NCBI GenBank assembly: GCA_902581775.1
Contig: CACHPJ010000008.1
Location: 1 to 39,499, forward strand
Direction of reading: 5' to 3'
DNA: 39,499 nt
DNA from: an uncultured Pelagibacteraceae bacterium
GTDB lineage: Bacteria > Pseudomonadota > Alphaproteobacteria > Pelagibacterales > Pelagibacteraceae
The position numbers and the translations under genes are program-made. The notes below the pieces were generated by a model. It was given only the letters and a program-made list of their open reading frames with translations. It was not told the origin of the DNA and ran no database searches. Positions 1 through 39,499 of this stretch are shown here, piece after piece (the first letter of the stretch is position 1; every line of letters starts with the position of its first letter).

Positions 1-15
1 ATTGAAAAAGTTTAA
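1..15 (+). CDS. hslV: 3' end of probable hslV (protease subunit of HslUV), partial
   Basis: Only the last four codons and a TAA stop (13-15) lie inside the window, reading Ile-Glu-Lys-Val in frame 1. HslV proteins commonly end in a short tail with an Ile/Val-Glu-Lys/Glu-hydrophobic pattern, and hslV sits directly before hslU in most proteobacteria. The identification rests on position far more than on the four residues. Confidence 0.5.
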
Positions 16-17
16 TT

Positions 18-1397
18 ATGTCTGGATCTAAAAAAGTCACAAATTTAAATCTAATAAAAAATACAAAAAAAAAGAAGGAGGCTAGGGTCAGCGCTCTATC
101 TCCTAGGGAAATTGTATCTGAACTTGATCGATATGTAATTGGACAGAAAGAGGCTAAAAAAGCAGTTGCGGTTGCATTAAGAAATAGATGGAGAAGGCAA
201 GCGCTATCTGATGAAATGAAACAAGAGGTTCTACCAAAAAACATTTTGATGATTGGGCCAACCGGGGTTGGTAAAACTGAAATATCTAGAAGACTATCAA
301 GATTAGCAGAAGCTCCATTTATTAAAGTTGAGGCAACAAGATTTACCGAAGTTGGCTACGTTGGAAGAGACGTTGAGCAAATTATAAGAGATTTAATTGA
401 AATAGCGATTGCTATGGAGAGAGAGAAGAAAAGAAAGGAAGTAAATGCTAAGGCTCAACAAGCTGCTGAGGAAAAGGTTTTAGATGCTTTGGTTGGTAAT
501 AAAGCAACTGTTGCTACAAGAGAAAGTTTTAGAAAAAGATTAAGAAGTGGAGATTTGGATACTAATGAGATTCAAATTGAAGTTAACGATTTAGCTTCGG
601 GCTCTCAGAGTTTTGAAATTCCAGGCATGCCGGGCGCAAACGTCGGCATGATAAATATTGGGGATATTTTGGGAAAATCTATGGGCAATAAGAAAAGTAA
701 AAAGAAAAAAATGTCAGTAAAAGAGTCCCATGAAATATTAGTTGCACAAGAATCTGACAAAATGATTGAAGAAGATAAAATTGTCATAGAGGCAAAGAAA
801 TCTACGGAGGAAAATGGGATAGTTTTTTTAGATGAAATAGATAAAGTCTCTGCAAGAGGAGATAGAGTTGGTGGTGATGTCTCTAGAGAGGGTGTTCAAA
901 GAGATCTTTTACCTCTTATTGAGGGTACAACAGTTAATACAAAACACGGTCCAATTAAAACAGACCATATACTTTTTATTGCTTCTGGCGCCTTTCAACT
1001 TGCAAAACCTTCTGACCTGCTTCCTGAACTTCAGGGAAGATTACCGATAAGAGTTGAATTAAGTGCTCTTAATGAAAGTGACTTCATAAGAATATTAAAA
1101 GAACCCGACAATAGTCTTATAAAACAGTATAAAGCTTTGCTCAAGACTGAAAATGTAGAACTTGAATTTACTGATGACGGGATTGATATGCTTGCAAAAT
1201 TATCTGCGGAAGTAAATTCATCTGTTGAAAACATTGGAGCTAGACGACTTCATACTATTATTGAAAAAGTTTTAGATGATATTAGCTTTACCGCGTCAGA
1301 CAAATCTGGTGAAAAATTAATCATAGATAAAAAATATGTAATGAATAATCTTGGGGATTTAGTCAAAGATACAGATTTGTCAAAATTTATTTTATAA
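18..1397 (+). CDS. hslU: ATP-dependent protease ATPase subunit HslU (ClpY)
   Basis: AAA+ unfoldase that feeds proteins to the HslV peptidase in the cytoplasm. Walker A is GPTGVGKT at residues 80-87, and Walker B with the VFLDEID motif lies near 270. The intermediate domain occupies roughly residues 110-240, and the C-terminus ends DLSKFIL, the tail that docks into HslV. The 459 residues exceed the roughly 443 of E. coli because about 24 Lys-rich residues precede the usual [10 protein letters not shown] start; no alternative start codon is visible near that point. It begins 2 nt after the stop of the presumed hslV, so the two are probably co-transcribed. The 3' end overlaps the convergent Smr gene by 6 nt. 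Confidence 0.97.
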
Positions 1398-1808
1398 CTT
1401 TTTTAACTTTAATATTAAGGCTCCGTCACCACCGCTTGATGGATCTGCTTTTTTAATTTCACTAATCTTATTAATTAAGTTCTCATCTGAGTTTATGTAT
1501 TCTGGTATTAAGTATTGGAGTTTACTAAAGTCTTTTGAAACAAAAATATTTTTTTCATTTTTAGTATGAATACCTTTCCCTGTAATTAATAATATTTCTT
1601 TAAATTGTTTAGTACTGCAATAGTTGATTACCTCTCCTACTTTTTTTTTGGCTTCCTGGAATGTTAAACCATGTAAATCAAACTTATATCTGGTATACGC
1701 AACATTATTTTTAATTCCCGCATCTTTATCATAAATATCTTTAGGATCATTTACATAATCCTGCCAATTTTTTTTATCTATTTTTGAAATTTTATCTTTG
1801 TCTTTCAC
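1392..1808 (-). CDS. Smr-domain protein (MutS2 C-terminal-like nuclease domain)
   Basis: Stand-alone Smr protein of 138 residues. The domain covers about residues 42-138 and shows the family hallmarks: DLHG at 44-47, TGKGIHT at 76-82, and a closing [10 protein letters not shown] segment. Smr domains of this type are linked to DNA or RNA nicking; the substrate of the small alphaproteobacterial proteins is not settled. The first 40 residues are charged and look flexible. The start codon overlaps the stop of the upstream Tim44-like gene by 4 nt, so both are probably read from one message. In many alphaproteobacteria the same pair lies beside the dnaQ-ppsR cluster, as here. Confidence 0.88.
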
Positions 1809-2416
1809 TTATTGATGATTTCGCAAAGATACCAGTTTGGATTTTTACTAAAAATATTTTTTGAAAATTTCCAGTGATCTGTTACAGTTTTAATTTTATT
1901 CGGATCCCCTTCAATTATCTTATTGTCTTTATCTTTTTTTACAGAGATAATCTCGCAAACAAATTTCACTGTTGCAAAAACTTCATTTTTAATTTTTTCA
2001 TATTTTTCAAGCTGCGCTTCTTTCATTCCTATAAAAGTTAAATCTGATTGGATATTATTATTTTCTCTAGTCTTTATTGCTTCTTCAAATGAGGATGCCA
2101 TGTCCTTGCTTAATAAGCCTTTCAGTTTTACTTTATCGCCGCTCGCAAAAGAAGTGATTATACTTTCATAAGCTATTTCTGCACCTTTTAAAAAATTTTC
2201 CTTTTCTTCTCCAACAAGCTCACTATTCGTTTTAGTTTTTATATTTTCAGCAGCTTTCTTCTTAATATTTTCAAATTTTCTCTCGCTAAAACCAGAATAA
2301 ATTTTTCTATCTTCATGACCGGTTTTACGACCCAGAATACTTCTCAACCTCAATATGATGAATCCAGCAATCATTGCCAGTAGAATTATATCAATATAGC
2401 CAAAGTTATTACTCAT
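1805..2416 (-). CDS. Tim44/TimA-like membrane-anchored adaptor protein
   Basis: A 203-residue protein with one N-terminal membrane segment (about residues 7-22), then an RLRSILGRKTG stretch and a Lys/Glu-rich linker. The C-terminal Tim44-like domain (about 70-203) contains a FASGD stretch and ends in a DHWKFSK...NPNWYLCEI pattern. Bacterial relatives of mitochondrial Tim44 are thought to act in membrane protein handling. I chose Met at 2416 because the family starts a few residues before the hydrophobic segment; an in-frame Met at 2434 would add six residues. Its divergent partner fxsA starts only 44 nt away. It lies upstream of the Smr gene and overlaps it by 4 nt. Confidence 0.87.
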   Translation of the reverse strand: MSNNFGYIDIILLAMIAGFIILRLRSILGRKTGHEDRKIYSGFSERKFENIKKKAAENIKTKTNSELVGEEKENFLKGAEIAYESIITSFASGDKVKLKGLLSKDMASSFEEAIKTRENNNIQSDLTFIGMKEAQLEKYEKIKNEVFATVKFVCEIISVKKDKDNKIIEGDPNKIKTVTDHWKFSKNIFSKNPNWYLCEIINK

Positions 2417-2460
2417 AATTTGATAAATATACATTAATAATATATTTTTGTATCAGACAA

Positions 2461-2889
2461 ATGAACACATTTTTTCTTTTAATTTTAGGGCTTCCAGCAA
2501 TAGAAATATTTGTTTTGATTAAAGTGGGTCAACAAGTTGGTGCCTTAAACACCATAATTCTTATTTTTTTAACGGCAATTCTTGGAGTTTATTACGCAAG
2601 AATGCAAGGGTTGAAAACAATGAAGTCTGCTTTTGGAAATATTTACCAAAATAAAGTTCCTTTTTATGAAATAATTTCTGGAGCATCGATTGCCTTGGGG
2701 TCCTTACTGTTGATTACCCCGGGTTTCATCACAGATACAATAGGATTTTTAATAATTATACCTTTAACTCGAAAGCTCTTGATAAATTATTTTTTTAAAA
2801 AAAAATATAAAAATAAAATAAATCAAGAAAATGAAATAATGGAAGGAGAAATAATAAATAAAGAAGATAAAAAAAATAATGACTTATAA
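2461..2889 (+). CDS. fxsA: FxsA family inner-membrane protein
   Basis: Small polytopic inner-membrane protein of 142 residues, with hydrophobic segments at about 2-20, 24-44 and 68-98. The family pattern is visible: an early PAIEIFVLIKVGQ and a later LLITPGFITDTIGFLIIIP motif. E. coli FxsA is known for suppressing exclusion of phage T7 by the F plasmid; the normal role is unclear. The tail from about 115 is hydrophilic and Lys/Glu-rich. Its last 11 nt overlap secB, which suggests translational coupling. No convincing Shine-Dalgarno sequence precedes the start. Confidence 0.92.
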   Translation: MNTFFLLILGLPAIEIFVLIKVGQQVGALNTIILIFLTAILGVYYARMQGLKTMKSAFGNIYQNKVPFYEIISGASIALGSLLLITPGFITDTIGFLIIIPLTRKLLINYFFKKKYKNKINQENEIMEGEIINKEDKKNNDL

Positions 2890-3292
2890 AATAGCCGCAA
2901 AATATATTAAAAATGTGGAGTTTGAGATTCCTAGTGCAAAATCATTTTTTTTACTTACAAAAGAAATTGTAGATTATAAAATTAGTATTGATATTAAAAG
3001 CAAACAAATTAAAAAAAATATCATTGAAATTGAAATAAACCTTTCACTTAAACCCACCAAAGAAAAGGAAGAGATTATCAATTCAAAAATTATATATTCA
3101 GTTCTTGTAGAACTTGACAAGGTGCCAGAAAAGGAAGAACTCGAAAAAATAATATTAATTGAAATACCAAATAAAGTTTATCCTGAGCTGAGAGAATGTT
3201 TTATACTTTTATTTGAAAAATCTGGATTCAAAGATATTAAAATTGACAGTAAGATAAATTTTGAGAAATTATATTTAAAAAATAAATCTTAG
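2879..3292 (+). CDS. secB: Protein-export chaperone SecB
   Basis: Cytoplasmic tetrameric chaperone that keeps preproteins unfolded and passes them to SecA. The 137-residue protein shows the SecB beta-sheet core, including an N-terminal YIKNVEFEIPSA stretch (the family's Y-x-K-D/N-x-S/E-F-E-x-P motif) and a later IPNKVYPELREC segment. It is slightly shorter than the E. coli protein and lacks an extended acidic tail. The start overlaps fxsA by 11 nt and the stop overlaps the convergent dnaQ by 4 nt. secB next to dnaQ is typical of alphaproteobacteria. Confidence 0.92.
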   Translation: MTYKIAAKYIKNVEFEIPSAKSFFLLTKEIVDYKISIDIKSKQIKKNIIEIEINLSLKPTKEKEEIINSKIIYSVLVELDKVPEKEELEKIILIEIPNKVYPELRECFILLFEKSGFKDIKIDSKINFEKLYLKNKS

Positions 3293-3963
3293 AAATAGTT
3301 TTTTTTTAACTCTTTTTTAATAAAATTATTGTGTAGATTTAACTGTTTTTCATCAATCTTGACAACATTTTTGCAGTAGTTTTTTTTCCTAATTTTGTTT
3401 TTACGTAAACTAATTTCTTCTTGATCAACGTTTGAAACAAAAAGTTTTGGTTCTTTTTGTTCTAAGATGTTTATATAAACTTCTCTTAATAATTCACAAT
3501 CAAGCAGGGCGTTATGTTTTTTTCTTCTAGATAAATCTATATTGTATTTTTTACATAGTGCATCTAAAGAGTTTGATGCCCCGGGAAATTTAGCTCTAGC
3601 TATTTCTAAGCTATCTATTACGTTCGATTCCTCAATTTTTTTTTTATTGCAAATTTTTAGTTCGTTATTTAAAAATCCAAGATCAAATTTAGCATTGTGA
3701 ATGATAATCTTTTTTCCTTCTATGAAGTTTAGAAACTCTTCTGAGATGTCTGAAAATTTTTTTTTATTTTTTAAAAACTCATAGGAATATCCGTGAACCG
3801 CTAAAGCATCTTTGGAAACGTCTCTCTCTGGGTTAAGAAGCTGATGGAAAACTTTGCCCGTTGAAATCAAATCTTTAGTTTCAATGCAAGCTATTTCAAC
3901 AATTCGGTGACCATCTTGGAAAGAAAGTCCTGTCGTTTCAGTATCTAAAAAAATTTCGCTCAT
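3289..3963 (-). CDS. dnaQ: DNA polymerase III epsilon subunit (3'-5' proofreading exonuclease)
   Basis: DEDDh exonuclease that proofreads for the replicative polymerase. The catalytic residues are visible: D7 and E9 in LDTETTGL (ExoI), D94 in HNAKFDLGFL (ExoII), and H150 with D155 in KKHNALLDC (ExoIII). The 224-residue length is close to the usual 225-245. The C-terminal 45 residues are Lys/Asn-rich and would carry the polymerase-binding tail. It is the last gene of a leftward run ppsR-maf-aroE-coaE-dnaQ; its start overlaps the coaE stop by 4 nt. Confidence 0.94.
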   Translation of the reverse strand: MSEIFLDTETTGLSFQDGHRIVEIACIETKDLISTGKVFHQLLNPERDVSKDALAVHGYSYEFLKNKKKFSDISEEFLNFIEGKKIIIHNAKFDLGFLNNELKICNKKKIEESNVIDSLEIARAKFPGASNSLDALCKKYNIDLSRRKKHNALLDCELLREVYINILEQKEPKLFVSNVDQEEISLRKNKIRKKNYCKNVVKIDEKQLNLHNNFIKKELKKNYF

Positions 3964-4523
3964 AAATCTCTTAAAACTCTGGATACACTCTTTTTAAGAT
4001 ATTTTAAAGATTTATTGTTGGTGATAACAAAATGGCTGCGTTTGATTTTAACTAAAGGTTTGACTTGTCTTCTATCAAGAATTGTAAAAATTTTTTTATT
4101 TCCTCCTCTCAACAAATATCTTTTATATCTCATTTTTTTCATTGCATGAATAAATATAATTTTATCAAAAGATTTTTCTAATTTACCTTCAAATAAAAGT
4201 GGAATTTCAAAAAATAAAATTTTGTGGTTTTTATTTTTTTTTATAAAGGCATTTCTTTCCCTTCTTACTTCGGGATGAATAATTTTTTCTAATTTTTTCA
4301 TATTAATTTTTTTATTAATAATACTAATCTTTACTTTTTTTTTAATTTCTTTTGTATTTTTAAAATTAAATCTTTTTTTAATTAATTTTTTAATTTTCTT
4401 TTTTTTATAAATTTCCGTAACACTTTTATCTGCACTAAAAACCTTATATTTTTTCTTCTTAATTAATTTAGCTGCCGATGATTTCCCCGATGCAAGAGAT
4501 CCAGTAATTGCAATTTTAATCAT
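3960..4523 (-). CDS. coaE: Dephospho-CoA kinase
   Basis: Catalyses the last step of coenzyme A synthesis, ATP-dependent phosphorylation of the ribose 3'-OH of dephospho-CoA. The P-loop GSLASGKS is at residues 8-15; the conserved FSADK stretch with the substrate-site Asp follows near 29-33, and LEKIIHPEVR lies in the middle. It has 187 residues, slightly short for the family, and is unusually Lys/Ile-rich. It overlaps aroE upstream by 8 nt and dnaQ downstream by 4 nt, so all are probably one transcript. Confidence 0.93.
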   Translation of the reverse strand: MIKIAITGSLASGKSSAAKLIKKKKYKVFSADKSVTEIYKKKKIKKLIKKRFNFKNTKEIKKKVKISIINKKINMKKLEKIIHPEVRRERNAFIKKNKNHKILFFEIPLLFEGKLEKSFDKIIFIHAMKKMRYKRYLLRGGNKKIFTILDRRQVKPLVKIKRSHFVITNNKSLKYLKKSVSRVLRDL

Positions 4524-5355
4524 TGATTTTTTTCTCTAAAGTTTCAACCAACATGTCATCTATTTCTGGATTTATCTTGTTCCACAAGTAAAAAGATTTC
4601 TGTCCTTGATATAGAAACATTTCTAATCCATTGAATGTCTTTACTCCGATCTGTTTTAATTTTTTTATCATCTTGGTCTCTTTGGGGTTATAAATAGTAT
4701 CAATAAATATTAAAGATTTTTTAATATCTTTAGGTCCAATATCTAGACTAAATTCTTGACCGCCTTTTAACCCTAAACTTGTTGCATTAATTACCAAATC
4801 TGCATTTACTATCTCGGAAAGTAAATTTTCCCACTTAGAAACTTTAATATTCTTAAATTTACTTTTTAAGAAAATCGACTTATCAAAAGTTCTATTAATG
4901 ATAGTTATGTCTGAAATGTTTGATTTTTGTAAAGCAACAATAATTGAAGGCGCTACGCCACCTGCTCCTATTACTATGCTTTTTTTGATATTAAAGTTTT
5001 TGTCCATAAAATTTTTTAAGTAACCTGCTTGCATACCATAGACATCAGTATTATCTCCGATAAGTTTATTTTCAGCATCCAAATATACTGTATTCACTGA
5101 ACTTGTTTTCTCTGCATCGTTTATAAGCCTATCAAGATAAGGTATAATTTTTTTTTTATACGGTAGGGTTATATTTATACCGCTTATATTCTTATGTTTA
5201 ATTTTTTCTAAAACATCTTGTATCTGACTTTCTTCGATCTCCATAAGCTTGTAATTTGCATTTAACTTATACTTTTCAAACCAATAATTATGTAAGTCGG
5301 GCGAAAGGCTGTGGGATAGAGGCTTCCCGATTATAGCAAAGAATTTTTTACTCAT
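4516..5355 (-). CDS. aroE: Shikimate dehydrogenase (NADP+)
   Basis: Reduces 3-dehydroshikimate to shikimate in aromatic amino acid synthesis. The N-terminal substrate domain has SHSLSPDLHN (14-23) and NITLPYK with the catalytic Lys at 67; GDNTDVYG follows near 100. The NADP-binding loop reads GAGGVAPS, with INRT after it, and NATSLGL plus GLEMFLYQG mark the C-terminal half. The 279 residues are normal. It overlaps maf (8 nt) and coaE (8 nt) in the same operon. Confidence 0.95.
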   Translation of the reverse strand: MSKKFFAIIGKPLSHSLSPDLHNYWFEKYKLNANYKLMEIEESQIQDVLEKIKHKNISGINITLPYKKKIIPYLDRLINDAEKTSSVNTVYLDAENKLIGDNTDVYGMQAGYLKNFMDKNFNIKKSIVIGAGGVAPSIIVALQKSNISDITIINRTFDKSIFLKSKFKNIKVSKWENLLSEIVNADLVINATSLGLKGGQEFSLDIGPKDIKKSLIFIDTIYNPKETKMIKKLKQIGVKTFNGLEMFLYQGQKSFYLWNKINPEIDDMLVETLEKKIND

Positions 5356-5935
5356 TTTTGTACAACTTAATATAATTTAAAATTTGGTTTATTGGCAAAC
5401 CCATAATTGAGTTTCTATCTCCTTTTACATATTCAAAAAGATCAAGTCCGTCTGCTTCTATTTGATATACCCCATAAGCTAAAAGAGTTTCTGTTTTGAT
5501 TTTATCTAGATAAATTTTTAAATCTTTTTCAAACAATTTTTTCATTTTTAATTCAGACTTATCTGTATGATGCCATATCATAGATCCATTTTTAGAGATG
5601 CATGCCGAACTTATAAGATAATGAACCGAGCCATTAAGTTTTTTTAGTATTGAAAGTGCTTCTTCTCTGTTTTTTGGTTTATTTATTATTTGATTGTTTA
5701 AAGAAACGACACTATCAGCTCCCAGCACCATCTGTTCTGGAAATCTTTTACTAACTTTTATCGATTTTAACTCAGCTAAGTTTTTAGAGATAATTTCTGG
5801 GTTTGCTCCTTCCTCTAATAAGGAAATCTTTGCTTGATCTTCATCCACATTAGAAGGAATAACCTCGCAAAATATTTTATTTTTTTCTAAAATTTTTTTT
5901 CTTACTCCACTTTTTGAAGCTAAAATTATTTTCAT
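5348..5935 (-). CDS. maf: Maf-like nucleoside triphosphate pyrophosphatase
   Basis: House-cleaning enzyme that hydrolyses non-canonical or methylated nucleoside triphosphates. Family motifs present: ILASKSGVRKKIL at the N-terminus, LGADSVVSLN with the catalytic Asp in the middle, an INKPKNREEALSILKKLNG stretch and a C-terminal GDRNSIMGLPI. It has 195 residues. Whether it is the dTTP/UTP (YhdE) or m7GTP (YceF) type cannot be told with confidence. It overlaps ppsR by 4 nt and aroE by 8 nt, the order found in other alphaproteobacteria. Confidence 0.93.
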   Translation of the reverse strand: MKIILASKSGVRKKILEKNKIFCEVIPSNVDEDQAKISLLEEGANPEIISKNLAELKSIKVSKRFPEQMVLGADSVVSLNNQIINKPKNREEALSILKKLNGSVHYLISSACISKNGSMIWHHTDKSELKMKKLFEKDLKIYLDKIKTETLLAYGVYQIEADGLDLFEYVKGDRNSIMGLPINQILNYIKLYKNE

Positions 5936-6753
5936 TTATTTTTTTGTATATCGTAAATTTTGATAATAGATGCTGCAGTTTCTTCAACTGATTTTCTTGT
6001 AACATCAATTGTTGGCCAATTATATTTTTTAAACAGCTTTTTCGAGTCATCAACTTCTTTTTCTATTGCTTGAAGATTTGTGTACGTAGGTATATTTTTT
6101 TCATTCATAATGCTTACTCTGTTTCGTCTAATATCCGAAAGACGTTGTGGGTCAGCATACAAGCCGATAACACATAGTTTTAAATTAAATGATTTCAGAT
6201 CATTTGGAATTTCTTGATTTAATACTAAAGGAATATTCATTGTTTTATAACCCCTGTTGGCCAGATAAATCGATGTGGGGGTTTTGCTTGTTCTGCTTAC
6301 TCCTAGTAATATTATATCTGATTTTTTTATGTCGCCAGTTTTCTTCCCATCATCATGCCCCATTGTAAACTGTATAGCCTCTATTCTTTTATAATAATCT
6401 TCGTCTAGAACATGTTGCGCGCTTGGTGTATGTGAAGCTTTTTGATTTAACAATTTGGAAAAATTTAAAATTAAACTTCCAAGAACTCCAAAACAAGGGA
6501 TATTATTTTGCTCACTTTTTTTTGTGATATATTTTGCAAGCTTTGTTTCCACAATTGTGTATAAAATTATTGAGTTTTCTAAAGACCTGCACTCATTAAT
6601 AATCTTGTCAATTTGCTGTTCTGTTCTTACAAAAACGAATTCTTTTTTTTTATGATCGAAGTTTTTAAATTGTGATTTCAGCGATAAGAATATTCTATCA
6701 AGAGTTTCACCTGTGGAGTCTGAGATTAAATAAACGTTGTAATTATTACTCAT
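5932..6753 (-). CDS. ppsR: Bifunctional kinase/pyrophosphorylase regulating PPDK or PEP synthase (DUF299)
   Basis: Member of the DUF299 family, which phosphorylates and dephosphorylates pyruvate phosphate dikinase or PEP synthase on a threonine. It has 273 residues, with LISDSTGETLDRI at the N-terminus, the nucleotide loop GVSRTSKTPTS at about 151-161, and a second motif NRGYKTMNIPLV. Which target it controls cannot be read from this window. It is the first gene of the leftward operon running to dnaQ and starts at the edge of the proposed replication origin. The gene next to the Caulobacter and Rickettsia origins is, to my knowledge, of this family. Confidence 0.9.
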   Translation of the reverse strand: MSNNYNVYLISDSTGETLDRIFLSLKSQFKNFDHKKKEFVFVRTEQQIDKIINECRSLENSIILYTIVETKLAKYITKKSEQNNIPCFGVLGSLILNFSKLLNQKASHTPSAQHVLDEDYYKRIEAIQFTMGHDDGKKTGDIKKSDIILLGVSRTSKTPTSIYLANRGYKTMNIPLVLNQEIPNDLKSFNLKLCVIGLYADPQRLSDIRRNRVSIMNEKNIPTYTNLQAIEKEVDDSKKLFKKYNWPTIDVTRKSVEETAASIIKIYDIQKNK

Positions 6754-7036
6754 AAGTATGTTAATAAACTTTTTATAATAAAATATTTATACATAAATTT
6801 TTCAAAACATTAAAAGATATTAACATTAATTAACAAAGTTCTAACATATTATAACATGTTTATATTTAAGTTCGATATTTTGATTTGTTGTTAATAAAAA
6901 GTTAAAATTGAAAAAAGTTAGCTAAATTTTTTGTAAATAAAGTGAATAAAATGGGTAAAACTATGTATAAATAATTATAGCACATAACAACATGACCTAT
7001 TACTAATACATCTTATATATATATAATTATATTATA
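6754..7036. other. oriC: Candidate chromosomal replication origin (oriC)
   Basis: A 283 bp gap between divergent ppsR and hemE, the most AT-rich stretch of the window (only 7 G or C among the 60 bases of 6781-6840). In Caulobacter and Rickettsia the origin is next to hemE, and the flanking order ppsR-maf-aroE-coaE-dnaQ is typical of alphaproteobacterial origins. Sites one mismatch from the DnaA box TTATNCACA: TTATACATA at 6787-6795 (+) and 6962-6970 (-), and TTATTAACA at 6759-6767 (-) and 6889-6897 (-). An alternating AT tract at 7012-7036 could serve as an unwinding element. The hemE promoter must also lie here. The call rests mainly on synteny. Confidence 0.7.
6890..6905 (-). promoter_or_regulatory. 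Possible CtrA-type site GTTAA-N7-TTAA inside the candidate origin
   Basis: The 16 bases match the reverse complement of the CtrA consensus TTAA-N7-TTAAC exactly and overlap a DnaA-like box at 6889-6897. A weaker relative, TTAA-N7-CTAAC, lies at 6830-6845. CtrA binds and silences the Caulobacter origin through such sites. In DNA this rich in A and T such matches arise by chance, and I cannot see whether this organism has CtrA. Confidence 0.25.
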
Positions 7037-8041
7037 ATGAGTACTTTGTTAAAATGTTTAAAAGGTGAGATATTATCAAGACATCCCGTGTGGTTTATGA
7101 GACAAGCGGGACGATATCTACCAGAGTTTAGAAGAATAAGGTCAGACAATCCAGATTTTATAAAATTATGTCTTGATAGTGTTTTAAGTTCAGAAATTAC
7201 ATTACAGCCAATAAAAAGGTTTAATTTAGATGCTGCAATTATTTTTTCAGATATATTAATGATTCCTTATGCCTTAAATCAAAAAGTTGAATTTAAGGAA
7301 AATACTGGACCGGTATTATCGAGCTTTGATTTAGATGAATTTAAAAGTATAAAAATCGAGGATTTTACAGAAAAATTATTACCAGTTTATAAATCCTTAA
7401 CTAAAACAAGAAAAAAATTAGATGAGAATAAGTCCCTAATAGCTTTTGCTGGAGCACCATGGACACTTTTTATGTATATGCTTCAATTAAAAAAAAACAA
7501 TAATAAACTGGATGACAGAAAACTAGAAATAAATTTAAAAACTATTGAAAAGACGATCAGTACACTTACAAAATATATATGTATACATTTAGAAGAGCAA
7601 ATATCAGCAGGAGCTGATGTTATCCAAATTTTTGACTCCTGGGCTGGTTTAATACCTCAAGGTAGATTAAAAACTTTTTGTTATGATCCACATCAAGAAA
7701 TTGTTAACCACTTCAAAAAAAAAAATATACCAATAATTTGTTTTCCGAAAGGAATTGGTAAAAACTATAAAGAGTTTAATCATATAGTTCGTCCAAGCGG
7801 GATAAACATAGATTACGATGTTAACCCGGCTTGGGCTGCAGAAAATCTTGAAAACACATGTATTCAAGGAGGAATGGACCCTAAATTTTTATTAGGTGAT
7901 GAAAAGAATTTATTAGATGAGGTTGAAAAGTTTCTAAAAATTTTTGAGCAAAAACCATATATTTTTAACCTTGGACATGGTATTTTGCCAGAAACGGATC
8001 CCAATGTTTTAGATAAAGTTATTAAAAAGGTAATTTCATAA
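7037..8041 (+). CDS. hemE: Uroporphyrinogen decarboxylase
   Basis: Converts uroporphyrinogen III to coproporphyrinogen III in the heme pathway. The N-terminal signature HPVWFMRQAGRYLPEFR (residues 16-32) contains the substrate-binding arginines, FSDILMIP carries the catalytic Asp region, and IQIFDSWAGLIP and FNLGHGILPETDP are the later family motifs. It has 334 residues. It is the first gene of a hemE-hemH-hemJ run; hemH starts immediately after its stop. No clear ribosome binding site is seen and a TATAAT box sits only about 10 nt before the ATG, so the leader is probably very short. Confidence 0.96.
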   Translation: MSTLLKCLKGEILSRHPVWFMRQAGRYLPEFRRIRSDNPDFIKLCLDSVLSSEITLQPIKRFNLDAAIIFSDILMIPYALNQKVEFKENTGPVLSSFDLDEFKSIKIEDFTEKLLPVYKSLTKTRKKLDENKSLIAFAGAPWTLFMYMLQLKKNNNKLDDRKLEINLKTIEKTISTLTKYICIHLEEQISAGADVIQIFDSWAGLIPQGRLKTFCYDPHQEIVNHFKKKNIPIICFPKGIGKNYKEFNHIVRPSGINIDYDVNPAWAAENLENTCIQGGMDPKFLLGDEKNLLDEVEKFLKIFEQKPYIFNLGHGILPETDPNVLDKVIKKVIS

Positions 8042-9043
8042 ATGAATGAAGAACACCCTAAAGTAAAATATGGAAAAACAGGAGTGATCCTCGTTAACCT
8101 CGGTACTCCAGACAGCACCAAATGGCTAGATATAAGAAAGTATCTTAAAGAATTTTTATCCGACAAACGCGTTATAGAAGTTAACCCATTTTTATGGCAA
8201 CTTATATTAAATATTTTTATTTTAAATTTGAGACCGTCTAAAACAGCTGAAGCTTACAAAAAAATATGGATGAAAAAAGAAAATATCTCACCACTTAGAC
8301 ATTATACAGTACGTCAATCCGAAAAACTTGGTAAGAAAATTGGGAATGAAGAGATATTGGTTGATTATGCAATGAGATATGGAAAGCCAAGCATTAAAAG
8401 TAAAATTCATAAATTAAAAGAAAGTGGGTGTGAAAATTTAATAATACTTCCATTATACCCACAGTATGCTGCAGCCACAACTGCTACAGTATGCGACGAA
8501 GTTTATAGAACCTTATTAAAGATGAGATGGCAACCAAGTTTGCAAATCATACCTCATTATGAGTCTAATTCTTTTTATATCGATGGACTTGTTAACAGCA
8601 TAGAAAAAAAACTTAATGAAATTAGCTGGAAGCCCGAATTAATAATTGCATCGTTTCATGGAATACCCCAGGCATATTTTGAAAAAGGAGACCCCTATCA
8701 ATGTTATTGCCAAAAAACTACTAGATTGATAACTGAAAAATTTAAAAAAATTCCGATAAAAACTACTTTTCAGTCTCGATTCGGTCCTCAGAAATGGCTT
8801 CAGCCATACACCGATAAAACGTTTGAGAGCCTTCCTGGTGATAATATAAAGAACATCCTTGTAATTTGCCCTGGGTTCTCATCAGATTGTGTAGAAACTC
8901 TAGAAGAAATAAATATTCAAGGAAGAGAAACGTTCATGAAAAGCGGAGGAAAAAATTTTGATTTAATTCCATGCTTAAACGATAATGACGACCACATTAA
9001 CTTACTTGAGAATTTAGTAAAAAAATATTTTATAACAAAATGA
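8042..9043 (+). CDS. hemH: Ferrochelatase
   Basis: Inserts Fe2+ into protoporphyrin IX, the final step of heme synthesis. The N-terminus has GVILVNLGTPDS; the catalytic His is H206 in ASFHGIP, followed by KGDPYQCYC. FQSRFGPQKWLQPYT marks the active-site region, and the acidic residue is E285 in SSDCVETLEEI. It has 333 residues, normal for a proteobacterial enzyme. It directly follows the hemE stop and overlaps hemJ by 4 nt, so the three are probably one operon. Confidence 0.96.
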   Translation: MNEEHPKVKYGKTGVILVNLGTPDSTKWLDIRKYLKEFLSDKRVIEVNPFLWQLILNIFILNLRPSKTAEAYKKIWMKKENISPLRHYTVRQSEKLGKKIGNEEILVDYAMRYGKPSIKSKIHKLKESGCENLIILPLYPQYAAATTATVCDEVYRTLLKMRWQPSLQIIPHYESNSFYIDGLVNSIEKKLNEISWKPELIIASFHGIPQAYFEKGDPYQCYCQKTTRLITEKFKKIPIKTTFQSRFGPQKWLQPYTDKTFESLPGDNIKNILVICPGFSSDCVETLEEINIQGRETFMKSGGKNFDLIPCLNDNDDHINLLENLVKKYFITK

Positions 9044-9471
9044 ATTTTTATTTTTTATATAAATCTCTACATTTAATAAGTGTTATTTCGTGGATGGCAG
9101 GTCTTTTATATTTACCCAGAATTTTTGTTTATCACAGTGAAACCAAAAACATAGAAACTTCTGAAACCTTTAAAATAATGGAAAAAAAACTCTTTTTTTA
9201 CATAATGAATCCAGCTATGATTTTATCTTGGATTTTTGGCATATTATTAATTCATTCGGTAGGTTTAGATAATATTACATCTCTCTGGTTTAAAATAAAA
9301 ACCTTGTCGGTTTTTTTACTCACTTTTTACCATTTTTACTTATTGTTTTGTTTAAGAAGATTTAGCAACAATAGTAATAAAAACTCATCTAAATTTTATA
9401 GAGTTATGAATGAAGTGCCTACCATATTGCTTATAATCATTATTTTTGTTGTAGTTTTTAAGCCTTTATAA
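9040..9471 (+). CDS. hemJ: Protoporphyrinogen IX oxidase HemJ
   Basis: Membrane enzyme that oxidises protoporphyrinogen IX to protoporphyrin IX, the step between hemE products and ferrochelatase. It is a 143-residue polytopic protein with four hydrophobic segments. The N-terminal LHLISVISWMAGLLYLPRI motif, with conserved His and Trp, is characteristic of the family, and NPAMILSWIFGILL follows. No hemG or hemY is seen in the window, which fits HemJ being the oxidase here. It overlaps hemH by 4 nt. Confidence 0.92.
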   Translation: MNFYFLYKSLHLISVISWMAGLLYLPRIFVYHSETKNIETSETFKIMEKKLFFYIMNPAMILSWIFGILLIHSVGLDNITSLWFKIKTLSVFLLTFYHFYLLFCLRRFSNNSNKNSSKFYRVMNEVPTILLIIIIFVVVFKPL

Positions 9472-9478
9472 AAAGGGG

Positions 9479-9506
9479 TTGAAAATTAAAAAAAAAAGCA
9501 TATATT
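9479..9506 (+). promoter_or_regulatory. Promoter of rho
   Basis: TTGAAA (9479-9484) and TATATT (9501-9506) with a 16 bp spacer, located 30 bp before the rho ATG, in the 64 bp gap after hemJ. The spacer is mostly A. The same pair of hexamers with the same spacing occurs before the Bax-inhibitor-like gene at 35349-35376. The leader of about 25 nt is much shorter than the autoregulatory rho leader of E. coli. Confidence 0.55.
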
Positions 9507-9535
9507 AATGTTACTTACCTTAACAAAACAATCAC

Positions 9536-10807
9536 ATGAATCTACAAGAGTTAAAACAGAAAAATCCGGCCGATTTAATTTTAGAAGCTGAAAAATTAGG
9601 CATAGAAAATCCCAGCACTTTAAGAAAACAAGAGATACTTTTTGCAATTTTGAAAAAGCTTGCTGAAAAAAATGAACAAATTAGTGCATCAGGCGTTCTA
9701 GAAGTTTTACAAGATGGATTTGGTTTTTTAAGAGCTATTGAATCAAATTATTTACCAGGTCCGGACGATATTTACGTTAGTCCTAGTCAAATTCGGAGAT
9801 TTGGATTAAGAACAGGTGACACCGTAGAAGGAGAGATAAGAGCACCAAAAGACGCCGAAAGGTATTTTGCTTTATTGAAAGTGAATAATATTAATTTTGA
9901 CAATCCTGAAAAAGTTAGAAACAAAATAGCTTTCGATAATCTAACACCACTGTATCCGAATGAGAGAATAAAGTTAGAAATAGAGGCAACAAAAATTGAA
10001 AAAAAACCAGACAATACAGCTAGGCTTATAGACCTGGTTAGTCCAATAGGTAAAGGTCAAAGATCTCTTATTGTTTCTCCACCAAGAGCGGGAAAGACAA
10101 TGATCTTACAAAATATCGCTCAATCAATCACAGCTAATCATCCAGAAATTTATTTAATGGTTTTATTAATTGATGAAAGACCTGAAGAGGTAACTGATAT
10201 GCAAAGGTCTGTAAAAGGAGAAGTGGTTTCATCTACATTTGATGAGCCTGCCTCTAGGCACGTGGCTGTAGCGGAAATGGTTATAGAAAAAGCCAAAAGA
10301 TTAGTAGAACATAAAAAGGATGTTGTTATATTGCTTGACTCAATCACACGACTTGGAAGAGCTTATAATGCCGTGGTGCCAAGTTCTGGAAAAGTGCTTA
10401 CCGGTGGTGTTGATGCAAATGCATTACAAAGGCCTAAGAGATTCTTTGGAGCCGCAAGAAATGTTGAACAGGGAGGATCAATGACTATTATATCGACAGC
10501 TTTAGTAGATACTGGAAGCAGAATGGATGAGGTAATTTTTGAAGAGTTCAAAGGCACAGGAAACTCTGAACTTATTTTAGACAGAAAAGTTGCTGATAAA
10601 AGAATATATCCAGCATTGGACATCACACGATCTGGAACTAGAAGAGAGGAACTTTTGTTTGCTAAAGATGACCTATCTAAAATGAATGTTCTAAGACGGA
10701 TCATAAGCCCAATGGGAACTATGGATGGGATTGAGTTTTTAATTTCAAAAATTAAGAACACAAAAAATAATTCTGATTTTTTTAACTCAATGAATAAAAC
10801 GAGTTAA
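9536..10807 (+). CDS. rho: Transcription termination factor Rho
   Basis: Hexameric RNA helicase that terminates transcription. It has 423 residues and starts with the Rho N-terminal helical domain (1-45, [15 protein letters not shown]). The cold-shock-like RNA-binding domain (about 50-125) contains [14 protein letters not shown] and [15 protein letters not shown]. The ATPase domain has Walker A SPPRAGKT at 181-188, with [13 protein letters not shown] and the Q-loop [13 protein letters not shown] later on. All functional motifs are intact. It follows the heme operon but has its own promoter, and converges with the Lon-N-like gene, overlapping it by 4 nt. Confidence 0.97.
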
Positions 10808-11436
10808 TTAATTGTAATTTTAGTAGAATTTTTTTCATAAAGATAAAATTCAATTATATTTGAGAGAATTTCCGTCTTATCTTTGTTTGTCACAGTTTCC
10901 AAAACTTTCTGTTTTTCTTCATTCGTAACAGGTGAAATCATTGCAATAGTATTAATTTGTTGAAGACGATCTAATTTTTCAAATTCTGGCCAGTTAAGTA
11001 AAAGTCCGTTTTTTTTAAAGAAAACTTTGGTTTTTTCTAAAAGAGATTTAAAATTATTATCACTTAAAAAAATATTATTATTCTTTTCAAAATCCTCTTT
11101 AAATTTTTCATAATCAACCTCAAATTCTCTGTATAGTTTTTTATTTTTTACCTCTTTCTTGATTTCAAAACGTGTAATCCCCATGAGATTAACTAAAACT
11201 CTACCGTCATTAGTTTTTTTGTAGTCACTTATTTTTCCCAAACACCCGACATTATAGACCTCATCGCTATCACGCTTAGCTTGCACCATTCCCATCAGTT
11301 TATCTTTTTTTAAAGTGTCATTGATTAGATCAAGATATCTGGGTTCAAATATATTTAAAGGCAAGTTTGTTTCTGGAAAATAAATTACCCCACTCAGCGG
11401 AAAGACGGGAATTAAATTTGGGTATTTGTTTTTCAT
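10804..11436 (-). CDS. LON substrate-binding (N-terminal) domain protein
   Basis: A 210-residue protein consisting of the Lon N-terminal domain alone, without ATPase or protease parts. [21 protein letters not shown] is the family's opening motif (residues 8-28), followed by [15 protein letters not shown] and [13 protein letters not shown]. Such short proteins are widespread in alphaproteobacteria with no firmly assigned role. The open frame extends to 11580 through the tRNA-Gly gene, but the family motif starts right after Met at 11436, so I use that start. The 3' end overlaps rho. Confidence 0.88.
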
Positions 11437-11481
11437 AAAATTAATTATAATAAATATAACATAATAAAAGCAATACAAAAC

Positions 11482-11510
11482 TTGCATTTGTAAAATTCGC
11501 TTACTATAAT
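11482..11510 (+). promoter_or_regulatory. Promoter of tRNA-Gly
   Basis: TTGCAT (11482-11487) and a perfect TATAAT (11505-11510) with a 17 bp spacer. The predicted transcript start, near 11517, lies just upstream of the mature tRNA at 11524. This is the best sigma-70-type promoter I can see in the window. Confidence 0.75.
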
Positions 11511-11523
11511 CAAGAATAATTAC

Positions 11524-11598
11524 GCGGGCATAGCTCAGTGGTAGAGCGTCTCGTTGCCAACGAGAAGGTCGAGGGTTCAAGTCCCTTTGCCCGCTCCA
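11524..11598 (+). tRNA. tRNA-Gly (GCC)
   Basis: Complete cloverleaf. The acceptor stem GCGGGCA pairs with TGCCCGC. The D arm is GCTC...GAGC, and the anticodon stem TCTCG/CGAGA encloses the loop TTGCCAA with anticodon GCC at 11556-11558. The T arm is GAGGG-TTCAAGT-CCCTT, ending in a G-T wobble. The discriminator base is T (11595) and CCA is encoded (11596-11598). It reads codons GGC and GGT. A weak 5 bp hairpin (11602-11614) and a run of nine T (11621-11629) follow and may end the transcript. Confidence 0.97.
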
Positions 11599-11654
11599 AT
11601 TTAAAGCGACTTTATAACCATTTTTTTTTAACTCATTTTTGATATAATTGAATA

Positions 11655-12155
11655 ATGTTAAGAGTATTTATAGCTTTACTGATTTTGATCCCAACTATCT
11701 GCTCAGCCTCGTCTATGAAGATGATTGGCGTAAAAGGTAATCTTGAAGATGTAACTAAGGTTGTTACTGTAAAAATGTTCGATAATTACTATGAGCCAAG
11801 TGAAATAAAAGTTAAAAAAGGTGAAACAATAAGGTTCATTATAAAAAATGTGGGTGAACTTGTTCATGAATATAACATCGCTACAAAAGAAATGCATTTA
11901 AAGCATCAACCAGAAATGGCAAAAATGGTTGAAAACGAGATTCTTTTAGCTGATAAAATAGATAAGAATAAAATGAAGGAGATGGCAAAAATTGATCACG
12001 CCATGGCGCACAAACACTCCAATAGTGTTTTACTCGAACCCGGTGAAACAGGAGAAATTGTTTGGAAATTTAACACCTCTTCTAAGTTAGAAGTTGCTTG
12101 TAATGTGCCTGGTCATTATGAAACAGGCATGGTAGCAAAAATCATTAAGGATTGA
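11655..12155 (+). CDS. Secreted cupredoxin (CopI-like copper-binding protein)
   Basis: A periplasmic blue-copper-fold protein of 166 residues. A signal peptide covers residues 1-18 (cleavage near CSA-SS). The cupredoxin fold spans about 36-166. Predicted type I ligands are H71 (VHEYN), C149, H154 and M159 in ACNVPGHYETGM. Between the first and second ligands is a Met/His-rich insert (about 80-121, with MHLKH and HAMAHKH clusters) that could hold extra Cu(I) or Cu(II). This architecture resembles the CopI copper-tolerance cuproproteins. It may also be an electron carrier. The stop overlaps a possible TTG start of the next gene. Confidence 0.85.
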   Translation: MLRVFIALLILIPTICSASSMKMIGVKGNLEDVTKVVTVKMFDNYYEPSEIKVKKGETIRFIIKNVGELVHEYNIATKEMHLKHQPEMAKMVENEILLADKIDKNKMKEMAKIDHAMAHKHSNSVLLEPGETGEIVWKFNTSSKLEVACNVPGHYETGMVAKIIKD

Positions 12156-12157
12156 TT

Positions 12158-12493
12158 GTGGAAGATTTAGCTGAAAAAAAATGCGTGCCTTGTGAAGGAG
12201 GTATTCCTGCCTTTGATATTAAGGAAATACATAAATATTTAAAAAAAATTGATGGATGGGACGTTCTTGCGGATAAGGAAAAAAATTATTACATAGAAAA
12301 AAACTTTAAATTTGGTAATTATATTGAAAGCGAGAAATTCATAATGAGCGTCGGTAAGATTGCTGAAAAAGAAGGTCATCACCCAGACATAACTTTTGGG
12401 TGGGGATATGCTAAAATTAAAATTTCAACACATGCTATAAAAGGTTTAGCCGAGAGCGATTTTATTTTGGCCGCTAAAATTGATAAAATTTAG
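12158..12493 (+). CDS. 4a-hydroxytetrahydrobiopterin dehydratase (PCD/DCoH family)
   Basis: Dehydrates the carbinolamine form of tetrahydrobiopterin after aromatic amino acid hydroxylation. Family motifs are an early KKCVPCEGG, then GWDVL, and the active-site EKEGHHPDITFGWG with its His pair. I start at GTG 12158, which has an AAGG 7 nt upstream and gives the usual short N-terminus; a TTG at 12152 overlaps the cupredoxin stop and has no spacing for a ribosome site. No phenylalanine hydroxylase is in this window, so the substrate pathway is unknown; the protein could serve another pterin-related role. It ends directly beside purH. Confidence 0.88.
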   Translation: MEDLAEKKCVPCEGGIPAFDIKEIHKYLKKIDGWDVLADKEKNYYIEKNFKFGNYIESEKFIMSVGKIAEKEGHHPDITFGWGYAKIKISTHAIKGLAESDFILAAKIDKI

Positions 12494-14044
12494 TTAATGG
12501 TTGAAATGTCTTATTCCAGTAAAGATCATTTTAATTTTAGCCTTATTTGCGGCCTCTACAACCTCTTTATCTCTAATAGAACCGCCTGGCTGGATAATAG
12601 TTTTTACTCCGGCATTAATTAGAGTTTTTATTCCATCAGCAAAAGGGAAAAAAGCATCTGATGCAGCTATCGAGTTTATAAGATTTTTTGGTTGAAATTT
12701 TTTTGCTTTTTGAGCGGCTATTTTACAACTATCTAATCTATTTTGTTGTCCAGCTCCTATGCCAATAGTCGAATTATTTTTTACAATTACAATAGCATTA
12801 GATTTAACGTATTTACAAACTCTAAAAGCAAACTCTACATCTTTAAGTTCTTTATTGGAAGGTTTATTTTTTGTGACGAATTTTAATTTTTTCTTGTTAA
12901 AAACTAAATTATCTTTTTCTTGTAAAAGAAAAGAGTTATCAAAAAATTTAACAGATGTTCTAGAATTATAATTAAGTTTTGAAATATCAATTACTCTCAT
13001 GTTTTTTTTCTTTTTTAAAATCCTAAGAGCCTTTTTATCAAAGCCTTTTGCTAAAATAACTTCAAAAAAAGTTTTATGAATTTCTAAGGCAATTTTATTA
13101 TTAATTTTGTAATTACAAGCCACCACTCCTCCAAAAGCACTTACAGGATCACTGGCCTGAGCCCCCAGGAAAGATCGAAAAGCAGATTTATTTGATGATA
13201 CTCCACATGGGTTGGCATGTTTGATTATTACGGTAGATGGCAACTTTAAATTGGAAAATAATATATCCAGTCCAGCATAAATGTCGTTATAATTATTGTA
13301 ACTTAAATCCTTACCACTCAATTGTTGTAAATTAGTATTATTCATTTTAAGGCTATTGATATATATAGAGCTTTTTTGGTGAGGGTTCTCACCATATCTC
13401 AATTGACTAATTTTTTTTCCGAAAAAAGTTTTCCTTTCAGGAAACTCTAATCCAATTTCTTTGTTAAACCAATTTGATACAATTGAGTCGTAATAGGCAG
13501 TTAAACCAAAAGCTTTACTTGCCATCTCTTTTCTAAAATTAAGGCTAGTTTTACCTTTAAACCTTTTTAACTCACCAATTAACCTCGAGTAATCTTTTTT
13601 ATCAGTAATAGTTGTTACATCATTAAAATTTTTGGCTGCACCTCTAACCATGCTCGGCCCACCTATATCTATATTTTCAATTATTTTTTTTAAACTTGAC
13701 GAACTTTTAAGCACTTTTTCAAAAGGATAAAAGTTTACAATTATGAGATCTATAGAATTAAAACTTCGCAATTTCATTTGTTTTGTATGTTTTGAGTTTT
13801 TTCTGTTGTGAAGTATACCCGCATGAATTTTTGGGTGTAAAGTTTTTACTCTTCCATCTAACATTTCATCAAAACCAGTGTAGGTAGATATGTCCTGACA
13901 ATCAAAACCCATCTTTCTTATCGAGTCGTATGTTCCTCCTGAACTAACTATTTCAATCTTAAATCGCTTTAAAATCTTGAGAATTTGCAATAAATTATTT
14001 TTATCTGATACTGAAATTATCGCTCGTTTAATTTTTCTAAGCAT
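12494..14044 (-). CDS. purH: Bifunctional AICAR formyltransferase / IMP cyclohydrolase
   Basis: Carries out the last two steps of IMP synthesis. The N-terminal cyclohydrolase domain (1-190) shows AIISVSDKNNL, the SSGGTYDSIRK loop, TGFDEMLDGRVKTLHPKIHAGIL and NFYPFEK. The formyltransferase domain includes LRYGENPHQKSSIY, KHANPCGV with the catalytic Lys-His, and a C-terminal SDAFFPFADG. It has 516 residues. It is the last of rpe-heparinase-like-purH, an order seen in many alphaproteobacteria, with a single base between it and the preceding gene. Confidence 0.96.
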   Translation of the reverse strand: MLRKIKRAIISVSDKNNLLQILKILKRFKIEIVSSGGTYDSIRKMGFDCQDISTYTGFDEMLDGRVKTLHPKIHAGILHNRKNSKHTKQMKLRSFNSIDLIIVNFYPFEKVLKSSSSLKKIIENIDIGGPSMVRGAAKNFNDVTTITDKKDYSRLIGELKRFKGKTSLNFRKEMASKAFGLTAYYDSIVSNWFNKEIGLEFPERKTFFGKKISQLRYGENPHQKSSIYINSLKMNNTNLQQLSGKDLSYNNYNDIYAGLDILFSNLKLPSTVIIKHANPCGVSSNKSAFRSFLGAQASDPVSAFGGVVACNYKINNKIALEIHKTFFEVILAKGFDKKALRILKKKKNMRVIDISKLNYNSRTSVKFFDNSFLLQEKDNLVFNKKKLKFVTKNKPSNKELKDVEFAFRVCKYVKSNAIVIVKNNSTIGIGAGQQNRLDSCKIAAQKAKKFQPKNLINSIAASDAFFPFADGIKTLINAGVKTIIQPGGSIRDKEVVEAANKAKIKMIFTGIRHFNH

Positions 14045-14045
14045 T

Positions 14046-15692
14046 TTAAGTTTCTCTTTTAATTTCCCATTTTACCAATCTTGTTTGTTCAGAAAATTCA
14101 CCAAAAATAGATATACAAAAATTATTTAATATTTTATTTCCACCAAAAAATAAACTTTTTTCTAACAATAATTTCTCACCTTTGGCACTAAATACAAGTG
14201 ATTTATTTTTTTTAATTTGAATCAGTATATTGTCTTCACTCATGGTTCTAACAGCATTTACACCAGGAAACAGGTGAAAATAGATGTTAAACTTTACTTT
14301 TTTATCATTATTACTTTTAACTATTTCGTCTATCCCAGATAATGTGTAGTTGTTTTTATTAATTGATATTTCTCTTTTATGAAAACAACCAAATTCTTTT
14401 TCATAAGCATTGTGGGACGCCTTTGCTTTAAAATAAGTATCATCTTCAAAGATTGTATTTTCAGAAATTTTAAATCTATTTTTAATTATAGGTGAAGATA
14501 TTCTGTTTAAAAAATTTAAATTGTGAAATTTAACTATTGAGGTATCATTTATTGTAAGGGTTGAGTGAGCAGACGATAATCTACTTAATAGTGTAGCTTT
14601 TTTTGAAATATTTGAGCCAAACCCACAATTAGTAATTATTTTTTCTTTTTCAAAATAATATTCAAAGGATAAAGGACCAGCTTGATAGGTTTCAAAAAAA
14701 TTTTTTTTTGGAGGAGGACCAACATCAAAATATAGATAATTTTTTTTACTTTTTAGAACTCGAATACAACCAATCAACTTGTCCGATTTTTCAATTTTAT
14801 AATTAAAATTTTTTAAATATTTAATGTATTTTTCTAAATTTGTTTCCTTGGTTCCATTAAAAAGAGGTAATTGATTAGTGGGGCTTAATAAATTATTTAA
14901 ATTATTAATATTTTTTTCTAAAATATTTTCTAAATAATCAGGAACATATTTTTGGGCATCTTTAATAGCTTCTCTTATTAGAACCAAATATTTTGAAATT
15001 TCAGCTAAATCTGAAGAATTTCTACTAAAAGGAAAACCGTCTTCATCGAAAAATGAATCTACAAGTTTTTTTAAATCTTTAATTCCACTCTCATAATTAT
15101 TTTCATATTCTTTAAAGATAAGACCTGTAAGAATAATTACTATTGTAGACTTAAATTTGTCAACTATTCTAATATTTAAGCTTAAGTTTTTTTTTAAATG
15201 ATTTGTTTGAGAAATAATCGATTGAAAAAAAGAATTTTTAAATGTCGTATTAGTATTATTTAATATTATATCCGCATTTAGAATCCAACTTATCACTCTC
15301 TTGCTAATAAGAGAATTTTCCCAAGTTTTTTTTTTATATTTCCTGTTTTTGTAAATCCATAAAGAAATTAATCGTTGAATAATAAGAACATCATTTTTAC
15401 GATTTATTAAATATAGCCACTCAAAACTATTTACAATCTTATCGTCTCTTTCCGTTTTTTGTTCTTGCCAAAACTCATTTGTATTTAATTTAGATAACTT
15501 AAAATGAAAATTCATTTCTCTATTAAAAGAAAAAAGTAAATTCGGTCTAGGGTAAAAATAAAATTGTTTTGGAATTTTAGTAAATAAAGATTTGTTATAA
15601 AAATTCGTAGAAAAATATATTTTTTTTAAAGAATTAAAAAAGTTATTTTTATTTGACAAAAAGAAAAAGTAAAAACTTTTCAGGATTTGCAT
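14046..15692 (-). CDS. Heparinase II/III-like protein
   Basis: A 548-residue protein. The N-terminal half is helical and fits an alpha/alpha-toroid (about 60-300). The C-terminal half (about 310-548) is beta-rich, with SAHSTLTINDTS, the conserved heparinase II/III core motif, near 385-396. Relatives next to rpe and purH are common in alphaproteobacteria, but the natural substrate is not established; polysaccharide lyase activity is inferred from the fold only. No clear signal peptide is visible. Base composition is extremely AT-rich (about 15% GC at 14101-14160), consistent with low constraint or expression. Confidence 0.85.
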   Translation of the reverse strand: MQILKSFYFFFLSNKNNFFNSLKKIYFSTNFYNKSLFTKIPKQFYFYPRPNLLFSFNREMNFHFKLSKLNTNEFWQEQKTERDDKIVNSFEWLYLINRKNDVLIIQRLISLWIYKNRKYKKKTWENSLISKRVISWILNADIILNNTNTTFKNSFFQSIISQTNHLKKNLSLNIRIVDKFKSTIVIILTGLIFKEYENNYESGIKDLKKLVDSFFDEDGFPFSRNSSDLAEISKYLVLIREAIKDAQKYVPDYLENILEKNINNLNNLLSPTNQLPLFNGTKETNLEKYIKYLKNFNYKIEKSDKLIGCIRVLKSKKNYLYFDVGPPPKKNFFETYQAGPLSFEYYFEKEKIITNCGFGSNISKKATLLSRLSSAHSTLTINDTSIVKFHNLNFLNRISSPIIKNRFKISENTIFEDDTYFKAKASHNAYEKEFGCFHKREISINKNNYTLSGIDEIVKSNNDKKVKFNIYFHLFPGVNAVRTMSEDNILIQIKKNKSLVFSAKGEKLLLEKSLFFGGNKILNNFCISIFGEFSEQTRLVKWEIKRET

Positions 15693-15698
15693 TTCATT

Positions 15699-16361
15699 TT
15701 AACCACTTCTTAAAAGATCAATATTTTTTTTTAAATTTCCACTGTTTTCTTTAAATATAGTTGATCCTGAAACAAGAATATTAGCTCCAGCTTCCTTAAC
15801 AGTTTTACAATTTTCAAAATTTATACCCCCGTCAATCTCCAAATCAATTTTAAGTTTTTTTTCTGAAATAATTTTCTTTAATTTCTTTAATTTTGGTAAC
15901 ACTTCAGGCATAAATTTTTGTCCACCAAAACCTGGCTCAACGCTCATAATTAAAATTAAATCAATCTTTTCTAAATGGTTTGTTAATAGGTCGACACTAG
16001 ATTTTGGTTTTAAAGAAATGCCAACTTTTTTTCCTTGTTTTTTTATTAAACTTATAGTTTTTTCTATATTTGGTGTTGCTTCAGGATGAAAAGTGATTAT
16101 ATCGGCCCCTGCTTCTGAAAAGCTTTTAATGTATTGATCTACCGGAGAGATCATTAAATGAACATCAAATATCTTCTTTGTGCAAGGTCTTAATTTTTTA
16201 ACTACTTCTGGCCCAATGGTTATATTAGGAACAAAATGTCCATCCATAACGTCTACGTGGATGTAGTCCGCACCGGCTTTGTCCAAAGAAATTATTTCCT
16301 CTCCCAATTTACCAAAATTTGCTGATAGTATCGAAGGAGATATTTTAATTGTTGATGACAT
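15699..16361 (-). CDS. rpe: Ribulose-phosphate 3-epimerase
   Basis: TIM-barrel enzyme that interconverts ribulose 5-phosphate and xylulose 5-phosphate in the pentose phosphate pathway. Motifs: SPSILSANFGKLGEEI (residues 9-24), HVDVMDGHFVPNITIGP with metal-binding His and Asp, FDVHLMI, MSVEPGFGGQKF, and LEIDGGIN near 175. It has 220 residues. Six bases separate it from the heparinase-like gene downstream, so rpe probably leads the operon that ends in purH. Confidence 0.96.
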   Translation of the reverse strand: MSSTIKISPSILSANFGKLGEEIISLDKAGADYIHVDVMDGHFVPNITIGPEVVKKLRPCTKKIFDVHLMISPVDQYIKSFSEAGADIITFHPEATPNIEKTISLIKKQGKKVGISLKPKSSVDLLTNHLEKIDLILIMSVEPGFGGQKFMPEVLPKLKKLKKIISEKKLKIDLEIDGGINFENCKTVKEAGANILVSGSTIFKENSGNLKKNIDLLRSG

Positions 16362-16402
16362 TAGTTTTATTTATATTTTAAATTAAAAACTTGTCAAAAA
16401 AA

Positions 16403-16744
16403 TTATTTATCTGGACTAAAAAGTCTGTAAAGTTCCCTCGAAAACTCACTATCTATTGGGAAAGAGAGCATACCCATTGTACCATAACCTAATAGCCAGG
16501 GCATTAAATAAAATCTTATTATATAAAAATAGAAAGCTACGTATAATGGAACTATTGGCCTTGCTAGAAATTCAGGGGTTATCTTATCAAAAACTTTAAG
16601 AACTGGATTTGTAAATTTTACAAACATACGCATAAAAAAGAAGTTTGAGTCTTCTTTTTGAAAAATGTTCATCGCCGCTCTTCCTATCAGCGTATACATT
16701 ATAACTCCTAAAACATAATCTAATACAAGAACCCAAATAGGCAT
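16403..16744 (-). CDS. Uncharacterised small membrane protein
   Basis: A 113-residue protein with hydrophobic segments at about 3-21 and 64-92. Between them is a FVKFTNPVLKVFDKITP stretch whose layout recalls the linker of YggT proteins. I do not recognise a precise family, so the YggT resemblance is only suggestive. It is transcribed leftwards between the symporter terminator and rpe, 41 nt before rpe, and may share a transcript with it. Its start follows the terminator hairpin closely, implying its own promoter within about 30 bp or residual read-through. Confidence 0.7.
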   Translation of the reverse strand: MPIWVLVLDYVLGVIMYTLIGRAAMNIFQKEDSNFFFMRMFVKFTNPVLKVFDKITPEFLARPIVPLYVAFYFYIIRFYLMPWLLGYGTMGMLSFPIDSEFSRELYRLFSPDK

Positions 16745-16773
16745 AATCTACATTATCATTAATAAGATAAAAA

Positions 16774-16800
16774 AAAAGGGGCGAATAAATCGCCCCTTTT
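16774..16800 (-). terminator. Rho-independent terminator after the symporter genes
   Basis: A perfect 10 bp stem: AAAAGGGGCG (16774-16783), a 7-base loop, and CGCCCCTTTT (16791-16800). On the minus strand the GC-rich stem is followed by a run of T. It lies 22 bp past the stop of the leftward symporter gene. The symmetric A and T flanks would let it work in both directions. Confidence 0.9.
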
Positions 16801-16821
16801 ATAATCGAATTAATATTTCAA

Positions 16822-18660
16822 TTAGTGTTGTCTACCAAGAATAGATCTTCCGCTAGGAACCCTAACTTCATCTACCATTCTTTGTGTAGCTGCATCAGGA
16901 GCTTTGGTCATTAAACTTACAACAACCATAACTACTAAGCATACTGGAGCACCAATTAGACCAAATCTTAAATGGTCAATACCTAACCATGCAGGATTAC
17001 CCATAAATTTTGGATATACCCAAATTAGATACATTGTTCCAGCTGCAAGACCGGATAATATTCCAGCTATTGCACCTTCTTTAGTAGCTCTCTTCCACCA
17101 TACTCCAAGTACCAGTGGGAAGAATAAGCCTGACATTGCAAAGTCAAACGCCCATGCAACTGCTCCTAGGATACTAGTGATACGCATTGATGCTATATAA
17201 GCACCAGCTGCACCTACCACGACTAATAGTACACGAGCTACTATAAGTCTTTTTCTAACATCCGCTTTAGGATCAATCATATTGAAGTAAACGTCGTGTG
17301 ATAACGCGTTTGAAATCGCAAGTACTAATCCATCTGCAGTTGACATAGCAGCAGCCATACCACCGGCAGCCACTAATCCAGAGATCACGTAAGGTAAACC
17401 GGCAACTTCAGGAGTTGCAAGAACCACCACACCTGTTCTCATGAACCATTCATTTAATTGTAGTATGCCATCACCATTGAAGTCAGCAATAAACACTTGC
17501 TTTTGAGAAGTCCATTGTTTGACCCACTCTATACTATTAACATCAGCAATAGATTTTCCAATAATACCTGTTGGTAAATTTGGATCCATTAATGAAATTT
17601 TAGATAGTGTTGCAAGCATTGGCGCTGATGAGTAAAGCAAGAAAATAAAGAATAGCGACCAAGCTACCGATTTTCTAGCTGATTTTACTGATGGAGTTGT
17701 GAAGTATCTCATTAAGATATGAGGTAACGACGCAGTTCCAACCATCATACAGATAGCTAGCGATATGTATTTCCATACTGCCATTCCACCTGCACCTACT
17801 CCAGCATGAGCCACCGCAATAGATTTCAATCCACCAGGCACTCCTGCTGCTTTTATGTCAGCGGCACTGTTTTTTGTTAAACCAAATTGGCTTTCAAGTT
17901 CAGTTATCCTAGCAACTTCATCACCTAACATTAGATGCGGAAATACACCTGCACCGATTTTGTTACTAATCCAGAATACTGGAATTAGATAAGCAACAAT
18001 CAATACGATATATTGTGCAACCTGTGTCCATGTTACGGCTCTCATTCCACCTAACATTGAACATAGTAAGATACTAACTAAACCTACCCAAACACCTGCT
18101 TCAAAAGGAATTCCTAAAGCTCTAGCAGCAATAGTTCCAGTAGCATTAATTTGAGCCGTCACATAAGTGAAAGAAGCTAATACAAGAACTAATACTGCGC
18201 AGAAACGTACTCCGTTTCCACCGTATCTTGTTCCTATAAAATCTGGCACTGTATAACATCCAAATTTTCTTAAGTATGGTGCTAATAAAGTTGATACAAG
18301 CACATAACCACCTGTCCAACCCACTAAGAAAGCCATATAACTATAACCTCCAAAGTAAACACCACCAGCTAATGCTACAAACGACGCTCCTGACATCCAG
18401 TCAGCTGCAGTCGCCATTCCATTAAATACTGTTGGGACTTGTCTTCCAGCAAGATAATATGCGTCTACCTGGACGGTACGAGACAAGTAACCTATTAAAG
18501 CATATATTGCGACTGTAAAAGCCACAAACATAATACCTATAGATTTTGCCGAAGCACCAGCCTGCTCTGCGATCGCCATAAGAATGATGAACACCAAGAA
18601 GCCTCCGGTATACAGACCATAAATCTTTGGAAGATTTTGTATAAATCCACCTTTAAACAT
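16822..18660 (-). CDS. Sodium:solute symporter large subunit, ActP-like (probable acetate/short monocarboxylate uptake)
   Basis: Inner-membrane Na+-coupled transporter of the SSS family with about 13 predicted helices and 612 residues. Characteristic stretches are DAYYLAGRQVP (66-76), MATAADWMSGASF (82-94) with residues of the sodium site, FIGTRYGGNGVRF and AAMSTADGLVLAISNALSHD. It belongs to the branch that pairs with a DUF4212 small subunit, encoded immediately upstream with a 1-nt overlap. Residues 393-404 in a loop form a perfect EF-hand-type pattern. Acetate as substrate is inferred from ActP similarity and acs nearby. GC content (40-45% in sampled lines) is far above its surroundings. 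A strong terminator follows. Confidence 0.88.
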   Translation of the reverse strand: MFKGGFIQNLPKIYGLYTGGFLVFIILMAIAEQAGASAKSIGIMFVAFTVAIYALIGYLSRTVQVDAYYLAGRQVPTVFNGMATAADWMSGASFVALAGGVYFGGYSYMAFLVGWTGGYVLVSTLLAPYLRKFGCYTVPDFIGTRYGGNGVRFCAVLVLVLASFTYVTAQINATGTIAARALGIPFEAGVWVGLVSILLCSMLGGMRAVTWTQVAQYIVLIVAYLIPVFWISNKIGAGVFPHLMLGDEVARITELESQFGLTKNSAADIKAAGVPGGLKSIAVAHAGVGAGGMAVWKYISLAICMMVGTASLPHILMRYFTTPSVKSARKSVAWSLFFIFLLYSSAPMLATLSKISLMDPNLPTGIIGKSIADVNSIEWVKQWTSQKQVFIADFNGDGILQLNEWFMRTGVVVLATPEVAGLPYVISGLVAAGGMAAAMSTADGLVLAISNALSHDVYFNMIDPKADVRKRLIVARVLLVVVGAAGAYIASMRITSILGAVAWAFDFAMSGLFFPLVLGVWWKRATKEGAIAGILSGLAAGTMYLIWVYPKFMGNPAWLGIDHLRFGLIGAPVCLVVMVVVSLMTKAPDAATQRMVDEVRVPSGRSILGRQH

Positions 18661-18917
18661 TAGTTATCCTCCTTTTCTCCAAAACCAAACTCTTCATCAA
18701 TTTTTTCTTGTTTGTTTGCAAACCAGAAAATAATGATAACAAACGCAAGAAGTGATCCTTGTGCTGTCATATAATAAGCCAAAGGATATCCTAAAAAGCT
18801 CATTGAGTTGATTTCGTATCCAAAAAGGAAAATCACCATTGAAAAGAAAGCCCAAAGAGCCAATGTAACGAACATATGACCTCTAGTTTTCTGCCAATGT
18901 TTTTCTTTATTTGACAT
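18660..18917 (-). CDS. DUF4212 protein, small subunit of the sodium:solute symporter
   Basis: An 85-residue membrane protein with two helices (about 16-34 and 47-67), a basic N-terminus and an acidic tail rich in Glu. The family is found almost only beside symporters of the kind encoded next door. WALWAFFSM-like and NSMSFLGYPLAYYMTAQGS segments match it. The start has a strong AGGGGG ribosome site 4-9 nt upstream, the best in this region, suggesting high expression. The stop overlaps the transporter start, so the two are translationally coupled. Confidence 0.88.
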   Translation of the reverse strand: MSNKEKHWQKTRGHMFVTLALWAFFSMVIFLFGYEINSMSFLGYPLAYYMTAQGSLLAFVIIIFWFANKQEKIDEEFGFGEKEDN

Positions 18918-19060
18918 ATTTCCCCCTATTATTTACGTTAACGTTAAACGTTGAAGGGATCTTACTTATCTGAACGATAATTTAAAGTTAAAAAACCTTA
19001 TTTCTGATGATATAAATCGCTTAAAATAAGGGAAAAAAAAGGGACAAAAAAGCATACAAC
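18918..19060. promoter_or_regulatory. Divergent regulatory region with ACGTT repeats and a hairpin
   Basis: The gap between the symporter pair (leftward) and the gene at 19061 (rightward). Three ACGTT units lie at 18935-18939, 18941-18945 and 18948-18952, and the first two contain the 10 bp palindrome ACGTTAACGT (18935-18944). An 8 bp inverted repeat, CCTTATTT (18996-19003) with AAATAAGG (19024-19031), is followed on the minus strand by six T, like a weak attenuator in the symporter leader. The regulator is unknown. Confidence 0.45.
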
Positions 19061-19684
19061 TTGAAATTGAATTTAAAAGCAATATATGAGGTAATATCTG
19101 CAGTTAAAGATTATCTATTTTCTTACCAAAAAATTAGTAAAAAATTTTCAAAAATAAATGATGAGAGTGATTTGAAAAATTTTATTAAAGAGAAATCTGC
19201 CTTTGTCACTCAATCAACTCTTTACGGTTATTTAAAAACCAGGATGGGCTTAAAACAAAACCTGATGTTCACCGACGATATATTTGTTGAGTCAGTAAAC
19301 AAAGCTAAATGGAATATCTTTTCCGAAGCTGTTACAGATTTAACTTTTTTTTCTATCTCGTTTTTGAATAATAAATACAATATTAAAAATCTCGATACTA
19401 ATAAGATTTATGAAAGCATTTTAGAAAATGAAATTGCTAACGGTTTTCCAAAGGAAATGTGTGAAAAATACAAATTAAAGTTTAAAGAAAAATTAAATGA
19501 ATTTAACATTGAGGATTATTCTAAGAAAACTCCTTTTATAAATAGTTGCAACGCTTTATTTCACTGGGCACCAATAGCAGATGAATTAAAAGAATTAGAC
19601 AAAGAAATAGTAATTAATTCTATTAAGAATAAATGGATGCTAGTAGTGTCGGATCTAGAAAAAATTCCAATTAATTTAAAATAG
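19061..19684 (+). CDS. Uncharacterised protein between the symporter and acs
   Basis: A 207-residue soluble protein, mostly helical by composition, with no signal peptide or membrane segment. I do not recognise the family. Notable stretches are FVTQSTLYGYLKTRMGLKQ (48-66) and NALFHWAPIADELKELD near the C-terminus. The start appears to be TTG at 19061, since no in-frame ATG occurs before about residue 63; another TTG lies two codons on. No ribosome site is well placed. It abuts acs tail to tail with no spacing. It resembles conserved alphaproteobacterial hypotheticals that tolerate such positions, but I assign no function. Confidence 0.75.
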   Translation: MKLNLKAIYEVISAVKDYLFSYQKISKKFSKINDESDLKNFIKEKSAFVTQSTLYGYLKTRMGLKQNLMFTDDIFVESVNKAKWNIFSEAVTDLTFFSISFLNNKYNIKNLDTNKIYESILENEIANGFPKEMCEKYKLKFKEKLNEFNIEDYSKKTPFINSCNALFHWAPIADELKELDKEIVINSIKNKWMLVVSDLEKIPINLK

Positions 19685-21745
19685 CTAATTTTTATTTTGT
19701 CTATTATCTACTAAAGAGTCAACAACACCTGGATCAGCTAAAGTTGTGGTATCCCCAAGATCATGATGCTCATTTGCAGCAATTTTTCTTAAAATTCTTC
19801 TCATGATTTTTCCTGATCTTGTTTTAGGCAAACCCGGAGCAAATTGAATTAAATCTGGTGTTGCAATAGGTCCTATTTGCTTTCTAACCCAAAGTTTCAA
19901 CTCTCTTTCTAGATCACCGCTTTGTTGCTCACCAGATTTCAAAGTAACATAGCAATAAAGTCCGTTTCCTTTGATGTCGTGTGGGTATCCAACCACTGCA
20001 GCTTCTGCTACTTTTGGATGAGCCACGAAAGCGCTTTCTATTTCAGCAGTTCCTAAATTATGCCCAGAAACTATTATAACATCGTCAACTCTGCCAGTAA
20101 TCCAATAGTATCCGTCTTTATCCCTTTTACAACCATCCCCAGTAAAATATTTGCCTTCAAATTGAGAAAAATATGTATCAATAAATCTTTTATGGTCACC
20201 GTAAACTGTTCTCATTTGACCCGGCCAAGAAGCAGTCATACACAATCTGCCTTTACAAGCACCTTTTAAAACTTTTCCAGTTTCATCAACAATTACTGGC
20301 TTAATACCATAGAAGGGCTTTGTTGCAGAACCAGGTTTTAAATCAATTGCACCAGGCTGAGGAGCGATTAATATTCCTCCAGTTTCAGTCTGCCACCAGG
20401 TATCTACTATGGGACATTTGGAATCCCCAACCACCTTATAATACCACATCCAAGCCTCTGGATTGATGGGTTCACCAACGGTTCCTAATAGTTTAAGAGA
20501 TTTTCTACTAGTTTTATTTACAGGCTCATCACCCTCTTTCATTAAAGCTCTTATAGCTGTAGGAGCTGTATAAAAAATATTTACTTTATATTTATCAATT
20601 ATTTGCCACCATCTCGAAAAATCTGGATAAGTTGGAATACCTTCAAACATAATAGTTGTGGCAGCATTAGATAGGGGACCATAAATAATATAACTGTGGC
20701 CAGTTACCCAACCTATGTCTGCACTACAAAAATAGATATCTTTAGGTTTATAGTCAAAAATATATTGATGAGTTAGTGATGCATAAACCATATAACCACC
20801 AGTGGTATGCAACACTCCTTTTGGTTTTCCAGTTGATCCAGAAGTATACAAAATAAATAATGGGTCTTCTGCGTTCATTTCCTCAGGATCACACTTTGCA
20901 CTCGCTTTCTTCATTAGATCATCAAAAGACAAATCTCTTTCGTTATCCCAATTAACTTGATTTCCAGTCCTTTTCACAACCAAACATTTCTTCACATTTG
21001 GACATTGAAGAAGTGCTTCATCAGCTATTTTTTTTAAAGGTATAATTTTACCACCTCTTACACCTTCATCTGCAGTAATTAAATAATCAGACTCACAATC
21101 ATTTATTCTTGTTGCGATTGAGTCTGGTGAAAAACCTCCAAATATTATCGAGTGTATTGCCCCAATCCTAGCACATGCTAACATAACGTAAGCTAATTCG
21201 GGTATCATTGTAAGATAAATAGTAACCCTATCACCCTTTTCGACCCCAATACTTTTTAAAACATTTGCAGCTTTACAAACATTTTTGTGCAACTCTTTGT
21301 AGCTAATTTTTTTAGAAACAGAAGGGTCATCACCAACCCATATTATTGCAGTTTTATTCCCATTTTTTTTTAGATGCCTATCTATACAATTCTGTGAAGC
21401 ATTTAGGGTACCATCATAATACCACTTAATTCTTACGTCTTCTTTGCTATACTTTACATCTTTTATTTTTGTATAAGGTTTTATCCAGGAAATTCTTTTA
21501 CCCTCTTTTTTCCAAAACTTATCATTATCTTTTATTGATAAGTTATATTTACTTTTATACTTTGCTTTATTAACCAACGCTTGGTTGGACCATTTATCAG
21601 AAACTTTGATTACTAAGTTACCGTCGATATCTTTAGTCAAGTCTTGCTTTTTCAAACTTTTAATTTTTTTACTTTTTTTTCTTTTTTGTAAAACTTTCTT
21701 CCTTCTCCTTTTAAAAGTTTTCTTTTTTCTACTTCTTCTAGACAC
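19685..21745 (-). CDS. acs: Acetyl-CoA synthetase with a Lys/Arg-rich N-terminal extension
   Basis: AMP-forming enzyme that activates acetate to acetyl-CoA. The body has WIKPYTK and [10 protein letters not shown] near residue 110, the ATP loop [42 protein letters not shown], and the acetylation site [11 protein letters not shown] at the end. It has 686 residues versus about 650: residues 1-33 contain 21 Lys or Arg and precede the region where relatives begin. The GTG start has an AGGAGA ribosome site 5 nt upstream and overlaps the EVE stop (TAGTG), so the extension appears genuine. Together with the nearby symporter it would form an acetate uptake and activation route. Confidence 0.95.
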
Positions 21746-22179
21746 TAATTTCTCCTAGTTTTAGAGTGGATTTTACCCATGTTATAAATAATTTTCCAGC
21801 TTTTATAATCTATGGGCATAACCGAAAGCCTACTTTGTTTAATAAGCGGTAAATGGGAAATTTTCTTGTTTTTTTTAATCATTTTAAGTGATATTGGGTT
21901 TTTAAACTTTTCCACAAACCTAACCTGGACAGCCACAAATCTTCCAATTTCATCAGTTTTATCAGGAAAAGCAGTCTTAATGACTCTTACCACTCCAACA
22001 ATTTCTTTTCCTATATTGGAATGATAAAAAAAAGATAAATCATCTTTTCTCATCTTTTTTAAATTGTTAGCTGCCTGGTAATTTCTCACTCCATCCCATG
22101 TTGCGCCTTCACTACCAGCTTTTTTTTGTTGATCAATTGACCAAACATCCGGTTCAGATTTTAATAACCAATAATTCAT
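21745..22179 (-). CDS. EVE-domain protein (PUA-like, thymocyte nuclear protein 1 family)
   Basis: A 144-residue single-domain protein. It opens with [17 protein letters not shown] and has [16 protein letters not shown] and [16 protein letters not shown], all standard for the family. EVE domains bind modified bases in nucleic acids; the specific target here is unknown. The frame is open upstream to 22233, but the family begins at [11 protein letters not shown], which sets the start at 22179. That start overlaps the tsaD stop by one base and the stop overlaps the acs start. tsaD and EVE genes are neighbours in many alphaproteobacteria. Confidence 0.92.
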
Positions 22180-23255
22180 TAAAGTATTAGACCAGGACCT
22201 TTCATATACGGGGCTTCCGAGTCTAATGGCCACCTTGATTTAGCCTTAATCTCAAAATTATCTATTAATTTTTTTTTAAATCTTTTTATTCCAGCCCATG
22301 CAATCATAGCAGCATTGTCTCCACAAAATTCTAATTTTGGAAAAATAGGATAAAAGTTTCTCTTTTTTGATACTGAAATTAATTCTTTTTGAATAGAAGC
22401 ATTGGCAGCCACTCCTCCTGCTATGACAAAAGCAGCATTTTGTTTTTTTGTGTTCTTTAAAAATTGATCCATTGCAACCTCGGTCTTTTTTGATAGAATT
22501 TTAATTACAGTTTCTTGAAAAGACGCAGCAAGATTATGTTTAAAGGTTTCATTTTGATTTATTTTTTTTGTTTCTCTCAAAACTGCAGTTTTAAGACCAG
22601 CAAAAGATAAATTACATCCTGCTTTGTTTATTATTGGCAATGGAAGTTTAAAGAAATTTTTATCACCTCTTTTTGCGTAGCTTTCAATTTCTTTTCCCCC
22701 AGGATAGCCAAGATTTAACATTTTTGCTGTTTTGTCAAAAGCTTCTCCTAGCGCATCGTCAATTGTTGTGCCAAGTTGTTTATACCTATTAACATCATGA
22801 ACAATAAGATATTGTGAATGTCCACCTGATATTAAAAGCAGAAGATACGGAAAATTTAAATTGTTTTCTAGACCAGGACTTAGGGCGTGCCCCTCAAGAT
22901 GGTTAACAGCTACAAAAGGCTTTTTTAAAATTCCTGCAATTGTTTTACCCATATTTAAACCTACGCTAAGGCAAACGATAAGACCTGGGCCTGCCGTAGC
23001 AGCCACTCCATCAATTTCATCAAAATTTAGCTTACTTTCTTTTAGTGCCTTGCTAACTATGAAATCTATATTTTCAACGTGTGATCGGGCTGCAATTTCT
23101 GGCACTACTCCACCAAACTTTTCGTGTTCTTTAGTCTGGCTTGAAACTATATTGGCTAAAACATTAGCTGTTCCTTGTTCATTTTCCCTTATAACTGCTG
23201 CGGCAGTTTCGTCACAACTAGTCTCTATGCCTAAAAAAGTAAGTTTTTTTTTCAT
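22179..23255 (-). CDS. tsaD: tRNA N6-threonylcarbamoyladenosine transferase TsaD
   Basis: Transfers threonylcarbamoyl to A37 of tRNAs that read ANN codons. It has 358 residues. Motifs: GIETSCDETAAA (9-20), VPEIAARSHVE, the metal-binding pair H119 and H123 in NHLEGHAL, LLISGGHSQY, and the C-terminal GDNAAMIAWAG. Length and all active-site elements look normal. It is the first gene of tsaD-EVE-acs on the minus strand and is divergent from hemC with a 38 bp gap. Confidence 0.96.
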   Translation of the reverse strand: MKKKLTFLGIETSCDETAAAVIRENEQGTANVLANIVSSQTKEHEKFGGVVPEIAARSHVENIDFIVSKALKESKLNFDEIDGVAATAGPGLIVCLSVGLNMGKTIAGILKKPFVAVNHLEGHALSPGLENNLNFPYLLLLISGGHSQYLIVHDVNRYKQLGTTIDDALGEAFDKTAKMLNLGYPGGKEIESYAKRGDKNFFKLPLPIINKAGCNLSFAGLKTAVLRETKKINQNETFKHNLAASFQETVIKILSKKTEVAMDQFLKNTKKQNAAFVIAGGVAANASIQKELISVSKKRNFYPIFPKLEFCGDNAAMIAWAGIKRFKKKLIDNFEIKAKSRWPLDSEAPYMKGPGLIL

Positions 23256-23293
23256 AAGATATTTTAGTATAAATTATATATTTTAATTTATAA

Positions 23294-24217
23294 ATGATTA
23301 ATAGAATTATAATAGGCTCAAGGGGAAGCAAACTTTCAATTGCTTACACGGAAAAAGCAAAAAATCTTATAGTTAATTCAGACCAAAAGCTTAAAAATAA
23401 AATTTTATATAAAAAAATTAAAACTACTGGAGATAGATTAAACGAAAAGAAAATTTCTGAAATTGGTGGAAAAAATTTATTTTGTAAAGAAATAGAGGAA
23501 AAATTATTAAGCAAAGAGATAGATATAGCTATTCATTCATTAAAAGATCTGGACTCATACGAAACCGCTGGTCTAAAAATACAAGCATTCTTAAAAAGAA
23601 ATGATCCCAGAGAGGCCTTAGTATCGGAAAAAAAATTTGAAAATCTTAATCAAACTTCAAGTGCAGTTATAGGATCAAGTTCTCGAAGAAGAGAACTTCA
23701 ATTAAAATTATTAAATAATAAATTTAAAGTTAAAAATATACGTGGAAATGTAGATACTAGAATTAAAAAAATTGAAAGCGGTGAATATGATGGTGCAATA
23801 TTAGCAATGGCTGGGCTAATATCGTTAAAATTAGAGGAGCATGTAAAAAAAATTTTCTCTACTAAAGAATTCTTACCAACTGCCGGGCAAGGAATTATAG
23901 CAGTTCAATGTAGAAGCGACGATGAAAAAATAAAATCTATTCTTAATAAAATTAACGATACAGAAACCGAAATCTGTGCTTTAGCTGAAAGAAGCTTTTT
24001 AAAAACAATTGGAGGAGATTGCGATACTGCTTTAGGATGTTTTGCTGAATTAAAAGATAAAACTATAATACTTAAAGTTCAACTTTTCTCAGATGACGGA
24101 AAAAAAGTTTTTAATCTTTCAAAAGATGGTAATTATAAAGAACCAACTCTACTGGGCAGGTTGTTAGGTGAAGAAATATTAAAAAAGGCAGGAGATAATT
24201 TTATAAAAAAAAGATGA
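23294..24217 (+). CDS. hemC: Hydroxymethylbilane synthase (porphobilinogen deaminase)
   Basis: Polymerises four porphobilinogens to hydroxymethylbilane. The N-terminus is IIIGSRGSKLSIAYTEKA; the catalytic Asp is D85 in HSLKDLDS; GSSSRRRELQL and GNVDTRIKK bind substrate; and the dipyrromethane cofactor would be attached to C243 in GGDCDTALG. It has 307 residues. It overlaps hemD by 4 nt, the normal pairing, and sits back to back with tsaD. The leader before the ATG is almost pure A and T, with no ribosome site. Confidence 0.96.
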   Translation: MINRIIIGSRGSKLSIAYTEKAKNLIVNSDQKLKNKILYKKIKTTGDRLNEKKISEIGGKNLFCKEIEEKLLSKEIDIAIHSLKDLDSYETAGLKIQAFLKRNDPREALVSEKKFENLNQTSSAVIGSSSRRRELQLKLLNNKFKVKNIRGNVDTRIKKIESGEYDGAILAMAGLISLKLEEHVKKIFSTKEFLPTAGQGIIAVQCRSDDEKIKSILNKINDTETEICALAERSFLKTIGGDCDTALGCFAELKDKTIILKVQLFSDDGKKVFNLSKDGNYKEPTLLGRLLGEEILKKAGDNFIKKR

Positions 24218-24918
24218 ATATTATTTTAACACGACCTTTAAATGACATAGAAAACCTAATGAGCGAGCTCTTTAGTCTTGGACATAAAATTATGCACATT
24301 CCAACTTTAAAGATTGTAAATGCAAGTTTAGATCCTATCAGCATTCACAACTATAAAGCTTTAATCTTCACAAGCTCAAATGCAGTAAGAAATATTAAAA
24401 TCAAAGAAAAAAGAAAAAATATTAAATGTTTCTGTGTTGGATCAATTACTGAAAAAATCGCTAGGGCTAGTGGTTTTACAGAAACAATATCTGCAAGCGG
24501 AAACGTTAATGCTTTAAAAAATTTAATTATCAACTCCAAAGAGATTAAGAAAAACGATAAATTAGCTTACATTTGTGGAGATCAAATAACTCTAGAATTA
24601 GATAAAGAGCTTCTGACAGAGGGATTTAAAGTGAAAAAATTTATAAATTATTTTTCAGAAAAAATAACCTCAATAAATGAGTCAAATATTGAATTAATTA
24701 GAAAATATCCGCCAAACGTTATATTTGTTTATTCTTTAAGAAGCGCAGAGAGTTTTAACAGTATAGTAGCTAATTATTCTTTAGCTCCAATGATGACACA
24801 ATCAGTAGTTATGTGTATAAGTAAAAAAATTGCAGATTTTTTTAACAAAGCTGGGTGGAAGAATAATAAGGTTTTTAACCCGGGTAACGAAATAATAGAA
24901 TTAGAAAAAATTAAATGA
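24214..24918 (+). CDS. hemD: Uroporphyrinogen-III synthase
   Basis: Closes hydroxymethylbilane with inversion of ring D to give uroporphyrinogen III, the HemE substrate. The family is poorly conserved in sequence. Supporting features are the opening ILTRPLNDIENL, IFTSSNAVRN near 50-60, FCVGSITEKIA, a middle YICGDQIT, and a 234-residue length typical of HemD. Its position directly after hemC with a 4 nt overlap is strong support. It overlaps the MscS-like gene by 4 nt downstream. Confidence 0.9.
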   Translation: MNIILTRPLNDIENLMSELFSLGHKIMHIPTLKIVNASLDPISIHNYKALIFTSSNAVRNIKIKEKRKNIKCFCVGSITEKIARASGFTETISASGNVNALKNLIINSKEIKKNDKLAYICGDQITLELDKELLTEGFKVKKFINYFSEKITSINESNIELIRKYPPNVIFVYSLRSAESFNSIVANYSLAPMMTQSVVMCISKKIADFFNKAGWKNNKVFNPGNEIIELEKIK

Positions 24919-26006
24919 ACGTATTTGAAAACTTTAAAAATTTATTTGTTGAAATCTGGCAACAAGGGATAGCTGGAATTAATTTTACTCAAATAGGTAT
25001 AGGTATAGTAATCTTTCTATTATTTCTTTTATTAAGAGGCTTGATTTCAAACTTTATTTTAAAAAGGTTACAAAAGTTCGTTGCTAAAACATCAAACAAA
25101 TTTGACGATGCCTTTGTGAAAGCTGCTACTGGACCTGTAAAATTTCTTCCAATTGTTTTAGGAATATTTGTAGCGAGTTCTTATATGGAGTTTGATGGCA
25201 AAATGCTTACCTTTGTTGACAACATAAACCGTTCCTTAATAACCATTCTAATATTTTGGTTAATACATCAAATTGTTGAACCATTAACCTATCTGATAAG
25301 AAGGGTAGAGGAACTTCTATCTAAAGATTTGCTAAATTGGGTTGTAAAAGCAAACAAAATTTTAATTATCTTTTTTGGTTTTGCAGCTACACTAGACATA
25401 TGGGGAATTAAGATTGCGCCTATTATAGCTGGATTAGGTTTATTTGGTGTTGCAGTTGCTTTAGGTGCCCAAGACTTATTTAAAAACTTAATTTCAGGAG
25501 TATTGGTTTTAGTAGAAAAAAGATTTAAAATTGGTGATTGGATATACGTAGAGGGTATTATCGAGGGAATTGTTGAAAGAATTGGCTTTAGATCAACAGT
25601 CATAAGAAAATTTGATAAATCAATCGCTACTATTCCCAATGCTTCATTTGCAGAAAACGCAGTTGTGAATATTAGCGAAACTACAAATTGGAGAATAAGT
25701 TGGATTATAACTTTACAGTATAATTCTACTATAGATCAGTTAAAAAATATTAGAAATCAAATTGAAAAATATATCGTAAACAGTGAAGATTTTAAAAAAG
25801 GAGACGACACTGAACACGCGGTACGAATTGATAAGTTTTCAGATAGTTCAATAGATCTTTACGTGAGATGTTTTACAGTTACTAATGAATGGATTGAATG
25901 GCTAAAAGTAAAAGAGAGATTAGCAGTAGAGGTCAAAAAGATTGTGGAGGGTAATGGAGCGTCATTCGCTTTTCCAAGCACCTCTATATATGTGGAGAAA
26001 AATTAA
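24915..26006 (+). CDS. MscS-family mechanosensitive ion channel
   Basis: Inner-membrane channel of 363 residues. Hydrophobic segments lie at about 21-42, 66-84, 95-118 and 143-165. The pore-lining TM3 and following beta domain are marked by a Gly/Ala-rich stretch near 170-190 (ALGAQDLFKNLISG) and RFKIGDWIYVEGI. A C-terminal alpha/beta domain follows. MscS channels release solutes on osmotic downshock. It overlaps hemD and the YggT gene (1 nt), so it appears to share the hemC-hemD transcript; the pairing with heme genes is probably just operon packing. Confidence 0.9.
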   Translation: MNVFENFKNLFVEIWQQGIAGINFTQIGIGIVIFLLFLLLRGLISNFILKRLQKFVAKTSNKFDDAFVKAATGPVKFLPIVLGIFVASSYMEFDGKMLTFVDNINRSLITILIFWLIHQIVEPLTYLIRRVEELLSKDLLNWVVKANKILIIFFGFAATLDIWGIKIAPIIAGLGLFGVAVALGAQDLFKNLISGVLVLVEKRFKIGDWIYVEGIIEGIVERIGFRSTVIRKFDKSIATIPNASFAENAVVNISETTNWRISWIITLQYNSTIDQLKNIRNQIEKYIVNSEDFKKGDDTEHAVRIDKFSDSSIDLYVRCFTVTNEWIEWLKVKERLAVEVKKIVEGNGASFAFPSTSIYVEKN

Positions 26007-26296
26007 TGAAATCAGCTTTAATTTTATTTGATAACATTATTACATTATACATATGGATTTTAATTATTAACGCTGTTCTAAGTTGGCTAGTTTCTTTTAA
26101 TATTCTTAACACGGGAAACAGGTTTGTTTATGCTATTTTAGACGTATCATATAGACTTACTGCACCTCCTTTAAATTTTATAAGACGATACATGCCTAAT
26201 CTGGGTTCGATTGATATTTCACCTGTTATTCTAATATTAGGTTTAATGTTTTTTAGAAATTTAGTTTTTGAATATTTGGCGCCTAGTTTATTTTAA
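26006..26296 (+). CDS. YggT family membrane protein
   Basis: A 96-residue protein with two hydrophobic segments (about 8-28 and 72-92). The linker pattern is typical of YggT: ILDVSYRLTAPPLNFIRRY followed by IDISPVILILGLMFFRN. YggT proteins are widespread and poorly understood, and are linked loosely to osmotic or ion homeostasis and cell division. It overlaps the channel gene by 1 nt and is 2 nt before folD. In many alphaproteobacteria a DUF167 gene stands between yggT and folD; none is present here. Confidence 0.9.
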   Translation: MKSALILFDNIITLYIWILIINAVLSWLVSFNILNTGNRFVYAILDVSYRLTAPPLNFIRRYMPNLGSIDISPVILILGLMFFRNLVFEYLAPSLF

Positions 26297-26298
26297 AT

Positions 26299-27138
26299 AT
26301 GATTATTGACGGAAAAAAATTATCAGGAGAGTTGATTGAGGAAATTAAAAAAGAGGTTTTAAATTTAAAAAAAGATGGGAAACTAATTGGTCTTTCAGTA
26401 ATATTAATTGGGGAATATCCACCAAGTCTAATCTATGTAAAGAATAAAGAGAAAAGAGCAAAAGAGGCAGGTATTAACTCAGAAATCATTAAGTATTCTG
26501 CTGATATTACTGAAAATGAGGTGCTAAGTAAGATAAAAGAACTTAATAAAAATAGAGAAGTTTCAGGCATTCTTGTACAATTGCCTTTACCCAATCACAT
26601 AAATAAAGAAAAAATTATAAACGCTATCGACCCATTGAAAGATGTTGATGGTTTTCATCCTATAAATGTAGGCAACTTGGCTTCAGGCAACAGTTCAATT
26701 GTTCCCTGCACGCCTTTAGGATGTTTACATCTTATAAAAAGTGTAGAAACAAATTTAAGTGGGAAACATGCGGTAATTTTAGGAAGATCTAACTTAAACG
26801 GTAAACCGATGGCACAACTTTTGCTTAAAGAAAATTGTACTGTAACAATTGCCCATTCTAAAACTATAGACCTAAAATCTGAGTGTAAAAAAGCAGACAT
26901 CCTAGTTGCGGCAGTAGGGGCAAAAGAATTAGTCAAGGGAGATTGGATAAAAAAAGGTGCAATAGTTATCGATGTAGGAATTAATAAAATTAATGACAAA
27001 ATTGTTGGAGATGTTGAATTTAATGCCACTAAAGAATTAGCCAAAGCCATAACACCTGTGCCTGGGGGAGTGGGGCCAATGACTATAGCGTGTCTTTTAA
27101 AAAATACACTTGAGTGCTTCAAAAAAACAAATTTGTAA
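26299..27138 (+). CDS. folD: Bifunctional methylenetetrahydrofolate dehydrogenase / cyclohydrolase
   Basis: Converts 5,10-methylene-THF to 10-formyl-THF in one-carbon metabolism, supplying formyl donors to enzymes such as PurH. It has 279 residues. Motifs: YVKNKEKRAKEAGI with the catalytic Lys (about 50-63), ILVQLPLPNH, DVDGFHPINVG, the NADP-binding ILGRSNLNGKPMAQLL, and the C-terminal TPVPGGVGPMTIACLL. It ends the hemC-hemD-channel-yggT-folD run. Confidence 0.97.
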   Translation: MIIDGKKLSGELIEEIKKEVLNLKKDGKLIGLSVILIGEYPPSLIYVKNKEKRAKEAGINSEIIKYSADITENEVLSKIKELNKNREVSGILVQLPLPNHINKEKIINAIDPLKDVDGFHPINVGNLASGNSSIVPCTPLGCLHLIKSVETNLSGKHAVILGRSNLNGKPMAQLLLKENCTVTIAHSKTIDLKSECKKADILVAAVGAKELVKGDWIKKGAIVIDVGINKINDKIVGDVEFNATKELAKAITPVPGGVGPMTIACLLKNTLECFKKTNL

Positions 27139-27166
27139 TTTAGGTAAGTTTATATAACTTAATAAA

Positions 27167-28648
27167 ATGAAGTTATTTCTAATATTAGGAAATCAATTAT
27201 TTAACACAAAATATTTAAATAATTTTAAAGATCATATTTTTTTTATGGCTGAAGATTATGGTTTATGTTCTTTTGAAAAACACCATAAATTAAAGATTCT
27301 ATTATTCTTATCATCAATGAGATCTTTTAGGGACGAGTTAAAATTTAAAAAATTTAATCTGATATATTATAATGTAAGTAAAGATTTTAAACTTAAATAT
27401 GAAAAAAAAGTTGAAAAAATTATTAAAGAAAAAAAGATAAAAGAAATTTCTTTTTTTGAAATCGAAGATAAGTTTTTTGAAAAGAGAATTTTAACTTTAT
27501 GTAAAAATAATTCTTTAAAGGTAAATCAAATTAAGTCACCCATGTTTCTCATAGATAGGAATGAGTTCAAAAATTACCTTTCAAAAAATAAACGACCTTT
27601 TATGGCTAACTTTTACAAAATTGTGAGAACAAAAATGAATTTATTAATGAATAAAGATGGGACGCCCAAAGGAAATAAATGGAGTTTTGATGAAGAAAAT
27701 AGAAAAAAACTTCCTAAAATAATAAAAATTCCAGAAATTTCTAAAGCAAAGGAAACCAAAAATACCCTAGAGCTTAAAAAATTTATTAATTCCAATTTTA
27801 AAAATCATCCAGGTAATACTGATCAATTTTGGTTTCCAACTACAAGGCAAGACGCAAATATATGGTTGGACAAATTTTTAAAAGAAAGAATAAAATTATT
27901 TGGAGACTATGAAGATGCAGTGACCGATAAGTCTAATACTGTTTTTCATAGTGCTTTAAGTCCATTAATTAATATAGGTTTAATCACACCCGAGGAAATA
28001 ATAGATAAGATTAAAAAAATTGAAAACAAAGTACCTATTAATTCTTTAGAGGGTTATATTAGGCAAATTATTGGTTGGAGAGAGTTTATGAGAGGAATTT
28101 ATCAAAATTATGAAAATAGATTAGAAAAAACAAATTTCTTCAATCACAAAAGAAACATGAAAAATTCTTGGTACAATGGAACAACAGGGTTAGATCCTCT
28201 AGATCACGCGATAATAAATGCAAAGAATTATGGGTGGTCTCATCATATTGAAAGACTAATGATACTATCCAATATCATGAATCTTTGTGAGATAAACCCT
28301 AAGCAAGTTTATAAATGGTTCATGGAAATGTTTGTAGACTCCTCCGATTGGGTCATGGCTCCAAATGTTTACGGTATGGGTCTTTTTAGTGATGGAGGAA
28401 TTTTTGCCACAAAACCTTATATTTGTGGTTCAAGTTATTTTTTGAAAATGATGCATTTTAAAAAAGGACCTTGGTGTGATGTGATGGATGGATTATATTG
28501 GAAATTTATTGATAGACATAAAAAGTTTTTTTTAAAAAATCCTAGACTTGCAATGATGGTTAGAATTTCAGAAAAAATGAATAAAGAGAGAAAATCTAGA
28601 ATCTTTAAAGCCGCAAACAGCTTTATAAAGGAGAATACTAATGGTTAA
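27167..28648 (+). CDS. Photolyase/cryptochrome-related protein of the FeS-BCP (PhrB) type with altered cluster ligands
   Basis: A 493-residue protein. The N-terminal alpha/beta antenna domain is about 1-130 (LFLILGNQLF...). The helical FAD domain is about 210-470, with FPTTRQDANIWLDKFL, EGYIRQIIGWREFMRG and YGWSHHIERLMILSN. FeS-BCP enzymes repair (6-4) photoproducts using FAD and a 4Fe-4S cluster held by four Cys. Here C373 is in place, but the YC-x2-C pair is absent; the segment reads YICGSSYFLKMMHFKKGPWC with C420 and C437. So the cluster is probably absent or held differently. It leads a run with the DCC and DUF2256 genes. Confidence 0.88.
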   Translation: MKLFLILGNQLFNTKYLNNFKDHIFFMAEDYGLCSFEKHHKLKILLFLSSMRSFRDELKFKKFNLIYYNVSKDFKLKYEKKVEKIIKEKKIKEISFFEIEDKFFEKRILTLCKNNSLKVNQIKSPMFLIDRNEFKNYLSKNKRPFMANFYKIVRTKMNLLMNKDGTPKGNKWSFDEENRKKLPKIIKIPEISKAKETKNTLELKKFINSNFKNHPGNTDQFWFPTTRQDANIWLDKFLKERIKLFGDYEDAVTDKSNTVFHSALSPLINIGLITPEEIIDKIKKIENKVPINSLEGYIRQIIGWREFMRGIYQNYENRLEKTNFFNHKRNMKNSWYNGTTGLDPLDHAIINAKNYGWSHHIERLMILSNIMNLCEINPKQVYKWFMEMFVDSSDWVMAPNVYGMGLFSDGGIFATKPYICGSSYFLKMMHFKKGPWCDVMDGLYWKFIDRHKKFFLKNPRLAMMVRISEKMNKERKSRIFKAANSFIKENTNG

Positions 28649-28988
28649 AGTCTTTTTTAATAATTCTTGCAATATATGTAGGTCAGAAATTAATCACTAT
28701 AAAAAATATTCTAACGATAATTTAGAATGGATTGATGTAACAAATAATCAAGAAGCTCAAAAACTAACCTCAAAATCTTATAAAGAACTTTTAAGAAGAA
28801 TGCATGTTATCAAAGATGGAAAAATAATTGATGGAGCAGAATCCTTCTTAATCATTTGGAAAAACATACCTAAATATAATTTTTTATATAAAATTTTTAA
28901 AATTAAACCTTTGTTTTTTTTATTAAATATATTTTACGAGATAGCAGCTTATTTTTTATTTATTAAAAACAAGCATCTTCTCAAGTGA
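28641..28988 (+). CDS. DCC-family thiol-disulfide oxidoreductase-like protein (DUF393)
   Basis: A 115-residue protein with the DUF393 pattern: an N-terminal beta strand leading into C10-N-I-C13, then a NYLEWIDVT-type strand (here NLEWIDVTN), and a MHVIKDGKIIDGAESFLIIW motif in the middle. The C-terminal third is hydrophobic. These proteins look like thioredoxin-fold oxidoreductases, but the physiological partner is unknown. DUF393 genes often neighbour photolyases. It overlaps the photolyase-like gene by 8 nt and the DUF2256 gene by 4 nt. Confidence 0.88.
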   Translation: MVKVFFNNSCNICRSEINHYKKYSNDNLEWIDVTNNQEAQKLTSKSYKELLRRMHVIKDGKIIDGAESFLIIWKNIPKYNFLYKIFKIKPLFFLLNIFYEIAAYFLFIKNKHLLK

Positions 28989-29128
28989 TAAAAAAATCTA
29001 ATTTACCTAAAAAAATCTGTTTAATATGTAACAGATCTTTTTCATGGCGAAAAAAATGGCGTTTAAATTGGAAGGCAGTAAAATATTGCTCTCAAAAGTG
29101 TGCTGGAGTAAAAAAAACGCAAAAATGA
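28985..29128 (+). CDS. DUF2256 protein, 47-residue zinc-ribbon-like
   Basis: A tiny gene starting with GTG (28985) and ending in TGA (29126-29128). It has the DUF2256 pattern: an N-terminal NLPKKICLICNRSFSWRKKW stretch (residues 6-25) with one CxxC (C12, C15), followed by WKAVKYCSQKCAG (29-41) with a CxxxC (C35, C39). The four Cys suggest a bound zinc. DUF2256 occurs beside photolyase/cryptochrome genes in many marine bacteria; its role is unknown. It overlaps the DCC gene by 4 nt and the next gene by 4 nt, so translation appears coupled. Confidence 0.9.
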   Translation: MIKKSNLPKKICLICNRSFSWRKKWRLNWKAVKYCSQKCAGVKKTQK

Positions 29129-29673
29129 AGATCTTACTTTACTTTATAATTATTTTTAATCTTTATAATACGAGCCTTATCGCTTCTGATGAAATAATAA
29201 ATAAACTTAAAGAAGGTAAAAAAATAGTATTTATTAGACACGCAATAGCTCCAGGGGGAGGAGATCCTCCAAATTTTGACTTATATAATTGCAATACACA
29301 AAGAAATTTAAGCAAAAAAGGAGTACAACAATCTAAGAACCTTGGATATTTTTTTGTTAAAAATAAAATATTAATTGATAAAGTTTTAAGCAGTGAGTGG
29401 TGTAGATGCAAAGATACCGCTAAATTTGCCTTCAAAGAATTTGAAACATTTGATGGCTTAAATTCTTTTTTTTCTGAAAAATTTAGAAAAAACAAAAAAA
29501 ATCAGATCAGTAAATTAATTAAATACATAGAAAATTGGGACGGAAAAGGAAATTTGATTTTAGTTACCCATTATGTTGTAATTTTAGAAATGTTAGACAA
29601 AACTGTTACTTCTGGTGAGATTGTTGTTGTAGATAAAAATTTAAATTATTTAGGAAGTATAAACAAATATTAA
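29125..29673 (+). CDS. Exported histidine phosphatase family protein
   Basis: A 182-residue member of the phosphoglycerate-mutase-like superfamily. A signal peptide covers about 1-21 (hydrophobic core LLYFIIIFNLY). The catalytic RHA motif is R38-H39-A40 in VFIRHAIAPGGG; E91 and the second His H149 in LVTHYVVILEM complete the site. The frame is open from 29044, but that stretch overlaps DUF2256 in another frame, and Met at 29125 begins a proper signal peptide. Substrate unknown; it is presumably a periplasmic phosphatase. It ends the photolyase-led run. Confidence 0.86.
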   Translation: MKILLYFIIIFNLYNTSLIASDEIINKLKEGKKIVFIRHAIAPGGGDPPNFDLYNCNTQRNLSKKGVQQSKNLGYFFVKNKILIDKVLSSEWCRCKDTAKFAFKEFETFDGLNSFFSEKFRKNKKNQISKLIKYIENWDGKGNLILVTHYVVILEMLDKTVTSGEIVVVDKNLNYLGSINKY

Positions 29674-29727
29674 AAAAAAGTAGGTTTGTCACAGATTACT
29701 TTATTAGATATTATTGTATTATAATTT

Positions 29728-30054
29728 ATGTGCCCAGTTTGTTGGATATCAGGATTCATAGCCGCTTTATTTGGCGGATCCTTAATAGCTGTAGTTAATC
29801 ATCCTATTTCTTGGATTTTAAGTTTAATGCTAATTTCATATGGAGTATATAAATTTTATGAAGCCAAACAAAGAGGAAAAAAAATGTCTTTTGACACAAA
29901 GAGTAAAAATAAAAAAACAATATTTAGATTTGTTCAGGGAGTAGTAGTTGGGTCTTTTGTAACAATTATAGTCTTTTACAGCTTAACTTATAAAGAGCAC
30001 GAAAGAATGCACGATCTTTTAGAAAAACACGGTATTGAGAAGCACGAACATTAG
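29728..30054 (+). CDS. Small membrane protein with an N-terminal CxxC and His-rich tail
   Basis: A 108-residue protein I do not recognise. It begins MCPVCWISGF, giving a CxxC at residues 2-5, followed by hydrophobic segments at about 7-44 (two helices) and 69-88. The C-terminal 20 residues contain five His (HERMHDLLEKHGIEKHEH). The Cys pair and His tail could bind a metal, but nothing confirms this. It follows the phosphatase by 54 bp and its 3' end overlaps the convergent photolyase-like gene by 4 nt. Confidence 0.72.
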   Translation: MCPVCWISGFIAALFGGSLIAVVNHPISWILSLMLISYGVYKFYEAKQRGKKMSFDTKSKNKKTIFRFVQGVVVGSFVTIIVFYSLTYKEHERMHDLLEKHGIEKHEH

Positions 30055-31187
30055 TTGATTTTTAACTTAGATAATATTTTTGGGATGTTTGATTTAAAAT
30101 TAAAAAATCCTTTGTTGGAAAATTGCCAACTAAATTCATCCTCCTCTCTTGTCAGAAAATTATAACTAAGTGATTTTTTTTTTTTAATATTCCTCAAAAA
30201 AGACAAATTTTCACCAATCGATGGATAAATTATATCAAAAGCTTTTATAGTATCAGTCAAATCTTTAAATTTATCTTCTTCAATAACTTTTATCTTTTGA
30301 TATCTTTTTGCCTGATCAATAATTAACGCTTTTTTATAATTCAAAACTTTATCATCAATTTTAATCTGACGGTTTTCATTAGTAAGTAAAATACAATAAA
30401 CCTCTTTATATGTTTGTAAATTTAAAGTTTCTATATTTAGGTCATTTTCAAACAAAATGAGAACTTCATTTTTTTTTTCACTTTTTTCTATTTCTAATGG
30501 TTTAGCCTTATATTCTCTATCATCTATTATTGGAGAAGCATTTTCATTCAGATTGATGTTTTGATATTTATTATTAGTAAACTTTTTAATGTTCCATGAT
30601 TGTGCAACATATTGTTTTCCTCTGGTTTGAAGACCAGCAACCCACCTCCAACTTAAAGTATTTGATGCTGCATCACCATCAAACAAATACCTCATAAAAA
30701 ATTCAGCACCTTTTTGCCATGGTAAATGTAAAGTAAAAATCCAAATACTAGCGAACCACATTCTGGTATGATTGTGCAAATAATTGCTTTCTTTAAGTTC
30801 TTTTACCCAATCATTGAAACAATCAATTTGAGTTTTCCCATTTATTGCATTTTTATAATTCTTATCTTCTTCAATATTATTCAAATCTTCCAAAAAATCT
30901 GACCAAACATTTGGTCTAAGTTCTAGCCACCCCTTCCAATAAACTCTCCAAAAAATTTCTTGAATATATTTTTCTACTTTTTCAACAGGGTATTTTGACA
31001 AAACTTTCTTAGCTGTTTCATATTCAGTAATTAAGCGATGCGATATATAAGGAGATAAACCAGAAACATTATCTCTATTTTTTACTCCAAAATCGAAATT
31101 TCTTTTTGAAGTATAATTCAAAATATTTTTCTCGACAAAATTATTAAGCTTACCTAACGCGCCAGATCTTGTAGTTTCAAAATACAT
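30051..31187 (-). CDS. Photolyase-superfamily FAD-domain protein with a C-terminal alpha/beta-like extension
   Basis: A 378-residue protein. Residues 1-208 match the FAD-binding helical domain of photolyases and cryptochromes: VSGLSPYISHRL (41-52), FWRVYWKGWLELRPNVW (79-95), LHNHTRMWFASIWIFTLHLP (137-156) and ASNTLSWRWVAGLQTRGKQY (174-193). The usual N-terminal antenna domain is missing. Residues 240-378 instead alternate strands and helices (EVLILFEND, VYCILLTNE, KALIIDQ, FDIIYPSIGENL), as in an alpha/beta domain. Whether it repairs DNA or senses light is unknown. The start at 31187 overlaps the stop of the small membrane gene; an upstream Met at 31268 lies inside that gene. Confidence 0.85.
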   Translation of the reverse strand: MYFETTRSGALGKLNNFVEKNILNYTSKRNFDFGVKNRDNVSGLSPYISHRLITEYETAKKVLSKYPVEKVEKYIQEIFWRVYWKGWLELRPNVWSDFLEDLNNIEEDKNYKNAINGKTQIDCFNDWVKELKESNYLHNHTRMWFASIWIFTLHLPWQKGAEFFMRYLFDGDAASNTLSWRWVAGLQTRGKQYVAQSWNIKKFTNNKYQNINLNENASPIIDDREYKAKPLEIEKSEKKNEVLILFENDLNIETLNLQTYKEVYCILLTNENRQIKIDDKVLNYKKALIIDQAKRYQKIKVIEEDKFKDLTDTIKAFDIIYPSIGENLSFLRNIKKKKSLSYNFLTREEDEFSWQFSNKGFFNFKSNIPKILSKLKIN

Positions 31188-31393
31188 TAATTTTCGTCGT
31201 CTTCCTCTCTCCATCCATCGATAAATAATTTCCAACAAGCCCAAGTTACACAAGGTATACCTACACAAAATCCCAATAGAACTCCATTGTGTCTACCTAA
31301 ATGTATTGAGCCGAAGTGCGCACTTAAAATCGGAGGCAAAATTAATACAGAGGCAACTATTATATATCTAAAAATAAATGGAGGTCTTTTCAA
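31187..31393 (-). CDS. Small membrane protein upstream of the photolyase-like gene
   Basis: A 68-residue protein with hydrophobic segments at about 7-25 and 37-56, a basic N-terminus and a strongly acidic tail (GWREEDDEN). No known family recognised. Its stop overlaps the photolyase-like start by 1 nt, so the two are almost certainly translated together; it lies 26 nt after the SDR gene. The layout suggests a membrane partner for the soluble flavoprotein, which is inference. Confidence 0.7.
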   Translation of the reverse strand: MKRPPFIFRYIIVASVLILPPILSAHFGSIHLGRHNGVLLGFCVGIPCVTWACWKLFIDGWREEDDEN

Positions 31394-31419
31394 ATTGAAA
31401 TTCCTTAAAAATAAATACT

Positions 31420-32136
31420 TTAACCTATATTGGATCTTCCACCGTCAACTCCTATGATTTGACCAGTAATCCATGAACTTTCATCAGAGAGTAAAAAATT
31501 TGCTAAGGCCGCTGAGTCCAAACCTTCTCCCAATCTTTTCATTGGATGTTGTTTTGCGATAGCCTCTAAGATTTTTGGATTCTTTAACATTTTAGAGGAC
31601 ATTTTCGATTTACTTAAACTCGGAGCAATACAATTTACTCTTACATTAGGTGCCAATTCAGAAGCAAGTGAAACAGTAAGCCCTTCTAAAGAAGCTTTCA
31701 CTGGAGATATGATGCTATGATTAGGGAAGCCTTGTTTAACAGCAATCGTAGAAAATAGTACTATAGAAGACTTATTCTTTTTTAAATTGTCTTGAAATTT
31801 TTTTATTATTTCTACTATAGGAAACAGATTTAGGTTGAAACTGTTAATATAATCTTTTTTAGATATCAGGTTAATTGGTTTTAAGTCTATAGAGCCAACA
31901 CAATATGCTATTCCAGATATATCGACATCACCTAAATCTTTCTCAACTTTCTCCAAATAATCTTCCTGCAAAACATCTGCAACAGTGTAACTAAATCCAG
32001 TTTCTTGATTTAGACTTTCAACTTCATCTTTATTTTTAGCAATTAAATGAGCTTCTAAATTTTTCTTTTTTATCAATTTTGTAAGTGAACTTCCTACCGC
32101 CCCTGTTGCCCCAACTATCACAAATTTTTTTTTCAT
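31420..32136 (-). CDS. SDR-family oxidoreductase lacking the catalytic tyrosine
   Basis: A Rossmann-fold protein of 238 residues. The dinucleotide loop is GATGAVGSS at 9-17, a D-V pair is at 54-55, and the C-terminal SSWITGQIIGVDGGRSNIG is standard for the family. The YxxxK signature is missing its Tyr: the sequence is IISPVKAS with Lys at 147 and Ile at the Tyr position (143); T130 stands at the Ser position. Activity as a normal dehydrogenase is therefore doubtful. SDR genes accompany photolyases in other marine bacteria. It is 14 nt after psiE and 26 nt before the small membrane gene. Confidence 0.88.
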   Translation of the reverse strand: MKKKFVIVGATGAVGSSLTKLIKKKNLEAHLIAKNKDEVESLNQETGFSYTVADVLQEDYLEKVEKDLGDVDISGIAYCVGSIDLKPINLISKKDYINSFNLNLFPIVEIIKKFQDNLKKNKSSIVLFSTIAVKQGFPNHSIISPVKASLEGLTVSLASELAPNVRVNCIAPSLSKSKMSSKMLKNPKILEAIAKQHPMKRLGEGLDSAALANFLLSDESSWITGQIIGVDGGRSNIG

Positions 32137-32150
32137 ATCAAAAACAACTT

Positions 32151-32537
32151 TTAGATATCGTTCGTTTTTTTGTCGTCTATTTTAAGAAACTTACTATTTC
32201 TAAGTCTTATAATCACTGTTGCAATCGCTACTATTAATATTGCAGACGAAATATAAACTAGGTTTGATGGGTCATCATTTTTATCTTGAAGAATTATATA
32301 TCTTGCTAGGGCTGTAATAGCTATAACCATAGGATATGAAATTCTAACCGATCTTGTCTCCCAATATGATCTGACTAATCCTATTACTTCAATATATATA
32401 AACATTAATAATAAATCTGCTAGCTCAATACTTCTTTCAAGGTACATATCTTTAATTTCTAAAAGAAAGGCTATTACAGTGGCAACCAAAACAAACATTA
32501 CTGCTGTTAATTGTATATTTCTTATTGTTGAATTCAT
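32151..32537 (-). CDS. PsiE-family membrane protein
   Basis: A 128-residue protein with four hydrophobic segments. The family pattern is visible: a first helix, then LLLMFIYIEVIGLVRSYWE, then RISYPMVIAITALARYIIL (about 63-81). E. coli PsiE is induced by phosphate starvation; function unknown. No Pho box is evident, since it is 8 nt after argG and presumably transcribed with it. The final 25 residues are hydrophilic. Confidence 0.85.
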   Translation of the reverse strand: MNSTIRNIQLTAVMFVLVATVIAFLLEIKDMYLERSIELADLLLMFIYIEVIGLVRSYWETRSVRISYPMVIAITALARYIILQDKNDDPSNLVYISSAILIVAIATVIIRLRNSKFLKIDDKKTNDI

Positions 32538-32545
32538 TTTTGTTT

Positions 32546-33724
32546 CTATTTTTTTAAATTTATAGCATGAAAATTTATAAATTTTTCAACTTTTTTTTTA
32601 TTAAACGATTTATTTTCTTCAAAAGAAACTTTTTTCATTGAGTAAGCTTTATTTTTAGTTTGCCTAGATAAAATTATCATATTTCCCTTATAAATTTTTA
32701 GGACAACTTGTCCTGTAACCAATTTTCTATTTTTATCAACAATTTTTTGTAGCTTAAATCTTCTCTTTGAAAACCAATAACCATTATAGACTAGTTCCGC
32801 ATACTCAGGCATTATTCTATCTTTCAAATGCATTGTTTTTTTGTCTAATGTTACCGATTCCATTGCCCTATGTGCAAAATATAAAATTGTTCCTCCTGGA
32901 GTTTCGTATACCCCTCTGGATTTTATTCCTAAAAATCTATTTTCAACCAGATCTACTCTGCCAACTCCATTTTTTCCACCTATTAAATTTAACTTTTCTA
33001 AAAGTTTTTCAGGTTTTAGTTTTTTATTATTAACTGATATTGCATCACCATTTTTAAAGCCAATTTTTACTATTGAAGCAGTGTTAGGAGTTCTTTCTAA
33101 TGGCTTAGTTTTTTGAAAAATAAATTCTGGTGCTGAATTTTTAGGATTTTCCAAAACCTTTCCTTCCGTTGAGGTGTGAAAAATATTATCATCTACTGAA
33201 AATGGTGGTGCACCCTTCTTATCTTTTGGAATAGGAATTTTATTTTTTTTTGCATACTTAATAAGGTCCGATCTTGACTCAAGTTTCCACTCCCTCCATG
33301 GCGCGATTACTTTAATTTTTTTTCCAAAATACGAGTATGCTAATTCAAATCTTACTTGGTCGTTACCTTTCCCAGTTGCACCGTGTGAAACCGCGAATGC
33401 ATTTATTTTTTTAGCGATTAAAACCTGTCTTTTACCAATTAGCGGTCTTGCTATCGAAGTACCCAAGTAATACATTCCTTCATATAAAGCATGAGCTCTT
33501 ATCATGGGAAAAACATAATCTTTTACAAATATATTTTTTAAATCCTCAATTATAATTTTTTTTACACCTAGTCTTTTTGCGTTCTTAATTATTTTCTTTT
33601 TATTCATAATCTGACCAATATCCGCTGTATAAGCTACTACTTCAGAGTCGTAGTTTTCTTGAAGCCACCTTAAAATTATTGATGTGTCTAGGCCGCCAGA
33701 GTAAGCAAGAACAATTTTTTTCAT
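32546..33724 (-). CDS. argG: Argininosuccinate synthase
   Basis: Joins citrulline and aspartate with ATP in arginine synthesis. The ATP-pyrophosphatase motif AYSGGLDTS is at residues 7-15. Later conserved stretches are GTSIARPLI, the AVSHGATGKGNDQVRFEL region (112-129) and ENRFLGIKSRGVYETPGG. It has 392 residues, about normal. The C-terminal 40 residues are rich in Lys. The ATG overlaps the upstream IalB-like stop by 1 nt. No other arg genes are in the window. Confidence 0.96.
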   Translation of the reverse strand: MKKIVLAYSGGLDTSIILRWLQENYDSEVVAYTADIGQIMNKKKIIKNAKRLGVKKIIIEDLKNIFVKDYVFPMIRAHALYEGMYYLGTSIARPLIGKRQVLIAKKINAFAVSHGATGKGNDQVRFELAYSYFGKKIKVIAPWREWKLESRSDLIKYAKKNKIPIPKDKKGAPPFSVDDNIFHTSTEGKVLENPKNSAPEFIFQKTKPLERTPNTASIVKIGFKNGDAISVNNKKLKPEKLLEKLNLIGGKNGVGRVDLVENRFLGIKSRGVYETPGGTILYFAHRAMESVTLDKKTMHLKDRIMPEYAELVYNGYWFSKRRFKLQKIVDKNRKLVTGQVVLKIYKGNMIILSRQTKNKAYSMKKVSFEENKSFNKKKVEKFINFHAINLKK

Positions 33725-34224
33725 TAGTTACAAGTTTTTTTTGCTGTATTGTAAGCTTTTGTAAATCCCATCATAGAATAATGGTCGGTAGTCTGTGTTC
33801 CATTTGTTGCGTTTGAAATTATCATTAAGTTTGTAGCTCTCTTCATTAATTTAATTAATTTTTTTTCTTCTCTTTCATCTAAAAGCCATGCAAAATTATT
33901 TTGTGAAAAAAAGGAAAAATTATTTCTTCCTGATTTTGCTGTAACGGATGAAGTTTTATATGGATGACCGCTTGTTACACTTACCTCATCTGTAACGCTT
34001 TCCTTTGGTCTAAATGATACAAAAATTCTCGACCCATCTCTTTTGAATGATGATGGGGATCTTTTAACAGGTTTTGTTTGGGCAAAACAAACCTTTCCAG
34101 TATCAGTTTCTAAACTGAAACTTTCCCAGTTTTTGTATTTACCTGTTGATTTTGGTTCATTAGCAAAAGAATGAGATGTAAATAAATAAAATATAAGAGA
34201 GAATATAAAAGTTTTTATCTTCAT
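33724..34224 (-). CDS. IalB-like secreted protein (invasion-associated locus B family)
   Basis: A 166-residue exported protein. A signal peptide covers about 1-21 (FIFSLIFYLFTSHSFA). The mature part has the family layout: W-Y/K-N-W-like NWESF, an early Cys in KVCFAQTKP, GRIFVSFRP-like RIFVSFRP, and a final Cys in KKTCN, which would form a disulfide. The name comes from Bartonella; in free-living alphaproteobacteria the role is unknown and not related to invasion as far as is known. It is co-directional with argG and overlaps it. Confidence 0.82.
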   Translation of the reverse strand: MKIKTFIFSLIFYLFTSHSFANEPKSTGKYKNWESFSLETDTGKVCFAQTKPVKRSPSSFKRDGSRIFVSFRPKESVTDEVSVTSGHPYKTSSVTAKSGRNNFSFFSQNNFAWLLDEREEKKLIKLMKRATNLMIISNATNGTQTTDHYSMMGFTKAYNTAKKTCN

Positions 34225-34268
34225 GAATACTTTTTTATACTAAAAAAAATGTAATTCAATGCTTAGTA

Positions 34269-35306
34269 TTAAGGTGCAGGATTTGGATTATTATTGTGAA
34301 TTAAATTGATTTTATCAATTGTTTCTTGATTAAGGTCGATATTAATGCTTTCAACATTTTCTTTAAGTTGTTCCATTGTAGTTGCACCAATAATATTACT
34401 AGTAACAAAGGGTCTTGAATTAACAAATGCTTGAGCAAGTTGTACCATAGTAATCTTATTTTCTTTTGCTAAACTAAAATATTCCTCGTATGCTTTCATT
34501 GCTATTGGATTAATCATTCTCTCCCAGCCTTTAAATAAAGTCATCCTTGAGTTTTTTGGCATAAGACCGTTTCTATATTTTCCTGACAAAGCTCCAGCGG
34601 CAAGAGGGTAATAAACTAGAAGACCACATTTTTCTCTAATTGAAATTTCTGACATACCAACCTCGTAAGTTCTATTCACCAAACTATAAGGATTCTGGAC
34701 CGACATCATTCTTGGTAAATTTTTATTTTTAGAAAGTTCTAAATATTTTGATAATCCATATGGCGTTTCGTTTGACATGCCAATGTATCTAATTTTACCT
34801 TTTTTAATAAACTTATCTAGTGCCTGTAAAATATTTTCAAAATTATTCCATTCGCCCTCATTTTTATTAACAGAAAACTCTCGTCTACCAAAACAGTTTG
34901 TTGATCTTTCAGGCCAATGTAATTGATATAAATCTATATAGTCCGTTTTTAATCTTTTTAAACTTCCATCGATAGCTTCACCAATTTTTTTTTCACTAAA
35001 ATTATTCCCTCCTCCTCGGATCCAATTGCATCCAGGACCAGCTACTTTTGAAGCTAAAATAATCTTTTCTCTATTTTTTCTTTTTTCAAACCAATTGCCA
35101 ATAATTATTTCTGTTTTACCATAGGATTCTGGTGTAGGTGGAACTGAATAAAGTTCTGCCGTATCAAAAAAATTTATGCCCTTATCGACAGAATAGTCCA
35201 TTTGTTCAAAAGCATCTTTTTCTGTATTTTGTGTCCCCCATGTCATAGTTCCAAGACATATCAAACTTACCTTTAAATCAGTGTTTCCAAGTTTTTTAAA
35301 TTTCAT
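34269..35306 (-). CDS. Aldo/keto reductase, Tas-like
   Basis: A TIM-barrel NADPH-dependent reductase with 345 residues, very close in length and layout to E. coli Tas. The catalytic tetrad is D48, Y53 (FFDTAELYSVPP), K87 (ASKVAGPG) and H130 (DLYQLHWPERSTNCFG). A GKIRYIGMSNETPYG stretch and SNIIGATTMEQLKENVES match the Tas/AKR11-12 branch. Substrate unknown. It lies 44 nt before the IalB-like gene in the same direction and is divergent from the Bax-inhibitor-like gene with a 76 bp gap. Confidence 0.92.
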   Translation of the reverse strand: MKFKKLGNTDLKVSLICLGTMTWGTQNTEKDAFEQMDYSVDKGINFFDTAELYSVPPTPESYGKTEIIIGNWFEKRKNREKIILASKVAGPGCNWIRGGGNNFSEKKIGEAIDGSLKRLKTDYIDLYQLHWPERSTNCFGRREFSVNKNEGEWNNFENILQALDKFIKKGKIRYIGMSNETPYGLSKYLELSKNKNLPRMMSVQNPYSLVNRTYEVGMSEISIREKCGLLVYYPLAAGALSGKYRNGLMPKNSRMTLFKGWERMINPIAMKAYEEYFSLAKENKITMVQLAQAFVNSRPFVTSNIIGATTMEQLKENVESINIDLNQETIDKINLIHNNNPNPAP

Positions 35307-35348
35307 AAAATGTAATTTTTGATGTTTTTTTAAAGGAATTATTGCCTA

Positions 35349-35376
35349 TTGAAAAGTTAATAAAAATTCTTATATT
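35349..35376 (+). promoter_or_regulatory. Promoter of the Bax-inhibitor-1-like gene
   Basis: TTGAAA (35349-35354), a 16 bp spacer, then TATATT (35371-35376), identical in hexamers and spacing to the rho promoter. The ATG is at 35383, only 6 bases after the -10 box, so the transcript would start at or next to the ATG and be leaderless. No ribosome binding site is visible. Confidence 0.5.
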
Positions 35377-35382
35377 GTATTC

Positions 35383-36135
35383 ATGGAATTTAACAAACAA
35401 ACTTCAACAATAAAATCTTCAGCTTCAGCAGCTATAATTGACCAGGGTCTCAGATCTTACATGCTGAAAGTTTACAACTATATGGCTTCAGGAGTGCTAC
35501 TTACAGGTTTCATTGCATTAATTTTATTTAAAATGTCTGTTGTCACCGGACCTGCTGGAGAAATTCTTGGATTAACTAATTTAGGTAATACAATTTACAA
35601 CTCAGGATTTGCATGGGTATTAATGTTAGCTCCCTTGGGAGTAGTTCTTTATATGAGTTTTGGAATTGCAAAAATGAGTGCTTCAAAGGCTCAGACAGTT
35701 TTTTGGATTTTTGCTGCACTAATGGGTGCATCTTTATCATCAATATTTTTAGCATATACAGGAACAAGTATAACTAGAGTATTTTTTATAACAGCGGGAA
35801 CATTCGGCGCTATGAGCATCTATGGTTACACTACAAAAAAAGATCTAACTAAGCTTGGATCTTTTTTAATTATGGGTTTATTTGGGATTATAATTGCCTC
35901 AATTGTAAATATTTTTTTAAAATCATCAATGATGTATTTTGTTATATCAATAATTGGAGTTTTAGTTTTTGTAGGATTAACAGCTTATGATACTCAAAAG
36001 ATTAAAAACATGTATCTTTCCAGTGATAGTGGAGAAGTCATAGGAAAAAAAGCTGTTATGGGCGCTTTAACATTATACCTAGATTTCATAAACCTTTTCA
36101 TAATGCTTTTAAGACTCTTCGGTCAAAGAAGATAA
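35383..36135 (+). CDS. Bax inhibitor-1/YccA family membrane protein
   Basis: A seven-helix inner-membrane protein of 250 residues. Family features include the N-terminal DQGLRSYMLKVYNYMASG stretch (about 20-37), SLSSIFLAYTGTSITRVFFI, LVFVGLTAYDTQKIKNMY with the conserved Asp, and a C-terminal GALTLYLDFINLFIMLLRLFG. Homologues include YccA, which binds FtsH, and pH-dependent calcium leak proteins. The first 20 residues are polar. It abuts the convergent DUF2794 gene without spacing. Confidence 0.94.
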   Translation: MEFNKQTSTIKSSASAAIIDQGLRSYMLKVYNYMASGVLLTGFIALILFKMSVVTGPAGEILGLTNLGNTIYNSGFAWVLMLAPLGVVLYMSFGIAKMSASKAQTVFWIFAALMGASLSSIFLAYTGTSITRVFFITAGTFGAMSIYGYTTKKDLTKLGSFLIMGLFGIIIASIVNIFLKSSMMYFVISIIGVLVFVGLTAYDTQKIKNMYLSSDSGEVIGKKAVMGALTLYLDFINLFIMLLRLFGQRR

Positions 36136-36483
36136 TTACTCAACTATTTTCAGATTACCCCAACTAGTTTTTCTAATTAATCTTTTTAAGTTTTCAGATT
36201 TTTTTATAATTTTACCATTCTTATCTTTAATAATAAATTTTTCGTTATAAGATTTTGGATTTAAGTTTTTGGATATTCTAAATATTGGTCTATCCGAGGC
36301 TACTTTATAAATATCAAATGATATCTCCTTTTTATCTGAAGTTAAGCTGTAGTCTTTCCAAGTCCCATTCGAAACCATTTGAGAATATAAATTAAAAATA
36401 ATTTGTAATTCCTGTTTCACGAAAAATCTCTCTCTTTCCTCATTTTTAAAATTTTTATTAATTATTAATTTAAATTTTTTCAT
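36136..36483 (-). CDS. DUF2794 family protein
   Basis: A 115-residue protein of an alphaproteobacterial-only family. The layout matches: FVKQELQIIFNLYSQMVSNG, then WKDYSLTSDKKEISFDIYK, then a RPIFRISKNLNPK strand, and a C-terminal ENLKRLIRKTSW helix. Function unknown. It overlaps the yciB gene by 4 nt, so the pair is co-translated. Confidence 0.82.
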   Translation of the reverse strand: MKKFKLIINKNFKNEERERFFVKQELQIIFNLYSQMVSNGTWKDYSLTSDKKEISFDIYKVASDRPIFRISKNLNPKSYNEKFIIKDKNGKIIKKSENLKRLIRKTSWGNLKIVE

Positions 36484-37022
36484 ATCTTATGTTTATTTAT
36501 TAAAGGTAATTGACAAGCCGTAAATACAAAAGTAAATATTAAAATTCCCCAAACTTTAAAATTAACCCAAAAGTATTCTGTTTGCGTTCTCCACACAAGT
36601 TCATTTATTATGGCAAGAAATATAAAGAATAAAATCCAACGATTATTTAATTTATTCCAACCTGTTTCGTCAATTAAAAATGCAGATTTAAAAATCACTT
36701 TTAAGAAATTTTTATTAAATAATTTTCCAAAAGCTAAGATAATTGCGAACAGGATATTAATAATTGTTGGTTTTATGTATAAAAAAACCGGGTTATCAAA
36801 ATACAAAGTTAAACCTCCAAAAATAGATACTAAACTTGCTCCCAATAAGGGTATAATCGCAATTTTCTTCTCAATTACATAAACAATTAATATTGCAACT
36901 AAAGTTGAAATGATAAGGGGTGGGATAGCTATCCTTAGGTCATTTCCACCTCGGTAATAAACAGTAAAAAAAATTAATAAAGGACCAAAATCAGTAATAA
37001 ATTTAATTAAAGATTTATTCAC
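36480..37022 (-). CDS. yciB: YciB-family inner-membrane septation protein
   Basis: A polytopic membrane protein of 180 residues with about five helices. It shows the family signature: an N-terminal FITDFGPLLIFFTVYY, a central SIFGGLTLYFDNPVFLYIKPTIIN, and LNNRWILFFIFLAIINELVWR near 125-145. YciB (also IspA or IspZ) influences cell envelope and septum formation in enterobacteria. It is divergent from hspQ with a 77 bp gap. Confidence 0.9.
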   Translation of the reverse strand: MNKSLIKFITDFGPLLIFFTVYYRGGNDLRIAIPPLIISTLVAILIVYVIEKKIAIIPLLGASLVSIFGGLTLYFDNPVFLYIKPTIINILFAIILAFGKLFNKNFLKVIFKSAFLIDETGWNKLNNRWILFFIFLAIINELVWRTQTEYFWVNFKVWGILIFTFVFTACQLPLINKHKI

Positions 37023-37099
37023 AGATATTTATTAGCATAAATTTTTGAGTAGATAAATTTATATATTGCATTTTGTAAAAAAATTATTATCTTTTACAT

Positions 37100-37420
37100 G
37101 TGAGTACAAATAATGCAAAATTTTCTATTGGAGAAGTAGTTAAACATAGGCACTTTGATTTTAGAGGTGTGATCTACGATGTAGATTTTGAATTTAATAA
37201 TTCTGAAGAATGGTATCAATCGATACCTAAGAATGTTAGACCCCGAAAAGACCAACCATTTTATCATTTGTTGGCTGAGAGCAATGAAGTTACTTACGAA
37301 GCATATGTTTCAGAACAAAATTTACTAATTGACCAATCAGGAAAACCAGTCAAACATCCTTTGGTTAATGAAATATTTCATGGAAAAAAAGGTTTAACCT
37401 ACATAAAACCATCCAATTAA
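37100..37420 (+). CDS. hspQ: HspQ-like heat shock / hemimethylated-DNA-binding YccV-type protein
   Basis: A 106-residue single-domain protein. The conserved features are KFSIGEVVKHRHFDFRGVIYDVDF at the N-terminus, RPRKDQPFYHLLAE in the middle, and YVSEQNLLID. HspQ modulates Lon or damaged protein handling in enterobacteria; the fold was first described as binding hemimethylated DNA. The start is GTG at 37100; an overlapping ATG at 37098 runs straight into TGA, so it cannot be used. It stands alone, divergent from yciB. Confidence 0.9.
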   Translation: MSTNNAKFSIGEVVKHRHFDFRGVIYDVDFEFNNSEEWYQSIPKNVRPRKDQPFYHLLAESNEVTYEAYVSEQNLLIDQSGKPVKHPLVNEIFHGKKGLTYIKPSN

Positions 37421-37484
37421 CTGCCACAAAAATAACATTATTGGTTCAAATCTCTGCCAAATAAATCAATTAATTATAATTATA

Positions 37485-37539
37485 CCTAATTGGGAATTCA
37501 TCAGTACTTCTTCAACTCCCTCTGCAATTCTCAATTAGG
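37485..37539. repeat. Inverted repeat upstream of ccmC
   Basis: A 14-base arm CCTAATTGGGAATT (37485-37498) is complemented by AATTCTCAATTAGG (37526-37539) with one G-T-type mismatch and a 27-base spacer. It lies between hspQ and ccmC, 46 bp before the ccmC ATG, in a 165 bp gap with no gene. There is no T-run after it, so it is not a standard terminator; it could be an RNA leader element or an operator. Confidence 0.55.
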
Positions 37540-37585
37540 CAAAATATCAACTTCACTAAAATCCAAGTTTATTGTAATTAATAGT

Positions 37586-38296
37586 ATGTTTCATTATTTT
37601 TCATTTACTAGTGTTTTTAAAATAATCGAAAAATTAATTAATTTCATTAATTCTATTTTTTTTATTATTTTGACGATAGGGTTAACCTTTGCATTAGTAT
37701 TATCTCCCCCAGATTACTTGCAAGGAGAAACTGTGAGAATAATGTATATACATGTTCCATCGGCCTGGATAGCTTTAGGATGTTATTCAGCTATATTTTT
37801 TTTAACAATACTTCATTATATTTTTAAAATTAAAAATTTTTTTATAATCAGCAAAAGCATTGCTCCAATCGGATTATTATTTACATGTTTAGCAATAATA
37901 ACCGGCTCAATATGGGGCAAGCCAACCTGGGGAACCTGGTGGGCATGGGATGCAAGACTTACCTCAATGATAATCTTAATGTGTTTTTACATACTTTACA
38001 TCATTTCTATTAAATTTATTAAAATCGATTCTCTAAAAGATAAAATTTCTACTTTTCTAATACTATTAGGAGCTATAAATATTCCTATTATAAAATACTC
38101 GGTGGACTGGTGGAACACTTTGCATCAACCTGCTAGTATAAATATCACTGGCACAAACACTATTCACTCATCCATGATCGTCCCATTAGCATTGATGTTA
38201 TTAGTTTTATTGATCTATTGTGCGCTAATTTTTCTAATGAAATATAAAACAGAAATCATTAAGATAAAGAAAAAAAACTTATTTAATTATGATTAA
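37586..38296 (+). CDS. ccmC: Heme exporter protein CcmC
   Basis: Inner-membrane component of cytochrome c maturation that presents heme to CcmE. It has 236 residues from Met 37586; the frame is open from 37490 but the preceding 32 residues match no known N-terminus and overlap the inverted repeat. Six hydrophobic segments are present. The tryptophan-rich heme motif TWGTWWAWDARLTS is at about 114-127, with conserved H56 in MYIHVPSAW and a later TLHQPAS His. It is the first of ccmC-ccmD-ccmE-ccmF. Confidence 0.94.
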   Translation: MFHYFSFTSVFKIIEKLINFINSIFFIILTIGLTFALVLSPPDYLQGETVRIMYIHVPSAWIALGCYSAIFFLTILHYIFKIKNFFIISKSIAPIGLLFTCLAIITGSIWGKPTWGTWWAWDARLTSMIILMCFYILYIISIKFIKIDSLKDKISTFLILLGAINIPIIKYSVDWWNTLHQPASINITGTNTIHSSMIVPLALMLLVLLIYCALIFLMKYKTEIIKIKKKNLFNYD

Positions 38297-38522
38297 AAAC
38301 ATATTTTTAACTAACACAGAATCAATTTTTGTTTTGGCATCCTTTTTAATTGTTTTTGTAGCATGTTTTATTTTTTATAAAAAAACACTAAAAACTTTAA
38401 AGAAATACGAGAATGAATTTTCTAAAGAAGTTAGTAAACTTCCTAAGACACGAAGACAGAGTGTGTTAAGAAAATCAAAAATTATTAACCATATTTTAGT
38501 TTCAACTAAAAAATCAATTTAA
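38289..38522 (+). CDS. ccmD: Heme exporter protein CcmD
   Basis: A 77-residue protein with one hydrophobic segment (about 12-29) followed by a basic tail. CcmD is poorly conserved and recognised mainly by size, single helix and position; here it lies between ccmC (8 nt overlap) and ccmE. It stabilises the CcmABCD complex and aids release of holo-CcmE. It is a little longer than usual. Confidence 0.82.
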   Translation: MIKNIFLTNTESIFVLASFLIVFVACFIFYKKTLKTLKKYENEFSKEVSKLPKTRRQSVLRKSKIINHILVSTKKSI

Positions 38523-38533
38523 AGCATTATTTA

Positions 38534-38959
38534 ATGCTAACAAAAAAAGTTAAAAATAGAATTGTATTTTTATCTTTAATCATTTTGACTCTTTTAATCT
38601 CGTCAATTTTTATATTTAAAGTACTTCAAAAAAATTTACTTTATTTTCTTACCCCAACTGAAATTTTAAATATTCAAGACACTAGAATAAATGAAGTTTA
38701 TAGAATTGGTGGAATGGTCAAAAAAAATTCTATAACAGCTAATAAAGATGAAATAAAATTTATAGTAACGGACTTTAATAATGAAATTCTGGTGACTTAC
38801 AAGGGATCAATTCCAAATTTATTTGCTGAAGGAAAGGGAGTAGTTGTAGAAGGCAAGCTCAAAGATAAAAAATTTATTATTGCTAAAAAGATTCTTGCTA
38901 AACACGATGAAAATTACATGCCGCCAGAGCTTGAAACTATTATGAAAGATGCTAAGTAA
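38534..38959 (+). CDS. ccmE: Cytochrome c maturation heme chaperone CcmE
   Basis: Periplasmic heme chaperone anchored by an N-terminal helix (about 9-28). The OB-fold domain shows YRIGGMVKKNSI and VTDFNNEILVTYKGSIPNLFAEGKGVVVEG. The heme-binding histidine is H124 with Y128 in LAKHDENYMPPE. It has 141 residues. It is 11 nt after ccmD, and its stop overlaps the start of ccmF by 11 nt. Confidence 0.95.
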   Translation: MLTKKVKNRIVFLSLIILTLLISSIFIFKVLQKNLLYFLTPTEILNIQDTRINEVYRIGGMVKKNSITANKDEIKFIVTDFNNEILVTYKGSIPNLFAEGKGVVVEGKLKDKKFIIAKKILAKHDENYMPPELETIMKDAK

Positions 38960-39499
38960 CACCGGAAATATATTAATTTTTTTTACTTTAATAACGTGTT
39001 TGCTAATTATTTTTAAATCAGCAAAAACTGTCTTAAAGCCATCAAAATTATTACCAAAAGAAATTTATCAAATTTCTTTATTACAATCTACTTTTTCATT
39101 AATGAGCTTTTTTGTTTTAGTCCTAGGATTTGTCTATTCAGATTTTTCTTTAATAACGGTATTTCAAAATTCACACACAACCAAACCTTTAATTTACAAA
39201 ATATCTGGCTCATGGGGAAATCACGAGGGCAGTCTTTTGTTGTGGATTAATGTACTGGCAATTTTCTCTTATTTATTTTTAATATATAGTAAAAATTTTG
39301 ATCACAAATTTAGAGCAGGCACATTATTAACTCAGAATCTTTTGTTAACAGGCTTTCTGATATTTTTATTATTTAACTCAAATCCATTTAGCCATATTTA
39401 TCCGATACCGAGTGAGGGATTAGGATTAAATCCAATTTTACAAGACCCTGCTTTAGCCATTCATCCACCTCTTCTTTATATAGGATTTGTTGGATCCTC
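38949..39499 (+). CDS. ccmF: Cytochrome c heme lyase subunit CcmF, 5' part (runs off the window)
   Basis: An open frame from ATG 38949 to the window end gives 183 residues of CcmF, which normally exceeds 600. Visible motifs are SWGNHEGSLLLWINVLA (about 89-105), from the heme-handling WGNHEGS region, and LNPILQDPALAIHPPLLYIGF (about 160-180), with the conserved His. CcmF takes heme from CcmE and attaches it to apocytochrome c with CcmH. The start overlaps ccmE by 11 nt. Confidence 0.95.
   Translation, partial: MLSNTGNILIFFTLITCLLIIFKSAKTVLKPSKLLPKEIYQISLLQSTFSLMSFFVLVLGFVYSDFSLITVFQNSHTTKPLIYKISGSWGNHEGSLLLWINVLAIFSYLFLIYSKNFDHKFRAGTLLTQNLLLTGFLIFLLFNSNPFSHIYPIPSEGLGLNPILQDPALAIHPPLLYIGFVGS

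Follow-up and report, generated by a model that had tools for sequence, protein, structure and literature searches.

Background

Photolyases have so far been regarded as self-sufficient enzymes. Prokaryotic (6-4) photolyases of the FeS-BCP type, namely AfPhrB, CryB and the Caulobacter enzyme of PDB entry 9hnk, have the four-cysteine pattern of an iron-sulfur cluster. Iron-free prokaryotic (6-4) photolyases have already been described as subgroup M, which, according to the accessible parts of PMC9178010, includes PromaPL of Prochlorococcus, commonly but not universally has a Met near flavin N5, and has diverse antenna cofactors. Another class, NewPHL/SPL, has an N-terminal FAD domain, a C-terminal alpha/beta domain and a spread across Alphaproteobacteria (accessible parts of PMC13274461 and PMC9178010); the SPL class (MBE 2021) is cited in the accessible parts of PMC9178010, PMC9649867 and PMC9498864. 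Two different photolyases encoded together are known from Synechococcus sp. PCC 7335, where a tandem operon includes a bifunctional CPD/(6-4)-like enzyme, as far as the accessible text of PMC9649867 goes.

We analysed a stretch of 39,499 nucleotides (the window) of SAR11 DNA from an uncultured Pelagibacteraceae bacterium (GCA_902581775.1, contig CACHPJ010000008.1). Like the PCC 7335 operon, an island at 27167-32537 encodes two different photolyases together, but here the genes are convergent, belong to two other photolyase classes and are accompanied by accessory genes. We consider it likely that these SAR11 genes form a photoreactivation island with putative accessory proteins, whose purpose is probably to let sunlight power the repair of the DNA damage that it causes.

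Gene content and layout of the island

An earlier note on this DNA had placed nine genes, including two different photolyase-superfamily proteins, in these 5.4 kb, in two facing runs with tight overlaps. Open reading frames and Pfam searches confirmed all nine genes at their positions, in two tight runs that converge tail to tail. On the plus strand, the gene of the DPRP photolyase overlaps by 8 bp that of a 115-aa DCC1-like thiol-disulfide oxidoreductase with its CxxC kept (28641..28988; PF04134, E 1.4e-16), which overlaps the DUF2256 gene by 4 bp. The latter shares 1 bp, at 29128, with the gene of a histidine phosphatase-like, probably exported protein (29128..29673), which matched NCBIfam PRK06193 with E 7.1e-24, under its cut-off, and fell slightly short in Pfam (21.1 against a cut-off of 21.7 bits). 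The run ends with a 108-aa membrane protein (29728..30054; no Pfam family above cut-off), whose gene shares 4 bp at its 3' end with the NewPHL-like photolyase gene on the minus strand. The start of the NewPHL-like gene is in turn overlapped by 1 bp, at 31187, by the stop of a gene for a 68-aa membrane protein (31187..31393; no Pfam or NCBIfam match), and the minus-strand run is completed by an SDR-fold protein and a PsiE-family membrane protein (32151..32537; PF06146, E 1e-18). The island is flanked on the left by folD (26299..27138, plus strand) and on the right by a gene that we take, from its sequence, to be argG (32546..33724, minus strand).

The first photolyase lacks the iron-sulfur ligands

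The DPRP gene (27167..28648, plus strand) encodes a 493-aa protein of PF04244 (E 1.6e-55). Its closest solved chain is the Caulobacter (6-4) photolyase 9hnk (E 4.7e-74), and 4dja matched with E 1.4e-65. Alignments with AfPhrB, CryB and 9hnk span most of the protein (223-253 bits), in line with membership of the same family as these FeS-BCP enzymes. In the AfPhrB alignment, with positions counted by hand, the equivalents of His365, His366 and Tyr424 are retained as His-His and KPY. We take His365 and His366 to have repair-site roles; for Tyr424, PDB entry 5lfa is titled as a Y424F mutant with impaired repair.

In contrast to the FeS-BCP enzymes, DPRP shows no four-Cys [4Fe-4S] pattern in its alignments with 9hnk and AfPhrB. 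Cys350 lies opposite Pro, the CxxC pair is missing, and the placement of a ten-residue deletion decides the fate of the remaining Cys ligands: in the alignment with 9hnk, the deletion takes out the last Cys, and Lys and Pro stand opposite the CxxC cysteines, whereas in that with AfPhrB it removes the CxxC, and the last Cys lies opposite Asp, adjoining a conserved Cys. We then counted the CxxC...CP pattern in an alignment of 123 DPRP rows, from which exact duplicates had been left out, as had proteins that were shorter than 430 aa or aligned over fewer than about 380 residues. The pattern occurred in 13 rows, all with at most 36% identity, and in none of the 110 rows with at least 45% identity (the window protein, its own copy L058 and 108 relatives).

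Trp342, Tyr391 and Tyr395 of AfPhrB are replaced by Tyr, Phe and Phe, and Trp390 is retained, which leaves the Trp/Tyr chain not intact; Glu403, near flavin N5, is replaced by Met. Such a broken chain is also compatible with altered photochemistry. Judged by its ligands, its chain and the Met near N5, DPRP appears to belong to the iron-sulfur-free subgroup M. It shares with that subgroup the full-length DPRP architecture, the absence of the four-Cys pattern, the Met near N5 and the lack of an intact Trp-Trp-Tyr-Tyr chain, a likeness drawn from residues, and differs in that the SAR11 gene stands in an operon with DCC and DUF2256.

In the antenna pocket, the equivalents of Leu8, Gly9, Glu33, His43, Lys47 and Met55 are retained, Asn stands in for Asp10, and the Glu37-Arg108 salt bridge has neither of its two partners; these residues do not reveal the antenna cofactor. 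An MTHF antenna supplied by the adjoining folD was rejected as a general rule: among the 15 loci showing both genes, within the best 80 of 571 loci, folD lay at most 60 bp from DPRP in only six, and in the others the SDR or further genes separate the two.

The second photolyase has a predicted inverted topology

The NewPHL-like gene (30051..31187, minus strand, ATG at 31187) encodes 378 aa and matched FAD_binding_7 (E 1.1e-16). Its predicted structure (pLDDT 95.6) consists of a FAD domain at about 1-219, an antenna-like alpha/beta domain at about 240-345 and a tail. The FAD domain (model residues 1-219) superposed on 2j07 with Z 16.5 over 210 residues at 2.6 A, and the C-terminal part alone matched the N-terminal domain of 8ijy with Z 8.4. 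For the C-terminal 150 aa, the 18 best VIA rows were photolyase/cryptochrome chains, matched via their N-terminal domain (Z 8.4-6.5), and the row after this block was another fold (Z 6.4); Foldseek ranked PPAT first and photolyases from rank 11. The model thus places the catalytic FAD domain at the N-terminus, with no antenna domain before it, and the alpha/beta domain at the C-terminus, suggesting an inverted topology as in the NewPHL/SPL class.

Glu77, Trp80, Asn139 and Met143 align with residues of 1tez that we take to be dimer-contacting, and all four are identical in 39 of 39 NewPHL-like sequences. None of the 18 PDB sequences that phmmer matched to the NewPHL-like query bears the name NewPHL. 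Domain order, CPD-site residues and the spread in Alphaproteobacteria are shared with the published NewPHL/SPL class, and the second photolyase fits that class by the first two. Some SPLs have been reported with a four-Cys set, from which the window protein differs by lacking one. Each of the two photolyases adds a new member to a class already known. A viral origin of NewPHL was also considered and rejected, as 163 IMG/VR stretches fitted a query pattern and none was confirmed; ten phage records matched NewPHL with 25-27% identity over about half of the protein, the two annotated ones being named phrB.

Conservation of the island within SAR11

We examined the best 80 of 571 loci, selected non-randomly by NewPHL similarity, five of which lie on the same contigs as another set of relatives' loci in the analysis. 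Of these 80, 63 had enough sequence (6 kb flank), and in 61 of the 63 a convergent DPRP gene, together with DUF2256 and SDR genes (SDR identity threshold 40%), stood beside NewPHL; DPRP was convergent to NewPHL in 61 of 61 loci. These four genes are the common core of the island. DUF2256 was found in 75 of the 80 loci, DCC in 38 (with a sole match in the incomplete window genome), PsiE in 38, the 68-aa membrane protein in 31 (at least 45% identity), the phosphatase in five and the 108-aa membrane protein in three. The last five look like neighbours rather than parts. In several loci the island sits between folD and argG, and the SAR11 set stays together with or without these flanks. The region also carries variable inserts.

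In the complete genome G158, a single contig from a different genus of the window's family, DPRP (111681), DUF2256 (167094) and NewPHL (322383) lie at least 54 kb apart and no SDR was found at E <= 1e-32; a second genome of that genus, G435, has NewPHL alone at the locus. Outside SAR11, 14 of 23 NewPHL loci (L121-L143) had no other island gene nearby. Among 36 further genomes of the genus to which the window belongs, many of them incomplete, 12 had no close NewPHL, including G021 with 94% completeness. DPRP was present in all 34 NewPHL-positive class genomes counted, a count that left out G435, G436 and G441, apparently outside the DPRP sample; eight of 37 NewPHL-positive genomes had short frames only (246-309 aa). 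Conservation of the set extends to part of SAR11, and the recurrence in relatives is more than chance. The neighbourhood conservation that the earlier note proposed to check is borne out in many SAR11 genomes, with the scattering in G158 and the five variable genes as exceptions, and the lack of co-occurrence in other genomes that it named as counting against it did not come true.

The same note had suggested a system beyond plain DNA repair, such as flavin- or light-dependent redox sensing. In a blue-light or redox sensor of this kind, DPRP and NewPHL would act as cryptochromes and pass their flavin state to SDR, DCC and DUF2256. The relative CryB reportedly controls genes for photosynthesis and energy metabolism (accessible part of PMC9178010), the electron-transfer chain of DPRP is altered, and an SDR minus its catalytic Tyr might serve to sense nucleotides. 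Against this, both photolyases retain their repair-site residues, Pfam gave no transcription factor, kinase or sigma factor match among the nine island genes, and five of the nine, including DCC, are variable. A light or redox sensing role of the island has no direct support, and we regard it as unlikely.

DUF2256 and the SDR accompany DPRP outside SAR11

The DUF2256 gene (28985..29128, plus strand, GTG start) encodes a 47-aa zinc-ribbon-like peptide with four conserved cysteines (PF10013, E 2.7e-18). We searched the same 299 Pseudomonadota genomes for DPRP and DUF2256, and found both in 57, DPRP only in nine, DUF2256 only in nine and neither in 224; nine of 66 DPRP genomes thus lack DUF2256, and nine of 66 DUF2256 genomes lack DPRP. 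In 32 of the 57 genomes with both, from 15 families, the two genes were at most 6 kb apart. Fisher tests of the co-occurrence gave p-values of 9e-42 and 2e-54, which overstate independence because the genomes are related; the safer count is that 21 of 25 families with either gene contain a genome with both. Among 14 control genomes, DUF2256 occurred in two (Caulobacter and S. elongatus), each also with DPRP; E. coli and Corynebacterium had a FAD_binding_7 match and neither gene, and Haloferax had DPRP without DUF2256. In a comparison of 23 chosen genomes, FAD_binding_7 matched in all nine DUF2256-only genomes (one below cut-off) and in eight of 14 sampled from the 224 with neither gene. A DUF2256-DPRP fusion was rejected: long open frames overlap in a few genomes, and in the two checked (G627 and G492) the frames differ.

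The SDR gene (31420..32136, minus strand; 238 aa; PF13561, adh_short_C2, E 3e-37) encodes a protein that shares the fold, the GATGxxG motif and the Lys of classical SDR oxidoreductases, but has Ile at the catalytic Tyr of YxxxK, in accord with the SDR without this Tyr of the earlier note. What is presumably the NNAG motif of classical SDRs reads CxGS. All 89 close homologues have Ile or Val in place of the Tyr, and all eight homologues from other alphaproteobacterial families lack it. The SDR was found in nine of 142 class genomes and lay at most 3 kb from DPRP in five of the nine, the window included; G160, also among the nine, had no DPRP match. Class-level overlaps assume, as we infer, that the smaller genome samples are nested in the larger ones. 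In several families outside SAR11 this Tyr-less subfamily adjoins DPRP, and in Mesorhizobium terrae the SDR lies two genes upstream. The association of DUF2256 and SDR with photolyases, proposed earlier, extends beyond SAR11.

These links bear on the view that the island genes are chance neighbours, brought together in a gene-collecting region of streamlined SAR11 genomes with no functional link. The variable inserts, the scattered genes of G158 and the phosphatase, PsiE and membrane proteins that come and go among loci agree with it, and for those last genes this explanation stands. For DUF2256 and the SDR it is disfavoured because the links exist outside SAR11: many families have large genomes in which DUF2256 and DPRP co-occur, often at a short distance from each other, and the SDR stands beside DPRP in other families. 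The intact SAR11 set, with or without the folD/argG flanks, also argues against chance, which we consider quite unlikely as an account of the whole island. A role of DUF2256 in inserting an iron-sulfur cluster into the (6-4) photolyase, as its four cysteines and frequent position beside DPRP might suggest, is highly improbable, for DUF2256 also occurs in 17 of 17 non-window class genomes whose DPRP is of the iron-free kind (L229-L245; residues were checked in 16, and L245, which has a broken frame, was assigned by identity only).

In the open-licence literature, as far as its accessible text goes, we found nothing linking DUF2256 with photolyase, and the DUF2256 papers treat other subjects; no paper joined photolyase, DUF393 and SDR, and a search for photolyase and short-chain dehydrogenase neighborhoods gave only an Aspergillus study.

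Discussion

In the photoreactivation island that we favour, reduced FAD would absorb the blue or UV-A light that drives both photolyases. From residues and domain order, the predicted substrates for repair are (6-4) photoproducts for DPRP and cyclobutane dimers, probably those of single-stranded DNA, for the NewPHL-like protein. Outside the island the genome encodes a third photolyase, which among solved chains is nearest to 4u63, a class III enzyme, and may take on the dimers of duplex DNA.

The (6-4) photolyase branch would have two accessory proteins, DUF2256 and the Tyr-less SDR. Our best guess for DUF2256 is a small zinc-ribbon partner that could act at the enzyme or at DNA, and for the SDR an NAD(P)H-dependent upkeep of reduced flavin, because hydride transfer to flavin requires no acid Tyr. 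More tentatively, it is possible that the island forms a multi-protein photorepair module, in which DUF2256 would be a dedicated DPRP partner, for example a zinc-ribbon subunit that finds or opens the lesion, the SDR would serve as a flavin reductase, drawing on NAD(P)H to hold the FAD of the photolyase in its reduced state in darkness, and NewPHL would be a further component.

The sunlit, iron-poor surface water in which SAR11 lives suits an iron-free (6-4) photolyase beside a dimer photolyase of inverted topology. The wider point is that DUF2256 frequently, and in some lineages a Tyr-less SDR, stands alongside the prokaryotic (6-4) photolyase, and this partnership is a lead worth testing. 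If the proteins are functional partners, photolyases of the DPRP branch would not be stand-alone enzymes, and two protein groups would become testable, in cultured Caulobacter or in a cyanobacterium.

The two photolyases of the island

All nine genes that the earlier note had placed between 27167 and 32537 were found by gene listing and family searches, with strands and overlaps as it described: DPRP, a DCC1-like thiol-disulfide oxidoreductase (DCC), DUF2256, a phosphatase and a 108-aa membrane protein on the plus strand, and a NewPHL-like photolyase, a 68-aa membrane protein, an SDR-fold protein and PsiE on the minus strand. A further photolyase of 473 aa is encoded in the window's genome (890 kb, 76.7% complete); among solved chains it is nearest to the class III enzyme 4u63 (E 3.2e-112). 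With DPRP and the NewPHL-like protein, this makes three photolyases in total.

By its sequence, the 493-aa DPRP belongs to the prokaryotic (6-4) photolyases; it matched the Caulobacter enzyme 9hnk with E 4.7e-74 and aligned over nearly its full length with 9hnk, CryB and AfPhrB. The alignment showed that His365, His366 and Tyr424 of AfPhrB are kept, that a Pro replaces Cys350 and that the CxxC pair is absent; the outcome for the last iron-sulfur ligand, whose place adjoins a conserved Cys, depends on where the aligner sets a ten-residue deletion. The four-Cys pattern was absent from 110 of 123 aligned DPRP proteins, all at least 45% identical (the window's protein and its own copy at L058 included), and present in 13, all at most 36% identical. 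PMC9178010 describes the members of subgroup M, Prochlorococcus PromaPL among them, as (6-4) photolyases of the prokaryotic type that lack both these cysteines and an intact Trp-Trp-Tyr-Tyr chain, and a Met near flavin N5 as common outside subgroups A, B and G. The window's DPRP fits this description: its chain reads Tyr, Trp, Phe, Phe and a Met stands at the place of Glu403. Identity to most relatives within the genus is 84-89%, suggesting strong constraint. In one relative, the DPRP gene, at L079 (G029:C1:166237-167716), is broken by in-frame stops and a frame change, from either sequencing error or decay.

The NewPHL-like protein (378 aa; 30051..31187, minus strand) has its FAD domain directly at the N-terminus; relatives support a start at the ATG at 31187, not at the TTG chosen by the gene listing. 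Its best 80 named matches are 53-71% identical, all from Pelagibacteraceae, Pelagibacterales or Candidatus Pelagibacter ubique HIMB058, which identifies the source of the window as SAR11. In a structure model built from 39 homologues (mean pLDDT 95.6), residues 1-219 matched FAD domains of photolyases (2j07: Z 16.5, 210 residues, 2.6 Å) and also one mitoribosomal protein (Z 15.0). Glu77, Trp80, Asn139 and Met143, identical in 39 of 39 sequences, align to the dimer-contacting residues of 1tez. When the C-terminal 150 residues were modelled alone (pLDDT 88.9), the 18 best VIA rows were all photolyase or cryptochrome chains, matched via their N-terminal antenna domain (best row 8ijy, Z 8.4, 103 residues, 2.8 Å). 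Against an antenna-like domain, the next fold in VIA followed at Z 6.4, and Foldseek alone ranked phosphopantetheine adenylyltransferases first. At weaker NewPHL matches (L115 in G090, and in G319, G397, G078, G309, G389, G273 and G278) the open frame spans just 246-309 aa; these may be short photolyase-like proteins consisting of the FAD domain without the C-terminal domain.

DPRP is often accompanied by DUF2256 and, in some lineages, by a Tyr-less SDR

Among 299 Pseudomonadota genomes, 57 had both DUF2256 and DPRP, 9 DPRP alone, 9 DUF2256 alone and 224 neither; the corresponding figures in the class sample (n=357) were 86, 18, 8 and 245. A genome with both was found in 21 of the 25 families having either. 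The two genes lie on one contig in 48 of the 57 genomes and within 6 kb of each other in 32, from 15 families; the order DPRP-DCC-DUF2256 recurs outside SAR11 in three genomes of genus g14 (L260-L262). Of 14 control genomes, Caulobacter and S. elongatus carry both DUF2256 and DPRP, Haloferax carries DPRP without DUF2256, and seven, including E. coli and Corynebacterium, have FAD_binding_7 matches. DUF2256 is unlikely to serve the iron-sulfur cluster, because it is present in all 17 class genomes whose DPRP is of the iron-free type (one typed by identity only). All nine DUF2256-only genomes had a FAD_binding_7 match (one below the cut-off), versus 8 of 14 sampled from those lacking both genes. 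G653 has no DPRP match; its DUF2256 gene is separated by about 50 bp from another photolyase FAD_binding_7 domain (G653:C1:1047857-1048475), so DUF2256 may serve photolyases beyond DPRP.

The SDR-fold protein (31420..32136, minus strand) has Ile at the catalytic Tyr, which is replaced by Ile or Val in 89 of 89 close homologues and retained in four distant SDRs from the same loci. Subfamily members (E <= 1e-32) occurred in 9 of 142 class genomes, the window's included, and the Tyr was absent from all eight members outside the window. Of the nine, five (G000, G181, G156, G093 and G090) have the gene no more than 3 kb from DPRP and three (G191, G188 and G169) have it elsewhere; no DPRP match was found in SDR-bearing G160. 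In G397 and G319 the SDR gene immediately precedes DPRP, and in Mesorhizobium terrae a Tyr-less member stands two genes ahead of a DPRP of the iron-sulfur type. On the M. terrae plasmid (L320:1-9503), genes for MsrPQ, the Tyr-less SDR, CIA30, DPRP, hemH, NUDIX, another photolyase and TspO are grouped in what resembles a photo-oxidative stress cluster.

Conservation of the gene neighbourhood

A search of 36 other genomes of the window's genus and 24 of a sister family turned up close NewPHL homologues in 24 and 2, respectively; G021 (94% complete), of the window's genus, gave none. The 26 loci, some on short contigs, carry DPRP (22), DCC (22), DUF2256 (23), the 68-aa protein (23) and SDR (21). 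In 21 of them (L032-L052) the block is sited without the window's flanking genes, and the SDR, where visible, lies beyond the far side of DPRP; L054 retains the window's order almost wholly, and both sister-family loci (L055, L057) have NewPHL without other island genes.

We also compared the 80 named loci that rank highest, out of 571, in NewPHL similarity. They carry DUF2256 (75), DPRP (71), SDR (64), DCC and PsiE (38 each), the 68-aa protein (31), the phosphatase (5) and the 108-aa protein (3). The block adjoins argG in many loci and lies between folD and argG in some. Variable inserts near it include FG-GAP/ASPIC, GATase and fasciclin proteins, among others. Those between DUF2256 and NewPHL at L189:8131-11926 and L226:8134-11661 encode FG-GAP/ASPIC-UnbV, GATase, DUF4174 and fasciclin proteins and a Cys-rich 229-aa protein with no Pfam match. 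An 869-aa ORF occupies this gap in one SAR11 cell (L154:8133-10742, minus strand); by eye it resembles a cyclic-nucleotide-binding, acyltransferase and GDSL-like protein.

Conservation of the neighbourhood is partial. Of the named loci, 63 extend 6 kb or more on the side of DPRP; DPRP, DUF2256 and SDR are all present in 61 of these, with DPRP convergent to NewPHL in 61 of 61, and NewPHL stands alone at L184 (same contig as L055) and L185. It is also alone at L119 and L120 of genus g5, which belongs to the window's family. In G158, DPRP, DUF2256 and NewPHL share one contig at distances of at least 54 kb, and the SDR search at E <= 1e-32 gave no match. These cases count against a family-wide rule.

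Outside SAR11 (L121-L143), no second island gene was seen at 14 of 23 NewPHL loci. Across the class sample, DPRP was found in 34 of 34 NewPHL-positive genomes. A plasmid of Persicobacter sp. JZB09 (Bacteroidota; CP012852.1, L317:6911-11258, minus strand) carries a NewPHL-like gene (28% identical), a 493-aa photolyase-like frame and an iron-free DPRP consecutively on one strand. On the megaplasmid of Ruegeria sp. TM1040 (L318:5971-7203), a NewPHL homologue bears only the annotation 'FAD-binding domain-containing protein'; its neighbour is an AarF/UbiB kinase gene, and the SAR11 island genes are absent from the 13 kb shown.

A probable photoreactivation island

DPRP and the NewPHL-like protein are new members of described classes. 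A search of an open-licence library found no paper that links DUF2256 and the Tyr-less SDR to these photolyases. A sensing role is possible by analogy with CryB. The evidence fits a photoreactivation island, in which the enzymes would act on different lesions and two accessory proteins, DUF2256 and the Tyr-less SDR, whose functions we infer, would go along with the (6-4) photolyase.
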